A DNA stretch of 64,000 bases from assembly GCF_003063575.1 (NCBI RefSeq), contig NZ_NESC01000007.1:1-64000 (forward strand). The letters run 5' to 3'. The position numbers and the translations under genes are program-made. The notes beneath the pieces are model-generated. The model was given only the letters and a program-made list of their open reading frames with translations, had not been told where the DNA came from and searched no databases. Every line of letters starts with the position of its first letter. Position 1 is the first letter of the stretch. This document shows, in pieces, positions 1 through 64,000 of the stretch. This DNA is from Limnohabitans sp. Jir72 (lineage in GTDB: Bacteria; Pseudomonadota; Gammaproteobacteria; Burkholderiales; Burkholderiaceae_C).

Positions 1-8
1 TGCTTTAC

Positions 9-560
9 TTATATACGCCTCAAGTATAAAGTCATAGAGAAAATTGCTTCAGTTTGACCATCGGAAATCAATTTCCTTTGAAAGGAAATATTATTCAATG
101 AAATACTTGGAATTTGATTAAGAATCATCAATGAGGCGTCAATAATTTGAGTATAGCGTCCTCGAATCGGCATGGTGATTTGATAAGCCTTCAAACGGCT
201 TTGAGGAAAATCAACGATACGATATTCAGCTTCAGATATTTTCAAACCTGACTGCAACAAGATATCATTGATTTGACCAAGAATGTCAGGAATGGTTTTT
301 TCAAGTGGAAAGCCAGCCTCAAATTCTGCCAATTGCTCAAGTGGATCAGATTGAGTGACAACATTAAGGACAGGCGGTTTGTCAGCCGTGACTTTCAGTT
401 GAGAAATTTTTAATTCCAATTGATTTTTATTCTCATACAATGGAATCACAAAAAACAAGACAAGCAGAATATTTAAAATCAGGAAAAGTGCAATCAGACG
501 CGCGCCATGACTGCTGCGCATCCACATCAATTTGAGATCAGAAATGATGATCTTATTCAT
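9..560 (-). CDS. PilO/GspM-like inner-membrane assembly protein
   Basis: This 183-residue protein has a short cytoplasmic head (MNKIIISDLKLMWMRSSHG), one membrane segment at about residues 22-42 (LIALFLILNILLVLFFVIPL) and then a periplasmic part that starts with a short coiled stretch. That is the layout of PilO, GspM and MshJ, which form the inner-membrane platform linking the cytoplasmic ATPase to the pseudopilus. The assignment rests on topology, size and position after a PilN-like gene, not on a sequence motif. The ATG at 560 is preferred over an upstream alternative start at 581. The start overlaps the end of the PilN-like gene by 8 bp, which suggests translational coupling. The operon continues beyond the left edge. 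Confidence 0.65.
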   Translation of the reverse strand: MNKIIISDLKLMWMRSSHGARLIALFLILNILLVLFFVIPLYENKNQLELKISQLKVTADKPPVLNVVTQSDPLEQLAEFEAGFPLEKTIPDILGQINDILLQSGLKISEAEYRIVDFPQSRLKAYQITMPIRGRYTQIIDASLMILNQIPSISLNNISFQRKLISDGQTEAIFSMTLYLRRI

Positions 561-1095
561 GTTTTGCACCGCTCCAGACAAGATCCAATGAAAATTGAAT
601 GGGGTTCTCAGGCGTCTTATCGTTGATCTTCTGACGGATCAAGTAAGCACCAGAAAAATTCTGATTTTTCCAGAAAGATTTTGTGTAGTCTTGCAAAGCA
701 TCTTGATCTCTCACTTCACCGCTTATCCTGACTTTGGATGCTGCTGCATCAGGGCTGATTTCCAGAACAGCCACATCCTTGAATTGAGAAAATTCAATGC
801 TTGAAAACAATTTATCCCAGGGCGTGTTCAACTGTTTTGATACACGTTCACCGATCTTCAAAGCCTCAGCAATTTGAGCTGGCTTGTCGTAAAACTCCAC
901 ATTTTTACGGCGTTCTTTGGCCGTCATCGAAGCCATGCTTTCAATTTTGGCCTCTGACAGCTTCACATTTTCAAGCAAGCCAAAACCATAAATACACGAA
1001 GATACTGTGAAGATCGAAAGAAAAGCCAAGACGACCCATTCCATGGTGTTCGTCTTCTTTTGCCCACGCAAAAAATCCAGTTGCAATGATTTCAT
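553..1095 (-). CDS. PilN-like (fimbrial assembly) inner-membrane protein
   Basis: The 180-residue product starts with a short basic cytoplasmic segment (MKSLQLDFLRGQKK), has one transmembrane helix at about residues 19-42 and a periplasmic domain ending in an alpha/beta fold typical of PilN or the C-terminal part of GspL. The N-terminal pattern of a hydrophobic xLDF motif followed by a membrane helix is characteristic of PilN, which uses its short tail to bind cytoplasmic PilM. Its neighbours are a PilM-like gene upstream (4 bp gap) and a PilO-like gene downstream (8 bp overlap). Sequence divergence from characterised proteins is high, so the family call is more secure than the exact system name. 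Confidence 0.65.
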   Translation of the reverse strand: MKSLQLDFLRGQKKTNTMEWVVLAFLSIFTVSSCIYGFGLLENVKLSEAKIESMASMTAKERRKNVEFYDKPAQIAEALKIGERVSKQLNTPWDKLFSSIEFSQFKDVAVLEISPDAAASKVRISGEVRDQDALQDYTKSFWKNQNFSGAYLIRQKINDKTPENPIQFSLDLVWSGAKHE

Positions 1096-1099
1096 GATT

Positions 1100-1891
1100 T
1101 CATTTAACAGTCAGATCATGACTCTTTTTGTGCATTATTAAATTCTCTGGCGTGAAGTAATGTACACTCGCCAATGAATGGCTGATCTTTAAATTATTAG
1201 AGCTTGTAAAAACCACCATCTTTGAACTGTCCTGCTCTACATGGCTCAGCAAGTTTTCACGCTGAAGTAATACATCAATATGTGCATTTAAATCTTCAGG
1301 ACAATACCTTTGATGCAAGCGCAAGAACTGGCCGTTCACAATTTCAAAATAAATGAACTGGCCTCCTTCTATCACGGCACAGCGTGTTTTATTTTCCGGT
1401 TTATTAAAAACTCTGTTGAACAGAACCATCAGGTATGGCTGAACCGAATCAAGTCCAAATCCATGACGCTTGCAACTGTCCTTAAGAGAAGAAATTAATT
1501 TTTCAGGAATTGCACTCGAAAAAATCGAGCGAGAATTCAAACCGGTATCCCAACTGAACTCCAAAGTACTTGCAAGTTGATCAAACACTTGACGGTATTT
1601 GTATTCAACATACACACGCTCTTCTTCAAAGGACTTGATTTCTGACTGTGATTCAAGCAACAAATACTGAACAAAAACATTCGACACCACCACTGTCAAT
1701 CTGGCTGCTCGAGAATGTTTCTCTTTGTATTGGTCCAAGGCTCGATCAATGCTTTTCAGCGCATCATTTTGATCAAAGGGCATGACCAGCACACATGAAT
1801 TTTCTTGTGTTTTTTTGCGGCTCGACTTGATGAAAGTCATGCTGTCAATCGACAGCCAAACCGTGACCTTTTCAGGAAACAAATGTGACAC
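1100..1891 (-). CDS. PilM/GspL-cytoplasmic-like (MshI-like) protein, divergent
   Basis: The gene encodes about 263 residues with no signal peptide or membrane helix, as expected for PilM, MshI or the cytoplasmic part of GspL, the actin-fold adaptor linking the secretion ATPase to the PilN/PilO platform. The call comes from its position between gspE and pilN and its size; I do not see a clean PilM signature. The open frame runs up to 2011, but I chose the GTG at 1891. It is preceded by a good ribosome site (GGGAGAG, about 7 bases away), and the start lies inside the last codons of gspE (20 bp overlap). The ATG at 1840 is a weaker alternative. GC content is low, as in its neighbours. Confidence 0.55.
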   Translation of the reverse strand: MSHLFPEKVTVWLSIDSMTFIKSSRKKTQENSCVLVMPFDQNDALKSIDRALDQYKEKHSRAARLTVVVSNVFVQYLLLESQSEIKSFEEERVYVEYKYRQVFDQLASTLEFSWDTGLNSRSIFSSAIPEKLISSLKDSCKRHGFGLDSVQPYLMVLFNRVFNKPENKTRCAVIEGGQFIYFEIVNGQFLRLHQRYCPEDLNAHIDVLLQRENLLSHVEQDSSKMVVFTSSNNLKISHSLASVHYFTPENLIMHKKSHDLTVK

Positions 1892-3542
1892 GATTGATCT
1901 CTCCCAGTGTCGTTTGTCCGGTGCGGACCAGCGCAAGCGCCGCCTCGCGCAGAAAAACGGTGCCATTATTTCGGGCCAAATCACGAATTTGCCTCGATGG
2001 CGAACGTGCAATGATCATCTCGCGGATCTCATCGGTCAGAATCATGATTTCAGACACCGCTTTGCGCCCTTTGAAACCTGTTCCCCTGCAATGCCCACAG
2101 CCTCTGCCAACAAAAAATGAGAAATCTGAAACGTTCAGAGGATCAAGACCGGAAGCCGTCAATGTTTCATCATCAGGCCGATGGGCTTGTTTGCAGTGGG
2201 GGCAAATGATACGCACCAACCTTTGCGCCATGATGCAATTGACGGCAGATACAAAACTGTAAAGATCAATGCCCATGTGCATGAATCGACCAATCACATC
2301 CAATACATTGTTGGCATGCACTGTGGTCAAAACAAGGTGTCCAGTCAACGCTGATTGAATCGCAATTTGGGCCGTTTCCGGATCACGAATTTCACCCACC
2401 ATGATTTTGTCTGGATCATGACGCAAGATCGAGCGCAAACCTCTCGCGAAAGTCAAACCTTTTCGCTCATTGACAGGGATTTGCAAAATACCTGGCAGTT
2501 GATATTCAACAGGATCTTCAATCGTGATGATTTTGTCTTGGCCTGTATTGATTTCTGATATCGCGGCATACAGTGTGGTAGTTTTGCCGCTACCCGTAGG
2601 TCCAGTCACCAACAACATGCCGTAAGGCTCTTTGGACATTTTCCTCATCACAGAAATGGACTGATCATCAAAGCCCAATGTGGTGAAGTTCAGGCCACCG
2701 CCCTCTTCTGAAAGGTTTTTCTTGTCCAGAATTCGAAGTACGGCATCTTCACCATGGATACTGGGCATGATCGAGACACGCAGGTCAATTTCTCGACCGC
2801 GCATAGAAACACGCATACGACCATCTTGCGGCGTTCGTGTTTCACTGATATCCAGCTCAGATACCACTTTAATCCTCGATATGATTTGTTCAGCAATATG
2901 AACACCTTGCACCGAACTCACAGGTATCAAAACACCGTCAATGCGGTATTTGATGGTCAAACCGCTGCCGGTACATTCAAGGTGAATATCGCTGGTGCCC
3001 TGTTTCAATGCATCGTAAAGCGTAGAGTGGACCAACTTGACCACTGGACTCGTGTCTTCACTGATGGAGAGAATCGACAATTCCTCTACCTTGCTGCCTG
3101 CATCCTGATTTGACGTTTCGTTGTCAAAATCTGCATCCAATGCGCGCATGCTCTCTTCATGCAAAGCCAAGAATGCAGCAATATCTGCAGGATGCGCCAG
3201 ATACCAGGCAACCGCATGACCCGCAATCGATTCCAACCTGCGCTGTACTTGTTCGTTGAACGGATCAGAAATCAATGCAATCAAGCCTTGACCATTCTTT
3301 TCTCTGAACAGCAAAGCGGCCAATTGGCTAGCGGTTGGATAATCCAGCAAATCGAACGCCGGATCCATCAAATTCATATTCGAGTTATCCATGACTGGAT
3401 AATCAAATAAAAGTGCCAGATCTTGTAAGGCCTGGTAGGAATCCTTCTTCATCGAATCGGCCATGATTTCGATGATCGGACGCCCGGATTGCTGGGCAGC
3501 ATTCCGTGCTTGTCGAATTTCAAGGGATGTCAATACAGTCAT
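1872..3542 (-). CDS. gspE: GspE/PilB-family secretion ATPase
   Basis: This is the hexameric cytoplasmic ATPase that powers pseudopilus or pilus polymerisation. Visible motifs are Walker A GPTGSGKTTT at about residue 314, the Asp box and Walker B region (ITIEDPVEYQL, GEIRDPETA), the His box (TGHLVLTTVHAN) and two CxxC zinc pairs (ICPHC and CGHC) near the C-terminus, typical of GspE/PulE. Residues 1-130 form the N-terminal MshEN/T2SSE-N-like region. The open frame extends to a TTG at 3578; the ATG at 3542 is preferred because it follows the gspF stop by 16 bp. It belongs to one operon with gspG, gspF and pilMNO-like genes. Confidence 0.93.
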   Translation of the reverse strand: MTVLTSLEIRQARNAAQQSGRPIIEIMADSMKKDSYQALQDLALLFDYPVMDNSNMNLMDPAFDLLDYPTASQLAALLFREKNGQGLIALISDPFNEQVQRRLESIAGHAVAWYLAHPADIAAFLALHEESMRALDADFDNETSNQDAGSKVEELSILSISEDTSPVVKLVHSTLYDALKQGTSDIHLECTGSGLTIKYRIDGVLIPVSSVQGVHIAEQIISRIKVVSELDISETRTPQDGRMRVSMRGREIDLRVSIMPSIHGEDAVLRILDKKNLSEEGGGLNFTTLGFDDQSISVMRKMSKEPYGMLLVTGPTGSGKTTTLYAAISEINTGQDKIITIEDPVEYQLPGILQIPVNERKGLTFARGLRSILRHDPDKIMVGEIRDPETAQIAIQSALTGHLVLTTVHANNVLDVIGRFMHMGIDLYSFVSAVNCIMAQRLVRIICPHCKQAHRPDDETLTASGLDPLNVSDFSFFVGRGCGHCRGTGFKGRKAVSEIMILTDEIREMIIARSPSRQIRDLARNNGTVFLREAALALVRTGQTTLGEINRVTFVS

Positions 3543-3558
3543 TTGATGCACATCAGGT

Positions 3559-4749
3559 TCATTGCAGGTTGCCTGCAATATCGAAAATCGGGAAATACAT
3601 CACAACAACAATGCCGCCGATGACAATGCCAATCACGGCCATCAACAAGGGTTCAAACAGTCTGGTGAACCAATCAAGCCAACGCGAGACATCTTCATCG
3701 TAAAAGTCCGCAATGTGTTCTGTGAGCTCATCCAGGTTGCCTGTCTTCTCACCCACACGCAATAATTTGTAGCCTACGGGTGTTGTCAATCCGGCATCCT
3801 GCATCGATACAGAAACCGATTTACCCTCAGAAATGGCTTGCCGGGCTTTGCGCTCGCTGTGCAACATATCGGTCTTCAAAATACCTTCCAGCAAAACCAT
3901 GGCCGGAACAATATTGATACCTGCTTTCAGCAAAATACTGATCGTTCTGTAAAACAAGGCCAATTGGTGCACACGAACCTGCTCACCCACCATGGGAATT
4001 TTGCTGAACAACTGCAATATCGACGACAGAAAGCCATGCTTTCTCATTTGGCGAACCATCAAGATCACAAGTCCTGTGAAAAAGGTCAAAAACAAAGCTG
4101 AATTCTCGCCAAGCCATGCGCCCCATTCCATCAACATTCTGGAAAAGAAAGGCAGATCTCGTCCCATGTCCTGGTAGATTTCACTGAACTTTGGCACGAC
4201 ATAAAACATCAAGAAAGAAAATACCAGAAAGCCCGAGATCATCAAAATAGCCGGATAAATGGAAGTATTGATGACTTTTTTGCGCAGGGTATCGATTTTT
4301 TCCTGATATTTGATGTATTCACTGATGGTGTCCGTGATACTGCCTGTCTTCTCACTCGCACGGATCAATTCGACATAAAGTTTAGGGAAATGATCCGGGT
4401 AGGACTCCAAGGCTTTAGACAATGTCCGGCCCTCATACAGCGTATTGAGAATGTCCTTGAGCATGCGCTTGGTGTCCTGAGAAGACTTCTCGTCGATCAA
4501 GGTCTCCAGAGACTCCACTTGGCTCATGCCTGCATTCAACAAGGCGAGTAACTCCTTGCTGAATACAGACAGCATGAAATTCTGTGACAGTTTGAATTCA
4601 GGCCACTTGAAGGCGCGCGACACCTGAATGGACAACACCTTAAAGCCGTCACGCTGGGCCAGCTCCTGCGCTTGTTCGCGTGTTGTCGCCACCACATCAA
4701 CAAACGTGATTTGGCCTTGGTGATTGATCACTTTGACATTGAAGTTCAT
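3559..4749 (-). CDS. gspF: GspF/PilC-family inner-membrane platform protein
   Basis: The 396-residue polytopic protein has two repeated T2SSF domains: residues about 60-185 (containing FSKELLALLNAGM) and about 260-390 (LFYRTISILLKAG). Each is followed by membrane segments (YPAILMISGFLVFSFLMFYVV; LLMAVIGIVIGGIVVVMYFPI). It is the inner-membrane platform contacted by the GspE ATPase. Length matches the family norm of about 400. The N-terminal 50 residues form the small beta domain common in T2SS-type GspF. It is followed 16 bp downstream by gspE and preceded by an unknown secreted protein gene, all on the same strand. Confidence 0.93.
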   Translation of the reverse strand: MNFNVKVINHQGQITFVDVVATTREQAQELAQRDGFKVLSIQVSRAFKWPEFKLSQNFMLSVFSKELLALLNAGMSQVESLETLIDEKSSQDTKRMLKDILNTLYEGRTLSKALESYPDHFPKLYVELIRASEKTGSITDTISEYIKYQEKIDTLRKKVINTSIYPAILMISGFLVFSFLMFYVVPKFSEIYQDMGRDLPFFSRMLMEWGAWLGENSALFLTFFTGLVILMVRQMRKHGFLSSILQLFSKIPMVGEQVRVHQLALFYRTISILLKAGINIVPAMVLLEGILKTDMLHSERKARQAISEGKSVSVSMQDAGLTTPVGYKLLRVGEKTGNLDELTEHIADFYDEDVSRWLDWFTRLFEPLLMAVIGIVIGGIVVVMYFPIFDIAGNLQ

Positions 4750-4788
4750 GTCAGATCGATTGAATCGATGTGGTCTTTAAATCGCGGT

Positions 4789-5796
4789 TTATTTTTTAGG
4801 AGATTCAGCTTGTTTGATTTTCTTGACCGCAGCCAAACTGGATTTGCTCAAATCAGAAAAAAGAGAGTTTTTAGCACCATGCACTGAAAGTCGGAACACG
4901 AAACGTGGACGTTTGCCCTCACATTCACCTGAGCGATTGATGGAAACGATGTAAGAATCAAATTTCCATTGATGTGCCATGGGTGGATTGTTGGCGCCGC
5001 TTGGTTTATTTTTTTCCGATTCTTTGATCTGATCGAGCAGTTTGATTTCATCACGAAGCAACTTCACTGCAGCGATTTCCTCGGCTGTTTTAGCCAGGGT
5101 CTCTTGTTTGTCAGCCAATTTGGTCGCTTCGGCCATTTTCAATTCATATTGCTGAGCGCGAAATTGTCCCTCAGAGATGGTCTCGGTCGGTTGCCCATAT
5201 TCAGACAACAATGCGGCGTAGAACGGCCCATCGGTGTTCAGCGACTCTTCTGCAGCAGCGCAGTAAGTCCGCCTGATCCATGAAAGATAAGCCCTCTTGC
5301 TGGCCGGGACAAACGTCGAGATTTCAAAAGCAATCTTGTCATCGGGTGCCACTGCGATTTCTTCGGTGATCCAACCCACACCCCCGCCCTGTTTCAGCAT
5401 TTTGACGTGTTTTTGATTCAGCTCGGACTCCCACTCTTTGAGTTTCCCGTCCGAAATCGCTTGCTTTTGTGCGTCTTGCAAGCGCTTTTGATCGGCTGTC
5501 ATCGCTGTCAAAATGGTGCGCATGGCTTGCATGCGAATGTCAGCAGGCATCAAACAAATATCCCCAAGGCGCAAACCTTTCATGCCGTGCTTGGATGCGG
5601 TCTTGTTATCGATGGCCGCAGCACTGCAATCGGGTGCTGTCATGATCGACTTCCAGTTTTCAAAAAACTTGAAAACAACTTGTGAGGAGGTCTGAGGATT
5701 GTAAAAACCAGCACTGACCGGGTCCCAAGCAGTGGCAGCCACACCTGCTTGGGCAGCGAGTGACAACAAAGCAGCATTGATAATTTTCTTAGACAT
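4789..5796 (-). CDS. Unknown exported protein in the secretion cluster
   Basis: The 335-residue product begins with a clear Sec signal peptide (MSKKIINAALLSLAAQAGVAATA), so it acts in the periplasm or beyond. The mature part has scattered cysteines (APDCSA, DICLMP, TYCAAA, GECEGK) that could pair into disulphides, and a charged, probably coiled-coil stretch at about residues 215-270 rich in K, E, A and Q. I do not recognise a family. It sits between a lytic transglycosylase and gspF in the same operon, so a periplasmic accessory role in the secretion or pilus machine is possible, but that is context only. There is no lipobox and no prepilin motif. Confidence 0.75.
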   Translation of the reverse strand: MSKKIINAALLSLAAQAGVAATAWDPVSAGFYNPQTSSQVVFKFFENWKSIMTAPDCSAAAIDNKTASKHGMKGLRLGDICLMPADIRMQAMRTILTAMTADQKRLQDAQKQAISDGKLKEWESELNQKHVKMLKQGGGVGWITEEIAVAPDDKIAFEISTFVPASKRAYLSWIRRTYCAAAEESLNTDGPFYAALLSEYGQPTETISEGQFRAQQYELKMAEATKLADKQETLAKTAEEIAAVKLLRDEIKLLDQIKESEKNKPSGANNPPMAHQWKFDSYIVSINRSGECEGKRPRFVFRLSVHGAKNSLFSDLSKSSLAAVKKIKQAESPKK

Positions 5797-5841
5797 TTTG
5801 AAAAGAATTCTTTGAGATCAGTTAATTTTGAAAAATGAGTA

Positions 5842-6471
5842 TCATTGAATCAATGATTTGCGATATTGCTCATATAAAACAGATACTTTTTTAACATAAT
5901 TTTCTGTTTCTTTATATGGCGGAATTTGATAACCATACTTGATCACGGCGTTTTCACCAGCGTTGTAGGCAGCCACAGCCAGCTTCACGTTTTGGTTGAA
6001 AATAGCCAGCAAATAAGCCAAATAACGTGCACCGCCCATCAGATTTTCAGCCGGGTCGCGACGATTGGACACACCATAACGTCGAGCCGTTTCAGGCATC
6101 AATTGCATCAAACCCAAAGCACCTTTGGATGACATGGCGTTCTGGTCGTAATCAGACTCCACAGAAATGACGGCATGCAACAGCTCTGGCTGAACACCTG
6201 ACTGATGGCTGGCGGCAGCCACAAGGCCTTCCAATTCTTTTCTTCGAACGCCACGGCTCAAAAACATTTTCGACTGATTCAATTTCGTCTCGTTGCCTGA
6301 CACCAGTTCTGCCGGTGACTTCAACAACAACTCGTAATCGTTTGACAAGGGACGATCGGTCAAATGGATAACCCCCGTCGATACATCGTTGTACGCATAG
6401 GAATCAGCCCATGCTGTTGGCACAAGCATCAGCACGTCAACCATTAAAAATAAGGCAAATCGCAAATACAT
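5842..6471 (-). CDS. Lytic transglycosylase (SLT family)
   Basis: This 209-residue exported enzyme cleaves peptidoglycan between MurNAc and GlcNAc with anhydro product formation. Signal peptide: MYLRFALFLMVDVLMLVPTAWA. The SLT domain occupies about residues 90-205, with the catalytic glutamate in ISVESDYDQNA, the GLMQLMPETA motif and AVAAYNAGENAV. A short DUF4124-like stretch (SYAYNDVSTGVIHLTDRP) precedes it. The open frame continues upstream into gspG, but the ATG at 6471 gives the signal peptide directly. Its location between gspG and gspF suggests that it opens the wall for the assembling machine, as such enzymes do for other trans-envelope systems. Confidence 0.9.
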   Translation of the reverse strand: MYLRFALFLMVDVLMLVPTAWADSYAYNDVSTGVIHLTDRPLSNDYELLLKSPAELVSGNETKLNQSKMFLSRGVRRKELEGLVAAASHQSGVQPELLHAVISVESDYDQNAMSSKGALGLMQLMPETARRYGVSNRRDPAENLMGGARYLAYLLAIFNQNVKLAVAAYNAGENAVIKYGYQIPPYKETENYVKKVSVLYEQYRKSLIQ

Positions 6472-6493
6472 CTCTTGGCAAATCCGCGGTGAA

Positions 6494-6928
6494 TCACCAA
6501 TTGCTGACGTCAGCAGCATCTCCCTGACCCCCAGGTTGTCCGTCTTTTCCAAGGCTGGACAAATCAATTTCGCCATGTTCCCCTGGCATTTTGTAAAGAT
6601 AAGGACGACCCCAAGGGTCCATAGGGACAGCTCTCTTCAAATAAGGTCCCGCCCAATTCACTTCATTGGCAGGGCGTTCATTCAACACGGCCAATCCCTG
6701 ATCGCTGGAAGGGTAATGCCCCGTATCTATGCGGTATTGATCCAAAGCCTTTTCCAGAGCGTCAATTTGCGCTCGGGCTGCTTTGGTTTCTGATTTTCCA
6801 ATTTGAGAAAAATAGCGTGGTCCAACATAACCGACCAGCAAACCAATGATGACCATCACCACCAACAGCTCAAGCAAAGTAAAGCCACGGTGACGAGATC
6901 GGTTACTTTTTAAATTGCGTTTGATCAT
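6494..6928 (-). CDS. gspG: Type II secretion major pseudopilin GspG
   Basis: The 144-residue prepilin carries a basic leader ending in the prepilin cleavage motif RHRG/FTLLELLVVMVIIGLL, with Glu at position 5 of the mature protein. This is followed by the GspG signature (AQIDALEKALDQYRIDTGHYPSSDQGL, PMDPWGRPYLYKMPGEHGEID and LGKDGQPGG), which includes the calcium-binding loop region. Its full family length and end (DAADVSNW) look intact. It is the first gene of the minus-strand cluster and lies downstream of a strong terminator that closes the multicopper oxidase gene, so it probably has its own promoter. The presence of a true GspG points to a T2SS-type machine, while PilM/N/O-like genes resemble type IV pili. 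Confidence 0.95.
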   Translation of the reverse strand: MIKRNLKSNRSRHRGFTLLELLVVMVIIGLLVGYVGPRYFSQIGKSETKAARAQIDALEKALDQYRIDTGHYPSSDQGLAVLNERPANEVNWAGPYLKRAVPMDPWGRPYLYKMPGEHGEIDLSSLGKDGQPGGQGDAADVSNW

Positions 6929-6944
6929 GGTATTTATCAAGGGC

Positions 6945-6983
6945 TAAAAATAATGCCGCCTTCAGAAGATCTGAAGGCGGCAT
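6945..6983 (-). terminator. Rho-independent terminator after the multicopper oxidase
   Basis: A perfect 13-bp stem (6953-6965 with 6971-6983) around a 5-base loop is followed on the minus strand by a T-rich run (ATTATTTTT). It lies 16 bp past the oxidase stop codon and separates that gene from gspG. Confidence 0.9.
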
Positions 6984-6998
6984 ATCAGGCTGGTTTAC

Positions 6999-9900
6999 TT
7001 ATTTAGAAGTTCCAGAGATCGTCAGCGTTTGCTTGGAGTTGGCAACGCCGCCGCTGTTGTCGGTCACCGTCAAGGTGCCTGTGTAAGCGGTTTTGGCTGC
7101 CGTTGGCGCAAACTGCACAGTCACGGTACAGCTTGCAGCAACTGCCAAGGTCGCACCGCATGTTTTAGCAAGAACGGTGTAGGCACCGGCTGCAGGAGCG
7201 GTCGCGATGCTGGCAATCGTCAGAGCAGCTGCGCCGCTGTTGGTCAAGGTGGCGACCAGTGTTGATTTGGCGCCCGAAGCCACCACACCCGCACCGAAGT
7301 TCAAAGTACCCACCAAACCAGCCATTGGCACTGGCGCTGCAGAAGTGCCGGTGTATGCCATGGTTTGTGTTGTACCTGGAGTGCCACCGTTGTCATCGGT
7401 CACCACCAAGTTGGCTTTGTCCGTAGACAAACCGACCGTAGGCTTATACGACACCGTGATCGGGCAAGAAGCGCCCGCAGCCAGTGGTGAAACGCAGGTG
7501 TTGGCTTGCGTCAAGACACCATTGGTACCCGATGCATAGTTCATGGCAATGGAGGTGAATGCCAAAGGAACCACACCGGTGTTGGTCAGGGTAGCCGTTG
7601 TTGTGGTCGTCGAGTTCACAGCAGCTGGGCCGAATGTCGCAGCAGCGGTTGTCAACTGCGCTTGTGGCACAGCAACAACACCGCTCAATGCAATCAACTG
7701 GACCGTGTTGGCGTTACCGCCGGTGTCCGTGGTGAACTGCAAGTTTTGAGCATAAGTGCCCACCGCGTTGGTGTTCAAACTCACGGTGAAGGAACAAGAG
7801 GCGTTTTGAGCCAATGCACAAACAGAGCCCGACACAGAGAATGGCGCAGCAGTTGTCGGCACAGCCACATTCAGTGTTGTATTGGCACCACCGTTGTTGG
7901 TCACAGTGACCAATTGAGTGGCCGCAACCGCACCCAGCCTGTTGTTACCAAAGTTCACTGCCGAGACAGAGAAGCTGGCGTTAGACACCACAGCACCCAC
8001 ACCGGTCAAGGACACGGTTTGAGGACCGGCTGCACTTGCAATGGTCAAGGTGCCAGCTCGGGTGCCAGCAGAAGCAGGCTTGAGTGTCACATAGATGTTA
8101 CAAGCTGCACCTGCTGCGAGTGTGGCTGGTGCCACAGGACAGGTGCCAGCACCTGCCACCACAGCGTAGTCAGCCAAGCTCGAAGTGATCGCGATGTTGC
8201 CCAGTGGCGCACCACCGGAGTTGGTCAGTGTCACCACCTGTGCAGGCGATGTGCCGTTGATGCTCACGGTACCAAAGTTCAGGGCAGTGGTCGACAGCGT
8301 GACCGCTGGGGCCAGACCTGCACCGGTCAAGGACACATTTTGCTGGGTACCTGCACGGCCCATGCTGTTGTCGGTCACCGTCAAAGTACCGGTGATAGCA
8401 CCTGATGTGGACGGTTTGAAAAGCACACTGATCGTGCAACTTGCACCCGAAGCCAAATTACCGGACGTTGGGCAGGAGCCGCCTGTACCAGGAGCTGGTG
8501 TTGGGTTGCGCTGGAAGTCGTTTTGAGCACCCGTGTTGGACGTGAAGCTGATGGCGCTGATGGCCAATGGCATCACACCCGAGTTGGTCAGCGTGACCGT
8601 CTGCGCCGCGCTGGTCGAACCCACTGCCGCTGCCGCAAAGGTCAGCGACTGAGGATTCAGACCCCCTGTTGGCATCTCCGGATAGAACACGATGGGGCGC
8701 ATCATGTCGTTCTCTTCGTGACCCAGCAAGTGGCAGTGCCACACGTATTCCCAGCCGAAGCTGTTGACCACGTTGGTCGTTTGCGCCACTGCGGCCACAC
8801 CCGGTGGCGGTGCCACGGGGCTGAAGATACCCGTCGAGCCCGCTGGCACTGTCGGATCCAGCAAACGCAAGCTGTTAGGAATCGTGAATGGCAATGCCAT
8901 GTCCGTTGCCGAGGGCTTGAGCGCCACAATGATGTCTTCAAACGGATTGGTACGGACTGTTTCTTTCCAACCAAATTCGTCTGCAAATGGCGGCTTGATC
9001 ACGCCTGTCCAGTCCACACGGTTGATCAGCTGCACATCGAACAAGTGAAAGTGGATCGCGTGCGAGTCCACACCAATGTGCATGATGCGCCACAGGTACG
9101 TCGTGTTGCCCGTCAACACCTCTGTCGGTGGGTCCACGTAGTACGCCACACCCACCACAGGGCCTGCGCCCATGACAGGGGTCAGCGGGTTGGGCGTAGA
9201 GCCCAGCATCGCGTCCATGCGGCCGTATTCACGGTCAAAACCTTCAATCAGGTTCTTGCCGTCCAGCACCAAGGCACCGGTCAGCGTGGTCACAGCAGTC
9301 GCACCCGTTCCAGGGTTGCCTTTGCCAGCCACCAAGGTCACCAAAGGTGCGCTCAGGCAATTGATGGTGCCAGCATTAGCGCCCAGTGTGATCGAGCCGA
9401 CCGAGCCGGTGATCACGTTGGAGGTGGCTGTGGCACCCGTGCCGCCGCCGCCCGTGATGGTCACGGTCGGTGCCAACAAGTAGCCCGAACCCGGGTTGGT
9501 CACATACACGCCGGTGACGATGCCGCCGGTCACTGTGGCCACGGCTGTGGCACCCGCACCGCCACCGCCCACTGCGGGGGTGATGGTGACTGTGGGGATC
9601 GTTGTGTAGCCTGTACCGCCGGTCACCAAGTTCACGCCCGTCAGGCCGTCCAGCGATGCGGTGGCCGTTGGGAATGCTGGCTTGAGGTTGGCATCCACGC
9701 AAGCGCCGCCAGACAATTTGACTGTCGGTGCTTTGTTGTAGCTTTGGCCTGGCGCGGTCACAACCACGCGATTGACCGTCTGTTTTGTGCCCGAGATGTT
9801 CAGCGACTCGTCCATCACGTTGGCGTAAACGTTGGTCACTGCAGTGTTGGGCACAACGCCCAGCGCGTTCGGGTAGAAGGTCTGCGGCACATGCGGTGGC

Positions 9901-12170
9901 TTTTGGGCCAGCAGGAATGCCTTGGGCAATTCAGACTTCAGTTTGGCCAAAGTGAATGCCGAAGCCGTTGCTGGCGCGCCCGTGATGCGAAACTGCATCA
10001 CTGTGCGTGTGTTCGGACCGTAGCCTGGCTCTGTGTTGGGTGCACCGCCGCCGTCGGTTTGATCGCCGTCGTTGGTGTAGTAGTCGTTGCGGTTGTCCCA
10101 CAAAGGCATGGGCGCTGGCGCATCGTTGTACATGATCAGCGCCGAGCCAGCAGGCACGCTGGAGAAGTCCACCACCACGTCTGCACGAACGGCAGAAGGC
10201 AGCATCAATGAACGGCTGGTGATGCCGTTCAAGGTCACGCTGCGCGTGTTGTGGTCAAAGTCCACGGGCTGCGAAGGCCACTGAGCCACCTGCGCGAGGA
10301 AACCCGCTTCGTTGCCAATTTGCAAGATGTCGGGACCGCTGTGCGCCCAGTAAGGCACACCACCGGCGCGACCATCTGTTGGCCAAGACGCAGGCATTGA
10401 GGCCGTATCGATCGTCATGTTGCCGACGCTCACGGTCAGACCGGCATACGCCTTGTAGTCCATGGCCGGAATCATCGAGACTTCTGTACACAATGACAGG
10501 TCAGTCACCGGATTGGGCAAGTCGCCTCGGCAAAGCACGCCATCCTTGGTCGATGCGTAATACATCTGCAAGTTCAAGAAACGGTCGTTGCTCGCGTTCA
10601 GCACGCGAAAGCGCGCCGCTGTCGATGGCAATTCCATGTACGGGAAAGCCGTGCCGTTGACCAGCATGGTGTCACCATAGGTCTCGGGAATCGCCGTGGG
10701 CGATGGCAACACATCGTTCATGGGCACTGCGGGCGGGTTCATCCACGGCGCGTAGTCCCAGCGACCCATCGGGTTGGCACCGTAGCTGTTGGTAGCCGGG
10801 TCATACCAAGTGTTGAAGGGGTCTTCGTTGGGCAAATACTCGTGCGGCAACCACAGGTCGCCGTGCTTGGAGTTGTTGACGTGCTTGAACCACAAAGGAT
10901 CAGAGTCCTTGGTGGCAGGCATGCCCGCTGTTGCGCCGTTGGTGGGCAGCCCACCAGGCGTGGCGGTGCCGTTGGCCCCGGTGCCGTTGATGTCGCCGTT
11001 GACGAATGCTTTGTCCTGGATCACCAGCGGAATACCGTATTTGTATTCGGCGACGCTGCCGGTTGTGCTACTCAGCAGGTTTGATTGGTCAGGCAAAACG
11101 CCAGCCGGGATCGTGAACGATCCCGATGTGCCGCCTGTCATCAACAGGTCCTCCACCGGGTCCACAATCAGGTACGGTGCGGCCATGCCGGCGTAGACGT
11201 TCAAACGCGTCAAGCCCAAGGAGTGGTCGTGGTAGAACAGCAAACGACCGCTTTGGTTGTTGGTGTAATAGTACGTGCCAATGCCGTCGTTGGGTGCAGG
11301 CGTGAATTGGCCAGGACCTGTACCGATCATGTCCGGCACGTTCTGGAAACTGTCACCCTTCTTGTACACAGCGGGTTCGCCTGCAGGCGTGATCCACTGG
11401 TGCGGGGTGCCATCACTGATCCAAGGCGTCAAGCCGCCGTGCAGGTGAATGACCGCACGGTTGTCTGAATAATTGGCACAGGTGTTGGTGACCATCGGGT
11501 CACAAGGCGTGACCCCATCGGCGGCCAATGGCCCCATGCCCGCACCCATCAGGTTGCGGTCCATCGGCAAAGGCAAATAACCATTAAGGGCGCTCGAGAG
11601 ATTCAGCTCGTTGAAGAATTTGAGCCGCACTGCCTTGCCACGCTTGGCCATGATCATCGGGCCAAGGTAATGGTTACTGGGATCGGTACCATTCTTTTGG
11701 TAAAAGCCCCGCAGCTTGGTGGCCGCAACACCTGTAGGCAAGTTCGAGTGCATTTGCTCGGTGTACTGCTTCAGGCCGATCTCGTAGTAGTCGTTGCCGG
11801 GGAATGTGGTCGTATCGGGCTTGGCCAAGGGAATGTATTGCCCAAGCTTGTTGGCGTTCAACGGCCCCACACCAGACACTGCGTCCACAAACTTCTTGAG
11901 CGGCGGGCTCACCGAGAAGTTGGGAATGCAGTAGTTGACACCCGGGTTGTAACCGGCAGCGCCAAGCGGGGGCGTCCAGGTTCCGTTGTAGGGCGTGACC
12001 AAAAATTGCGGATTCGTTGGCGAAATCGGCAAAGTGTTGTTGTACGCAGGGTTGGGCGGGTAGGTACACCCCGCCTGCTGCGCGCTGACGCTGGTCGATA
12101 GCACGCCCAGCATCAGTCCAAGGGCCGCCATTTGCGGCCACCTGGACTTCATGGAAAACAGGTACTTCAT
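6999..12170 (-). CDS. Giant secreted multicopper oxidase with ASH-like repeats (MofA-like)
   Basis: The 1723-residue protein has a Sec signal peptide (to about residue 30, ending SVSAQQ). Copper ligands are clear: HLHGG at about 242, FYHDHS at about 313, [10 protein letters not shown] near 1036 and [14 protein letters not shown] near 1145. The last contains the type 1/trinuclear HCH motif. Residues about 800-960 insert three or so glycine-rich beta repeats of the form [14 protein letters not shown]. From about 1165 to the end there are five repeats resembling ASH/choice-of-anchor D domains (e.g. [21 protein letters not shown]). Size and motifs resemble MofA-type putative Mn(II) oxidases of Leptothrix; metal substrate is inference. 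There is no sortase, PEP-CTERM or other anchor. An ATG at 12152 is an alternative start. Confidence 0.92.
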
Positions 12171-12216
12171 GGTTTGGTACTCAGTGGTTGGTATTTTTTT
12201 AAGCTCAGGTGCGGCA

Positions 12217-12516
12217 TCAAGGTGCCACGCTGCTGGCCGCTTGTTCTCTCAATTGCTCACGCGAAACGATCACGGTTTGGGCGTGCTGCAAAGCATCCTG
12301 GCGTCGCGCGTGGTGTGTGCGGTTGGCCTGTGCTGGCGGGGTATTCGTACCCAGACCCGCAGGAATGTGCTCCGACCCACCCGGCAAGCGATTGCCAGAA
12401 GAATTATTGGATTTGCCGTTTTTGGCACCCCCATCTCCGGCAGAAGGCGTCGCCGCCATCACCGAACCCGCAAGCAAACAGGCCAACAAAGTGGCGGATC
12501 GAATCAAAATTTTCAT
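12217..12516 (-). CDS. Small exported protein upstream of the oxidase
   Basis: The 99-residue product has a signal peptide ([21 protein letters not shown]) and a hydrophilic, Gly/Asn/Ser/Arg-rich mature part with no cysteine after the leader and no recognisable domain. It ends 46 bp before the oxidase start on the same strand, so the two are probably co-transcribed. It could be a small chaperone, copper-handling or anchoring partner, but it shows no His/Met-rich copper motif apart from a THHARR stretch. The reading frame is supported by the leader; several plus-strand frames over the same DNA look like shadows. Confidence 0.6.
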
Positions 12517-12876
12517 TGTTTACAGCCCAAAAAGATTTCTTTCGTTAATTGACATAAATCAAGGCAAGCAGCATTGAATTTGTCAGATTTGGAAAATTAT
12601 ACATTTCAACGGCATTTGTAACCATCTTTTTTGTCACGGCCATCCATGGTCTCGCGGCATCAGCACTTGCACTTTTCAAGCGAGCGCCCGCAAGCAGCCC
12701 CAATACAGCGTCAAAATAGGTGAAGAAAACTCAAAATCAATTCATTTGTTTTAATTAACGTATTTTTATGTTTTCTCGTTTATCGAATAGAATGGCCGAA
12801 ATTGTGATCTTTGATTCATTCGATTGAGCAAACTGATAACACCAAATTTATCAAGGTCTTTACCAGGGTCTTCTAC
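12517..12876. other. AT-rich divergent intergenic region
   Basis: About 360 bp separate the small exported protein gene (minus) from the type I secretion channel (plus). The part around 12,560-12,800 is strikingly AT-rich compared with the flanks and probably holds both promoters. I see no confident -35/-10 pair, no hairpin and no credible ORF. A TTG at 12811 would extend the channel gene, but the ATG at 12877 gives the signal peptide directly. Confidence 0.5.
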
Positions 12877-14163
12877 ATGACACACACCATCCACCACGCG
12901 ATCCCATTCCAACGTCGCATTGCCTCGCTGTCTCTGGCTTTGGTCAGTTTGTTGGGCGGCTCTGCGGTGCTGGCCCAAAGCAGCGCCCCACCCCTGGCGT
13001 TGGAGGATGCACTGCGCATCGCCATCAGCTCGCACCCCACTGTGACCAGCCGTCGCAACGATGTGGCCGCGGCAGCAGCAAGGCTGGATGCCGCACAGCG
13101 CCAACGCTACCCCAACTTCCAAGCGCAAACAGGCAAGGACGTTTATGGCAATGCCACATCGTCCCTGCGCGTGGAACAACCGCTGTGGAATGCCGGGCGC
13201 ATCAGCGCGGACATTGAAGGCGCAGAGGCCAGCATCCGCTCATCTGGCGCATCGGTGACGGTATCGCAGCAAGAAATCATGGGACGGGTGATCAATGCGT
13301 TCACCGATCTCGGGCGCACCCAAACTCGCCAACAGGTGGCACAGTCGAACGTGCAAGAGCACGAACGTCTGGCCGCCCTGATTGGCAGGCGCGTGGAAAG
13401 CCAGATCAGCCCCACCAGCGATGGCACCATGGCCAATGCCCGACTGTCGCAGGCGCGTGCCGAGTTGAACCAACTCAGCGCGCTGGCCGATCGCTCTCGC
13501 TCCAGCCTGACCCTGGCGCTGGGTCAAGCGGTCACCAACATCCAGACACCGGCGACACCCAACCTGAACGACATGAGCGAGTTGACTGTCCGTCAAAAAG
13601 CATTGGACTACTCGCCCGCACTGCGTCGCCTGACCGAAGAAGAGGCCGTCTCGAAGGCCGACATTGAATCGCGCAGCAGCGGCATGTGGCCCCAGATCAA
13701 GCTGCGTGTGGACCGCAACACGGGCGGATTCATCAGCAACACGCAAACCTACTTGGCCTTGGACTACCAGACAGGCGCAGGTCTGGTGGCCCAGTCTCAG
13801 ATCAAGGAAGCACTGGCCAAACTCGAGAGCCTGCGCGCCTCGCGCGAGGCTGCAGAGCGCGATGCGCTGGAAGCGGTCACGGCCGATTGGGCTGATCTGA
13901 AATCACAGCAAATGCAATTGAAAGACTTGAGCAACCAAGTCGCAGCCACCACTGAAGTCTTTGACTCGACCATTCGCCAATACGCCGTGGGCCGCAAGAC
14001 ATGGATCGATGTGCTCAACGCACAGCGTGAAGTTGCGCAAGCCCGCTATGCACAAGCCGATGCCGAATGGGGCATCTTGCGCTCTGCCTTGCGCGTGAAT
14101 TTGTCCACCGGCGACTTGAGTCCGCAATCTCTGGGTGTTTCGCTTGACGCTGCCAAACAATGA
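12877..14163 (+). CDS. TolC-family outer membrane channel of a type I secretion system
   Basis: The 428-residue product starts with a signal peptide (RRIASLSLALVSLLGGSAVLAQ) and shows the two duplicated outer-membrane efflux repeats of TolC/LapE-type proteins, rich in long alpha-helices (ALRIAISSHPTVTSRRNDVAAAAARL; the second repeat contains QYAVGRKTWIDVLNAQREVAQARY). It forms the trimeric outer-membrane and periplasmic tunnel for a one-step export machine. The gene overlaps the ABC exporter by 4 bp (ATGA), and an adaptor gene follows, so the three make one operon. The start at 12877 has an AGGG ribosome site; the longer TTG reading from 12811 adds residues before the leader. Confidence 0.92.
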   Translation: MTHTIHHAIPFQRRIASLSLALVSLLGGSAVLAQSSAPPLALEDALRIAISSHPTVTSRRNDVAAAAARLDAAQRQRYPNFQAQTGKDVYGNATSSLRVEQPLWNAGRISADIEGAEASIRSSGASVTVSQQEIMGRVINAFTDLGRTQTRQQVAQSNVQEHERLAALIGRRVESQISPTSDGTMANARLSQARAELNQLSALADRSRSSLTLALGQAVTNIQTPATPNLNDMSELTVRQKALDYSPALRRLTEEEAVSKADIESRSSGMWPQIKLRVDRNTGGFISNTQTYLALDYQTGAGLVAQSQIKEALAKLESLRASREAAERDALEAVTADWADLKSQQMQLKDLSNQVAATTEVFDSTIRQYAVGRKTWIDVLNAQREVAQARYAQADAEWGILRSALRVNLSTGDLSPQSLGVSLDAAKQ

Positions 14164-16433
14164 TCTCTTCCCCATCTGAAACGCTCAACCCCACAGCAAA
14201 CCCGGCTGACCCACTTTCGCAAGCCCTGACCCGCTTGGCCTCGATGCAGGGCCACGCAGTGCCTTGGCATCGCTTTGCGATGATGTCCGAGACGCTGGAC
14301 GGTGCCCCTCTGGCGAATTTGGCGGTGCCTGAAAAAGCCATCGAGTTGTGGCGGGCACGCTTTCCAGCGTCGGATATTTTCGATGCGCAGTTTCCACTTT
14401 CGCCCAACGACGCGCCCGCGCTTTGGGTTTCACAAGAACGCACCGAGCCCGGTGAAGCCAATCTCTTGATTGTGTGCGGCATGGTCTCGACGGGTGCCCT
14501 CACTTGTGTGGACCCGCAGGGCAACTCGGTCAACCTGAGCCCCATGGACGCCAGCAGGGGGCGCGTGCTGGTCTTGCGCACCGACGAACCCTTGGCCAGG
14601 GAACGCGACAACGCATCCGGCACTGACGAGTTGGGCAGCGGCACCCACAAGGCTCAACGGCGCACGGCACGGCAATGGTTTCGCCATGCCATCTTCAAGC
14701 GCTGGCGCAGCTTTGTCGAAGGCGCAGTGACCACCCTGACGGTGAACGTGATCGCACTGGGCTCGTCGTTTTACAGCATGCAGATTTATGACCGCGTCGT
14801 GCCAACGCAGGGCTTTGCCACGCTGTGGGTGTTGACCATCGGCGTGTTGATGGCCATTTTGCTGGAACTGGCCATGCGCCAAGTGCGCAACCGCTTGATT
14901 GAAAGCGCCTGCAAAGCCATTGACGAAGAATTGTCGGGCGTGTTTTTTGGGCACGCCTTGGCCATTCGCATGGACCAACGCCCCCGCACCGTGGGCACCT
15001 TTGCAGCGCAAATCCGTCATTTCGAGATGGTGCGCAATTTCATGACATCGTCCACGCTGTTCATCTTTGCAGATGCACCGTTTGCGCTGATGTTCGTGGT
15101 TGTCATTGCCATCATCGCTGGTCCTGTCGCGGTGGTGCCGCTGATCTTCATCCCGATTTCGATCGTGGCGGGCTTAGGCTTTCGCGCCCGTTTGGCCAAG
15201 CTCACCGAAGTGCACATGCAAGAGTCCAACCGCAAGAGCGGTTTGCTGATCGAGGCCATTGATGGGATCGAATCCATCAAGGCTGCAGGTGCCGAATGGA
15301 AGATGTTGGACCGTTGGCGCGCCTTGACCCACTTGCTCGGTCGCGACGAAATGGCGATCAAAAACATCACCAACCTGTCCAGCAATTTGACACAAACCCT
15401 GCAACAACTGAGCTATGTCGGTCTGATCGCAGCGGGTGTGTTTGCCATCAACAAAGGCGACCTCACCGTGGGTGGGCTGATCGCTTGCACCATCATCAGC
15501 GGCCGCGCCCTGAGCCCGATTGCCCAGATCTCGGGCCTGCTGGTGCAATGGCAACAAGCGCAAACCGCACTGCGCGGCCTGGACGGCATCATGGCCATGC
15601 AACCGGACAGCCAAGCCGGTGAGCGCCGCATGGTTCCAGGCCAATGCTCGGGCAATCTGAACGTGCAGAAATTGAAGTTTGGCTACGGACCGGACGCCCC
15701 CGCACTGACCCTGGACGATTTGCGCATCTCGGCCGGTGAACGCGTGGCCGTGCTGGGCTCGGTGGGTTCGGGCAAAACCTCGCTGATCAAGGTCTTGTCG
15801 GGCTTGTACAAAGCCGCCGAAGGTCGCGTGCTGTTGGACAGCATCGACATGAACAACCTCGCGCCCGAGTTTGTGCGCGAGCACATCGGTTATTTGCCGC
15901 AGGATGTGCGTTTGTTCCAAGGCACATTGCGCGAAAACCTGGCGCTGGGCCTGCCCTCGCCCACCGATGAGCAAATCATGCTGGCCGCACGCACCACCGG
16001 ATTGGACCGCCTCCTCAGCGGCCACCCCAAAGGTCTGGGCATCGAGATCTCCGAGGGCGGTCGAGGCTTGTCTGGCGGCCAACGTCAATTGGTGGGACTG
16101 ACCCGCCTGGTGCTGGCGCAACCGCGCATCATGCTGCTGGACGAACCCACCGCCTCGATGGACCCGCAGCTGGAAGAGCTGGTGGCAGAGCGCGTGTTTG
16201 GCACCCGCCCCAAAGACACCACCTTGGTGGTCGTCACCCACAAGCCCGGCATGCTGCGCCACTTCAGCCGAATCATCATCCTGGACAAGGGCAAAGTGGT
16301 CGCCGATGGCCCCCGCGATGAGGTGTTGAAACGCCTGCGCGATTCACAACTACAGGCCCAACAGCAACGACAAGCCACAGCGAACACCGCTGGTGCCGCG
16401 CTGAGCCGCCCTCCCGTCAATCCAACATCCTGA
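14160..16433 (+). CDS. Type I secretion ABC exporter (LapB/HlyB-type permease-ATPase)
   Basis: The 757-residue fusion of permease and ATPase pumps an RTX-type protein across the inner membrane. Residues 1-165 form an N-terminal cytoplasmic domain in the place of the C39-like domain; no catalytic Cys/His pair is obvious. The membrane domain covers about 180-470 (ALGSSFYSMQIYDRVVPTQ is typical). The nucleotide-binding domain has Walker A GSVGSGKTS, signature LSGGQRQL and Walker B IMLLDEPTASMD. The LapB/RtxB subfamily call comes from the motif MQIYDRVVPT. It is translationally coupled to the channel gene and 2 bp from the adaptor gene. Confidence 0.94.
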   Translation: MISSPSETLNPTANPADPLSQALTRLASMQGHAVPWHRFAMMSETLDGAPLANLAVPEKAIELWRARFPASDIFDAQFPLSPNDAPALWVSQERTEPGEANLLIVCGMVSTGALTCVDPQGNSVNLSPMDASRGRVLVLRTDEPLARERDNASGTDELGSGTHKAQRRTARQWFRHAIFKRWRSFVEGAVTTLTVNVIALGSSFYSMQIYDRVVPTQGFATLWVLTIGVLMAILLELAMRQVRNRLIESACKAIDEELSGVFFGHALAIRMDQRPRTVGTFAAQIRHFEMVRNFMTSSTLFIFADAPFALMFVVVIAIIAGPVAVVPLIFIPISIVAGLGFRARLAKLTEVHMQESNRKSGLLIEAIDGIESIKAAGAEWKMLDRWRALTHLLGRDEMAIKNITNLSSNLTQTLQQLSYVGLIAAGVFAINKGDLTVGGLIACTIISGRALSPIAQISGLLVQWQQAQTALRGLDGIMAMQPDSQAGERRMVPGQCSGNLNVQKLKFGYGPDAPALTLDDLRISAGERVAVLGSVGSGKTSLIKVLSGLYKAAEGRVLLDSIDMNNLAPEFVREHIGYLPQDVRLFQGTLRENLALGLPSPTDEQIMLAARTTGLDRLLSGHPKGLGIEISEGGRGLSGGQRQLVGLTRLVLAQPRIMLLDEPTASMDPQLEELVAERVFGTRPKDTTLVVVTHKPGMLRHFSRIIILDKGKVVADGPRDEVLKRLRDSQLQAQQQRQATANTAGAALSRPPVNPTS

Positions 16434-16435
16434 AC

Positions 16436-17617
16436 ATGAGCAAAAAAATTCATTCCTACAACCAGCCACAAGGTGAATCAGCGCTGATGCTGCGCCTGGG
16501 CGTCTGGGGCAGTGTTCTGGTGGTCGGGCTCTTTGTGGCTTGGGCATTTTTTGCCCAAATCGACCAAATCACGCGGGCACAAGGCCAAATCATCCCCAGC
16601 AGCCGGACCCAAATCATCCAAGCCCCCGACGGCGGTGTGATCGAACAGTTGCGGGTGCGCGAAGGTGCCGAGGTCAACCGCGGCGACTTGCTGGTTCGAT
16701 TTGACCAAACCAAGGCCGAGGCCAGCTACCGCGAAGCCGAATTCAAGGTTGCAGGCCTGAGCGCCGCCGTGGCGCGCCTGCGCTCTGAAGTGTTCGGTGG
16801 CGAACCCATCTTCAAAAAAGAAACCCTTCAATTCGCGGAATTCCGGCAAAACCAGCTGGATTTGCTGGCCAAACGCCGCGAAGGCCTGGAGCAAGAGATC
16901 CGAGCCATCGAGAAAATGAAAGTCCTGGCCCAGCGAGAACTGGACATGACACGCCCCTTGCTGAAAACCGGTGACGTGAGCATGGCCGAAGTGCTGCGCC
17001 TGGAACGCATGGTGGCCGAGCAAGAAGGCCAAATCACCAACCGCAAAAACAAATACCAGCAAGACAGCCAATCCGAGCTGAACAAACTGGAAGAAGACCT
17101 GGCAGGTGCCAAAGAAACACTGATTCAGCGCAAAAACCTGCTGGACAACACCGAACTGCGGGCCCCCGTCAACGGCACGGTGAAAAACGTGCGCGTGACC
17201 ACCCGTGGTGGTGTGTTGCGCCCCGGCGACGAGTTGATGCAGATCGTGCCGGTGGACGATGCCTTGATTGTAGAGGCCAGAGTCAAACCCTCTGACGTGG
17301 CCTTTTTGAAACCCGACCAAGACGTGGTCATCAAGATCGACGCCTACGACTACACGATCTACGGCTCCTTGAATGGCAAGCTGACCTACATCAGCGCCGA
17401 CACCTTGAGCGAAGACGTCAAGCAAGGCGAACAGGCGTATTACCGGGTTCAGGTCCGCACAGAGTCACCACGCTTCAACCGCCGTCCCAACGAAAACTTG
17501 CAGCTGCAGCCCGGCATGACGGCCACCATCGAGATCAAGACCGGTGGCAACACCGTTTTGAAATACCTGCTCAAACCCATGATCAAGACACTGAACGAAT
17601 CATTGGGCGAGCGATAA
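16436..17617 (+). CDS. HlyD-family periplasmic adaptor (membrane fusion protein)
   Basis: The 393-residue adaptor has one membrane helix near residues 23-42 (LGVWGSVLVVGLFVAWAFFAQI), a biotinyl-lipoyl half-motif (GVIEQLRVREGAEVNRGDLLVRFD), a long coiled-coil hairpin at about residues 100-240, the returning lipoyl half (LRAPVNGTVKNVRVTTRGGVLRPGDELMQIVP) and a beta-barrel ending in PGMTATIEIKTG. It bridges the ABC exporter and the TolC-like channel. Length is typical of HlyD/LapC. It is the last gene of the three-gene export operon; the lipoprotein gene that follows has its own promoter. Confidence 0.95.
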   Translation: MSKKIHSYNQPQGESALMLRLGVWGSVLVVGLFVAWAFFAQIDQITRAQGQIIPSSRTQIIQAPDGGVIEQLRVREGAEVNRGDLLVRFDQTKAEASYREAEFKVAGLSAAVARLRSEVFGGEPIFKKETLQFAEFRQNQLDLLAKRREGLEQEIRAIEKMKVLAQRELDMTRPLLKTGDVSMAEVLRLERMVAEQEGQITNRKNKYQQDSQSELNKLEEDLAGAKETLIQRKNLLDNTELRAPVNGTVKNVRVTTRGGVLRPGDELMQIVPVDDALIVEARVKPSDVAFLKPDQDVVIKIDAYDYTIYGSLNGKLTYISADTLSEDVKQGEQAYYRVQVRTESPRFNRRPNENLQLQPGMTATIEIKTGGNTVLKYLLKPMIKTLNESLGER

Positions 17618-17649
17618 ATTTGACATTTTCACAACGCTCAATAATTATT

Positions 17650-17677
17650 TTGTTGAATCCAATGTACTTGTTATAAT
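17650..17677 (+). promoter_or_regulatory. Putative sigma-70 promoter for the small lipoprotein gene
   Basis: A perfect TATAAT at 17672-17677 is preceded by TTGTTG at 17650-17655 with a 16-bp spacer, in an AT-rich gap between the adaptor gene and the lipoprotein gene. The start point would fall about 24 bp before the ATG at 17708. Confidence 0.5.
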
Positions 17678-17707
17678 TTGGCTTTTGAACAACTCTCACC
17701 ATTAAAA

Positions 17708-18013
17708 ATGAAAAAACTCGTTGCTCTTTGCCTGCCTTTCGCGTTGTTGGCTGCTTGCTCAACGCCTTCCATTGGTGACAAACAAGCCGATGTGCCGCCA
17801 CGCATCACCATCAAAGATGACGTGCGCACATGGGACAAGCCCGGTGCCTTTGGCCCGGTGCCGAGCGAGTTGAAAACAAATGGTCAAGCAGTGTGCGCAT
17901 CACTGAACACTGAAAAATACAAATTTGAGGCCCGCGGCTACCACGCCAGAGCCGAAAACATCGATGGCAAACCTTTTGCAGGTGGTGGCTACTACTGCGT
18001 GCGTTCCAACTGA
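17708..18013 (+). CDS. Small lipoprotein next to the type I secretion substrate
   Basis: The 101-residue product has a lipoprotein signal peptide with lipobox LLAAC (MKKLVALCLPFALLAACSTPS), so it is likely anchored to a membrane through Cys17. The mature part is short, with two more cysteines (QAVCAS and YYCVRSN) that could form a disulphide. I do not recognise a family. It lies between the export operon and the RTX-like gene, so a role in folding, retention or assembly of the exported protein is possible, but only context supports this. ATG 17708 is chosen because the upstream extension would precede the leader. Confidence 0.75.
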   Translation: MKKLVALCLPFALLAACSTPSIGDKQADVPPRITIKDDVRTWDKPGAFGPVPSELKTNGQAVCASLNTEKYKFEARGYHARAENIDGKPFAGGGYYCVRSN

Positions 18014-18064
18014 TTGGGGCCTTGCGGCACAGCCTAACTTCTCAATCCTTCGAAGAAATCAACC

Positions 18065-20104
18065 ATGACAAAACCAATCACCTCACCCGTTGGCGCTGCA
18101 GCGCAAAACACCAATGCGGCCGCACGCATGCTCGCAGCCAAAGCACCAGCAGGCTTCGTTGAGCTGTCAGGCGCAGACCTGGAAGCCCTGACGCGCTTGC
18201 AGCAAACACTGCCCAGCAGCAAAAGCAGCAAATGGATGAAGACGGAAGACGAAACGTTCGTCACAGGCCAAGGCACTGTGACCGATTCGCCTGAGTGGGT
18301 GATGGCACAAGCTGAAGTGACCGAAGTGGTTTTGGGCGGTGCTGGCGGCGCAGGTGGTGCAGCCGGCGGCGCGGCCGCTGGTGCAGCTGGTGGCGCAGCG
18401 GCGGGTGCGGGCGCTGCAGGTGCAGCGGCCGCTGGCGCAGCAGGTGCTGCGGGTGCAGCGGCGGTGATATCGCCTTTGGCTTTGTTGCCTACGGTGGCTC
18501 TGGTGCCGAACAAAGGCAGCGATCCTGCGCCTACGCCACCCGCACCTCCACCAGAACCACCTCCAGTAGGTTCCCATGCTCCGGTGCTGAAATACGACAC
18601 AAACCAAACTGGTCCTGTCACTTTCAAGCTGCCAGTCAATGCAGACGACAAACTTGCAGTTGACATGCAGAGCCATACATGGAGCCCAACCGATGCGGAT
18701 GATCCTGCTGCGCACACGGTTTTCCAGTACTACTTCTTGGTTGACGGCTCTACAACCGATACATGTGCAGGATTCTGGATCGACTCAGCTACAGGCAAAA
18801 TTTACCGCCTTGACAGCGCTGACCAAAGCGAACCTGTGCCTTTTTGCATTGATCAAACATTGCACGTTGTTGTGTCGGATGGCGTACTGGTTAGCGATCC
18901 TGTTGAAGTCGTCATTGACCGCACGCTGCCGACTTTCGGCATGCTTGACGCCAATACCAATCATTCGATTTCGTACATGGTCAATAACTCGCCCACTGAC
19001 GAGCATGGTGTGACCCAGATCGTGATCCATGAGCAAAATATCGTTGATGGCGTTCGTGATCTTGACAAACTGCATGCCGATATCACTGGCTCGCACGTCA
19101 TTACAGAACTCAATTTCACGCATCAGGATGTCACAGAGGTTTGCTCTGACGGCGCACCTGTTGGTCACAACCTGGTTGCAGAAATTGATTTCCAAAATGT
19201 CGATTTGTCTGTCACGCACACTGTCACGACCGTTGTGGATCAATTTGGCACTGACACCAGCACATCGGTTGAATATGTGCAGTTCCAAGAACAAGCCACA
19301 TTCGACGGCTATCTCTTGAATCTGTATGACAGCACGATCGATCCTTCTTTGAATACGGTGAATCGTGATGAAGCGGGCTTCTATCGCCTGATCACCAATC
19401 ACGATGTCAACGGGAATTTGATTGCTACTGATTGCGAAGATGTGTTGGCTGGCCTTGAAGGCCACGACGGCGAAATCCTGAACGGTATGGGTGGTAATGA
19501 CCTTATTTTCAGTCACGGCGACAACAACGTCTTGATTGGTGGTGCTGGTGATGATTTGCTTGTGATTGGTGGCAATCAAAATACAATTGATTTGAAACCA
19601 CATCTCGATATCTCAAATGGCAGCGATACAGTCGTTGGTTTCTTCGATCATGAAGGCAGTCAAATTGATCTCGGTGTTACAGTGGGCGACCCATTTATTA
19701 ATTCATTTACGTATGTTGATTCAACCAATCTCTCAGACTTCTTGAATTCTTTCTACCAAATTGGTGATACGCCCACTCAAACAGCTGACAAAATAGATAC
19801 ATATTTATTGAACAATGCGGTTGTTTTTGAACTGGATCCTACACAAGCTGAGAATTTAACTCACATGCTTGGTTTTGATACCACCAATCTCATCGTGCCG
19901 CAAGTTTTTAACAATATCTATACCGTCACTTACTCACCTGTAGTGAATGTTGCTGATACAACAACAACGGCTACATTGAGTCATTACTCGATGGATCCTA
20001 GTCCCTATATGGCAGTATTCGCGAATGCTCCAATTGGCGACTTCAGTTCCAGCAACTTCGTGGGTGCGACCAACTGGACACCAGCCCCAGTGCTTCCCGT
20101 CTAA
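18065..20104 (+). CDS. RTX-like type I secretion substrate with Gly/Ala linker
   Basis: The 679-residue protein has no Sec signal. Residues 1-90 form a distinct N-terminal domain, followed by a Gly/Ala-only stretch at about 91-137 and a Pro-rich hinge at about 153-168 (PTPPAPPPEPPPVG). After Ig-like beta material come RTX-type calcium-binding nonapeptides near residues 475-500 (NGMGGNDLIF, IGGAGDDLLV). The C-terminal 180 residues are acidic, hydrophobic-rich and poor in Lys, as in type I secretion signals. Proximity to the T1SS genes makes it the likely cargo. The N-terminal plan recalls LapA-type retention modules, though a LapG cleavage motif is not certain. The second half is visibly lower in GC than the first. 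Confidence 0.8.
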   Translation: MTKPITSPVGAAAQNTNAAARMLAAKAPAGFVELSGADLEALTRLQQTLPSSKSSKWMKTEDETFVTGQGTVTDSPEWVMAQAEVTEVVLGGAGGAGGAAGGAAAGAAGGAAAGAGAAGAAAAGAAGAAGAAAVISPLALLPTVALVPNKGSDPAPTPPAPPPEPPPVGSHAPVLKYDTNQTGPVTFKLPVNADDKLAVDMQSHTWSPTDADDPAAHTVFQYYFLVDGSTTDTCAGFWIDSATGKIYRLDSADQSEPVPFCIDQTLHVVVSDGVLVSDPVEVVIDRTLPTFGMLDANTNHSISYMVNNSPTDEHGVTQIVIHEQNIVDGVRDLDKLHADITGSHVITELNFTHQDVTEVCSDGAPVGHNLVAEIDFQNVDLSVTHTVTTVVDQFGTDTSTSVEYVQFQEQATFDGYLLNLYDSTIDPSLNTVNRDEAGFYRLITNHDVNGNLIATDCEDVLAGLEGHDGEILNGMGGNDLIFSHGDNNVLIGGAGDDLLVIGGNQNTIDLKPHLDISNGSDTVVGFFDHEGSQIDLGVTVGDPFINSFTYVDSTNLSDFLNSFYQIGDTPTQTADKIDTYLLNNAVVFELDPTQAENLTHMLGFDTTNLIVPQVFNNIYTVTYSPVVNVADTTTTATLSHYSMDPSPYMAVFANAPIGDFSSSNFVGATNWTPAPVLPV

Positions 20105-20120
20105 ATATTGCTGCCCAATG

Positions 20121-20152
20121 AAAAACGCCACTTCTTCAAGTGGCGTTTTTTT
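20121..20152. terminator. Bidirectional Rho-independent terminator
   Basis: An 8-bp stem (CGCCACTT with AAGTGGCG) around a CTTC loop is flanked by A and T runs, extending the pairing to 12 bp. It ends the RTX-like gene on the plus strand, and the A run on the left lets it serve the tad operon from the other side. Confidence 0.9.
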
Positions 20153-20208
20153 ATGCCTGTCATTCACTGCAAATCAATTCAAGCGCGAAGAGATTCAGCG
20201 CCTGTGCA

Positions 20209-20940
20209 TTACCAAAATAAATAAGCCACTGCGGCCAAAACGATCCAAGGCCCAAAGGCGAATTCAGGTGTGTCCGATGCTGGTGATGCTGATGGGCGAA
20301 AACGCCAAGCCAGCTGACCGATCAGCGCAGTCGATGCGGCCAACAGCAGCACATTGGGCACAGCTTGCGGCCCTAGCCAAGCGCCTATGGCGGCCAGCAG
20401 TTTCATGTCGCCCTGCCCCACGCCGCTGATGCCTCGCCAGCGCATGTAAAGCTGGTCCATGGCCCACAAGATCAGGTAGCCGCACGCAGCGCCCCACACG
20501 GCGTTTTCCAGGCCCACAGTGGCCAGACTCTGCTGGGTTTGCAACAACAGCCCGAGCCACAACAATGGCTGGGTCAGCTTGTCGGGCAGCAGTTGGGTCT
20601 TCAGGTCAATGGCGGCGGCGGTCAACAGGGTCCACAACCACACAGCCCACATGAGGGTCGACCATGAAGCGCCTTGAGTCAGCACCAGCCACGCCACCAT
20701 GCCCGCACCCACCGCCGCAAACCCCAGCGTGGCCCGCCAGCGCGCAGCCGCATGCGCTGCGCAGGCTCGCAGGCCATGCGGGGCCACGGCTTGCCATGGC
20801 TCGTTTTGCACATGGGCCAGCCATTGGGCCTCTTCATTCAGGATGTTCTGGGGCAGCCAGGTGACCAGCACCGACGAGGCCAGCCCTGCCAGCCCCCCCA
20901 AACCCAAAGCGCCCGCAAGCTGCGTCCATGCCATGTTCAT
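20209..20940 (-). CDS. tadV: Prepilin peptidase of the tad locus (TadV/PilD-like)
   Basis: The 243-residue polytopic membrane protease processes the Flp prepilin and TadE/F pseudopilins. The two catalytic aspartates of the A24 family are visible: D112 in AAIDLKTQLLPD and D178 in GQGDMKLLAAIGAWLG. The N-terminal part corresponds in length to the methyltransferase segment of PilD, but the two CxxC zinc pairs of PilD are absent. The gene start overlaps the tadC stop by 4 bp. It is the last gene of the tad operon. Because pilD normally serves the type II system too, whether this enzyme processes GspG is an open question. Confidence 0.9.
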   Translation of the reverse strand: MNMAWTQLAGALGLGGLAGLASSVLVTWLPQNILNEEAQWLAHVQNEPWQAVAPHGLRACAAHAAARWRATLGFAAVGAGMVAWLVLTQGASWSTLMWAVWLWTLLTAAAIDLKTQLLPDKLTQPLLWLGLLLQTQQSLATVGLENAVWGAACGYLILWAMDQLYMRWRGISGVGQGDMKLLAAIGAWLGPQAVPNVLLLAASTALIGQLAWRFRPSASPASDTPEFAFGPWIVLAAVAYLFW

Positions 20941-21878
20941 TTGAATCCGAATGCCGCAGAAATCTGAAGCCAGCCAGGCCCCACCAGAACCACCATGATG
21001 GACGGAAAGATGAAGAAGATGAGCGGGAAAAGCATCTTGACGGGGATCTTGGCGGCGATCTCTTCAGCACGCTGTCCGCGCTTGAGGCGCATCACCTCGG
21101 ACTGCACGCGCAAGGATTCACCCAGACTGGTGCCAAAGCGCTCAGACTGGTTGAGCATGGTCACCAGCCCGCTCAGGTCTTCGAGATTCATGCGCAAAGC
21201 CAGATTTTTGAGGGCCACCATGCGCCCCGCACCGGCGCGCACTTCGAGACCCGCCAAATAAAACTCTTCGGCCAACATGGGGTTGCTGCGCGCCAGCTCT
21301 TTGGCCACACGGGTGATGGCGGCATCCAGCCCCATGCCCGACTCCAGTGCCACCACCAGCAAGTCCACCAGATCGGGCAGCCCCCGCTGCATGGTGTCGC
21401 GCCGCGCTTGGGTGCGCCAATGCAAATACGCGTCGGGCCCGTAATAGCCCAATGCTGCCGTCAAGACGGCATACAAAGCCAGTTTGTTGCTGGGCAAATC
21501 GGGTTGCAACAGCATCAAGGCCACCGACACCAGGATGGGCACCAGCAGCACCAAAATACTTTTGACCGCGTAGTAAATCCGGGGGGCATCGCTTTGCCGA
21601 AAACCGGCGCGCAAGAACTTCAGGCGAATGGCAGATTCGCCCCAGCCTTCGGTGGGCAAGGACAGCTTGTAGAGCGAGTCCATCCAGCGCGAAGCCTTGG
21701 GCACCTGCACTTGCGGCAAGACCGAAGGCTTGACGGTGCCCATCAAATCCTTGAATCGGTTTTGTGCTTTGCGTTGTTCCACAAAGCGGTTGAAGGCAAA
21801 TACCGCCACCACCACGGCAGCGAACACCAACAGACTGAAAACCAGACCCAACAGGGTAGACGTGTCCCAATTCATCAT
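20937..21878 (-). CDS. tadC: TadC-like inner-membrane pilus assembly protein
   Basis: The 313-residue membrane protein has a T2SSF domain at about residues 155-285 (GLPDLVDLLVVALESGMGLDAAITRVAKEL; LNQSERFGTSLGESLRVQSEVMRLKRGQRAEEIAAKIPVK) framed by membrane helices at the N-terminus and C-terminus (MLFPLIFFIFPSIMVVLVGP). It pairs with TadB as the platform on which the TadA ATPase acts. Spacing of 4 bp to tadB and a 4-bp overlap with the peptidase gene show tight operon packing. Confidence 0.94.
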   Translation of the reverse strand: MMNWDTSTLLGLVFSLLVFAAVVVAVFAFNRFVEQRKAQNRFKDLMGTVKPSVLPQVQVPKASRWMDSLYKLSLPTEGWGESAIRLKFLRAGFRQSDAPRIYYAVKSILVLLVPILVSVALMLLQPDLPSNKLALYAVLTAALGYYGPDAYLHWRTQARRDTMQRGLPDLVDLLVVALESGMGLDAAITRVAKELARSNPMLAEEFYLAGLEVRAGAGRMVALKNLALRMNLEDLSGLVTMLNQSERFGTSLGESLRVQSEVMRLKRGQRAEEIAAKIPVKMLFPLIFFIFPSIMVVLVGPGWLQISAAFGFK

Positions 21879-21882
21879 GACG

Positions 21883-22877
21883 TCACACCCTCACCTGCAC
21901 GATTTTCCAAAGCCAAATGCCGCCCAACAGCATCATGAAAAGTCCCACAGTGACGATGCGCAAACCCTCCGGCGAGCCCCACAAACTGTCCATGTATTTG
22001 GGATTGAACAGGGTCAGCACACCCGCCAGAATGAAAGGCAAAGTGCCCAGCACCACACCCGAAAACCGCCCCTCGGCAGAGATGATGCGGATCTTGCCCG
22101 CCAGCCTGATGCGCTCGCGCACGGTCTTGGCCAAGCCGCCCAGCAACTCGGCCAAGTTGCCCCCCGTCTCGCGCTGGATGACGATGGCGACCACAAAAAA
22201 GTCCAGGTCGGGGCTTTTGACGCGCTGCGCCATGTTGTTCATGGCGTCGGCAAAGGGCAAGCCAAAGTTGATCTCATCGACCGTCTTCTTGAACTCGCGC
22301 CCAATCGGGTCGGCAAACTCCTGCCCCACCATGCCCAAGCCTGATGACAGGCCCTGGCCAGAGCGCAAAGCCCGCGACAAGTAATCCAGCGCTTCGGGAA
22401 ACAGCTCTTCAAATTTGCGCCGTTGACGAGCGTCCTTGCGCACATGCATCAGCAAAGGCAGCAAGGCCAGGCCAGAGGCCAACAACATGGCTGACTGCCC
22501 ACGCAGGTTCAGCACCAGCCATGCGCCCAAAAAACCAATGACCCCAATCACCAGCACCATGCCCAAAAAGCCCAGCGGCGATTGGCTGGACTGGGTGCGC
22601 ATCAGCAATTCAGACAAGCGATCAAAACCTGGTAGCTTCTGAAACAAGGCTTGCAGTTCACTGTTTTGGTAGCCCGCTGTGGTCTTGAGCAAACGCTCAT
22701 CCAGCGTTACCCCAGAGGAGTTGCGCAAAAAAGCGGCAACCCGTTGACGCAGCGCCCGGCTTTGTTGCCCAAACTGCCGGGACCACATGCTGGCCAGCAC
22801 CACCACGCCCGCCACCACCAGCACAAACGTGACCGCCAGCAGCGCCCAAGGGGCCAGATCATGAATCATCAGAGCAC

Positions 22878-22881
<4 letters not shown>
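21883..22881 (-). CDS. tadB: TadB-like inner-membrane pilus assembly protein
   Basis: The 332-residue membrane protein has membrane helices near residues 10-30 and 105-145, a T2SSF domain at about 165-290 (EALDYLSRALRSGQGLSSGLGMVGQEFADPIGREFKKTVDEINFGLPFADAMNNMAQRVKSPDLDFFVVAIVIQRETGGNLAELL, given only to mark its span by ends EALDYLSRAL and GGNLAELL) and a C-terminal helix pair. It is one of the two platform proteins of the Tad pilus. The gene overlaps tadA by 4 bp. Confidence 0.94.
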
Positions 22882-24304
<1,423 letters not shown>

Positions 24305-24329
<25 letters not shown>

Positions 24330-25459
24330 AGCGATTTGTCTTTCAAGGGTTGGCCCAACCATTCAGCGGCCCAGGCCGATACTGCGCGGGCATAGTCAGA
24401 TCGGGGCTGCATGTCCACCAAGGAGGTGCCCTGCACCACCGAGGCTTTCATGCCGAGCACATCGGCAGGCAACAGGCGCAAAGGTTTTTGCGGGTAAATG
24501 CGCTCAAATTGCGTCAACTCCATGTCGGGCTTGCCAGACACGCGGTTCATTGCAAAGTTGAGCTTGGCCACGCTCAGGCCCAGGTTTTCCCACAACTGCC
24601 GGATCTGGTTGAGGCGACGCAAAGAAGGCATCGAGACCGATGACACGATCACGGCCTGGTCCAGTTGCTCCCACAGGCGCAAGCTGACGGGCGCGACACT
24701 GCTGCCCATGTCGATCAGGACGAAGCTGTATTGCGTGGCCACGAAGGCCAGCAACTGCTCCACATGCGCCGGGTCGATGGCCATGATCTTTTCAAAGGAA
24801 GTGGGCGAGGCCATGAAATGCAGGTTGCTGGTGATCTGCGTGACCATGGAAGCGAGCAAGGCATCGTCGAGGCGGCTGACTTCGTTGCAAAAATCCGCCA
24901 AATCGGCGTCAACCGGCTTGCTGGTGAGGTACACATCGGCATCCCCAAAGGGCAAAGACAAGTCGATCAGCAAGACCTTGCTGGCAGCGTCCTTGGCCAA
25001 GGCGGCGGCCATGTTGACCGCAAGGCTGGTGCTGCCATCGCCACCTTTGGCAGAGATGAACCCAATTTTGAGTGATGCGCGCTTGGGGGCTGTGCCGTTT
25101 TGCGACGATTGAATGCGGGCGCGTGCACGGTCCAGCGCGCCCCCCCACTGAACAGCGTCCACTGGCAAAACTTCGCGCACACCCATCTGCATCAGGCGCA
25201 GCAAAAATTCTGGCTCTGGGCTGACGCACACTGGCAAAACGGCGGTTTGGGCCAGCTGCGCACACACTTGTTCAAGCTGCGCCAGCAAGGGGGCTGCATC
25301 CAGAAAACCAGCGACCAACAACACATCCGGGTTGCGCACGACCACCGTGTCTGCCATGTCGGCCAGACTGCCGCTGACAAACGAGACACGGTCATGTTTG
25401 TGGGGTGTGAACGCCGATGGCACGAGCCAGTCGGGGCAGGCGTAGATCAGGATGTGCAT
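24305..25459 (-). CDS. tadZ: TadZ/CpaE-like localisation ATPase
   Basis: The 384-residue protein has a receiver-like N-terminal domain (about 1-120) and a MinD/ParA-type ATPase domain from about 130, beginning KIGFISAKGGDGSTSLAVNMA. The deviant Walker A reads KGGDGSTS, and a later VLLIDLSLPFGDADVYL corresponds to the switch region. TadZ/CpaE proteins place the pilus machine at a cell pole. The C-terminal end overlaps the tadA start by about 25 bp. It lies 9 bp after the TadE-like gene. Confidence 0.92.
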
Positions 25460-25468
25460 GGGGAATTC

Positions 25469-25975
25469 TTAATAGCAATAAGTGTTGTTGTTGCTGGGTG
25501 GAAAAACGTTCTTCCTGCTCATGCCTTCGCGCAGGACCGTGACAGGATTAGCAGGCAACGCCCAATCCAATGTCACCCAAGCAAATTGGAGTTTGAGGTT
25601 CACACCCGACAAGCTGGCCCGCACCTGTTCACAGTTGCTGTCGGTACAGCCTGCGGGGAAATATTCCAGTTTCAACCAATCGGGTTGTGCCGTGAGGTCG
25701 CTCTCTACACCCGGTGCATTGGGATCGGCGTAATAAGCCTGCCCTGTGAGTTGGAGCAAATAAACCACCTTGTTGGCGATGGAGGTTTTCTGAATCACGG
25801 ACTCGCTGGTGCAAATGCTGGCGTACCTGGCGGCCAGTCGCGTGGCCTCACCGGCGGCATTCCATGCCAACATGGTTCGGCCAAATTCCACAATGGCGAA
25901 AAAAATCAACCAAAAAAGCAGGAAGCTCAAGGTGAACTCGATCAGGACTGCGCCACGTTGTCGCTTGGCCTTCAT
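25469..25975 (-). CDS. TadE-like minor pseudopilin
   Basis: The 168-residue product begins with a basic patch and the TadE motif RQRGAVLIEFTLSFLLFWLIFFAIVEFGRTM (cleavage expected after RG, Glu in the hydrophobic helix). A short C-terminal periplasmic domain with cysteines follows (SICTSES, AGCTDSNCEQ). TadE-like proteins are processed by the prepilin peptidase and are needed for Flp pilus assembly. It is separated by 1 bp from the next TadE/F-type gene. GC is lower here than in tadA-tadC. Confidence 0.88.
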   Translation of the reverse strand: MKAKRQRGAVLIEFTLSFLLFWLIFFAIVEFGRTMLAWNAAGEATRLAARYASICTSESVIQKTSIANKVVYLLQLTGQAYYADPNAPGVESDLTAQPDWLKLEYFPAGCTDSNCEQVRASLSGVNLKLQFAWVTLDWALPANPVTVLREGMSRKNVFPPSNNNTYCY

Positions 25976-25976
25976 G

Positions 25977-26504
25977 TCAGTTCACCTGCCTGTAGGTCGA
26001 ACTGATTGGCCCAAAAACCATGGCAGGCGCATTGAACAAATCAGAAAAAATGAAGGTGTATGGGTATTTGTTGGCTGTGATCGTGACCACATTCACATTG
26101 GCGGGATAGGTGGCATTGCCAGTAGAGATGCCTTTTTTCGCTGCCGAATTGGAAGCGTCCTCAATGGTCAATTCAAATGTGACATCGTTGAAACCTGAGA
26201 ACAAGGAATCCGAGTCCACGCACGTGTTTTGCAATTTGCCTGTTTTGAAAAGGCACTTGGCCGCAGCGTGATTTTCTCCGGGCACCTGCACCGACAAATA
26301 TCGGGCCGTGTGGTGGGCCTGATGGATGAGCGTCTTGTAGGTGTAGATCAAACGCCCGACTTCAATGATTCCCAACAAGAGCGGCACCATGAACAAAACC
26401 AGAACGATCGCGAGTTCAACCAAAGCGGCACCGCCTTGGTTTCGGCGATTGGATCGCCTCATGCGCTGGACAGTCCAGGATTGGCAAACGATGGACATGT
26501 TCAC
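25977..26504 (-). CDS. TadE/TadF-like minor pseudopilin
   Basis: The 175-residue product has a basic N-terminus and the motif NQGGAALVELAIVLVLFMVPLLLGIIEVGRL, the TadE-type prepilin-like helix with its Glu. It is a paralogue of the adjacent TadE-like gene, so the pair corresponds to TadE and TadF of other tad loci. The start is GTG at 26504, coupled to the tadG stop (GTGA); an ATG at 26498 is possible. Two cysteines lie in the C-terminal domain (AAKCLF, QNTCVD). Confidence 0.85.
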   Translation of the reverse strand: MNMSIVCQSWTVQRMRRSNRRNQGGAALVELAIVLVLFMVPLLLGIIEVGRLIYTYKTLIHQAHHTARYLSVQVPGENHAAAKCLFKTGKLQNTCVDSDSLFSGFNDVTFELTIEDASNSAAKKGISTGNATYPANVNVVTITANKYPYTFIFSDLFNAPAMVFGPISSTYRQVN

Positions 26505-27430
26505 CTCACCAACACAGGGGTAAAAGGTCCAATAGCACCTGTACCGGCTATGCCAGATGCGATGCAGGTGTTGTTGTTCGGAAACGGAACTGTAGGACCA
26601 TTGATATCACCCCGATAGGTGATGCTCCCGCCTGCACCCAACTCTAAACAAACCCAACTGGAAATCTTGGCAGATGCATCGACGCTGGGAACAGCCAGAA
26701 AACGTCTGCTGGATCGCCCCACGCCTGTTCCGAAGCTGGGATCGTTGTTGTACCGAGATGTCAACGCAGAGGTCAGCGTCGTATTCAAACTGTTTGTGAG
26801 ATCGACGCTGACGATCCGTTTATCGGTGGAAATCCCACAGGAACCACCACCAGTGATCAAATCGCTGTACTGACTTGCTGTTTTTGATGACAAAGATGTT
26901 TCCAAATTGGCAACTCTCAGTGACGCACCACTCCAAGCCAGCGGCAACACACACACTTTGCTTGTTTGCTGCAAGCCAGCTTTAGAACTGGCCACAGGCA
27001 CATCATCGGCCAGGCCCACCAAGCCCATGAATACATTGATCCATCCGTTGTGCGTCGCAGTGCATTGCACAAATTTGTAATTCGTCGAAGACGCCGAAGC
27101 TGCAAAGTAAGTACCGTTCAAACTGGTGCTGAACGTGATGTCGGTTGTTGGAGAAATGTCGACGGATACAGCTTGAAAATTCTTCTTGTTCAACGCGCCT
27201 CCGACTTGGCTACCCGCAGCTGCAGCCCTGTAGGTGGCACCAGTCAACCCGTTGAGCTCAGCCGCAGCCGCCAGCGCACAAGCATCGGTGGCGTTTTGCA
27301 GCTCAGCCTGGATCACCATCAGACGGCTGCCATCCACCACAAAGCCCAAAATCACCACCAACAACACGGCCCCGATCGCTGTGATGACCGTGAAAACACC
27401 ACGCTGGCGGGAGGTGGATGGGTGCTTCAT
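26501..27430 (-). CDS. TadG-like protein with Tad helix and pilus-associated domain
   Basis: The 309-residue product starts MKHPSTSRQRGVFTVITAIG with a single N-terminal membrane helix (AVLLVVILGFVVDGSRLMVIQ), then DACALAAAAELNG, the typical TadG/Flp-operon 'TadE-like helix plus DACALAAA' pattern. The remaining periplasmic part is Ser/Thr-rich. The open frame runs up to 27640, but the ATG at 27430 overlaps the stop of the lipoprotein gene (ATGA), and the extension lacks any leader-like feature, so the shorter form is given. Confidence 0.88.
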   Translation of the reverse strand: MKHPSTSRQRGVFTVITAIGAVLLVVILGFVVDGSRLMVIQAELQNATDACALAAAAELNGLTGATYRAAAAGSQVGGALNKKNFQAVSVDISPTTDITFSTSLNGTYFAASASSTNYKFVQCTATHNGWINVFMGLVGLADDVPVASSKAGLQQTSKVCVLPLAWSGASLRVANLETSLSSKTASQYSDLITGGGSCGISTDKRIVSVDLTNSLNTTLTSALTSRYNNDPSFGTGVGRSSRRFLAVPSVDASAKISSWVCLELGAGGSITYRGDINGPTVPFPNNNTCIASGIAGTGAIGPFTPVLVR

Positions 27431-27738
27431 TTCGCCGTGGGCGCAGAAGGGGCAGACCGTCCTGTGTTGTGCAACTCCAGCCCACGCAAACTTTCTGTGG
27501 CGCTGGGCTGACCTGTGCCTTGTTTGCTGGCCTCTGCGCTCACTGGGGCCGCTGGCGTGATCGTTTGCGCCAATTTGGCTTGCGTCAAGGCTGAGCCAAA
27601 TTGCGCATCCAGCACGGGTGTTGTTGAGCCACACGCGCACAGGAGCAGCAATGCAACACTGCTCAGGCCGAGTTGAACGCTGCGCACTGCCTGTGAAGCT
27701 TGGCGGAGGTCAACAGCCAAAGCCTTGTTTTTCTTCAT
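27427..27738 (-). CDS. Small lipoprotein of the tad locus
   Basis: The 103-residue product has a lipoprotein leader with lipobox LLLCAC (SVALLLLCACGSTTPV), then an Ala/Gln/Thr-rich low-complexity mature part. It occupies the place between rcpA and tadG where other loci carry RcpB/CpaD or the TadD lipoprotein, but it is much shorter than either and has no TPR repeats. A pilotin-like role for the RcpA secretin is possible but not shown. It overlaps tadG by 4 bp and follows rcpA by 11 bp. Confidence 0.75.
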   Translation of the reverse strand: MKKNKALAVDLRQASQAVRSVQLGLSSVALLLLCACGSTTPVLDAQFGSALTQAKLAQTITPAAPVSAEASKQGTGQPSATESLRGLELHNTGRSAPSAPTAK

Positions 27739-27749
27739 GCTGGGCTCCC

Positions 27750-29414
27750 TTATTTTTTGATTGCTGGCTTGCCCGCTGCCGGAGTGCCTTCTTGCTTGCC
27801 TTCGAGCAAGAACTGGGCTCTGGAAGGTGGCACAAACTGGTCTGTTGGCAGTGCCGGAGCCTGGTCTGTGGCTTTGACCATGCGCGGGCTGACCACGACG
27901 ACCAGTTCGGTCAGCTCAGAATTGAATTCGCTGCTGCGAAACAGCGCACCCAAAATCGGGATCTCACTGAGCAGCGGAAAAGCCTTGATGGATTCGGTGA
28001 TGTTGTTGCGCATCAAGCCCCCAATGACCAGGCTTTGGTTGTCGCGCAACTGCACCGTGGTAGACACGTTGCGGGTGGTGATGGCCGGCAAAATGGACGT
28101 GCTGCTACCCACCGACATGACCAATGGCTCTTTAGAAATCTCGGAAACCTCGGAGGCCACGCGCAAGCTGACACGACCGGCATCGAGCACGGTGGGCACA
28201 AATTTGAGACCCACACCAAACTCACGCTCGTCCAGCGTGACGGTGGAGCTGCCGCCGGTGTTCTGCGTGATCGGGATGAACACCTTGCCACCCACCAGGA
28301 ACTTGCCCTCATGGCCGCTCATGGCCACGATGGTCGGCTCGGCCAAAATTTTGACCAAGCCATCGTTTTTGTTGGCCTCGAGCAAGGCACCCTTGCCTGT
28401 GGTGCCGCGGCCCAGCAAAAGACCCAAGCTGCCATCGGATGCACCGCCCACCACGTTGGGCATGATGTTCCAGCGCATCAAGCCATCGCGGTCAACGCCC
28501 TTGACGCCCAATTTGTCGAGCAGCGTCTTGGAGATCTCAGCAATTTTGACTTCCAGCATGACTTGCTGGGCATCGCGTATGCGCATCAGGTTGATGACCT
28601 GTGCTCTGGGTTGTGCATTGCCCATGGCTTGAGCGCCTGCAGGCGATGCACCGCCATATGTGGGCGCAACACTGCCCGAGGTGTTGGCGGCAAAACTGCC
28701 CGGCGCATTGCCTGCAAAGCCCTGCTGGTTATTGGCAGAGGACGCGTTTTGCCCCGTCACGCCAGGGCCGGGCTGCAACTCGCGCAAGAACGCATAAGCC
28801 AAGTTCACCACCGAGTCGGCGGCGATGGCATCGGACACCACGCCGCTGAGCACGATCGAGCCCGAGGCGCTGGTGAGTTTGATGTCTTTTTCTTGGGGCA
28901 GCACTCGGTTAAGTACGTCAGCGAACACACCCAGGTTGGCACCCACAGTGAGGTTGATGGTTCGAGAATCACCCGATTTGTCCCACAAGATCAGGTTGGT
29001 GGCACCGACACTTTTGCCCAGGATGTACAACTCGTTGGACTTGACCAAGGTGAAGTCGGCCACCAGCGGGTTGCCCACCGCCACCCGACTGGCTGCAAAA
29101 GGCAAGACCAGCACATGGGCCCGCCCGGCAGCGATGTCCAGCACCACTGGCAAGCGGTTGACAGGCAAGGCGGTCTTGACGACGGCAGACTGAGCCGTCA
29201 GCAAAGTGACAGGTGCTTTGGCCTTGCTGGCCAGCGGATGTGCCGCTTTGACCAGCTCTTTGGGCTGCACTTTGACCACCGTGTGGGTGGGTGCTTTGTG
29301 GGCGGGGGTGACACTGGTCTCCAGTGCGTTCACCGAGGCCGCGCAGGCCACAAACGAAAACGCCATCACTCGGGCAATGGCGGTATGAAACAAGGGCGTT
29401 GCCAGTTTCGACAT
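27750..29414 (-). CDS. rcpA: RcpA/CpaC-type secretin
   Basis: The 554-residue outer-membrane secretin has a signal peptide (FSFVACAASVNA), a BON/N0-like domain with RAHVLVLPFAASRVAVGNPLVADFTLV at about 130-160, then the secretin core with VNLMRIRDAQQVMLEVKIAEIS-type and GLMRNNITESIKAFPLLSEIPILGALFRS motifs. It forms the channel for the Flp pilus. The frame opens at a TTG (29417), but the ATG at 29414 fits better, sharing the TGATG junction with the rcpC stop. Length matches CpaC. Confidence 0.93.
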   Translation of the reverse strand: MSKLATPLFHTAIARVMAFSFVACAASVNALETSVTPAHKAPTHTVVKVQPKELVKAAHPLASKAKAPVTLLTAQSAVVKTALPVNRLPVVLDIAAGRAHVLVLPFAASRVAVGNPLVADFTLVKSNELYILGKSVGATNLILWDKSGDSRTINLTVGANLGVFADVLNRVLPQEKDIKLTSASGSIVLSGVVSDAIAADSVVNLAYAFLRELQPGPGVTGQNASSANNQQGFAGNAPGSFAANTSGSVAPTYGGASPAGAQAMGNAQPRAQVINLMRIRDAQQVMLEVKIAEISKTLLDKLGVKGVDRDGLMRWNIMPNVVGGASDGSLGLLLGRGTTGKGALLEANKNDGLVKILAEPTIVAMSGHEGKFLVGGKVFIPITQNTGGSSTVTLDEREFGVGLKFVPTVLDAGRVSLRVASEVSEISKEPLVMSVGSSTSILPAITTRNVSTTVQLRDNQSLVIGGLMRNNITESIKAFPLLSEIPILGALFRSSEFNSELTELVVVVSPRMVKATDQAPALPTDQFVPPSRAQFLLEGKQEGTPAAGKPAIKK

Positions 29415-30208
29415 CAAGGTTGCTCCTGGCGTTTGGCGATACCGCGGATGGAAGTCACGGTGTCAGGTGCAGCTGGCGCAGAAACAGATTTGCCAACAAC
29501 TCTGGCGCTGGGGCGATTGCCGGACCGCAAGATGTCATCCAATCGTGTGCCCGAAGAAGCTACGTCTACCGCATCGTTTTCACTGCGAAGCACCAGCGAC
29601 AAGGCACCAATGCTGCGCGCCAAGTCCAGCTTTTCTGCTTCAACGGGGGTCAGCTCCAGGGTCACGGCGTTGACCACCTTGGCTTTGGCTGGATCGGCCT
29701 CGGTCTCTTGGGCCACGGCCAAGACTTTGATCCGGTTCAACACCGTCGTTGAAAAAGGCATATTGGCGGCATCTTTGGCGCTGACCAGCACATCGACATA
29801 GCTGCCTGGCAGGGCAAAACCGGCCACACCCACCACGTCGTTCACTCGCACGGAAATCGCCCGTTTGCCCGATTCAATGGCCGCCGCCAGACCGCCCCTG
29901 GAGTCAATGCCTGCGAGCTTGGGCTCGAGCAGGAGTTCACCAGGGTAAATGGTCTGCTTGGCAATGCGTCCTGCAACCAAGGAAGATTTGGTGAATGACT
30001 GCTCGGGAACGCCTTCTTTAGGCCAAGCCAGCAGCTTGAGCTGAGCAGATTCGATGGGCTGACCCGAATAGATGGTGGAAGCAGCCACGACCAAGGTCAC
30101 CTCGGACGCAGAAGCAGCGCGCCCCACCAAGCCCAGACCTCGCGCCACAAAAAAAGTCGCCAAAGCCCCCAACAAGAGGGCCATGGCGGTCAATGAAAGC
30201 TGCTTCAC
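29414..30208 (-). CDS. rcpC: RcpC/CpaB-type pilus assembly protein
   Basis: The 264-residue protein has an N-terminal membrane helix (MALLLGALATFFVARGLGLV) and the SAF-like domain (TIYSGQPIESAQLKLLAWPKE; IYPGELLLEPKLA), followed by the RcpC core ending LARSIGALSLVLRSENDAV. It is thought to support the RcpA secretin. The start is GTG at 30208. It lies 12 bp downstream of flp. Confidence 0.93.
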   Translation of the reverse strand: MKQLSLTAMALLLGALATFFVARGLGLVGRAASASEVTLVVAASTIYSGQPIESAQLKLLAWPKEGVPEQSFTKSSLVAGRIAKQTIYPGELLLEPKLAGIDSRGGLAAAIESGKRAISVRVNDVVGVAGFALPGSYVDVLVSAKDAANMPFSTTVLNRIKVLAVAQETEADPAKAKVVNAVTLELTPVEAEKLDLARSIGALSLVLRSENDAVDVASSGTRLDDILRSGNRPSARVVGKSVSAPAAPDTVTSIRGIAKRQEQP

Positions 30209-30220
30209 GCTTATGACTCT

Positions 30221-30412
30221 TTACACACCAATGGACGTCTTGATCGTTGTGAATTTATTTGTAATCGCTGTCGTCAAGTCAGGCAAAGCGACTGCAACAA
30301 CAACACCAATCAAAGCCACCAAAAGCACGTACTCAATCATGGTGGCACCCTTTTGTGGCTTGGCCGCAACCATGGCATGCAATCGGGCACTCATATTACT
30401 CAAAGTTTTCAT
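30221..30412 (-). CDS. flp: Flp major pilin prepeptide
   Basis: The 63-residue prepilin has the Flp signature: cleavage between G22 and A23 with the mature protein beginning ATMIEYVLLVALIGVVV, where Glu is position 5 and Tyr position 6. A basic 22-residue leader (KPQKG) precedes it. The frame opens further upstream, but the ATG at 30412 has an AAAAGGA ribosome site, and the extension (rich in charged residues) is not leader-like. It is first in the tad operon and is expected to be the most abundant product, with RcpC, RcpA and TadA-C acting on it. Confidence 0.95.
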   Translation of the reverse strand: MKTLSNMSARLHAMVAAKPQKGATMIEYVLLVALIGVVVAVALPDLTTAITNKFTTIKTSIGV

Positions 30413-30514
30413 TTCGATTCCTTTTAAGGTTGATGCGGATATCACCCACGGCGTGTCCGTTTTGCGATTTTCATTAAATTCATCATAAACGTCAAGTAAG
30501 TCGTTAAATCTAAA

Positions 30515-30538
30515 CGATTTTTCGATTTTTCGATTATT
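30515..30538. repeat. Three short direct repeats upstream of flp
   Basis: Three tandem 8-base units (CGATTTTT, CGATTTTT, CGATTATT) lie about 100 bp before the flp start within a very AT-rich divergent region shared with the flavin reductase gene. They may be protein-binding sites, but no regulator is known. Confidence 0.4.
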
Positions 30539-30615
30539 TTGTTGCACCCCAACAACAGTCTGAATCCTGTCTTGTGCACGACTGCGGCGTGTGCAATCGG
30601 GTTTAAAGTCAAGGC

Positions 30616-31242
30616 ATGGTGCACTTTTACGAACCCCGCTTGGGCCACGGCCTGAAACACGACCCCTTCAACTCGATCGTGGGCCCGCGCCCGATAGGCT
30701 GGGTATCGAGCCGCAATGCCAACGGGGGGCTCAATCTGGCACCCTACAGTTTCTTCAGCGCCTTCAATTACGTGCCGCCCCTGATTGGTTTTTCCAGCAT
30801 CCGGCGCAAAGACACGCTCAACAACATCGAGGCCACGGGCGAGTTTGTCTGGAACCTGGTGACCCGGCCCCTGACCGAAGCGATGAACAAAACTTGTGAT
30901 GCGCTGCCACCCGAGGTCAGCGAATTTGATGTGGCGGGCCTGACCCCCGTGGCCTCGCGCATCGTGAGCGTGCCCCGGGTGGCCGAAAGCCCGGTGAGCT
31001 TCGAGTGCAAGTGCACGCAAATCCTGCGCATGCAAGACATCGATGGGCAAGAGGTCGACACTTGGATGATTTTTGGCCAAGTGGTGGGCGTGCACATCGA
31101 CGAGCGCTTGCTCAAAGACGGCATTTACGACACCGCCAACGCCCAGCACGTTTTGCGCGCGGGCGGCCCGGCGGACTATTTCAGCATCGGCCCAGAGCAG
31201 CTGTTCCAAGTCCACCGGCCCCCAAGCTGGCAGGGCAAATGA
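30616..31242 (+). CDS. Flavin reductase-like domain protein
   Basis: The 208-residue protein is of the FMN-binding split-barrel flavin reductase family (NIVGPRP-type motif: SIVGPRPIGWVSSRNANGG; later LNLAPYSFFSAFNYVPPLIGFSS). The family binds FMN and usually reduces it with NAD(P)H to feed a partner monooxygenase; the true substrate cannot be read here. It is followed 25 bp downstream by a cupin gene on the same strand. Confidence 0.9.
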   Translation: MVHFYEPRLGHGLKHDPFNSIVGPRPIGWVSSRNANGGLNLAPYSFFSAFNYVPPLIGFSSIRRKDTLNNIEATGEFVWNLVTRPLTEAMNKTCDALPPEVSEFDVAGLTPVASRIVSVPRVAESPVSFECKCTQILRMQDIDGQEVDTWMIFGQVVGVHIDERLLKDGIYDTANAQHVLRAGGPADYFSIGPEQLFQVHRPPSWQGK

Positions 31243-31267
31243 CCCTGGCACCACAAGGCTCCACACC

Positions 31268-31765
31268 ATGACACACGACCACCACGACAAACACGATCAC
31301 CCACACACCGACTGGAAGCACGATGGCGTGCGTGTGGTGCCAGGCGACCAACTGGACGGCAACGTGCCGTCCACCCCCGGCATGGACCGCAAAGCGGCCA
31401 TCAACTTTGCCCGCGTTGGCGCGCAAAAGCTGTGGGCTGGCACAGTGCACATCCACCCCAATGCCAAAACAGGTGCCCACCACCATGGGCCTTTGGAAAG
31501 CGTGATCTATGTGGTCAAAGGCCGTGCCCGCATGCGCTGGGGCAATGCGCTGGAGTTCACCGCCGAAGCAGGCCCAGGTGATTTCATTTACGTGCCGCCT
31601 TTTGTGCCGCACCAGGAAATCAATGCCAGCGCAGACGAAACCCTGGAGTGCGTGCTGTGCCGCAGCGATGGGCAAGCGGTGGCGGTCAACATGGACATCG
31701 AGCCCGCCGAAAAACCAGAGACCGTGCTCTGGATCGACCCCACCCATCCGCAAGGCGGGGTCTGA
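31268..31765 (+). CDS. Cupin-domain protein with His-rich N-terminus
   Basis: The 165-residue protein begins with a histidine-rich stretch (MTHDHHDKHDHPHTDWKHDG) and contains a cupin motif (TGAHHHGPLESVIYVVKG, then PGDFIYVPPFVPHQEINAS) with the usual metal-binding His residues. The enzyme or metal-binding role is unknown. A longer frame opens at 31073 inside the flavin reductase, but the ATG at 31268 is preferred. The gene is followed by a strong terminator. Confidence 0.85.
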   Translation: MTHDHHDKHDHPHTDWKHDGVRVVPGDQLDGNVPSTPGMDRKAAINFARVGAQKLWAGTVHIHPNAKTGAHHHGPLESVIYVVKGRARMRWGNALEFTAEAGPGDFIYVPPFVPHQEINASADETLECVLCRSDGQAVAVNMDIEPAEKPETVLWIDPTHPQGGV

Positions 31766-31797
31766 ACCCTGCCCGTCAATCGGGCTGTGTGCGCATC

Positions 31798-31822
31798 ACC
31801 CGGCCACGCGGCCGGGTTTTTT
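31798..31822 (+). terminator. Rho-independent terminator after the cupin gene
   Basis: An 8-bp GC-rich stem (ACCCGGCC with GGCCGGGT) around an ACGC loop is followed by six T. It also sits 12 bp past the end of the convergent Bug-receptor gene. Confidence 0.88.
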
Positions 31823-31834
31823 AGCATACGCCGA

Positions 31835-32812
31835 TCAGTCCAGCGTGACGCCCGCTTTCTTGACGACTTGGCCCAAGCGGATGGACTCTTTGCGGATCAA
31901 CTCGCCAAACTGAGCCGCCGTGCCGCCCACCACAGGCGTGCCGATGGCTTCCCATTTTTTCTTGAATTCCGGCTCGCTGAAGATGGCGTTCAAGGTGGTG
32001 TTGAGTTTGTTGATGATGGGCGCAGGTGTTCCTGCACGCACCGCAATGCCGTGCCAGCCGGTGATTTCATAACCGGCAATGCCCGCTTCCATCATGGTCG
32101 GCACATTGGGCAGTGAGGGGTGGCGCTTGGCCGAGGTCACGGCCAGCGGCTTGAGCTTGCCGCCTTGGATGTGGGGCAAAGAACTGCCCAAGATGTCAAA
32201 CATCACCTGCACCTGACCACCGATCAAGTCGTTGAGCGCAGGGCCCGCGCCGCGGTAAGGGATGTGCGAGATGTTGGTGTTGACCTGGGTGTTGAAAATT
32301 TCACCCGCCAAATGCTGAGGCGTGCCATTGCCTGCCGACGCAAAGGCGAGTTTGCTGTCAGGCTTTTGCGCCAAAGCCACCAGCTCCTTGACGTTGTTGA
32401 CCGGCACGCTGGGGTGCACTTCGAGCACCAAGGGGAATGACGAAATCTGGATCACCGGGGCCAGGTCGGTCATGGGCACAAAAGGCATGCTGCGGTACAG
32501 CGTGGGGTTGACCGCCATAGGGCCACTGGCCGCCAGCAGCAAGGTGTAGCCGTCGGCTGGGGCTTGCTTGGCCACTTCGGCACTGCCCAGGTTGCCGCCC
32601 GCGCCGCCTTTGTTGTCCACGATCACCGTGACGCCCAGGCGGGTGGTCAACTCACTTTGCAGCATGCGTGCCATCAGGTCGGTGGGGCCGCCCGGTGGGT
32701 AAGGCACCACAAAGCGGATGGTTTTGCTGGGGTAGTTGTCTTGGGCCAGTGCGGGCAAAGCCACGCAGAGCAATGCTGCGGACATTGTGGCAACGAAGGT
32801 GCTGCGTTTCAT
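31835..32812 (-). CDS. Tripartite tricarboxylate (Bug-family) substrate-binding protein
   Basis: The 325-residue periplasmic receptor has a signal peptide (MKRSTFVATMSAALLCVALPALA) and the Bug/TctC core: YPSKTIRFVVPYPPGGPTDLMAR, VDNKGGAGGNLGS and HIPYRGAGPALNDLIGGQ. Such proteins bind carboxylates or related compounds and often scout nutrients without a dedicated transporter; no TctA/B genes are adjacent. It is the third gene of a short operon with a BKACE-type enzyme and a 3-hydroxyacyl-CoA dehydrogenase, which suggests an organic acid as ligand. ATG 32812 chosen over the longer frame. Confidence 0.93.
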   Translation of the reverse strand: MKRSTFVATMSAALLCVALPALAQDNYPSKTIRFVVPYPPGGPTDLMARMLQSELTTRLGVTVIVDNKGGAGGNLGSAEVAKQAPADGYTLLLAASGPMAVNPTLYRSMPFVPMTDLAPVIQISSFPLVLEVHPSVPVNNVKELVALAQKPDSKLAFASAGNGTPQHLAGEIFNTQVNTNISHIPYRGAGPALNDLIGGQVQVMFDILGSSLPHIQGGKLKPLAVTSAKRHPSLPNVPTMMEAGIAGYEITGWHGIAVRAGTPAPIINKLNTTLNAIFSEPEFKKKWEAIGTPVVGGTAAQFGELIRKESIRLGQVVKKAGVTLD

Positions 32813-32841
32813 GGTGTGTCTCCTGGTGGAATGTGAAAGGC

Positions 32842-33669
32842 TCAAGCGGCCAAAAACGCTTCACGCGCTTGCTCGGCAGTGTAGAGGCTGCGGCCCAGCA
32901 CGCGGGCCGAATCGGCGATCTGACGCACCAGTGCGGCGTTGTCGGGCGCGACTTGCCCGTTGTTGAGCAAGAGGTTGTTTTCAAAACCCACCCGCGCATG
33001 GCCGCCCAGGGCCACCGCGGTGGTGGCGCAAGCGTGTTCGCCCGCGCCAAAAGCGCACATGGACCAAGGCTCGGCACCGGTGTGGGCCATGACGAAGGGC
33101 AAGAGGTCTTTGGCCTCGGAGGTCTGGCCCACCGAGTAACGGCCCAGCACAAACAAGAGCGACCAAGGCGCATCGGGGATCACGCCTTGTGCGCGCAGGG
33201 CTTGCCAGCGCTGCAGGTCGACCACGTCGTACACGATGACCTGGGTCATGACGCGCTCTTTGGCCAACCAGCCAAAAAACTGGGCGAGTCCGGCTTCGCC
33301 GATCTCGGGCTGGTCCACTTCGCGCAGGCCCACCGACACGGCTTCGGGCTTGAGCGCGGTGACCATGGCGATTTGCTCGGGCGCTTTGTACACACGCGCG
33401 GCTTCGCTGGTGATTTGGATGATGAGCTCGTTGCCCACCGCCGACTTGACCGCTTGCTGCGCATCGCGGTAGCCCTGCACGTCCAGGCTGTGGCGGCCTT
33501 CGGCGTCGCGGATGTGCATGTGGATCATGGCCGCACCGGCATCCAGGCACAGCTTGGCGGTTTGGCCCAGCTCGGTGGTGGTGATGGGCAGGGCTGGGTG
33601 GTCAGGGCGCTGCTTGTAGGCGCCGTTGGGCGCGACGGTGATCAACAGGGGATGAGAAAAAACAGCCAT
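32842..33669 (-). CDS. BKACE-family (3-keto-5-aminohexanoate cleavage-like) enzyme
   Basis: The 275-residue protein belongs to the beta-keto acid cleavage enzyme family: the N-terminus reads LLITVAPNGAYKQRPDHPALPIT, with GAAMIHMHIRDAEGRHSLD bearing the zinc-binding His pair of the TIM barrel. These enzymes condense a beta-keto acid with acetyl-CoA to give a CoA ester and acetoacetate; the substrate here is unknown. The pairing with a dehydrogenase of 3-hydroxyacyl type and a Bug receptor fits carnitine-like or keto-acid catabolism, as inference. Confidence 0.88.
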   Translation of the reverse strand: MAVFSHPLLITVAPNGAYKQRPDHPALPITTTELGQTAKLCLDAGAAMIHMHIRDAEGRHSLDVQGYRDAQQAVKSAVGNELIIQITSEAARVYKAPEQIAMVTALKPEAVSVGLREVDQPEIGEAGLAQFFGWLAKERVMTQVIVYDVVDLQRWQALRAQGVIPDAPWSLLFVLGRYSVGQTSEAKDLLPFVMAHTGAEPWSMCAFGAGEHACATTAVALGGHARVGFENNLLLNNGQVAPDNAALVRQIADSARVLGRSLYTAEQAREAFLAA

Positions 33670-33704
33670 GGGTTTGCCTTGTTTGAAAATCAATTTGGAG
33701 GGAA

Positions 33705-34658
33705 TCAATCGTGAGGATTAAGAGGCGGCAGCTCTGAGGCCAGCAAATCCAGCCCTTGGCGCAGCAAGCGGTCGTAGCGCTCGCGCTCGGCCTTTTGGGT
33801 CTCGGGCGTCCAGCTGAAAAAGCCCTGACCGGTCTTCATGCCCAAGTCGCCCCGGGCCACACGCTCTTGCAACACGCGGGCAGGCTCGGCATTGACCGCC
33901 AAGCTGGGGTACATGCTGGCCGCCGCCGCCGTGTGCACTTCCAGACCGGCATGGTCGCGCTGCATGACCGGACCTGCGGCCAAGAAGCGAAAGCCAAAGC
34001 CAAAGCGCACGGCCGCGTCCACGTCTTCGGGCGAGGCCACGCCTTCGTCGATCAGGGCAAAGGCCTCGCGCGCCAGCGCATGCTGCATGCGGTTGGCCAA
34101 AAAGCCGGGCTTGTCCTTGCGCACCAGCACCGGCACGCTGCCACAGCCGCGCATGAAGTCGCACAGTTGCTCGGCTTGCTGCAGGTCGGACTGGGGGCCC
34201 AACACCACCTCCACCAAAGGCACCAAATGCGCGGGCATGAAAAAGTGCAGGCCCAACATGCGCTCGGCCGTGGGCAAGCCCTCGGCGATGGCGCTGATCG
34301 GAAAGCTGGAGCTGTTGCTGCACAGCAGCGTTTCGGGTGCAGCCATCTGCGCCAGTTGCGCAAACAGGGCCTGTTTGAGCGGCAGTTTTTCCGGGATGCA
34401 CTCGATCAGCACACTCACACCGGGCCAGCTCACATCGCCCAGGTCGGCCACGGCTTGCACGCGCTCGGTGCGATGCGCCATGCCCAAAGGCTCCAGGTTG
34501 TGGCGCACATGCGCGGCCAGTGCTTGGCGCTTGGCGGCATCGGGTTCGATCACGGTGACCTGGCTGCCACCACGGGCCAGCACGATGGCCACGTCCATGC
34601 CCATGGTGCCGCCGCCGACGACCACGCTGCGCGATTGTGAAGGGTGTGAAGAAATCAT
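33705..34658 (-). CDS. 3-hydroxyacyl-CoA dehydrogenase-family NAD oxidoreductase
   Basis: The 317-residue protein has an N-terminal Rossmann NAD site (VVVGGGTMGMDVAIVLARGG) and the two-domain 3HCDH layout (SNSSSFPISAIAEG; LGLHFFMPAHLVPLVEVV; KDKPGFLANRMQHALAREA). It oxidises a 3-hydroxyacyl compound with NAD+; carnitine 3-dehydrogenase or L-gulonate-type members share this fold. It heads a three-gene minus-strand operon with the BKACE and Bug-receptor genes, diverging from a LysR regulator. The ATG at 34658 is preferred over a TTG at 34676. Confidence 0.88.
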   Translation of the reverse strand: MISSHPSQSRSVVVGGGTMGMDVAIVLARGGSQVTVIEPDAAKRQALAAHVRHNLEPLGMAHRTERVQAVADLGDVSWPGVSVLIECIPEKLPLKQALFAQLAQMAAPETLLCSNSSSFPISAIAEGLPTAERMLGLHFFMPAHLVPLVEVVLGPQSDLQQAEQLCDFMRGCGSVPVLVRKDKPGFLANRMQHALAREAFALIDEGVASPEDVDAAVRFGFGFRFLAAGPVMQRDHAGLEVHTAAAASMYPSLAVNAEPARVLQERVARGDLGMKTGQGFFSWTPETQKAERERYDRLLRQGLDLLASELPPLNPHD

Positions 34659-34745
34659 GGGTCCTGACGATGTCAAAAGAATGAGGCGAGTCTAGGAAGC
34701 GTGCATTGCTTCGTCCAGCCGTTTTTTTCTATAAACTGATCTGTT

Positions 34746-35654
34746 ATGCATATCAATTGGACACCCCGCGATCTGGACATCTTTCTGGTGCTGGCCGAAA
34801 CCGGCAGTTTCAGGCGCACGGCTGCGCAAGTCCATTTGTCGCAATCGGCGGTCTCGGGCGTGGTCGCCCGCCTGGAAGAAGCCCTGGGCACACGCCTGTT
34901 TGACCGCACCACACGCAGCGTGCACCTGACGGCCGCAGGCCTGGTGTTTGTGGAGCAAGCCCGCTTGCTCAACGCCCAGACCCATGAGGCCGTGCAGCGC
35001 GTGCAGCACATCACGCAAATCCAATCGGGCAAAGTGAGCCTGGCGGCCCTGCCCTCGTTGGCGGCCACGGTGGTGCCCCGCGTGATGGCCCGCTATGCCG
35101 AACAACACCCAGACATTGCGCTGCAGTTACACGACACCTTGTCCGGCCCCGCTTTTGACCTGGTGCGCGCGGGCACGGTGGACTTTGCCTTGACAGCGGC
35201 CAACCCCGACTATGCGGACCTGGACTACACGCCGCTGTCGGCCGATGGCTTTGTCTTGCTGATCCCCCTGAACCACCGCCTGGCCAAGGGCAAGACCCCC
35301 TTGAACTGGCTGCAGGTGGCCGAGCTGACCCACATCTCGATGCCGCTGCCCGCCAGCGTGCGCCAGTACGCCAATGCGGCCTTCATTGAGCACCGCATCG
35401 CCTTTCAGCCACGCTACGAGGTCGAGCACATCGCCACCATCCACGCCATGGTCAGGGCAGGCCTGGGCGTGGCGGCCCTGCCCGAGCTGGCCGCCGCCTT
35501 TGTGCAGCAGGGCGGTGTGGTCACCCGCCGCCTGACGGGCCCAGACATCCAGCGGCCCTTGGGCGTGGTCACCCGACGCCACCGCAGCCTGTCACCGGCT
35601 GCGCAAGAGATGGTGCGCATGCTGCGGCAAGAAACCACGGCCTTGTTGCCTTGA
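34746..35654 (+). CDS. LysR-family transcriptional regulator
   Basis: The 302-residue protein has a LysR winged helix at the N-terminus (LDIFLVLAETGSFRRTAAQVHLSQSAVSGVVARLEEALGTRLFDR, marked by its ends) and an effector-binding domain that includes QSGKVSLAALPSLAATVVP. It diverges from the dehydrogenase/BKACE/Bug operon across an 87-bp gap, the usual arrangement for a LysR activator and its target. The regulated operon and co-inducer are inference. Confidence 0.93.
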   Translation: MHINWTPRDLDIFLVLAETGSFRRTAAQVHLSQSAVSGVVARLEEALGTRLFDRTTRSVHLTAAGLVFVEQARLLNAQTHEAVQRVQHITQIQSGKVSLAALPSLAATVVPRVMARYAEQHPDIALQLHDTLSGPAFDLVRAGTVDFALTAANPDYADLDYTPLSADGFVLLIPLNHRLAKGKTPLNWLQVAELTHISMPLPASVRQYANAAFIEHRIAFQPRYEVEHIATIHAMVRAGLGVAALPELAAAFVQQGGVVTRRLTGPDIQRPLGVVTRRHRSLSPAAQEMVRMLRQETTALLP

Positions 35655-35708
35655 AGTCGCACCGTCCGTCCCACAGGTTCAGAATCCATTGTTTCAAACC
35701 AAGACCCC

Positions 35709-36065
35709 ATGACCTCAGAACAAGCCCCAGCAGATGCCTTGGCACAGGCCGATGTGTCCACCATCATCGCCATGGCTTGGCAGGACGACACGCCGTTTGA
35801 GGCCATTGCCGCGCAGTTTGGTCTGAGCGAGCCAGCGGTGATTGAATTGATGCGCACGGCACTCAAAACGCGCTCATTTCGGGTTTGGCGCATGCGGGTT
35901 CGAGGCCGCACAGCCAAACACCAGACCCGGCAAATCAAGGCCCAGCGCGATCACCACGCCCAATACAGCGTGGGTTCAGGCGCCCTGCTCAAGCAAGCTT
36001 TGAGCGAAGCGCAGGAGACGTTTCCTTTGCCGCCATCGCCTCTGACGCGTGAATCTCTGCGCTGA
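35709..36065 (+). CDS. DUF2805/TIGR03643-family small protein
   Basis: The 118-residue protein has the compact helical pattern of the TIGR03643 family (IIAMAWQDDTPFEAIAAQFGLSEPAVIELMRTALKTRSFRVWRMRVRGR shows a helix-turn-helix-like core followed by basic residues). Function is unknown. Its C-terminal codons overlap the 3' end of the convergent Stealth-family gene by 77 bp. Confidence 0.8.
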   Translation: MTSEQAPADALAQADVSTIIAMAWQDDTPFEAIAAQFGLSEPAVIELMRTALKTRSFRVWRMRVRGRTAKHQTRQIKAQRDHHAQYSVGSGALLKQALSEAQETFPLPPSPLTRESLR

Positions 36066-37122
36066 GGCCCTCTGAGCGCGACAGGCTGGACGGCAAGGCG
36101 GCAGGTTTTTCAAACGCTGAAGGGATGGGCAAGATCGACTCCAAGACCGTGAGCACGTTCTGCAAACGCGGGTCGTTGGTCTTTGCATCGTCGGTGGTGT
36201 CGTTGATGCAGAAAAATTCAAGCGCACCAAATTCGGCCACCAGCGCTTGCAGTTGCGCGTCTTGATCGGCCTCGCCCGTCGAGACATACCGGTGGCGATA
36301 AGGCCGGATGCTGGCCATGCCGTGCGCCAAAGCCCAGCGCAGCACAAAGTCCGAGACGATGGTGGGCTTGTCCCAACTGCGAAACACGGTGGACCGCACG
36401 GCAGCAAACAACTCGGGGGCCGTGTCCTCCAACTCCAGCAAGATGGACTTGAGCATGGGCCGGGGCGAATGCGCAAAGGTGCGGAAGGTGTTTTGGTACA
36501 GCGGGTCTTGCGCACGCCAAGCGGCTTTACCCGATCGGGCCTTGTCGCTCAGCCACTGGATGGACAGGCGGCAAGCGTTTTCCAGCGAGGTGGCGTCCGT
36601 GCGCATGGCTTCGTCGGTGACTTCCGGGTCGTCCGACCAGGTGACATGAAAGCCACCGGGATGGAACCAGTCATCCAGGCGCACCGGCGCGCCAAAAAAC
36701 ACGTCGTCGTTCAAATAAAAATAGCGTTCAGACAAACCGGGGATGTGGTGAATCCACGACTCGATGTGGCCCGAATCAAAAGTAGGCAGCGAGGCCTCGG
36801 GCATCAAATCGCGGTGGTCCACCAGCGTCAGGCGATCCGAAGAGCGCAGCCAATCTGGGGCCTGGGCATCGGTGACGATGTACACATGGCCGTGATCGGG
36901 GAAAAACTTTTCCAAGGCCCGCAAGCTGTAACGCAGCTCGTGGTTGTCGCGAAAACGGCCCTCCACATTGCTGTAGCGGGCCATCGCGGCGCTGGAGTCG
37001 TGGGGCAGCTGCCGCAATGCGGCCTGGCGCTTGGCGCGCCAATTCGAATCGTTCCCGTCAACCCACAGATAAACGATGTCGATGGGCGAATCAGGGGCTT
37101 GGTGGTCTTGTTTTTGGGGCAC
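35989..37122 (-). CDS. Stealth-family sugar-phosphate transferase
   Basis: The 377-residue protein has the conserved regions of the Stealth family: CR1 IDIVYLWVDGND near residue 14, CR2 FRDNHELRYSLRALEKFFP with HVYIVTDAQAPDWL, and later YFYLNDDVFFG with the DD pair and a CR3/CR4-like segment. These enzymes transfer hexose-1-phosphate from nucleotide sugars to build surface polysaccharides. There are no other capsule genes nearby, so the gene is an orphan here. The 3' end overlaps the DUF2805 gene. Confidence 0.9.
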   Translation of the reverse strand: MPQKQDHQAPDSPIDIVYLWVDGNDSNWRAKRQAALRQLPHDSSAAMARYSNVEGRFRDNHELRYSLRALEKFFPDHGHVYIVTDAQAPDWLRSSDRLTLVDHRDLMPEASLPTFDSGHIESWIHHIPGLSERYFYLNDDVFFGAPVRLDDWFHPGGFHVTWSDDPEVTDEAMRTDATSLENACRLSIQWLSDKARSGKAAWRAQDPLYQNTFRTFAHSPRPMLKSILLELEDTAPELFAAVRSTVFRSWDKPTIVSDFVLRWALAHGMASIRPYRHRYVSTGEADQDAQLQALVAEFGALEFFCINDTTDDAKTNDPRLQNVLTVLESILPIPSAFEKPAALPSSLSRSEGLSAEIHASEAMAAKETSPALRSKLA

Positions 37123-37380
37123 TGAGCGAGTCTAGCAGTGGGGCCAAGGGGCTGGGCAATACCCCTGCAGTGGCCATGGCGCGGGTTGATCGGGTCCATC
37201 GCCCGTGACGATGGCGTGAAAAGCGACAAAGCCCAGCAAGGCCTTGGCGTGGAAGTTCATCGATGACTCCAGCTTGGCTTGTCTGTCACGGGATTCAACA
37301 AGCCTCCGGACGATTGCACGCATCCTTGAATAGCTGAACAATCAACCTTGTTTTCAAGCGCAATGAACAAGGAGCCCATC

Positions 37381-37827
37381 ATGCAAAGCATCACCCTGGA
37401 GCAGCTGCGTGCTGCAAACGACGCCGGCGGTGTGTCGGGTGTGATCTTGAAAGGGCAAGGCGGGGTGTTCCTGGTTCAGATCGACACCCGCAGCGGCTCT
37501 GGTGCTCTGCTGTCAAAGGCCCGCAGCACCGAGCCGCGCCGCTTTGGCAACCCTTTGACGGCGTTCAATGTGTTGCGTGAAATTGGCATCACCGTAGGCC
37601 AGTTCGACGCGACCGACTACGACCCGGCGGACAAAGAACCGACTGCGGGCAACCGAGGCAGGGCCAAGGCCATGCGCGGCGCACACGAAGCGGCCGCCTA
37701 TAACCAGTGGCTGGCCAGCGAAATTCAAGCATCGCTGGATGACCCGCGACCGAGCATTGCCCATGATGAAGTCATGGCCGACATGGCCGCCGAGCTGGAT
37801 GCCTTGACTCAGAACAAGCGCGCATGA
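37381..37827 (+). CDS. Probable antitoxin partner of a ParE-like toxin
   Basis: The 148-residue protein lies immediately before the toxin gene with a 4-bp ATGA overlap, the usual antitoxin-first order. Its C-terminal 40 residues (SLDDPRPSIAHDEVMADMAAELDAL) look like the short antitoxin segments paired with RelE/ParE toxins, with a longer unfamiliar N-terminal domain (GVILKGQGGVFLVQIDTRSGSGALLSKA-type beta stretch). ATG 37381 follows an AAGGAG ribosome site at 8 bases; a TTG at 37348 is possible. Confidence 0.7.
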   Translation: MQSITLEQLRAANDAGGVSGVILKGQGGVFLVQIDTRSGSGALLSKARSTEPRRFGNPLTAFNVLREIGITVGQFDATDYDPADKEPTAGNRGRAKAMRGAHEAAAYNQWLASEIQASLDDPRPSIAHDEVMADMAAELDALTQNKRA

Positions 37828-38126
37828 CGCAGCCACTTTTTCGCGTCGAATGGCGTCCGATGGCCAGCGAAGACTTGCGCGCCATCGTGCGCTACATCGG
37901 CAAGGACAACCCCACGCGAGCCCACAGCTTTGGCCAAGAATTGCGCGACAAGACGGGAATGCTGGCACAGCACCCACAGCTTGGCCGACAGGGTCGGCCG
38001 GGTTTGCCAAAATGGTTGCGCGAGCTGGTGGTGCACCCGAACGACATCGTGTTTTACCGCGTGCTGTCAGAGACCCGAACCGTCGAAATTTTGAGAGTGA
38101 AACACGCAGCGCAACAAATCCCATGA
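37824..38126 (+). CDS. RelE/ParE-family toxin
   Basis: The 100-residue basic protein fits the ParE fold: MASEDLRAIVRYIGKDNP (helices), LGRQGRPGLPKWLRELVVHPNDIVFYRVLSETRTVEILRVKHAAQQ, with the characteristic beta-strands ELVVHPNDIVFYRV and VEILRVKHAA. ParE toxins act on gyrase and RelE on ribosome-bound mRNA; which applies here is not clear. Translation is coupled to the antitoxin. Confidence 0.88.
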   Translation: MTQPLFRVEWRPMASEDLRAIVRYIGKDNPTRAHSFGQELRDKTGMLAQHPQLGRQGRPGLPKWLRELVVHPNDIVFYRVLSETRTVEILRVKHAAQQIP

Positions 38127-38205
38127 AGTGCGTGTGCCAGCGGACCGACGCCCGGCCCCTTCATTTGCTTAAATACCCTCACCCCCCGTTTGCAAGCGAG
38201 CTTAT

Positions 38206-38778
38206 ATGCGCTGGTTTTTTTCTGTTCTGTTCCTTTTTTGTGGAGTCGCCATGGCCGTTGAAGAACCGCGTTACACCGTGCTCGTTTCAGACCCGCCTTT
38301 TGAGGTGCGCCGCTACGCCGCCTTCACGGTGGCGCAAACGCAAATCCAGGGGGACTTTGACGCGGCCAGCCGCAGCGGCTTTCGGCGCATCGCGTCTTAC
38401 ATTTTTGGCGACAACTTGCAAGCCGGGCTGGGCGCGCAGCGCAAAATTTCGATGACCGCGCCCGTCACCGTCATGCCCGAGTCCGAGGGCTGGCGTGTGC
38501 ATTTTGTGATGCCATCCGCCGAGAGCGTGCAGACCCTGCCCCAGCCGCTCAACCCGCAAATCGAGTTGCGCCCCGTGCCCGAGCACGAGACGGTGGCGGT
38601 GCGCTTCAGCGGCTTCACCACGCAGGCCAGCATTCAAGAGCAAACCGAGCGGCTGAAGGCTTGGGCGCAGGCGCGCCAACTCAAGCTGAGCCCCACAGCC
38701 CAAATCGCCCGCTACGACGACCCTTTCACGCTGCCTTGGAACCGGCGCAATGAAATCTTGATCGACTTGGCCCCCTGA
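38206..38778 (+). CDS. SOUL-family heme-binding-like exported protein
   Basis: The 190-residue protein has a signal peptide (MRWFFSVLFLFCGVAMAV) and the SOUL domain (YTVLVSDPPFEVRRYAAFTVAQTQ; IFGDNLQAGLGAQRKISMTAPVTV; the last with the SMTAPV motif). SOUL proteins bind heme or tetrapyrroles in eukaryotes; bacterial members are exported and of unknown role. No operon partner; 79 bp after the toxin gene. Confidence 0.92.
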   Translation: MRWFFSVLFLFCGVAMAVEEPRYTVLVSDPPFEVRRYAAFTVAQTQIQGDFDAASRSGFRRIASYIFGDNLQAGLGAQRKISMTAPVTVMPESEGWRVHFVMPSAESVQTLPQPLNPQIELRPVPEHETVAVRFSGFTTQASIQEQTERLKAWAQARQLKLSPTAQIARYDDPFTLPWNRRNEILIDLAP

Positions 38779-38916
38779 CCGCCCTGTGCGCCATCGATAC
38801 GAAGGGTGAGCCGAAAGCCACAGGTGCCCAGCCCATTGACCCGCAGCCAAGAAAGCGGTGCACACTGCGCGCAGATTGCTGTAGTCTTGTGACATGGTCA
38901 ATGAGAGGTCAGCGTT

Positions 38917-39267
38917 GTGACGGGGCGCATACGGAAAAAACAAATTCAAGCCCGACTGGACGCCCTGCCCGCCCCCAGCGGCGGCGACGCGGTCTGCCCG
39001 CTTTGCGAGCGCCCCATTCCTGCGCGCCAGCAAGACGCGCACCACTTGGTGCCGAAATCCCACGGCGGGACAGAGACCGTGGTGTTGCACCGCATCTGCC
39101 ACCGTCAGATCCATGCGCTTTTGACCGCGACCGAACTGGCCCGGCATTACCCGAGCGTGAACGCCTTGAAAGCGCAGACGGAAATGGCGCGCTTTATCAA
39201 ATGGGTTCAAACCAAACCTCATGATTTTTTTGAAAAAAGCCGGAAAAGCCGACGTTTGAAAAACTGA
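38917..39267 (+). CDS. HNH endonuclease-like protein
   Basis: The 116-residue protein starts with GTG at 38917 and has the zinc-ribbon and HNH core: CPLCERPIPARQQDAHHLVPKSHGG and LHRICHRQIHAL. The motif DAHHLVPKSHGGTET marks a small stand-alone HNH nuclease. Function (defence, repair or mobile-element remnant) cannot be told. Confidence 0.85.
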   Translation: MTGRIRKKQIQARLDALPAPSGGDAVCPLCERPIPARQQDAHHLVPKSHGGTETVVLHRICHRQIHALLTATELARHYPSVNALKAQTEMARFIKWVQTKPHDFFEKSRKSRRLKN

Positions 39268-39424
39268 ACGCCGCCTTGTCCTGGCCTGGTCGACTGGGTG
39301 ACAGCCCAGCTCAAGGGCTTGCCCAATACTGGCTGCATGTCCTTTTTCCACTCCAGCATCCACCCCGCCGTGCCCTGCGCCATGCAGGCATCACAGCTTT
39401 TATCCCACTGAACGAGAACAGCCC

Positions 39425-40408
39425 ATGCAAGCAGCCTGGTACAGCCAAAACGGCAGCGCACGCGACGTGCTTTGCCTCGGAGAACAAGTCACGCCCAAAC
39501 CCGCTGCGGGTGAGGTGCTTGTCAAGCTTCACACCTCAGGGGTCAACCCCTCGGACGTCAAATCCCGCACCGCGCGCCCGGTCACCGACCCCATCATCAT
39601 CCCGCACAGCGATGGCGCAGGCGTGATTGAGGCGGTGGGCGAAGGCGTCCCATCCAGCCGCATCGGTGAGCGCGTGTGGGTCTGGAATGGTCAGTGGCAA
39701 CGCCCCCTGGGTACCGCCTGCGAATACATCGCCTTGCCCCAGCAACAAGCCGTGGCCTTGCCCGAACACATTGGCGACGAGGCCGCAGCCTGCCTGGGCA
39801 TTCCGGCCCTGACGGCCGTCCAGGCCGTGCACCTGGCTGGCGACGTGAAGGGGCAAACGGTGCTCGTCACCGGCGCGTCTTCAGCCGTTGGGCATTACAT
39901 TGCGCAACTGCTCACGCAGCAAGGCGCAAAGGTGATTGGCACGGTTGGCTCTGACGCCAAAGCGGCCCACGCGCGCGCGGCAGGTTGCCAGCATGTGATT
40001 TTTTACAAGACCGAATCGGTGGCCGAGCGCATCCAGGCCATCACCCAAGGACGTGGCGTCGATGTGATCATCGACATGGATTTTTCTGGCACCAGTGCGC
40101 TGCTGAGCACGGGTGCCTTGAAAAGCCACGGCACCGTGGTCTGCTACGGATCCAACAACGCAGGGGAAGTGCCGATTCCCTTTCGTGCCCTGCTGTACAG
40201 CTCGATCACGCTCAAGTTCTTTTTGGTCTACGACCTGAGCCCACAAGACCGCTCTGCGTGCTTGGACAAACTGACGGGCCTGCTGCAAGCCAATGCCTTG
40301 CAGCACACCATTGCCGCGACATTCAAGCTTCAAGACATTGTCCTGGCCCACGAGGCGGTCGAGCAAGGCCGCCTGATTGGCAATGTGGTGATTGATCTGG
40401 CATCTTGA
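39425..40408 (+). CDS. Zinc-independent NADPH:quinone reductase-like (QOR/zeta-crystallin) enzyme
   Basis: The 327-residue medium-chain dehydrogenase/reductase has an N-terminal GroES-like domain (VLVKLHTSGVNPSDVKSR) and a Rossmann domain with VLVTGASSAVGHYIAQLL at about residue 143. Zinc ligands of alcohol dehydrogenases are absent, pointing to the quinone oxidoreductase branch. It may be followed in the same transcript by a cupin gene 43 bp downstream. Confidence 0.92.
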   Translation: MQAAWYSQNGSARDVLCLGEQVTPKPAAGEVLVKLHTSGVNPSDVKSRTARPVTDPIIIPHSDGAGVIEAVGEGVPSSRIGERVWVWNGQWQRPLGTACEYIALPQQQAVALPEHIGDEAAACLGIPALTAVQAVHLAGDVKGQTVLVTGASSAVGHYIAQLLTQQGAKVIGTVGSDAKAAHARAAGCQHVIFYKTESVAERIQAITQGRGVDVIIDMDFSGTSALLSTGALKSHGTVVCYGSNNAGEVPIPFRALLYSSITLKFFLVYDLSPQDRSACLDKLTGLLQANALQHTIAATFKLQDIVLAHEAVEQGRLIGNVVIDLAS

Positions 40409-40451
40409 GCTGACGGCATCCACCATCCGCCTCCAACCAAAAGGAATTGAC

Positions 40452-40832
40452 GTGGCATTCAGCATCCAGCACGCCAAAGATGGCGCATTCAAATACGATG
40501 GCTTGCGCAAGTACTTTGAGTACCGCGACCTGGGCATTCAACAAGCCACACAAGGCATGGCCGTCATGCACGTCATCCGGGCACGCGAGGGCACCCAAGC
40601 CACGGGCGAATGGCACCACCACAAGGTGTCATTGCAAGTGGTGTATGTGCTCCAAGGTTGGGCCATTTTTGAATACGAAGGCCACGGCCAGCATCGACTC
40701 GAAGCGGGCACCTGCGTGCACCAACCGCCCGGCATACGCCACCGCGAAATCGCCCATTCAGAAGATCTGGAGTTGATCGAAATCGTGCTGCCCGGTCACT
40801 TTGAGACGGTTACGGAGGGTGCTCAGGGCTGA
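40452..40832 (+). CDS. Cupin-domain protein
   Basis: The 126-residue protein is a single cupin: HVIRAREGTQATGEWHHHKVSLQVVYVLQGWAIFEYEG (first motif, GEWHHHKVSLQ) and EAGTCVHQPPGIRHREI (second motif). The GTG at 40452 is preferred because it has an AAGGA ribosome site; the longer frame (40392) would begin inside the preceding gene. Substrate is unknown. Confidence 0.82.
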   Translation: MAFSIQHAKDGAFKYDGLRKYFEYRDLGIQQATQGMAVMHVIRAREGTQATGEWHHHKVSLQVVYVLQGWAIFEYEGHGQHRLEAGTCVHQPPGIRHREIAHSEDLELIEIVLPGHFETVTEGAQG

Positions 40833-40943
40833 AGACCATTTGGCAGCTTGTTCTATGCACGGGTTGATTCGCAAACCATCGCGTGGCCATCTTCTGCCGC
40901 AGCCCGCTGGCCTGGCCGAGTCAGTCTGGTGCAAGCGCGCCTT

Positions 40944-41813
40944 CTACAAGTCCACGATCTCCACCCGCCCGGTGAGCAAGGGCTTGCACAGGATCTTGTA
41001 GCCGTCGGCATCAAAGCCCTCGGCCACCTGACTTGCCAATTGGCTGAGCTGACGGGCCGCCTCAAGCTTGGGGGCGCTGCCCAGGTAACACCAGTGCTTG
41101 ACGACATGGATTTGCGTCAGCTCGGCGTCGCACTCGACCAAGCCCACCGCGCCCGGATAGGGCCAGCACTCCACCCGCAACGCCAGCAGGCTGGTGAACA
41201 GGCGCTCGCGGTGCGCCTGTGGGCTTTCATCGCCCCGACACACACCGGCGCATTGGCGGATGGCCGCCCTGAAACAGGCTTTGCCAGGGGGCAGTTTTTC
41301 CAGACCCAGCGGTCCGTAGCACAGCTTGTTTTGGTCAGCGATGGCACGCAGCGCATCGAGTGCAGCATGGCGGCTGGCAAACAAGCCGTACAAATCGGGC
41401 TGCGCTGCAAAGTCGATGTCTTTGGCATACACCACCTCGGGTACCCCGTCGCTCACGCGCAGGCTGCACAGCTGTTTGTTGCGTCGCAGTTTTTGATTGA
41501 ACAGCGGGTGTTGGGCCTTGATCATTTGCGCCTCTAAAAGCAAAGCGCCGATTTCCCCCGCCGTGCGGATGTGGCTGATGCGTTGGGTCTGGCGCAGCAT
41601 GCGGGCCTCGTCGGGCGTGCGCAGGTGCGACAGCAGGCGAGCGCGGATGTTGATGCTCTTGCCAATGTACAGCGGCAAGTCCCCCTCTTGGCCGTGGAAG
41701 GTGTAGACGCCAGCGCCCGTGGGCGCGTCTTCGATGGCTTCACGCAGGTGCTGGGGGTATTCGTAGACACGACTTTCTTCAAAGTCGTCTCGGCGGCGGC
41801 GGGGCAAAGGCAT
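40944..41813 (-). CDS. cho: Cho-type excinuclease (GIY-YIG nuclease)
   Basis: The 289-residue protein has a GIY-YIG nuclease domain (GVYTFHGQEG at 35-, LPLYIGKSINIRARLLSHL with catalytic Arg57; conserved Glu in GEIGALLLEAQMIK) similar to the N-terminal half of UvrC, without the UvrB-binding and C-terminal RNase H-like parts. That is the layout of Cho, the SOS-induced UvrC homologue that nicks damaged DNA 3' to the lesion. I see no clear LexA box upstream. It is the reverse-strand neighbour of a hydratase gene. Confidence 0.85.
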   Translation of the reverse strand: MPLPRRRRDDFEESRVYEYPQHLREAIEDAPTGAGVYTFHGQEGDLPLYIGKSINIRARLLSHLRTPDEARMLRQTQRISHIRTAGEIGALLLEAQMIKAQHPLFNQKLRRNKQLCSLRVSDGVPEVVYAKDIDFAAQPDLYGLFASRHAALDALRAIADQNKLCYGPLGLEKLPPGKACFRAAIRQCAGVCRGDESPQAHRERLFTSLLALRVECWPYPGAVGLVECDAELTQIHVVKHWCYLGSAPKLEAARQLSQLASQVAEGFDADGYKILCKPLLTGRVEIVDL

Positions 41814-41850
41814 GGTGGGTGGTGTGCAAAACTGGGCGGGTGCCCGGGGT

Positions 41851-42666
41851 TCAATACATCTGTGCGCTCAAGCTGCCCAATGGCGCAGAAAACTCGGCCC
41901 GCCAGCTTTCACCCGCTTGCAGGGGCCAGGCGTCGGTCCAGGTGCCGGTGGTGACCACGTCGCCCGCGTGCAGGTCCACCGCGCCGGGGCATTGGCGCAG
42001 TTCTTTCAAAAAGTGGTGCAAGGCGTTGAGCGGGCTGTCGAGCACGTTGGTGCCACTGCCCTGCTCCACCGCCTGGCCGTTCTTGAACAGCGTGACCTGG
42101 GCCTGCGCCAGCAGGGTGTGCAAAGCCTGCGCATCGGCGGCCAGTTGCTCAACAGGCAGGCGCTGGCCCACCAGCAGGCGGGCGTGCAAGCCGCTGTCGG
42201 CCATGGTGTCGGTGGCGGTGAACTTCCAGTCCAGGCAGTGCGACTGCACAACCTCAAAACCGGGGGCGATCCAGTCGATGGCTTCAAACAATTGCTGCAG
42301 GCTGGCGTTGGCTGGGGGCGTGGCCTTCATGCCGAAGACGATTTCAGGCTCCAGCCGGGGCTGGCAAGTGGGGGTCAGGTCGATGCTGCCCTCGGCCGGT
42401 CCCGATGCGGCGGGCTCGGCAAAGCCCAGACCCGTGTCCCAGACCGTGCCCCACATGGGGCCAAACACCTCGTAGCGCTGCCACAGCGTGCGGTTGGTAA
42501 AACCAATTTTGTAGCCCTTGGGCACTTCGCCGCGCTGCTGGCGCAACTGGCGCACGGCCAGGGCTTGTTGGTAGGCCGCTGCGGTGTCGGGGCCGCCCAC
42601 CACACCGGGGGCCTGGCCCCACAAAAGGGCTTGGTCGTGGTGTTGCAAGAGTTGTTCGGGGGTCAT
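41851..42666 (-). CDS. 2-keto-4-pentenoate hydratase-like enzyme
   Basis: The 271-residue protein resembles MhpD/4-oxalocrotonate decarboxylase-hydratase enzymes: YKIGFTNRTLWQRYEVFGPMWGTV, then PRLEPEIVFGMK with the metal-binding Glu pair (PRLEPEI) and PGFEVVQSHCLDW. These enzymes act in meta-cleavage degradation of catechols. Here there is no dioxygenase or aldolase next to it. The start is set at the ATG 42666, 8 bases past an AAGGA site; MPRM (42675) is possible. Confidence 0.85.
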   Translation of the reverse strand: MTPEQLLQHHDQALLWGQAPGVVGGPDTAAAYQQALAVRQLRQQRGEVPKGYKIGFTNRTLWQRYEVFGPMWGTVWDTGLGFAEPAASGPAEGSIDLTPTCQPRLEPEIVFGMKATPPANASLQQLFEAIDWIAPGFEVVQSHCLDWKFTATDTMADSGLHARLLVGQRLPVEQLAADAQALHTLLAQAQVTLFKNGQAVEQGSGTNVLDSPLNALHHFLKELRQCPGAVDLHAGDVVTTGTWTDAWPLQAGESWRAEFSAPLGSLSAQMY

Positions 42667-42764
42667 ACGGGGCATCCTTGGGCAGTGAGCGAAATACAGA
42701 ATGAATTGGCGCACTATAGCCAGCGTGACACATCCGGGCTGCCGCCCGCGCTACAGTGAAAGCC

Positions 42765-43442
42765 ATGAACACCCAGCCCTCGGCAGCCACCTTGGCAGCC
42801 ACCACCCTGATCGACAGCGACCACCCCGATGTGATCGCCTTGGCGCGCCAGCATGCGCAAGGTGCCAACGACCGCGAACGCGCTGCGGCGCTGTATCTGG
42901 CGGTGCGCGACCAGTTTCGTTACGACCCGTACCGCATCGACCTGTCGCCCCAGGGCATGCGCGCCAGCTCAGTCATTGCCCAGGGCTCGGGCTGGTGTGT
43001 GCCCAAAGCAGCCTTGATGGCGGCGGCTTGCCGCGCCGCCGGCCTGCATGCCCGGCTGGGTTATGCCGATGTGCGCAACCACCTGAGCACCGAGCGCTTG
43101 CGCCAAACCATGCAGACCGATGTGTTCATCTGGCACGGCTATGCCGACATCTGGCTGGACGGTCAATGGGTCAAGGCCACGCCGGCCTTCAACATCGAGC
43201 TGTGCGACAAGTTTGGCCTGTTGCCGCTGGAGTTTGATGGGCGAAACGATTCGATCTACCACCCGTTTGACAAGGCAGGCAACCGGCACATGGAATACGT
43301 GAACCAGCGCGGCACCTTTGACGACATGCCGCTGGCGCAAATCGTGGCCGATTTTCAAACCGTCTACATCGGCTGGATGGCCGAAAAAGCCCCCTTGAGC
43401 CAGGCCAGCTTTGAGCAGGATGTGGCGCGAGAAACGCGGTAA
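42765..43442 (+). CDS. Transglutaminase-like cysteine protease
   Basis: The 225-residue protein has the transglutaminase-like catalytic triad: Cys in GSGWCVPKAALMAAACRAAG, His and Asp in FIWHGYADIWLDGQWVKAT. It lacks a signal peptide. Bacterial members are proteases or peptidoglycan-related; its role is unknown. The gene diverges from the hydratase and ends just before the 91-bp repeat array. ATG 42765 is chosen; GTG 42756 is possible. Confidence 0.85.
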   Translation: MNTQPSAATLAATTLIDSDHPDVIALARQHAQGANDRERAAALYLAVRDQFRYDPYRIDLSPQGMRASSVIAQGSGWCVPKAALMAAACRAAGLHARLGYADVRNHLSTERLRQTMQTDVFIWHGYADIWLDGQWVKATPAFNIELCDKFGLLPLEFDGRNDSIYHPFDKAGNRHMEYVNQRGTFDDMPLAQIVADFQTVYIGWMAEKAPLSQASFEQDVARETR

Positions 43443-43556
43443 AGCAACACGCACTGGTTGTGCTGGACTCGATTGCGCTGGCTCTGGGGCATGGCCTGCA
43501 GCTGGGCATGCGGGTGTCAGACGCCGTGCGGCATTTGGGGGCCTGAGACCGCAAAC

Positions 43557-44104
43557 CATCGCCCACGGGGTGGGCTCCTACAAAAACCAGCATCTGCCTT
43601 TACGCGTCACCCCTGTGGGCGATTTCACGTCAAGCACCTTCGCTGGCCATCGCCCACGGGGTGGGCTCCTACAAAAACCAGCATCTGCCTTTACGCGTCA
43701 CCCCTGTGGGCGATTTCACGTCAAGCACCTTCGCTGGCCATCGCCCACGGGGTGGGCTCCTACAAAAACCAGCATCTGCCTTTACGCGTCACCCCTGTGG
43801 GCGATTTCACGTCAAGCACCTTCGCTGGCCATCGCCCACGGGGTGGGCTCCTACAAAAACCAGCATCTGCCTTTACGCGTCACCCCTGTGGGCGATTTCA
43901 CGTCAAGCACCTGCGGTGGCCATCGCCCACGGGGTGGGCTCCTACAAAAACCAGCGTCTGCCTTTACGCGTCACCCCTGTGGGCGATTTCACGTCAAGCA
44001 CCTTCGCTGGCCATCGCCCACGGGGTGGGCTCCTACAAAAAACCGGCGTCTCCCTGTAGGAGCCCACCCCTGTGGGCGATTTCACGTCAAGCACCTGCGC
44101 CGAG
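43557..44104. repeat. Six-unit 91-bp tandem array built from inverted REP elements
   Basis: Units start at 43557, 43648, 43739, 43830, 43921 and 44012. The first five are 91 bp, the first three are identical, the fourth differs at two bases near its end and the fifth at one. The sixth is 93 bp and retains a full-length second REP. Each unit opens with a reverse-oriented REP (ATCGCCCACGGGGTGGGC then TCCTAC) and closes with a partial forward REP (ACCCCTGTGGGCGAT). A decayed seventh start is at 44105. Confidence 0.93.
44056..44080 (+). repeat. Full-length REP element in the sixth array unit
   Basis: GTAG head, AGG-A spacer region, stem GCCCAC/GTGGGC around CCCT, then GAT. It pairs with the reverse REP opening the same unit, forming a REPIN; in units 1-5 its GTAG head and left stem arm have been lost. 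Confidence 0.85.
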
Positions 44105-44154
44105 CATCGCCCATGAGGTGAGTTCCTGCAAAACGACGTTTCGCCTGGCCTGTT

Positions 44155-45348
44155 TCAAAGCTGCACGGGCTTGGCCAGCGGCACCGATTCAAAGGCCACG
44201 CGGCTGGGCACATCGCAAGCCACCCACATGGCCGGAGGCTGGGTTTGCATGACGATGCCCGCCACGCTTTCGACGCGGCTTTCGGGTGGCACGCTGGGGT
44301 CGGGGCTGCGGCAGATGGACAAAAAGCCGTCGGACTCGTCGCGCAGGAAGCACTCCAGATCAGCCCGACCGATGGGGGTTTTCAAAGCGTGTTGGCCTGC
44401 AGTGCTCAGGCGGTTGTGGCTCGACAAACCCGGGCCCATGGGGGCTTGCTCAGCCAGCAGCGATTCGCACACAAAATGGTTGGTGTGCACCACCACGCCA
44501 TCGGTGGGCGTGACCTCGGCCCAGCCAGCAGGCGAGACCTCAAAGCAGGCGACCTGACCCTCGGCGTCGGCGCAGGGCACGTTGGAGGCCGCGCCAAAGC
44601 CCAGCCCCAAATCGGTTTGCAGGGCCTGCAAACGCTCGCGGGCGTGCGCCACTGAGCGGCAGTCCAGCAAATGCCGCAGCAGCACATGCACCGGCACGCC
44701 CAGGCGCGTGCCGTCGCGGTTGGAGCGCAAGATGTTCAGGCCCAGCGCAAAGCCCGATTGGTTGATGCCGATCTTGGCCAGCATGCCGGCCTCGGTCAGG
44801 GTGGTGATGCTTTGGCCGCTGGGGCCTTGGGAGTGCAGCACCACCAGCGCTTGGCGCTGGCGGCCCATCCAGTCCCAGTTTTGCGCCAGCCAGGCTTGGC
44901 CTGTCTGGCTGGCAGCCGCCGTCACGCCCATGGCGGTGCACTCGCCATCCTTCAAAGCGTCGTCCCAGGGCGCATCGGCCAACCAGTCGGGCAGGCCTGC
45001 TGCACGGTTGGCGGCCAGGGCGGCATGGGCCAATTGAGGCGTGTCCGTGAAAAACGTGGACGGCAAGATTTCGGTGCGGCAGTTCAGCGCCATCAAGCTG
45101 CCCAGGCTCTGGCCACTGCCTTGGGCCATGCCGCGCAGCTCGGCCATCAGATCCGCATCGACCTGTGCAATCACCTGCTCAAAGCGCATGGCGCGCTCGC
45201 AAGCGCTGGCCCAGTCGATGCCACAGGCGGCAAACAATCGGGCATAGGTGATGACGCTGTGCTGGATGCGGTCCTTGGCCTGCTGGCCATAAATTTGGCC
45301 GCGTTCGTGGGCCGAAGCCGAGCTCAGCGTGTCGATGCAAGGGAACAT
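44155..45348 (-). CDS. C45-family autoproteolytic acyltransferase/hydrolase
   Basis: The 397-residue protein is like acyl-CoA:6-aminopenicillanic acid acyltransferases (peptidase C45): the nucleophile Cys137 sits in DGECTAMGVTAAA, matching the family's DGCTT cleavage point, and is followed by LAQNWDWMGRQRQALVVLHSQG and FALGLNILRSNRDGTRLGVPVH. It lacks a signal peptide. The open frame continues upstream through REP elements, but the ATG at 45348 has a GGAGA site. The substrate is unknown. Confidence 0.85.
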   Translation of the reverse strand: MFPCIDTLSSASAHERGQIYGQQAKDRIQHSVITYARLFAACGIDWASACERAMRFEQVIAQVDADLMAELRGMAQGSGQSLGSLMALNCRTEILPSTFFTDTPQLAHAALAANRAAGLPDWLADAPWDDALKDGECTAMGVTAAASQTGQAWLAQNWDWMGRQRQALVVLHSQGPSGQSITTLTEAGMLAKIGINQSGFALGLNILRSNRDGTRLGVPVHVLLRHLLDCRSVAHARERLQALQTDLGLGFGAASNVPCADAEGQVACFEVSPAGWAEVTPTDGVVVHTNHFVCESLLAEQAPMGPGLSSHNRLSTAGQHALKTPIGRADLECFLRDESDGFLSICRSPDPSVPPESRVESVAGIVMQTQPPAMWVACDVPSRVAFESVPLAKPVQL

Positions 45349-45680
45349 GGGAAGGTCTCCAGAAATGGCTTGAACTGCGAATGAAGCGTGGCTTGTAGGA
45401 GCCCACCCCGTGGGCGATGGTTTTGAGACAGGTACACGCCCATCGCCCACAGGGTGTGCTCCTACAAAATCAGACCAGCGGCAGGTTTTTGAGGGGGTGT
45501 CCAATTCCATCGCCGACAGGGTGAGCTGCCTTGGCATCGGTTCAAGACCGAGTCTCCTGCCGACGACCGAACACGTCAACCTGGACACACGGACATTCGC
45601 CTTCGCGCTGGCACCTCGGTGACTGTGGGCTGCAGGCCGACGGGTTCATCATCAAATGCTGTTGAACTGGAGAGCCTGCC
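45349..45680. other. Divergent intergenic region with REP elements
   Basis: The 332 bp between the C45 gene (minus) and the MlrC gene (plus) hold one clear REPIN (45395-45465) and a decayed REP at about 45509-45530. No gene was seen. Promoters for both genes must lie here but I could not assign them. Confidence 0.6.
45395..45465. repeat. REPIN: forward and reverse REP pair
   Basis: A forward REP at 45395-45418 (GTAGGA, GCCCAC, CCC, GTGGGC, GAT) faces a reverse REP at 45442-45465 (ATCGCCCACAGGGTGTGC then TCCTAC) across a 23-bp spacer. Confidence 0.9.
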
Positions 45681-47183
45681 ATGCGTTTGCTGATCGCGAT
45701 GATGATGCACGAGACCAACACCTTCTCGCCGGTGCCCACCGACCTGCAGCGCTTTGCGCTGGGCCCGGGTGAAGCGCCCCCGCGAGGCGACGCGGCCATT
45801 GCGGCGTTTCGCGGCACGGGCACGGCCACTGGGGCGTTCATTGATTTGGCCGAGCAAGCGGGCGCAGAGTTCGAGCTGGCCCTGGGTGCGCACGCCGCGC
45901 CCAGCGGGCTGGTGTTTGACGAGGCCTACGAGGCCATGAGCCAGGCGATATTGCAGGCCGTGGCGCGGGGCGGTTTTGACGGCATTTTGCTGGACCTGCA
46001 CGGTGCGATGGTGAGCGAAAGCCACGAAGACGGCGAAGGTGAGTTGCTGCGCCGCATCCGCGCCATCGATCCCAACACCCCCATCGGCGTGGCCTACGAC
46101 ATGCACGCCAACGTGTACGCCGACATGGTCGAGCTGGCGCAAACCGTGGCGGGCTACCAGACCTACCCGCATGTGGACATGTACGGCACCGGGGTGCGGG
46201 CAGGCTCGGCCTTGATCAAGCTGCTCCAGGGGCAGGCCAAGCCCACCACGGCTTGGGGGCGCTTGCCCATGATCCCGCACATCATGCGGCAAAGCTCGCT
46301 GGACGAGCCCAACCGCTCCATCCAGGCGCGTGCCCGGCAAATGGAGGCCGAAGGCGCTTTGTGCGCCAGCGTGTTCACCGGTTTTCCGCATGCCGACATC
46401 GAAAACGCCGGCATGTCGGTGGTGGTGGTGACCGACAACGACCCCGCACTGGCTCAGCGCCTGCGCGACGAGCTGATGCAAATGGCCTGGGACAGCCGTG
46501 CTCAATGGGTGTACGAGCTGGAGCCACTGGCCGCGTCGGTAGCCCGCGCCAAAATGCTGACCGAGTTTCCGGTCATGCTGCTCGACCATTACGACAACGC
46601 GGCCTCAGGCGGCACCATGGACACCACCGCCGTGCTGGCCGAGGTGCTGCGCCAAGGCTTGCGCAACGTGGCGGTGTTTGCGATTTTTGACCCGCAGGCG
46701 GTGCAAGAGGCCATGGCCGCAGGCATCGGGGCGCGGGTGCGATTGCAAGTCGGCGGCAAGATGGCCATGCCGCTCATGCCGCACCGCAGCGAACCTGTTG
46801 AATTGAACGGCGTGGTCAAGCTGATCTCGAACGGCCAATACCGCAACAAAGGCCCCATGAGCCAAGGTGCCCGGCAGAACATGGGCCAGGCGGTGGTGAT
46901 CGACACGGGCGATGTGGAGGTGGCGCTGATCTCGCGGCATGTGGAGCCCTTTGACGTGAACGCCCTGCTGTGCTTGGGCATCGACCCGACACAAAAGAGT
47001 TTTGTGGTGCTCAAAAGCCGGGTGCACTGGCGTGCTGGCCTGGGGCATCTTGCCGGTGCCACGGTGGAATGCGCCGGGGCCGGGGCCTGCACATCGGACT
47101 ACAGCGAGCTGCAGTTCAAAAAACTGCGTCGGCCGATTTACCCGCTGGATGCAGGGGTGGCTTGGTCAAGGGCTGGCCACTGA
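45681..47183 (+). CDS. M81-family metallopeptidase (MlrC-like)
   Basis: The 500-residue protein fits the M81/MlrC family (DUF1485): MRLLIAMMMHETNTFSP at the N-terminus with His/Glu metal candidates and FDGILLDLHGAMVSESHEDGEGELL, then GVAYDMHANVYADM and a long C-terminal domain ending KLRRPIYPLDAGVAW. MlrC degrades linear microcystin in sphingomonads, but most homologues act in other catabolic settings, so the substrate is not assigned. The gene has three REPs after it. Confidence 0.9.
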   Translation: MRLLIAMMMHETNTFSPVPTDLQRFALGPGEAPPRGDAAIAAFRGTGTATGAFIDLAEQAGAEFELALGAHAAPSGLVFDEAYEAMSQAILQAVARGGFDGILLDLHGAMVSESHEDGEGELLRRIRAIDPNTPIGVAYDMHANVYADMVELAQTVAGYQTYPHVDMYGTGVRAGSALIKLLQGQAKPTTAWGRLPMIPHIMRQSSLDEPNRSIQARARQMEAEGALCASVFTGFPHADIENAGMSVVVVTDNDPALAQRLRDELMQMAWDSRAQWVYELEPLAASVARAKMLTEFPVMLLDHYDNAASGGTMDTTAVLAEVLRQGLRNVAVFAIFDPQAVQEAMAAGIGARVRLQVGGKMAMPLMPHRSEPVELNGVVKLISNGQYRNKGPMSQGARQNMGQAVVIDTGDVEVALISRHVEPFDVNALLCLGIDPTQKSFVVLKSRVHWRAGLGHLAGATVECAGAGACTSDYSELQFKKLRRPIYPLDAGVAWSRAGH

Positions 47184-47223
47184 AAATCCGACAGCAGGCG
47201 ATTCGGTGGGTGGGCCTGCGGCC

Positions 47224-47345
47224 ATCGCCCACGGGGTGGGCTCCTACAAATGAAGGTAGAGGTCCACCGGGCATCGCCCACGGGGTGGGCTCCTACAAAT
47301 GAAGGTGGTGGGCCTGCGGGCATCGCCCACAGGGTGGGCTCCTAC
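47224..47345 (-). repeat. Three direct REP elements between convergent genes
   Basis: Reverse-oriented REPs at 47224-47247, 47273-47296 and 47322-47345 (each ATCGCCCAC, then GGGG or AGGG, TGGGC, TCCTAC), spaced by exactly 49 bp from start to start. They sit between the 3' ends of the convergent MlrC and monooxygenase genes and may act as transcription terminators. Confidence 0.92.
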
Positions 47346-47373
47346 AAATACCGGTAGACACAAGGACTTGCGC

Positions 47374-49041
47374 TCAAGCCATGGCGTTGCGGCCGCACAG
47401 GGTGGCCACCAAGGCCTGGGCCGAGCTGTCGTCCAGCCCATGCCCACGCCACACCGTGTGGGCGTCGGCGCGCACCATGAGCAAGGGGTGTTGGTATTCG
47501 GGTGGCAGGTCTTGCACGCCCGACACATCGAGCACCCGCAGCGGCATGCCTTGGCGTTCGGCCGCGGCTTGCAGGGCCTGCAGCGCATCGTCAAACCCTG
47601 GCTTCAGGCACAGCAAGGTGTAGGCAGGCCCCAGCGCGTCGTAGACCGATTGACCTTCACCCAGCCAGAAATGCGGCGCACGGCAGCCGGGCACGGTGGA
47701 TGCGGTGAAGCTGCCCATGCTGTACTCGGGCGCTTGGTCGCCGTCGTACACCATGACGGGTGACTGGTCGTAGTAGTAACCAAAGTTCAGGCCCGCGCAG
47801 CAGTATTGCTGCACGTTCAGGTCGTACAAGTTTTGGCCAAAGGCCTCACGGGCGGCTTGGCCCTCGGGGCTGTCTTCTTCTAAGTTCAGCGGAATCTCAC
47901 GTCGGCGCTGGCTCATGGCGTGTGCGTGGTTCATGGCAAAGCGTGAGACCTGCTCGGTGATCGGGTGGCGTTCTTTTTCGTAGGCCGACAAGGCTTCGGG
48001 TGCTGCCCAGCCCTCGATTTGCGCCGACAGGTGCCAAGCCAGGTTGGCCGCATCGGCCAGGCCCGCGTTCATGCCGTAACCGGCATAAGGCACCCAGAGG
48101 TGCGCGGCATCACCGGCCAAAAAGACGCGGCCTTCGCGCAACTTGTCGCTGACCAAGCGCCGGCCAATCCAGTCTTCGCGGCTCATCTGTTCGTATTCAA
48201 AATCCTCGCCCACGCCGAGGATGGTGCGGATGGCCCAATCGCGGTCCACCGCGTCAAAGTCGGTTTCGTGGTCGCGCAGGTAGTTGTGGATGAGCCAGAC
48301 TTCTTGACCGTCGATGGCGTAGATGTTGCCGCTGCGCCGGGGGTTGACGGTGAACATGGCCCATGCGGCTGGGGCCTGCAGGCGCGCCAGCAGGCCAGGC
48401 GCGCGGATGCAGGTGCTTTGCACGCGTTGCACCACCTCGTCGCCCACCAGTTTGGCGCCAATGGCTTTGCGCACCGCCGAGCGGCCACCGTCGCAACCCA
48501 CAAGATAGGCCGCTTGCAGTTGCAGCGGCGGCGCATCGGGCGTGTCCAGGTTTTGAATGCGCACCGTCACTTGGCCGTCGGTTTGTTCAAAGTCCAGCAC
48601 CTGGTGCCGGTACAGCGTGGTGATCAAGGCTTGCCGGGCCACATGCGCGGCCAAGATGGGCTCGATGTAGCGCTGGTTGATGCGGTGCGGTGGCTCGGGC
48701 GTGGGCCAATCGCCGTCGGGGCCGCTGTGGTCCGTCAGGCGGGTGCTGCGCCCGGGTATGTGGATGCGGGCAATTTCTTGCCCCACGGCGCTGGTGCGGT
48801 ACGACACGTCGTGCGGGTAATCGTCGGGCAGGCCAGCAGCACGCAGGTCTTGGGACACGCCCAAGGCACGAAACAGCTCCATGCTGCGGGCCGAGATGTG
48901 GTTGCATTTGACGTCGGGCAGCGCATCGGCCGGCCGCATCTCGACCAAGGTGCAGGCGATGCCGCGACGCGCCAGGCACAGGGCCAAGGTCATGCCCACG
49001 GGGCCTGCGCCCACCACCAACACTGGGGCGTTCACACTCAT
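47374..49041 (-). CDS. FAD-dependent aromatic monooxygenase (MhpA-like)
   Basis: The 555-residue flavoprotein hydroxylase has the N-terminal FAD fingerprint VLVVGAGPVGMTLALCLARRG, the central AYLVGCDGGRSAVRKAIG (DG motif), and the FAD-binding REGRVFLAGDAAHLWVPYAGYGMNAGLADAANLAWHL. It resembles 3-(3-hydroxyphenyl)propionate hydroxylase and similar phenol hydroxylases. It overlaps the next flavoprotein gene by 4 bp at its start and is last in a five-gene operon. Confidence 0.9.
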   Translation of the reverse strand: MSVNAPVLVVGAGPVGMTLALCLARRGIACTLVEMRPADALPDVKCNHISARSMELFRALGVSQDLRAAGLPDDYPHDVSYRTSAVGQEIARIHIPGRSTRLTDHSGPDGDWPTPEPPHRINQRYIEPILAAHVARQALITTLYRHQVLDFEQTDGQVTVRIQNLDTPDAPPLQLQAAYLVGCDGGRSAVRKAIGAKLVGDEVVQRVQSTCIRAPGLLARLQAPAAWAMFTVNPRRSGNIYAIDGQEVWLIHNYLRDHETDFDAVDRDWAIRTILGVGEDFEYEQMSREDWIGRRLVSDKLREGRVFLAGDAAHLWVPYAGYGMNAGLADAANLAWHLSAQIEGWAAPEALSAYEKERHPITEQVSRFAMNHAHAMSQRRREIPLNLEEDSPEGQAAREAFGQNLYDLNVQQYCCAGLNFGYYYDQSPVMVYDGDQAPEYSMGSFTASTVPGCRAPHFWLGEGQSVYDALGPAYTLLCLKPGFDDALQALQAAAERQGMPLRVLDVSGVQDLPPEYQHPLLMVRADAHTVWRGHGLDDSSAQALVATLCGRNAMA

Positions 49042-50234
49042 AGCGGTACTTTCAAGGGGTCGTATTCAAACAGCCAGTCATAGCGGCGGCGCACTTTTTC
49101 GGGTTCCCATTCGCTGCTGACGTAGTCCACCGCTTTGGCGGGGTCCGACAGCAGGGGGTTGTGAAAGCGCTGGGCGTTGTCGCGCGAACGGTTGACGATG
49201 TCGGCCGTGCGCTGCCAACGCAGTTTTTCAAATCGAGCCAAGGCATGTTCGGTCGGCTCATCCAAGGCCAGGCAGCGCGCCATGACGGCGGCGTCTTCGA
49301 GCGCCATGTTGGCCCCCTGTGCCAAAAACGGCAAGGTGGGGTGCGCGGCGTCGCCGAGCAGGCAGATATTGCCCTGCGCCCAGCCGGTTTGTGGGGCACG
49401 GCCCAGCAAAGCCCATTTGAAGGGTTGCTCGATGGCCGACATCAACTCACACACATCGGCATGCCAGTGGCCAAAGTCTTGCAGCAGCTCGGCGTGCGTG
49501 CCCGGCTCGGTCCAGGACTCGCTGCGCCAGCCTTCGCGCTCGATGATGCCCACCACGTTCATCAAAGCCCCACCGCGCACCGGGTAGGTGATGACGTGCG
49601 CCCCTGGCCCGACCCAATTGGTGCCGACCTGCGCTCGCAGGTGTTCAGACACGCGCTCAACAGGCACCAGACCGCGCCAAGCCAGCAAGCCGGTGAATTG
49701 CGCCTTGTCTTCGCCCAACAACTGTTCACGCAGCACCGAGTGCACCCCATCGGCGGCCAGCAAAGCTGCAGCGCTGTGCTGTGAGCCGTCGTTCAACTCA
49801 AAAGACACCCCCGCGTCGGTGCTGCGGGCTTGGACCACCCGGGCGTTCAGGCGCACGGGCCGGTCTGATCGCGCCTCAAAGGCGTCCAGCAACACCCGGT
49901 GCAAATCGCCCCGGTGCACCATCCAATAAGGGGCACCAAAGCGGGCCAGGCAATCGTCGCCCAAATCGAACAGCTTCCAGCGCTGGCCGGTGTTCCACAT
50001 GCGGATTTCTTTGCCCCGGGCTGGGCTGACACAGGCTTGCAAAGCCTCGCCCAGACCCAGCGCCAGCAAGACGCGCGAACCGTTGGGCGAAATTTGCAAA
50101 CCCGCACCCAACTCGCCCAGTTGCGAGGCTTGCTCGAACACATCGACCTGGAAGCCCTGTTGCAGCAAAGCCAGCGCCGTGGTCAAACCGGCAATGCCCG
50201 CCCCGGCAATGGCGATGCGTTTCGGTGCCGTCAT
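49038..50234 (-). CDS. FAD-dependent salicylate/3-hydroxybenzoate hydroxylase-like enzyme
   Basis: The 398-residue flavoprotein monooxygenase has IAIAGAGIAGLTTALALLQQG, LLAADGVHSVLREQL and GNICLLGDAAHPTLPFLAQGANMALEDAAVMAR. Size and motifs match salicylate hydroxylase and 3-hydroxybenzoate 6-hydroxylase. Substrate is not set by sequence. ATG 50234 overlaps the Bug-receptor stop (ATGA). Two different aromatic-type hydroxylases in one operon suggest two hydroxylation steps or two substrates. Confidence 0.9.
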   Translation of the reverse strand: MTAPKRIAIAGAGIAGLTTALALLQQGFQVDVFEQASQLGELGAGLQISPNGSRVLLALGLGEALQACVSPARGKEIRMWNTGQRWKLFDLGDDCLARFGAPYWMVHRGDLHRVLLDAFEARSDRPVRLNARVVQARSTDAGVSFELNDGSQHSAAALLAADGVHSVLREQLLGEDKAQFTGLLAWRGLVPVERVSEHLRAQVGTNWVGPGAHVITYPVRGGALMNVVGIIEREGWRSESWTEPGTHAELLQDFGHWHADVCELMSAIEQPFKWALLGRAPQTGWAQGNICLLGDAAHPTLPFLAQGANMALEDAAVMARCLALDEPTEHALARFEKLRWQRTADIVNRSRDNAQRFHNPLLSDPAKAVDYVSSEWEPEKVRRRYDWLFEYDPLKVPL

Positions 50235-51220
50235 TGCGCTTTGATGTTGTTGTCTTTGGCCACCTGGGTCCACAGAGGGATTTCGGTGGCAATGGTTTTG
50301 GCAAAGTCGGCACTGCTGCCGCCCACGGGACGGATGTCCAGCTTGGCCATGCGTTCGGCCACATCCGGCAGGGCCATGATGCGGGCCATCTCTTCTTGCA
50401 AACGCTTGATGATGGGCGCTGGCGTGCCCGCTGGCGCCAGCAAGCCGCTCCAGAAGTTGACCGCAAGATCCACGCCCTGCTCTTTGAGCGTGGGCACTTG
50501 CGGGTAGCTGGCCAGGCGCTGCTCGGATGTGACGGCCAAGGCGCGCAGCTTGCCCGATTTGATCAAGGCGGCGATCGGGCCTGAATCGATCAAGGTCATC
50601 TGAACTTCCTGAGTCAGCACGGCGTTGATGGACGGGGCACTGCCTTGGTAAGGCACATTCAATGCTTTCAAACCGGTTTTGGCCTTCACCAACTCCATCA
50701 CCAACTGGAAGGAAGCCGAGGGGTGCGAGTAATTGGTCTTGTCGGCGTGTGCTTTGGAATAAGCCACCAACTCGGCCAAATTTTTAGCGGGGAAACTGTC
50801 GTTCACCGCCAAGATCATGGGGAAGGAACCTACCAATGAAATCGGGGCCAAATCGGTCAAAGGGTTGTAAGACAGCTTGGCCACCAAGGCGGGATTGAAA
50901 GCGATCGGTCCACTGGCCGCCATCAGCAGGGTGTGACCGTCTGGCGTGGCTCGGGCCACATGCTCGGTGCCCACGGCCGCACCGGCACCGGCGCGGTTCT
51001 CGATCAGCACGGGCTGCCCCAAAGCTGGGGCCAGTTTTTCGGCGACCACACGCGCCAAAATGTCATTGGCACCACCGGGCGCATAGGGCACCACAATGCG
51101 CACCGGCTTGCTGGGCCAAGCCGATTGCGCGCCGCTCCAGGCCGGAGTCAATGCCAGGCCGGTCAAGGCCGCACAGGCCAGCCAATGACGCCGTGTTGCC
51201 AAAAATTTATTCGTCTTCAT
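50231..51220 (-). CDS. Tripartite tricarboxylate (Bug-family) substrate-binding protein
   Basis: The 329-residue receptor has a signal peptide with twin arginines (MKTNKFLATRRHWLACAALTGLALTPAWSGAQS) and the Bug pattern WPSKPVRIVVPYAPGGANDILARVV, then IENRAGAGAAVGTEHVAR and NVPYQGSAPSINAVL. No TctA/B transporter genes are nearby. In this operon it probably binds an aromatic acid, as inference. ATG 51220 has a GGAGGAGAC site; the longer frame has no leader. Confidence 0.93.
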   Translation of the reverse strand: MKTNKFLATRRHWLACAALTGLALTPAWSGAQSAWPSKPVRIVVPYAPGGANDILARVVAEKLAPALGQPVLIENRAGAGAAVGTEHVARATPDGHTLLMAASGPIAFNPALVAKLSYNPLTDLAPISLVGSFPMILAVNDSFPAKNLAELVAYSKAHADKTNYSHPSASFQLVMELVKAKTGLKALNVPYQGSAPSINAVLTQEVQMTLIDSGPIAALIKSGKLRALAVTSEQRLASYPQVPTLKEQGVDLAVNFWSGLLAPAGTPAPIIKRLQEEMARIMALPDVAERMAKLDIRPVGGSSADFAKTIATEIPLWTQVAKDNNIKAQ

Positions 51221-51251
51221 GCTTTGTCTCCTCCATGGGAAAAATGAACCC

Positions 51252-52994
51252 TCAAATCTTGGCCACCGAGGCCACCAGCAAGGCGGCTCGGCCTTCATCC
51301 AGTGCCTGCAGGCAACGGGTGATGGCGCCAGGCAAGTCTTCAGGTCGGGCGACCCGCTCGCCGTGTGCACCAAAGGCCTGGGCCACTTGTTCAAACTGGC
51401 GCTGCTCGCCTTTCAGGCGGGCTTGAAATTCCCCGGTCTGGGCTGCGGGCCCATCCGGGTGCACGCGCAACACCGCTTCCTTGACAGCTTGCCAGCCGCC
51501 GTTGTCCAGCACCACCGTGAGGATGGGCAGACCTTGGGCTTGCGCCACGGCATACACCGACGTGGGCGTGGAGAAATGGAAACCGCCATCGCCTTCGATG
51601 TGCACCACGCGGTCATTGGGCCGGGTCAGCTTGACGCCCAGCGCCATGCCGCCGCTGTAACCCAAGCCACCGCCAGCGCCCCCGAGGAAACTCATGGGGC
51701 GGGAGCGCGGAATTTGCTGCAAGACTGCGGGCGAATTGCGGATGGCTTCGTTGATGACCACGTCGTCGGGGCGCAACTGCAGGCCAATCTGGGCACACAC
51801 CCAAGCCGGGTTCAGGGCGTCTTCAGTGCCCGGGTTTTGTGCAGCGGCGGCCACACGCGCTAAGCGCTGCTGGCGCTGTGCGGGCCAGCGGGCCATGCGC
51901 TCGGCCACGCGTTGGTGAAAGGCCTCGTCGGCCAAGTCCGTGACGGCTTGGTGCAGGTCGCGCAGGGCCTGCGCACAATCGGCGGGCCAGCGCACATCGC
52001 TGGCAAAGCCCCAGGCCGGAAAGTCTTTCTTGATCGGGTCCACGTCGATGTGCACCCAGCGGGTGTCTTCGCGGGGGCGGGTTTGGTGCGGCAGCCAAGG
52101 CACGTCGATGTCGAGCAGCAAGCCCCAATCGGTCTCAGGCAAAAGCGGCGTGGGGTCAAAGCCAAAGAAGCACGGCGATTCGCGCGAGATGCACAACCAG
52201 CTCGGACTGAACTCCACCACACGGATGCCGCACAGCTCGGCCAGCGCCTCCAGGGCCTGCACCGCCTCGGGCTTGCGGCCCAAATAGGAGGTGATGACCA
52301 GCGGGTTGTCGGCGGCCATCAACTCGCGGGCGATCTGCAGCGTCGCCTCCGCAGGCAAGGCCCCCATGCGCACCGCGCCAAAGCGGGCGGCGGAATACGA
52401 CTTGACCTGCTCACGTGGCCATGTCTCGGCCAGGGTTTCGCGGGGCAGCGTCATGTAGACCGGACCGGCAGGCTCGGTGTGCATGACGCTGTGGGCGCGC
52501 CGCACCACCTCTTTGGCCACCACGCCCGATGGCAGGTTGTAGTCCCACTTGACGTAGGGGCGCACCAGCGAGGCGATGTCGAAGGGGTCTTGCACGTAGT
52601 GCACATAGTTGTCGCGGGCACCGGGCACTTCGCCATGCAGAGCGTATGGGGCTTTGCCGGCCATCAGCAGCACCGGCAAACGCGCCCGCATCAGGTTGTG
52701 CATGCCCATGGCCGCGTTGGCGGTGCCCGCATCCACATGCACCATGACGCCCTGCCCTTGACCGGTCACCGCCGCATAACCCCCGGCCATGTGGATGGCC
52801 ACGTTTTCATGCGGGCAGAGCACCACCTCGGGCATGGCCTGGCCCTCGGCTTGCAAACGCGCCATCTCGTCGATCAGGGTCACATGGTCGGTGCCCAAAT
52901 TGGAAAAGAGGTAACGGATGCCCGTCTCTTGCAAGCCCTCCAGAAAATACCGGGCGGTGGTGTGTGGTGTCGCAGGTGTGGTCGAATCGGTCAT
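51252..52994 (-). CDS. Thiamine-pyrophosphate-dependent decarboxylase/lyase
   Basis: The 580-residue enzyme is of the acetolactate synthase/benzoylformate decarboxylase superfamily. The activating Glu is in VVLCPHENVAIHMAGGYAAV, and the TPP motif is HIEGDGGFHFSTPTSVYAVA with a later LDNGGW (GDG-N spacing as expected). Followed by an aldehyde dehydrogenase, it fits a 2-keto acid decarboxylase giving an aldehyde which is then oxidised (the mandelate pathway logic). Substrate is inference. Confidence 0.88.
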   Translation of the reverse strand: MTDSTTPATPHTTARYFLEGLQETGIRYLFSNLGTDHVTLIDEMARLQAEGQAMPEVVLCPHENVAIHMAGGYAAVTGQGQGVMVHVDAGTANAAMGMHNLMRARLPVLLMAGKAPYALHGEVPGARDNYVHYVQDPFDIASLVRPYVKWDYNLPSGVVAKEVVRRAHSVMHTEPAGPVYMTLPRETLAETWPREQVKSYSAARFGAVRMGALPAEATLQIARELMAADNPLVITSYLGRKPEAVQALEALAELCGIRVVEFSPSWLCISRESPCFFGFDPTPLLPETDWGLLLDIDVPWLPHQTRPREDTRWVHIDVDPIKKDFPAWGFASDVRWPADCAQALRDLHQAVTDLADEAFHQRVAERMARWPAQRQQRLARVAAAAQNPGTEDALNPAWVCAQIGLQLRPDDVVINEAIRNSPAVLQQIPRSRPMSFLGGAGGGLGYSGGMALGVKLTRPNDRVVHIEGDGGFHFSTPTSVYAVAQAQGLPILTVVLDNGGWQAVKEAVLRVHPDGPAAQTGEFQARLKGEQRQFEQVAQAFGAHGERVARPEDLPGAITRCLQALDEGRAALLVASVAKI

Positions 52995-53003
52995 CGGTGG
53001 GGG

Positions 53004-54449
53004 TCAATCGTTGCAGGGCATGAACACATGCTTGGTTTCCATGAAGTCGTTCAGGCCTTCGACGCCGTGCAAACGACCAAAACCGCTTTGGCGGTAGCCC
53101 CCGGTTTCGATCTCGGCAAACAAGCGGTTGTGGGCGTTGACCCACACATTGCCAAACTTGATGTGCCGGGCGATCTTGCGGGCGGCGCGGTGGTCCGGGG
53201 TCCAGACCGATGCGGCCAGGCCGTAACGCGTGGCGTTGGCCCGATCGACCGCTTCGGTGTCGGTGGCAAAGGTTTCCAGCGTGAGCAAGGGGCCGAAGAT
53301 TTCGTCCTGCACAAAATGGCTGTTCAGGTCTTGCGTGGCCACGAGCGATGGCGTGATGAACGCGCCGCCACGGGGCGTGTCATCGGGCACATGCCCTGCC
53401 AGCAGCACGCGGCAGTCTTGAGCGGCAGCCCTGACTTCTTCCAGCAAACGGGCTTGGTTGCGCTGATCGATCAGCGGGCCCATGCCCGAGCTGGGCTGGT
53501 CGCCCGGCCCCACTTTGACCTGCGCCAAAGCTTGGGCCAGTTGCGCCGAAAAATCTGCTGACACCGATTCATGCACCAGCACCCGGCTGATGGCGGTGCA
53601 CATTTGCCCGGCCATGACACAAGCGCCACCCACAATGCCGCGCACAGCGGCGCTCAGGTCGGCGTCCGATCGCACGATGGCCGGGGCTTTGCCCCCCAGC
53701 TCCAGCGACAGGCGGGTCAGGTTCTTGGCGGTGGACAAGGCGATTTGTTTGCCCACATGGGTCGAACCGGTGAAGCTGATGACATCGACCTCGGGGTGCG
53801 CGCACAGGTGCTGCGTGGCCACAATGTCTTGCTCGATGAAAGAGTTGATGACACCGGCCGGAATGCGCTCGTCGGCCACCAAACAGGCCATGACTTGGGT
53901 GTGCACCAGCGCGGTCTGGTGCGCAGCCTTGATGACCACGGTGCAGCCTGCCGCCAGCGCCGGGGCCAAGGAGCGCACCAGCAAAGTCACAGGCGCATTC
54001 CAAGGCACGATGATGGCGGCCACACCAATGGCTTCACGCTCGATGTGCGAATACACCTCGGGCTCCATCTCGATGACGCGGCCAAACAGGTTGCGCGCCA
54101 AGCCCGCGTAATAGCGCAGCTCGGAAATGCTGGCCATGACTTCGCCTTCGGCCTCGCGCTGCAACTTGCCATTGAGTTGCACCAGGGTCTGCACCACTTG
54201 GGCTTTGTTGTGCTCCAGCCGGTCAGCAAACACACGCAGCACATCCGAGCGCAACTTGGGTTGCTGCGCCCAAGTCGTGGTTTCAAAAGCATGGCGAGCA
54301 CAGGCGATGGCGGCGTCCACCTCTTGCACGCTGGCCGCTACAAATTGCGCGGCTTTTTCGCCTGTGGCGGGGTTGATCGAATCGCCGCGCTGAGCGGGGG
54401 CATGGTCCTTGACCCATTGGCCATGGATGTAGTTTTCTGCGAGGTGCAC
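53004..54449 (-). CDS. NAD(P)-dependent aldehyde dehydrogenase
   Basis: The protein is a class of about 480 residues from the GTG at 54449 (HVHLAENYIHGQWVKD; AAGG site 8 bases before); the ATG at 54521 would add 24 residues without support. Motifs: VPWNAPVTLLVRSLAPALAAGCTVV (substrate channel), VISFTGSTHVGKQIA (nucleotide loop), SLELGGKAPAIV (general-base Glu) and VMAGQMCTAISRV (catalytic Cys). It is first in the operon, so it probably oxidises the aldehyde made by the TPP enzyme. Confidence 0.9.
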   Translation of the reverse strand: MHLAENYIHGQWVKDHAPAQRGDSINPATGEKAAQFVAASVQEVDAAIACARHAFETTTWAQQPKLRSDVLRVFADRLEHNKAQVVQTLVQLNGKLQREAEGEVMASISELRYYAGLARNLFGRVIEMEPEVYSHIEREAIGVAAIIVPWNAPVTLLVRSLAPALAAGCTVVIKAAHQTALVHTQVMACLVADERIPAGVINSFIEQDIVATQHLCAHPEVDVISFTGSTHVGKQIALSTAKNLTRLSLELGGKAPAIVRSDADLSAAVRGIVGGACVMAGQMCTAISRVLVHESVSADFSAQLAQALAQVKVGPGDQPSSGMGPLIDQRNQARLLEEVRAAAQDCRVLLAGHVPDDTPRGGAFITPSLVATQDLNSHFVQDEIFGPLLTLETFATDTEAVDRANATRYGLAASVWTPDHRAARKIARHIKFGNVWVNAHNRLFAEIETGGYRQSGFGRLHGVEGLNDFMETKHVFMPCND

Positions 54450-54554
54450 GTGAAAGGCCTTGCGGTGAGCTGCCGGTGCCCACCACAACCTGAGGGTCGC
54501 AGGTTCGGGGCATCTCGACATGGGTTGTCCACGATTCCGAGTGTTGCTATATGG

Positions 54555-54568
54555 TTAGCATACTAACG
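54555..54568. promoter_or_regulatory. Palindrome upstream of the catabolic operon
   Basis: GTTAG (54555-54559) and CTAAC (54564-54568) with a 4-base centre (CATA) form an inverted repeat 34 bp upstream of the ATG at 54521 and 106 bp before the GTG at 54449. Symmetry of this type is typical of MarR-, GntR- or TetR-type operators, but no regulator gene is nearby. Confidence 0.4.
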
Positions 54569-54774
54569 AAATCAGCTACCGAATGCTATCTGTGCGTGTG
54601 TTGGACTCCTATTGGGTCAAACCCTGAACATGACTGGACAAATCAGGCCATCGTTCAGTTGCATGATGCGGCCCTTGAACAGCTCAGGTCTTTAGGGAAA
54701 TCCTTGCCGAATTAACGCTTGAGTGTCATCGGGGCTGCCTATGAGCCCACCCCGACAGGATCGGGAATGGCCTG

Positions 54775-56049
54775 TCATGAACCCGGCCGCACCATGCTGC
54801 AGCCGCTGGGCATGCTGGCTTGCTCGGGCTTGATCTGGCGGATCACCTTGAAGCCGTAACCGGAGCCTTCCACATCAAAGGGCACGCCCGCAGCGCCTTG
54901 GCGCGCCATGACGCCCACCACCAGGGGCTGCTGGAACTGGTGGTCCTGCGCGCGCATGGTGCCGGTTTGACCGGCCATGCTGACGCGGGCTTTTTCAAGC
55001 GCCCAGGCCACCGCCACCGGATCGGTGCTGCCGGCCTTTTCGACCGCTTGCGCCAGCGCCTCGACCATGAGCTGCATGCGCAGGTGCACATAGTCTTCAG
55101 AGGGCTTGGTAAAGCGTTGACGGAAAGCCTTGTAAAACGCTTCGCTGGCCGCCCCTGACACGTTGGGCAACCAGTCGGCCACCGCGATCACCCGGCCCAC
55201 ACCGGCCTCGCCAATGGCCGCAGGCGCACCCAAGGCATTGCCATAAAAGGTGTAGAACTTGCCTTCATAGCCAGCCTCACGAGCGGCCTTGACCAAGAGC
55301 GTCAGGTCGTTGCCCCAGTTGCCGGTGATGACGGCCTGCGCACCGCTGGCCTTGATCTTGGCGGCATAGGGCAAAAAGTCTTTCACCCGGCCCATCGGGT
55401 GCAGCTCGTCGCCGACAACTTGCACATCGGGGCGCTGGTCGGCCAACTGGCGCTTGGCTTCGCGCAGCACAGCCTGGCCAAAGCTGTAGTCTTGCCCGAT
55501 CAGGTAGACCGATTTGACTTTCTTGTCCTGCTGCAAGACCTGCATCAAGGCGCTCATGCGCATGTCGGCATGCGCATCAAATCGGAAATGCCAGAAGCTG
55601 CACTTCTCGTTGGTCAGCGCCGGATCGACGGCCGAGTAATTCAAAAACAGCACGCGCTTGGCGGGCTCGCGCTCGTTGTGTTTGTTGATCGCATCGATCA
55701 GCGCCGCCGCGTTGGCCGACGAGTTGCCCTGCAAGACCACTTGCGCGCCATCGTCGATGGCCGACTTGAGTGCCGACAAGGCCTCTTCGCTTTGGCCCTT
55801 GCTGTCGTAACGCTCCAGCGCCATGGGGCGCTGGCCTTGCGGGGTCTTGACGCCACCCCGCGCATTGACACGGTCCACCGCCCAGGCGATGTTGCGCACC
55901 ACGGCTTCACCGGTGTTGGCGAAGGGGCCGCTCAGGCCTTCGATCAGGGCCAATTTGATGGGGGCCGGCGATTGGGCCCATGTGGGAGACAACAAGATGA
56001 ACGCGCTCAGGGACAGCAACGCGCAACTGAAAATGTAAGACAAACGCAT
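54775..56049 (-). CDS. Periplasmic amino-acid-type (leucine-binding) receptor
   Basis: The 424-residue exported protein has a signal peptide (MRLSYIFSCALLSLSAFILLSPTWA) and the periplasmic-binding fold of the branched-chain amino acid type (IKLALIEGLSGPFANTGEAVVRNIAWAVDRVNARGGV; VYLIGQDYSFGQAVL; AQAVITGNWGNDLTLLVKAA). No permease or ATPase genes of an ABC importer are adjacent, so it is an orphan receptor. ATG 56049 is used rather than the longer frame. Confidence 0.88.
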   Translation of the reverse strand: MRLSYIFSCALLSLSAFILLSPTWAQSPAPIKLALIEGLSGPFANTGEAVVRNIAWAVDRVNARGGVKTPQGQRPMALERYDSKGQSEEALSALKSAIDDGAQVVLQGNSSANAAALIDAINKHNEREPAKRVLFLNYSAVDPALTNEKCSFWHFRFDAHADMRMSALMQVLQQDKKVKSVYLIGQDYSFGQAVLREAKRQLADQRPDVQVVGDELHPMGRVKDFLPYAAKIKASGAQAVITGNWGNDLTLLVKAAREAGYEGKFYTFYGNALGAPAAIGEAGVGRVIAVADWLPNVSGAASEAFYKAFRQRFTKPSEDYVHLRMQLMVEALAQAVEKAGSTDPVAVAWALEKARVSMAGQTGTMRAQDHQFQQPLVVGVMARQGAAGVPFDVEGSGYGFKVIRQIKPEQASMPSGCSMVRPGS

Positions 56050-56175
56050 ATGAGAAATAGAACCCACGCCATGCGGGTTAGGGCCAAAAGCCGCGAAGTG
56101 TAACGGCTCAGCTTCTGGATCCGACCCTCAAAGATTGAATTGCCCCTGTATGGGTCAGCCATGCGTTTATTTTTT

Positions 56176-56249
56176 GTAAGAGCCCACCCCTGTGGGCGAT
56201 CAGCGTGGCACACGGCCTACAAACCATCGCCCACAGGGTGGGCTCCTAC
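56176..56249. repeat. REPIN: forward and reverse REP pair
   Basis: A forward REP at 56176-56200 (GTAAGA head variant, GCCCAC, CCCT, GTGGGC, GAT) and a reverse REP at 56226-56249 (ATCGCCCACAGGGTGGGC, TCCTAC), 25 bp apart, between the receptor and tsaD genes. The head carries GTAA instead of GTAG. Confidence 0.88.
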
Positions 56250-56293
56250 AAGAATGTATCCCTTGCCAACAACTCAAGACTTCAAGGGCCGGA

Positions 56294-57340
56294 TCAATCA
56301 ACCAGTTCGTGCAAAGGCCAGCGGGGCTTGACGTCGAAGCTGTAACGCGCCTCAGCTGTTTGCGCGCCCGACTGCAAACGCATGGCCGCAGCCATGGCGA
56401 TCATGGCGCCGTTGTCGGTGCACAGGTGCAGCTCGGGGTAATGCACGCGCACTTGGGCTTTGGCGCAGGCGGCATTGAGTTGGGCGCGCAGCTCGCGGTT
56501 GGCTCCCACGCCACCGGCCACGACCAGACGCTTCATGCCTGTGGCCTTGAGCGCGTTCATCGATTTTTTGACCAGCACTTCCACAATCGCCGCCTGCGTC
56601 GATGCGGCCAAGTCGGCCCGCTCGGGCGCACCTTCGGTGTGAGCAGCGACACCGATTTTCTGACTCTGCGTGAGCACCGCTGTTTTCAGGCCCGCAAACG
56701 AAAAATCCAGATCCCCGCTGTGCAGCAGCGGGCGCGGCAACTTGTAGGCTGCCGGGTTGCCCTGCTCGGCCAAGCGCGACAGGCCCGGGCCACCGGGATA
56801 AGGCAGGCCCATCAGCTTGGCCGACTTGTCAAAGGCTTCGCCTGCGGCGTCGTCGATCGTCTCGCCCAGCAGCTCGTAGCGGCCCACCGCGTCCACCCGC
56901 ATCAGCTGCGTGTGGCCACCCGACACCAACAAGGCGATGAAGGGAAACTCGGGCGGATCGGCGCTCAAAAAAGGCGAGAGCAAATGACCCTCCAAGTGGT
57001 GCACTCCCAGCACCGGTTTGCCCAAGGCCGCCGCCAGCGCACAGGCCACGCCCGAACCCACCAACAAGGCCCCCGCCAACCCTGGCCCCCGGGTGTAAGC
57101 CACCACGTCAACATCGGCCAACTGCGCCCCCGCCTCGGCCATGACCTGGCGCGTGAGCGGCAAAACACGGCGGATGTGGTCGCGACTGGCCAACTCAGGC
57201 ACCACGCCGCCATAGGCCTGGTGCATCTCAATCTGGCTGTACAGCGCGTGCGACAAGAGGCGCGGCAAAGCGGCGTCGGTGGTCTCTACCAGGGCCACGC
57301 CGGTCTCGTCGCAGGAAGATTCAATACCCAAAATTCGCAT
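56294..57340 (-). CDS. tsaD: tRNA N6-adenosine threonylcarbamoyltransferase
   Basis: The 348-residue enzyme completes t6A modification at position 37 of ANN-decoding tRNAs with TsaB and TsaE. Motifs are textbook: [40 protein letters not shown] (metal-binding His pair), [14 protein letters not shown] and [13 protein letters not shown]. Length is normal. It is a core housekeeping gene among accessory ones and diverges from a ModA-like gene. Confidence 0.97.
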
Positions 57341-57420
57341 AACAGGTAGTTTAGATGCGGATGTGCCCTCGCTTTGGCATTTGGTTTAATTCTTCATCTG
57401 CACTTTGACCCGAGCACACC

Positions 57421-58116
57421 ATGTCCACCACCACCCTGCGCATCATCTCTTCCATGGCCACCAAAGCTTTATTGGCCGACCTCGTTGCGCTGTTCAAAAC
57501 CCACGCACCCCAATACGAGGTGATGGTGGAATCGGTTGGCGGCGTGGATGCCGCCAAGCGCGTGCAAGCCGGTGAAGCCTTTGATGGCGTGGTGCTGGCC
57601 AGCAACGCCATCGACAAGCTGCTGGCAGATGGCCTGATGGTCGCAGGCAGCCGCACGGACTTGGTCCACTCCAGCGTGGCTGTGGCCATTCCCCAAGGGG
57701 CTGCACTTGTCGACATTTCTACAGAAGAAGCCCTCAAACAAGCTGTCTTGCAAGCGCCCACCTTGGGCATATCCACCGGGCCCAGCGGCGTGCAACTGGC
57801 GGAGCAATTCGCACGCTGGGGCATCACCGAACAAATCCAAGACCGCATGGTGCAAGCCAAACCCGGCGTGCCGGTAGGCGCCCTGATCGCACAAGGCGAA
57901 GTGGCCCTGGGCTTTCAACAGCTGAGCGAGATGATGGGCGTGGCCGGCATCACGGTGCTCGGCCCCCTGCCCGATGCGGTGCAAATCACCACCACCTTCT
58001 CGGGCGGCGTGGCCAGCACCTCCAGCCACGTCGATGCGGTGCGCGCCATGCTGGCTTTCTGGGCCTCAGCCGCCACCGCCGAAACCAAGGTGCGGCACGG
58101 GATGGTGGCGGCCTGA
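57421..58116 (+). CDS. ModA-like binding protein without a signal peptide
   Basis: The 231-residue protein has the two-lobed periplasmic-binding fold of the molybdate type ([67 protein letters not shown]). No leader precedes the first strand at its ATG 57421, so it is likely cytoplasmic or starts elsewhere; no upstream ATG gives one. Such solitary proteins are common in Burkholderiales and are of unknown role. It ends 2 bp before the convergent hsdR gene. Confidence 0.8.
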
Positions 58117-58118
58117 AT

Positions 58119-61100
58119 TCAAAACGCCCACTCGTCTCCCAGGCTTTGAGCCTGCTCCAACACCAGTTCAACCGCCGCGTCGGCCTGGTCGGGTGGGTAT
58201 TTGTATTTGCGCAAAATCCGCTTGACCATCAGGCGCAGCTTAGCCCGCACGCTTTCACGCTCTGACCAGTCCACACTGAGGTTGTCGCGCAAATTTTGCG
58301 TCAGCTCCTGCGCGATCTTCTTCAGCGTTTCGTCCTGCAGCTCGCGCACAGCCGACTCGTTGTTGGCCAGGGCGTCGTAAAACTTCACCTCGTCCTCACG
58401 CAGGCCCAGCTGCTCACCACGCCCAGCCGCCTCGCGGAACTTCTTGGCCATGGCGATCAGCTCTTCCATGACCTGCGCGGTTTCGATGCTGCGGTTTTGG
58501 TATCGGCGAATCACATCGGCCAGCAAATCGCTGAACTTGCGGTCCTGCACCACGTTGCTGGCAAAGCGGCTCTTGATCTCGCCTTGCAACAAACGCTCCA
58601 GCAGCTCCACCGCCAGATTCTTTTCGGGCAAGTTGTGGACCTGCGCCAAAAAATCATCGTCCAGCAAACCAATGTTGGGCTTGTCCAAGCCCACAGCCGC
58701 AAAAATGTCCACCACCTCGCCCGACACCACCGCCGAGCTGATGATCTGGCGGATCGCCAAATCGCGCTGTTCATCGGTCTTGCGCTGTGCGCTGGCTTCG
58801 CGCTTGGTCAAGATCACCTTGACCGCCTGCATGAAAGCCACCTCGTCGCGGTGCGCCTTGGCCTCGGGCAAGGTGCAACACAGGCTGAAAGCGTGGCTCA
58901 TGGCCAGTGCATGGTCGGCAAAGCGCTTCTTGCCGTCGCGCTCTTTGTCCGACTTGAGTCCCAGCACATGGTTGGCAGCGCCCGCCAGCGTCTTGTGCCC
59001 GCCCGTCAAAAAGCCCGAATAGTCAAAGCCGTGCAGCATGGCCTGCAACACGTCGAGCTTTTCGAGCATCACGGCCAGCGCCTCGCGGGCGTCCACCGTG
59101 GGCTTGCCCCGGCCTTTGCTGGCCGTGTACTCCTTCATGGCGGCTTTGAGGTCTTCGCCAATGCCGATGTAGTCCACCACCAAGCCGCCCTGCTTGTCCT
59201 TGAACACACGGTTCACGCGGGCAATGGCCTGCATCAGGTTGTGGCCCTTCATAGGCTTGTCCACATACAGGGTGTGCACGCACGGCGCGTCAAAACCCGT
59301 GAGCCACATGTCGCGCACGATCACCAGCTTGAGCGGGTCTTGCGGGTCTTTGAAGCGCTTTTCCAAACGCTTCTTGACCTGACCGCTGTGAATGTGGGGC
59401 CGCAAAAGCGCCTTGTCGCTCGCGCTGCCCGTCATCACGATCTTGATCGCGCCCTGCTCAGGGTCATCGCTGTGCCAGTCTGGCCTCAGGCGGGTGATCT
59501 CGTTGTACAGGTGCACGCAAATCTCGCGGCTCATCGCCACCACCATGGCTTTACCGTCTTGTGCGTTGTTGCGCTCCTCAAAGTGCGCCACCAGGTCAGC
59601 AGCAACGCGGGCAATGCGCGGTTCAGCGCCCACCACCTTCTCTAAGGCGGCCCAGCGGCTCTTGAGCTTGGCTTGCTGGCTCTCTTCTTCGTCCTCAGCC
59701 AGCTCGTCCACCTCGTCGTCCAAGTGGCTCAGCTCGGCTTCGTTCAGGCCCAGCTTGGCCAGGCGACTTTCGTAATAAATGGCCACCGTCGCGCCATCTT
59801 CTTGCGCCTGCTGCATGTCGTACACATGGATGTAATCGCCAAACACCGAGCGCGTGTCGCGGTCGGTGCTGCTCACGGGCGTGCCGGTGAAGGCCACAAA
59901 GGTGGCATTGGGCAGCGCATCGCGCAAGTGCTGGGCATAGCCCGCCTGGTATTTTGCGGTTTGGTTGACCACGTACTCAGGTGGCACAAAGTCTGCGGTG
60001 CTGGCCACGGTTTGCGCATCGCCAGTGGTGTAGGCCACCGCTGGGCTCGCTCCATCCTTGACCTTGCGCGTCTTGAGCTTGGCCTCAAAGCCGTACTGCG
60101 TGCGGTGCGCTTCGTCCGCAATCACCACAATGTTGCGCCGCTGGCTTAAGCACGGGAAGGTGTCTTCGTCTTCATCCGGCATGAACTTCTGAATGGTGGC
60201 AAACACAATGCCGCCCGAGGGCCGGTTGTCCAGCAGCTCGCGCAAGCGCTGGCGGGTGGTGGCTGGTTGGGGCTGCTCGCGCAGCAGGTCCTGGCTCAGG
60301 CTGAAAACGCCCAGCAACTGGCCATCCAAATCGTTGCGGTCGGTGATGACCACGATGGTCGGGTTCTGCAGCCGGGGCTCTTGCATCACGCGGGCGGCAA
60401 AGCAAGTCATGGTGATGCTCTTGCCGCTGCCCTGCGTGTGCCAGACCACGCCACCCTTGCCGCGGCGCGTCGCCTCGTCTGTGCTGGCGGCGCTCACGAC
60501 TTGCTCAACCGCTGCACGCACCGCATGAAACTGGTGGTAACCCGCCACCTTTTTGACCAAGGTGCCGTCGTCTTCAAACAGCACAAAAAAGCGCAGATAG
60601 TCCAGCAAATACGCCGGGGCCAGCACGCCACGCGCCAAAGTCTCCAGCTCCTGAAACTTGCCCAGCGGGTCCAGCGCCACACCGTCAATGGTGCGCCACT
60701 GCATGAAGCGCTCGGCATTGGCCGACAGCGAACCCATGCGCGCCTCGGTGCCGTCCGAGATCACCAACAACTCGTTGTAGGTGAACACATCGGCCACTTG
60801 TTCTTTGTAGGTCTGAATCTGGTCGTAAGCCTTCCAGATGTCAGCATTCAAGTCGGCGGGGTTCTTCAATTCAATGAGCACCAGCGGCAGGCCGTTGATG
60901 AACAAAATGATGTCGGGCCTGCGCGTGTGGCGCGGCCCTTTGATGGTGAACTGCTGCACCGCCAACCACTCGTTGCGGCCCGAGTCTTGCCAGTCGATCA
61001 GGCGCACAAAGTCGCCCCGCGTCTCGCCGTCCTTTTGGTACTGAACCGGCACGCCCGTGACCAACACCCGGTGAAACGCCCGGTTGCCCGACAGCAGCGC

Positions 61101-61331
61101 AGGCTGACCCAGATCGAGCACCTGCCGAAACGCGTCTTCGCGGGCGGCAGCGGGCACGGCAGGGTTGAGTCGGTCAATGGCTGCACGCAAACTGACGGCC
61201 AACAACACCTCGCGGTTGCTGGCACGCGCCAAGCGCGGGTCCAGGTGGTCCAAGTCGCGGGCGTTGAGCGGTGTGTAACCGACAGAGGCCAGCCAGCCCA
61301 GGGCTTCTTGTTCGAGTTGGTCTTCGGTCAT
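58119..61331 (-). CDS. hsdR: Type I restriction enzyme subunit R (HsdR)
   Basis: The 1070-residue translocase-nuclease has an N-terminal nuclease ([22 protein letters not shown] with the PD...ExK motif, about residues 137-160), a helicase core with Walker [12 protein letters not shown] (near 300), DEAH-type [11 protein letters not shown] (near 405), [12 protein letters not shown] motif and conserved motif VI region ([14 protein letters not shown]). A long C-terminal region would bind HsdM. Length matches the HsdR norm. HsdM and HsdS are not within the window; they might lie to the right of 64000. It diverges from the higBA module. Confidence 0.95.
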
Positions 61332-61436
61332 CGTGTGTACAAATGTATGCCTGAACTATATATTGACGACGCCACCAATAAGGCCGATGCAAGGAACATC
61401 TTTGGCACACGGCCTCAGTTAACTGGCGCATCAAGA

Positions 61437-61466
61437 TTGACAATTCCCATTTTGGGAATGTACAAT
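61437..61466 (+). promoter_or_regulatory. higBA promoter with an operator in its spacer
   Basis: TTGACA (61437-61442) and TACAAT (61461-61466) are 18 bp apart. The spacer is almost entirely a perfect inverted repeat, ATTCCCA-TTT-TGGGAAT (61443-61459). This is 27 bp before the higB ATG and is the likely site for autoregulation by the HigA HTH domain. Confidence 0.8.
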
Positions 61467-61492
61467 TCTAAAAATCAGGGAACAAACAATAA

Positions 61493-61780
61493 ATGCAAGT
61501 CCTAGGTCTGATCAAGCTCGATGCTTACAAGCGCAGTCACGCCAATGCACGGGGTGCCTTGGACGCATGGCAACTGGAAGTTGAGCGCTCTCATTGGTCT
61601 GGCCCGCAGGATGTGAAAAACCGTTATCCAAGTGCCAGTTTTTTGAGCGACAACAAAGTCATTTTCAACATCAAAGGAAACAACTACCGATTGGTCGTCA
61701 AGGCCAAATATGAAAAAGGGATTGTCTTGATCGAGTGGGTGGGCACGCACGCCGAGTACAGCAAACAGAACTTCCAATAA
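61493..61780 (+). CDS. higB: HigB-family toxin
   Basis: The 95-residue basic protein resembles the HigB mRNA-interferase family (PF09907-type): ALDAWQLEVERSHWSGPQDVKNRYPSASFLSDNKVIFNIKGNNYRLVVKAKYEKGIVLIEWVGTHAEYSK, with the hallmark VIFNIKGNNYRLV and WVGTHAEY segments. It probably cleaves mRNA on the ribosome. Toxin-first order, as is usual for higBA, with HigA 35 bp downstream. Confidence 0.93.
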   Translation: MQVLGLIKLDAYKRSHANARGALDAWQLEVERSHWSGPQDVKNRYPSASFLSDNKVIFNIKGNNYRLVVKAKYEKGIVLIEWVGTHAEYSKQNFQ

Positions 61781-61815
61781 GTACACAAGTGCCCTACCGA
61801 CAGCAGGAGAACATC

Positions 61816-63033
61816 ATGAAAAACAACGTTCGCGTCATCAAAACTGAAGCTGAATACGAGAGCGCTCTGACTCGTTTGTCTGATTTGATGGACAAAAGCA
61901 TCAAGGCTGGATCGGACTTGGAAAACGAGCTCGACTTGCTTGCGCTGGTTATCCGGGAATACGAACGCAACAAAGTAACCTCACCCATTGCGGACCCCAT
62001 CGAAGCCATTTTGTTTCGCATGGATCAGCAAGGTCTGCAAAAGAAAGACTTGGTTCCTTACTTTGGCTCTTTGCCGAAGGTGTCCGAAGTTTTGAATCGT
62101 AAACGCCCGCTCACACTGGCCATGATTCGCAAACTCCACACAGGTCTAGGCATTGCAGCAGAAACATTGCTCCAAGGTGACGATGGCATCGATCTGTCTG
62201 ACACCCCTGCCTACGACCCCAGCAAGTTTCCATTGCAAGAGATGTTCAAGCGCGGCTACTTCAAGACCACGTTTGATTCGCTTCGAAAAGTCAAGGATCA
62301 CGCAGAAGAAGCCATTCGCGAATTCATGCAGAACGCTCTATTGCAGCCAGCGCGCTTGAGGGCGCCACTGCATCAAAAAGGTGTTCGAACCATGGACGAA
62401 TACGCACTGTTGATCTGGCAAGTCGCCGTACTGAAAAAAGCACGTGCCATGAAACTCACCCGTGAATATGCCCACGGGTCCATCACCGATGCGTGGCTCA
62501 AAGATCTGACGAAACTTTCACGTTTTGACCAAGGCCCAAAGCTTGCACAAGAGTTTTTGGCCGATGCCGGAATAGCCTTGGTATTTGAAGACCACTTTGA
62601 CAAAACCTATTTGGATGGTGCAGCCATGCTCGATGGTGCCCGCCCCGTCATTGCGCTAACGCTGCGTCATGACCGCCTGGACAATTATTGGTTTGCACTT
62701 CTGCACGAACTGGTGCACGTTCAAAAACATCTGCGGCCAGACAATGATTTCATTGCAGACAACCTTGAAGACAAACTTCAAATGCAAACACATGACGAAC
62801 GCGAAGCAGACGAAGGGGCCAAGAACACACTGATTTCCCCCGCCGAATGGGCAGCATCGGCAGTGAAGCTGGAACACAGTACAGAAAACGCCATGGCCTT
62901 GGCTGATCAATTGCGAATTCATCCTGTCATCGTCGCTGGACGTGTTCGACATGAAACAGGCAACTGGCGGCTGCTGAGCAACATCAAGGCAACAGTCAGA
63001 CAACACTTCATGTCAACAAGCGCAAACGCTTAA
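61816..63033 (+). CDS. higA: HigA antitoxin fused to an ImmA/IrrE-type metallopeptidase
   Basis: The 405-residue protein is much longer than normal HigA (about 100-130 residues). Residues about 45-130 hold the HigA-type HTH (PIEAILFRMDQQGLQKKDLVPYFGSLPKVSEVLNRKRPLTLAMIRKLHTGLGI). From about 140, a C-terminal domain carries the metalloprotease motif ALLHELVHVQKH (H297-E-x-x-H) and a third-ligand candidate in DEREADEGAKN, with the IrrE-like tail. The start ATG at 61816 has a CAGGAGA site; an upstream frame (61735) overlaps higB. Confidence 0.92.
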   Translation: MKNNVRVIKTEAEYESALTRLSDLMDKSIKAGSDLENELDLLALVIREYERNKVTSPIADPIEAILFRMDQQGLQKKDLVPYFGSLPKVSEVLNRKRPLTLAMIRKLHTGLGIAAETLLQGDDGIDLSDTPAYDPSKFPLQEMFKRGYFKTTFDSLRKVKDHAEEAIREFMQNALLQPARLRAPLHQKGVRTMDEYALLIWQVAVLKKARAMKLTREYAHGSITDAWLKDLTKLSRFDQGPKLAQEFLADAGIALVFEDHFDKTYLDGAAMLDGARPVIALTLRHDRLDNYWFALLHELVHVQKHLRPDNDFIADNLEDKLQMQTHDEREADEGAKNTLISPAEWAASAVKLEHSTENAMALADQLRIHPVIVAGRVRHETGNWRLLSNIKATVRQHFMSTSANA

Positions 63034-63056
63034 GGAATGTGAAATCAACCGCCATC

Positions 63057-63081
63057 AGGCCCACATCCTTGTGGGCCTTTT
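63057..63081 (+). terminator. Rho-independent terminator after higBA
   Basis: A perfect 9-bp stem (AGGCCCACA with TGTGGGCCT) around TCCT is followed by a short T run, 24 bp after the higA stop. Confidence 0.88.
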
Positions 63082-63115
63082 CCATTTCTGAAAAATTGAC
63101 AGCGTCATTTTTTCT

Positions 63116-64000
63116 TCACCCTATCGCTTGAATCACCGGCCTGAACACCGCGTTCATCTTGACGATGCGCTGCACAAACCAATCGAGGTAGGCACCCCAT
63201 TGGGCTTCGTCTTCAATCGGGCTGTCTTGACGCCAGGTGGCGATGCGGCAGGCGTGGGCATCGGGGAGTTCTTGCCAGTCCAGCTCGAAACCCAAGGCTT
63301 GCTCGATGCTCGGCTTTTGTGACAAGAGGGCCTCGTACATCTTTTTCGATTCGTTGTGAAAGATGTACACCTCGACGCCCAAGCGGTCGTCTTTGTGGCT
63401 GGCGGTGGGCGCTATCTTGAAGCCCGCACGGCCAATGGCAATGTTGAGCCAGTGCTGCGGCCTGGGCGTTTGGGGTCGAATGTTCGGGGCCTTTTGAGCC
63501 AGCACATCCACCAAGGCGTGCCACAGCTTGAGCTGCAACTGTTTTGTTGGGGTGGCGTTGGCGGCGGCCTTGGTTTGCTCGCGGCCCGTCTTGGCCCAAT
63601 CGTTGGGCTTGGCCACCACTTCAAACTTAGGCGCCAAAGGCGAATCGCCAATGCGCCACAGCACCACCTCCACCGCAAAAAAGCTCAGTTCTTCGGTGGT
63701 GTTCTGGTTCAAAAACTCAAACGCTGCCACATGCTCGGGTCGGAAAGACTCGGCCACCCAAATCACCTTCTTGGCCCCTGTGCCCGCCGCGTAGGTGAGG
63801 ATCTGGCCCAGGTGCGTGTGGTTGGTCTTTTCCAACTGGTTTTCGATGATGACCTGGTCATCCCCGCTGGTGCACAAGATGTCGAGCTTGAACTCGCCGA
63901 CCCAATGCTCGGTGGCCACCAGCTCCAGGTCGGCCAAACCCAGCGCATCGGCCAGCGTGTTGAGGTTGTCCTCTTCGGCCAGCCAAGGCGTGAAATCATT
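63116..64000 (-). CDS. DUF4268-family protein, start beyond the window
   Basis: The frame is open from its stop at 63116 to the right edge (at least 294 residues); the TTG at 63937 is not the true start because coding-type sequence (NDFTPWLAEEDNLNTLADAL) continues in-frame beyond it. That segment and the following HWVGEFKLDILCTSGDDQVIIENQLEKTNHTHLGQILTYAAG match the DUF4268-type nuclease-like fold (ExxLE... QLEKT with acidic residues), and GRAGFKIAPTA and HNESKKMYEALLSQK form the C-terminal domain. Such genes often sit in type I restriction and phage-defence loci. Confidence 0.85.
   Translation of the reverse strand, partial: NDFTPWLAEEDNLNTLADALGLADLELVATEHWVGEFKLDILCTSGDDQVIIENQLEKTNHTHLGQILTYAAGTGAKKVIWVAESFRPEHVAAFEFLNQNTTEELSFFAVEVVLWRIGDSPLAPKFEVVAKPNDWAKTGREQTKAAANATPTKQLQLKLWHALVDVLAQKAPNIRPQTPRPQHWLNIAIGRAGFKIAPTASHKDDRLGVEVYIFHNESKKMYEALLSQKPSIEQALGFELDWQELPDAHACRIATWRQDSPIEDEAQWGAYLDWFVQRIVKMNAVFRPVIQAIG

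Follow-up and report, generated by a model that had tools for sequence, protein, structure and literature searches.

The tandem array at positions 43556-44133 of the window (the whole stretch of Limnohabitans sp. Jir72 DNA that we analyzed, 64 kb in length) is very probably a REP-bounded minisatellite that grew by duplication between directly repeated REPs. This reading is based on an orthologous REP site in five relatives and on an array that both starts and ends at a REP.

A 91-bp tandem array composed of REPIN parts

The first-pass annotation of this DNA had described a tandem array of 91-bp units, and Tandem Repeats Finder (TRF) confirmed it, with a period of 91 bp, 6.3 copies, 95% matches, and a score of 1005. 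The array does not close at 44104, where that annotation ended it, since it runs on to 44133 and has a seventh, degenerate reverse REP at its right end. The features relevant to our analysis are as follows.

42756-43442, plus strand: gene for a transglutaminase-like protein, left neighbor of the array (PF01841, E 2.4e-16)
43443-43545, plus strand: decayed small-ORF remnant between the left gene and the array, ~267 bp shorter than in relatives
43556-44133, no strand: whole tandem array, six units and a terminal reverse REP (TRF and unit table)
43558-43581, minus strand: reverse REP 1, right after a left flank also found in relatives (left junction similar in DM1, PBBC1, G3-2, and L. planktonicus)
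43608-43672, plus strand: head-mutated REPIN, comprising a half forward REP (43608-43623), a 25-bp loop, and reverse REP 2 (unit table)
43649-43672, minus strand: reverse REP 2 (REP match)
43740-43763, minus strand: reverse REP 3 (REP match)
43831-43854, minus strand: reverse REP 4 (REP match)
43922-43945, minus strand: reverse REP 5 (REP match)
44013-44036, minus strand: reverse REP 6 (REP match)
44056-44080, plus strand: intact forward REP (exact match to the REP pattern)
44106-44129, minus strand: degenerate reverse REP at the array's right end, pairing with the intact forward REP (unit table and RNA fold; this same variant REP lies between the two units of DM1)
44155-45348, minus strand: acyl-CoA:6-aminopenicillanic acid (6-APA) acyltransferase-like gene, right neighbor, convergent (PF03417, E 6.3e-22; gene model)
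47212-47349, minus strand: second REP array in the window, with three reverse REPs and located downstream of a gene for an M81-type peptidase (TRF, 49 bp x 2.8)

When the array is cut at each reverse REP, units 1 to 5 measure 91 bp each and unit 6 measures 93 bp. Units 1, 2, and 3 are identical; unit 4 departs from them by two of its 91 bases and unit 5 by one, in keeping with the five near-identical copies noted earlier. The intact forward REP of the sixth unit lies exactly where it had been placed. The corresponding head in units 1 to 5, which had been regarded as absent, is indeed altered but not simply missing, given that it can be aligned to the intact head with substitutions and the loss of 1 bp; a further base has been lost from the A-run ahead of it. 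The two flanking genes are convergent, as stated in the first-pass annotation. In the small ORF beyond the left gene, the end motif occurs at offset 77 here versus offset 344 in nine relatives, where the ORF reads open.

Read in the register that places GTAG outside, the array consists of a lone reverse REP, five head-mutated REPINs, and a last REPIN. The head-mutated REPIN at 43608-43672 recurs every 91 bp up to 43972-44036, and the last one (44056-44129) joins the intact forward REP to the degenerate reverse REP. As RNA, the region 44052-44132 has a folding energy of -39 kcal/mol (z -5.9). These are REPINs arranged in tandem together with flanking sequence, i.e., an ordered REPIN cluster, with a mutated forward head in 5 of the 6 REPINs. 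We also considered a CRISPR array and rejected it, as the entire unit is repeated, loop and linker included, whereas a CRISPR array has identical repeats with differing spacers. Likewise, an origin of the unit 6 linker as a degraded right-flank copy is not claimed (fraction of shuffles as good, 0.049 for unit 6 and 0.76 for unit 1).

Two further REP features were observed in the window. A single forward REP (45395-45418) lies in the spacer that separates the divergent acyltransferase-like and M81-type genes, and would be translated with the longer ORF start. An isolated complete REPIN (56176-56249), with GTAG outside and a 25-bp loop, lies between two genes.

The REP family and RAYT genes

The array's REP, GTAGGAGCCCACCCC(T)GTGGGCGAT, is of the GTAG type and represents a single family. 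The genome to which the window belongs (G000; 3.69 Mb, 45 contigs) gave 136 matches at ≤3 mismatches and none with a reversed-pattern control. The earlier view that the building blocks are REPIN parts is supported. As in the GTAG superfamily, this REP is a palindrome of 20-40 bp with GTAG at one end, present extragenically in many copies.

For a broader view, we used a 599-kb sample comprising the window and 56 further stretches (47 picked for earlier hits or a Y1 gene, and 9 controls). A looser REP pattern revealed 253 REPs in 78 clusters in this sample, with one REP in the nine control stretches (180 kb). Among the isolated REP dimers, 27 of 33 had GTAG outside, and 22 of those 27 had a gap of 21-26 bp; for adjacent GTAG-outside pairs, the gap was 24-26 bp in 57 of 74. 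Therefore, the usual REPIN here is a forward REP, ~25 bp, and a reverse REP: two inverted REPs at a short and fairly fixed distance, able to form a hairpin and dispersed as a unit. This local REPIN straddles the unit borders drawn in the first-pass annotation, so the register used there was not the REPIN's own.

A search for a RAYT gene in the genome, which had been proposed as a check, was successful. There are four Y1_Tnp matches, and the three that were tested all scored as REP-associated tyrosine transposase. The RAYT on contig C1 (C1:261522-261965, 148 aa) matches NCBIfam REP_Tyr_transpos (E 1.1e-40) and the solved TnpAREP 4er8 (E 1.9e-8), and seven REPs with the window's stem lie in its flanks. 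GTAGGAG-type hairpins flank this gene and its relatives in the genus at all 20 fetched loci (its own included). The CCCAC/GTGGG stem is found at 5 of these 20 (L094, L095, L097, L099, and L103), with different stems at the others. The 240-260 aa Y1 class has such hairpins in the flanks of 0 of 7 loci (L009, L115-L119, and L121), and four further Y1 loci (L114, L120, L125, and L126) also have flanks without them. L114 encodes the 143-aa Y1 transposase of Limnohabitans sp. 2KL-51 (G007).

The window's REPs thus flank a RAYT in G000, and they also occur in G007, with 75 matches and no close RAYT found. REP number and RAYT presence are therefore not tightly linked. Some other genomes, among them G017, G068, and G080, carry a close RAYT and have zero matches to the window's REP; the RAYTs of these three are adjoined by other stems (L098, L100, and L096).

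The same site in relatives

A search with the acyltransferase matched 49 of the 90 genomes of the genus (own included), and 30 loci were fetched, 29 of them from relatives. Among these 29, the site carries a REP in 5, a REP-free spacer of 43-50 bp in 6, and ~0.9 kb of extra sequence in 12, while 6 are unreadable in this way; a readable REP-free site is thus present in 18 of 29. The ~0.9 kb extra reads as an additional gene (among loci L128-L149).

The five REP-bearing sites differ in content. Limnohabitans sp. G3-2 (G025) and G002 each have a single degenerate REP. The metagenome-assembled genome (MAG) PBBC1 (G064) has one head-mutated unit and a terminal REP. Limnohabitans sp. DM1 (G062; L143 and L237) has a head-mutated unit followed by an intact-head unit and a terminal REP (TRF, 93 bp x 2.3). 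In L. planktonicus II-D5 (G026), a degenerate REP precedes an array (131 bp x 5.9) built from another REP family. Consequently, a ladder can be laid out at one site, from a lone degenerate REP (two species) through one unit (PBBC1) and two units (DM1) to six (G000). The comparison across related genomes that had been proposed earlier therefore did uncover variable unit number (one, two, and six) and lone REPs at the same site. Of 2000 shuffles, 0 (G002), 27 (G025), and 0 (G026) were as good as the degenerate REP, while for three short-spacer relatives without a REP over 1900 of 2000 were as good in each case. In a second genome collection, 33 loci were examined; the acyltransferase gene was present in 20, the other 13 being not judgeable, and the same four named sites carry a REP, with the first REP at offset 385 in each.

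An unrelated repeat at this site in related strains had been named beforehand as grounds for discarding the REPIN origin of the array. Such a repeat does occur, in L. planktonicus, but it does not overturn that origin, as the decayed copy of the window's REP adjoins it. The second REP family (GTAGGTCGG, GTAG) is abundant in L. planktonicus (1054 matches), less so in DM1 (106), rare in PBBC1 (3), and without a match in G000. The window's second array (47212-47349) is shared with PBBC1 (50 bp x 2.6). At that site, DM1 has a partial REP remnant (equaled by 0 of 2000 shuffles). In L. planktonicus, the second family forms an array there (105 bp x 6.7), preceded by a REP remnant that is weak (equaled by 228 of 2000 shuffles). 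Given the density of the second family in L. planktonicus, this array could reasonably be there by coincidence.

We also assessed a general nesting of the L. planktonicus family in old REPs of the first family. In 41 stretches, there were 10 fuzzy first-family hits among 59 second-family clusters; nine of these hits are at most 120 bp from such a cluster, and a third stem (CCAGC or CTAGC versus GCTGG) is present in eight. Since the hits are few and mostly of the third stem, general nesting is not supported.

How the array may have grown

A unit tree was built from seven units: units 1, 4, 5, and 6 of G000, two of DM1, and one of PBBC1. In this tree, G000 unit 6 pairs with DM1 unit 2 (0.91), and DM1 unit 1 is placed with G000 units 1, 4, and 5 (0.88). 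The two-unit state of DM1 suggests that the head-mutated and the intact unit predate the expansion. Best fitting these sequences is a two-unit ancestor in which the first unit would later have grown from one copy to five. As the first-pass annotation had proposed, amplification very likely followed the head mutation. The other part of that proposal, namely the descent of units 1 to 5 from an original unit 6 within this lineage, is at odds with DM1, which shares the two-unit state, and with PBBC1, whose one unit is head-mutated. The mutated unit of DM1 still has TGTA where the intact head has TGTAGG; the head was therefore altered stepwise.

Other observations point to a less linear history. 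The degenerate reverse REP lies between the units in DM1 and at the right end in G000, and the PBBC1 unit has a mutated head with a loop like that of intact units, grouping with the intact-head units in the tree. Therefore, exchange or contraction among units also occurred, and contraction of a longer array could yield the same ladder states. A gene tree for ordering the ladder is weak at depth (eight nodes with <50% support), and we used it only for the pair of DM1 and L. planktonicus (100%).

The growth of the array may be pictured as follows. A REPIN, mobilized by the RAYT now on contig C1, would have landed beside an older single REP, so that two reverse REPs ~91-93 bp from each other came to lie in direct orientation. 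The stretch between these direct REPs would then have been duplicated by unequal recombination or replication slippage from one REP to the other, perhaps helped by the REP hairpins, and the head-mutated unit would have increased from one copy to five in the G000 lineage. Once two direct REPs were present, such amplification would have had no need of the transposase.

Tandem REP arrays in the genome

The first-pass annotation had called an array of this kind unusual, which our sampling does not support. By the criterion of a TRF period of ≥33 and a score of ≥150, the 599-kb sample, mostly REP-selected sequence, holds 37 arrays of up to 9.2 copies. A REP is present at ≤7 edits in 35 of the 37; in the sequence of the remaining two, REP halves can be seen. 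Arrays overlap 34 of the 78 REP clusters, both arrays of the window by this criterion are REP arrays, and the nine control stretches have none. Similarly, 41 stretches of L. planktonicus (L159 and 40 picked from second-family hits) contain 33 arrays, 32 of them with a GTAGGTCGG-like motif.

If arrays arise by duplication between directly repeated REPs, their ends should be informative. In the 35 REP arrays, 28 of 70 ends lie ≤6 bp from the matching REP edge, compared with 11.5 (sd 2.9) at random phase, and 0 of 2000 random-phase trials reached 28; this test was made on TRF ends, and TRF may carry an end on into any in-phase REP; x-drop ends give a mixed picture. The excess over chance favors duplication between directly repeated REPs. 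REPs make up 47% of the array sequence; with these masked by 8-mers, shared sequence remained in 15 of 666 array pairs, and therefore the remainder of the units is mostly local DNA.

These data also bear on the possibility that the tandem copies are the work of the RAYT, which would cut a REP and let replication or strand transfer pass repeatedly across the REPIN and its flank. In favor of this, the genome has RAYT genes with REPs in their flanks, and a stretch of ~8 kb at the C1 RAYT (C1:261.3-268.7 kb, L040) accounts for 5 of the 37 sampled arrays. The other 32 arrays are elsewhere, however, and about half of the array sequence is non-REP and mostly locus-specific, with periods ranging from 33 to 359 bp. 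G007 moreover has 75 REPs with no close RAYT. We therefore consider amplification by the RAYT unlikely.

Possible function of the array

Given its position, we asked where REPs and their arrays lie relative to genes. None of the 78 sampled REP clusters is inside a predicted gene. Based on spacer classes from simple codon-usage gene models, with control spacers that include the window's own, divergent spacers hold 1 of 33 arrays versus 21 of 105 control spacers (P 0.03), and 7 of 76 when all clusters are counted (P 0.06). That arrays are favored between convergent genes was not supported (7 of 33 versus 17 of 105 controls, P 0.60). A search for intrinsic terminators in 43300-44300 found none, with 1.5 expected by chance, and Rfam at gathering thresholds gave no match in the 64-kb window. 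Because there is no convergent enrichment, no intrinsic terminator, and no Rfam family, the array is likeliest to be tolerated rather than selected, a hairpin-rich spacer between convergent genes that would have a passive effect.

It could instead be a selected, BIME-2-like element whose repeated REPs are kept for gyrase binding or for insulation of convergent transcripts. The avoidance of genes and of divergent spacers would suit such a role, as would the strong fold of the last REPIN and the array of another REP family that sits in the same slot in L. planktonicus. The absence of convergent enrichment and of an intrinsic terminator argues against it, as do the 18 of 29 relatives with a readable REP-free site; with 1054 matches to the other family in L. 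planktonicus, a co-located array is unsurprising. On balance, selection of this kind seems quite improbable.

In this genus, REP families might also occupy the same intergenic slots in turn, the resident one growing into a REP-bounded array, so that the slot persists rather than the sequence; the arrays would then have a structural role between neighboring transcripts. The basis is that L. planktonicus has an array of an unrelated family at both array sites of the window. The old REP remnant beside these arrays is significant at the first site and weak at the second, and we regard slot persistence as a long shot. An assembly artefact (a different true copy number, or misjoined repeats) is highly improbable, for although the draft has 45 contigs and units 1 to 3 are identical, units 4, 5, and 6 are distinct, the array's ends join flanks known from relatives, and one- and two-unit versions occur in other assemblies, which leaves the exact count as what could still be wrong.

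Relation to known REP clusters

Tandem REP clusters of this kind have precedents. According to the available text of Bertels and Rainey (2011, PMC3116915), REPs of P. fluorescens SBW25 occur in inverted pairs, REPIN clusters lie beside RAYT genes, and ordered REPIN clusters include flanking sequence; there are 16 such clusters, the largest of them consisting of four REPINs and one REP. The same text takes tandem clusters as an indication of a second mechanism of cluster formation. By rough comparison, since the criteria differ and the sequence here is mostly REP-selected, we found 37 TRF arrays of up to 9.2 copies in 599 kb. Clusters of GTAG superfamily REPs, in tandem with flanking sequence, are described in the available text of Di Nocera and others (2013, PMC3733652). 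The main text of that paper never mentions Limnohabitans, Acidovorax, Polaromonas, Comamonad-, or Burkholderiales, and, unlike the ladder reported here, no orthologous copy-number series was found in its available portion.

The association of RAYT with REPs, BIME-2, and the binding of gyrase to BIME-2 are covered in the available text of PMC2817692. Like E. coli BIME-2, the array is made of tandem REP units, and K-12 has one array by the same TRF criterion in 250 kb, beside rayT. The E. coli REP sequence presumably differs from the window's GTAGGAGCCCACCCC(T)GTGGGCGAT, and in sequence the array is not a BIME-2. In the literature searched, we found no report on Limnohabitans REPs, although one may exist, and none of the matches listed brings Limnohabitans and RAYT together.

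Collectively, the Limnohabitans array clearly exemplifies an already known phenomenon and is well documented, and its genome has many arrays like it. The RAYT loci L094-L113, with GTAGGAG-type REPs whose stems differ by RAYT, provide a natural set for recognition studies. What this site adds is a stepwise series in separate species at a single location, from one REP through one and two units to six. Together with array ends that fall on REP edges, this series points to direct REP-to-REP duplication, a process that thereby becomes testable with ordinary strain collections.
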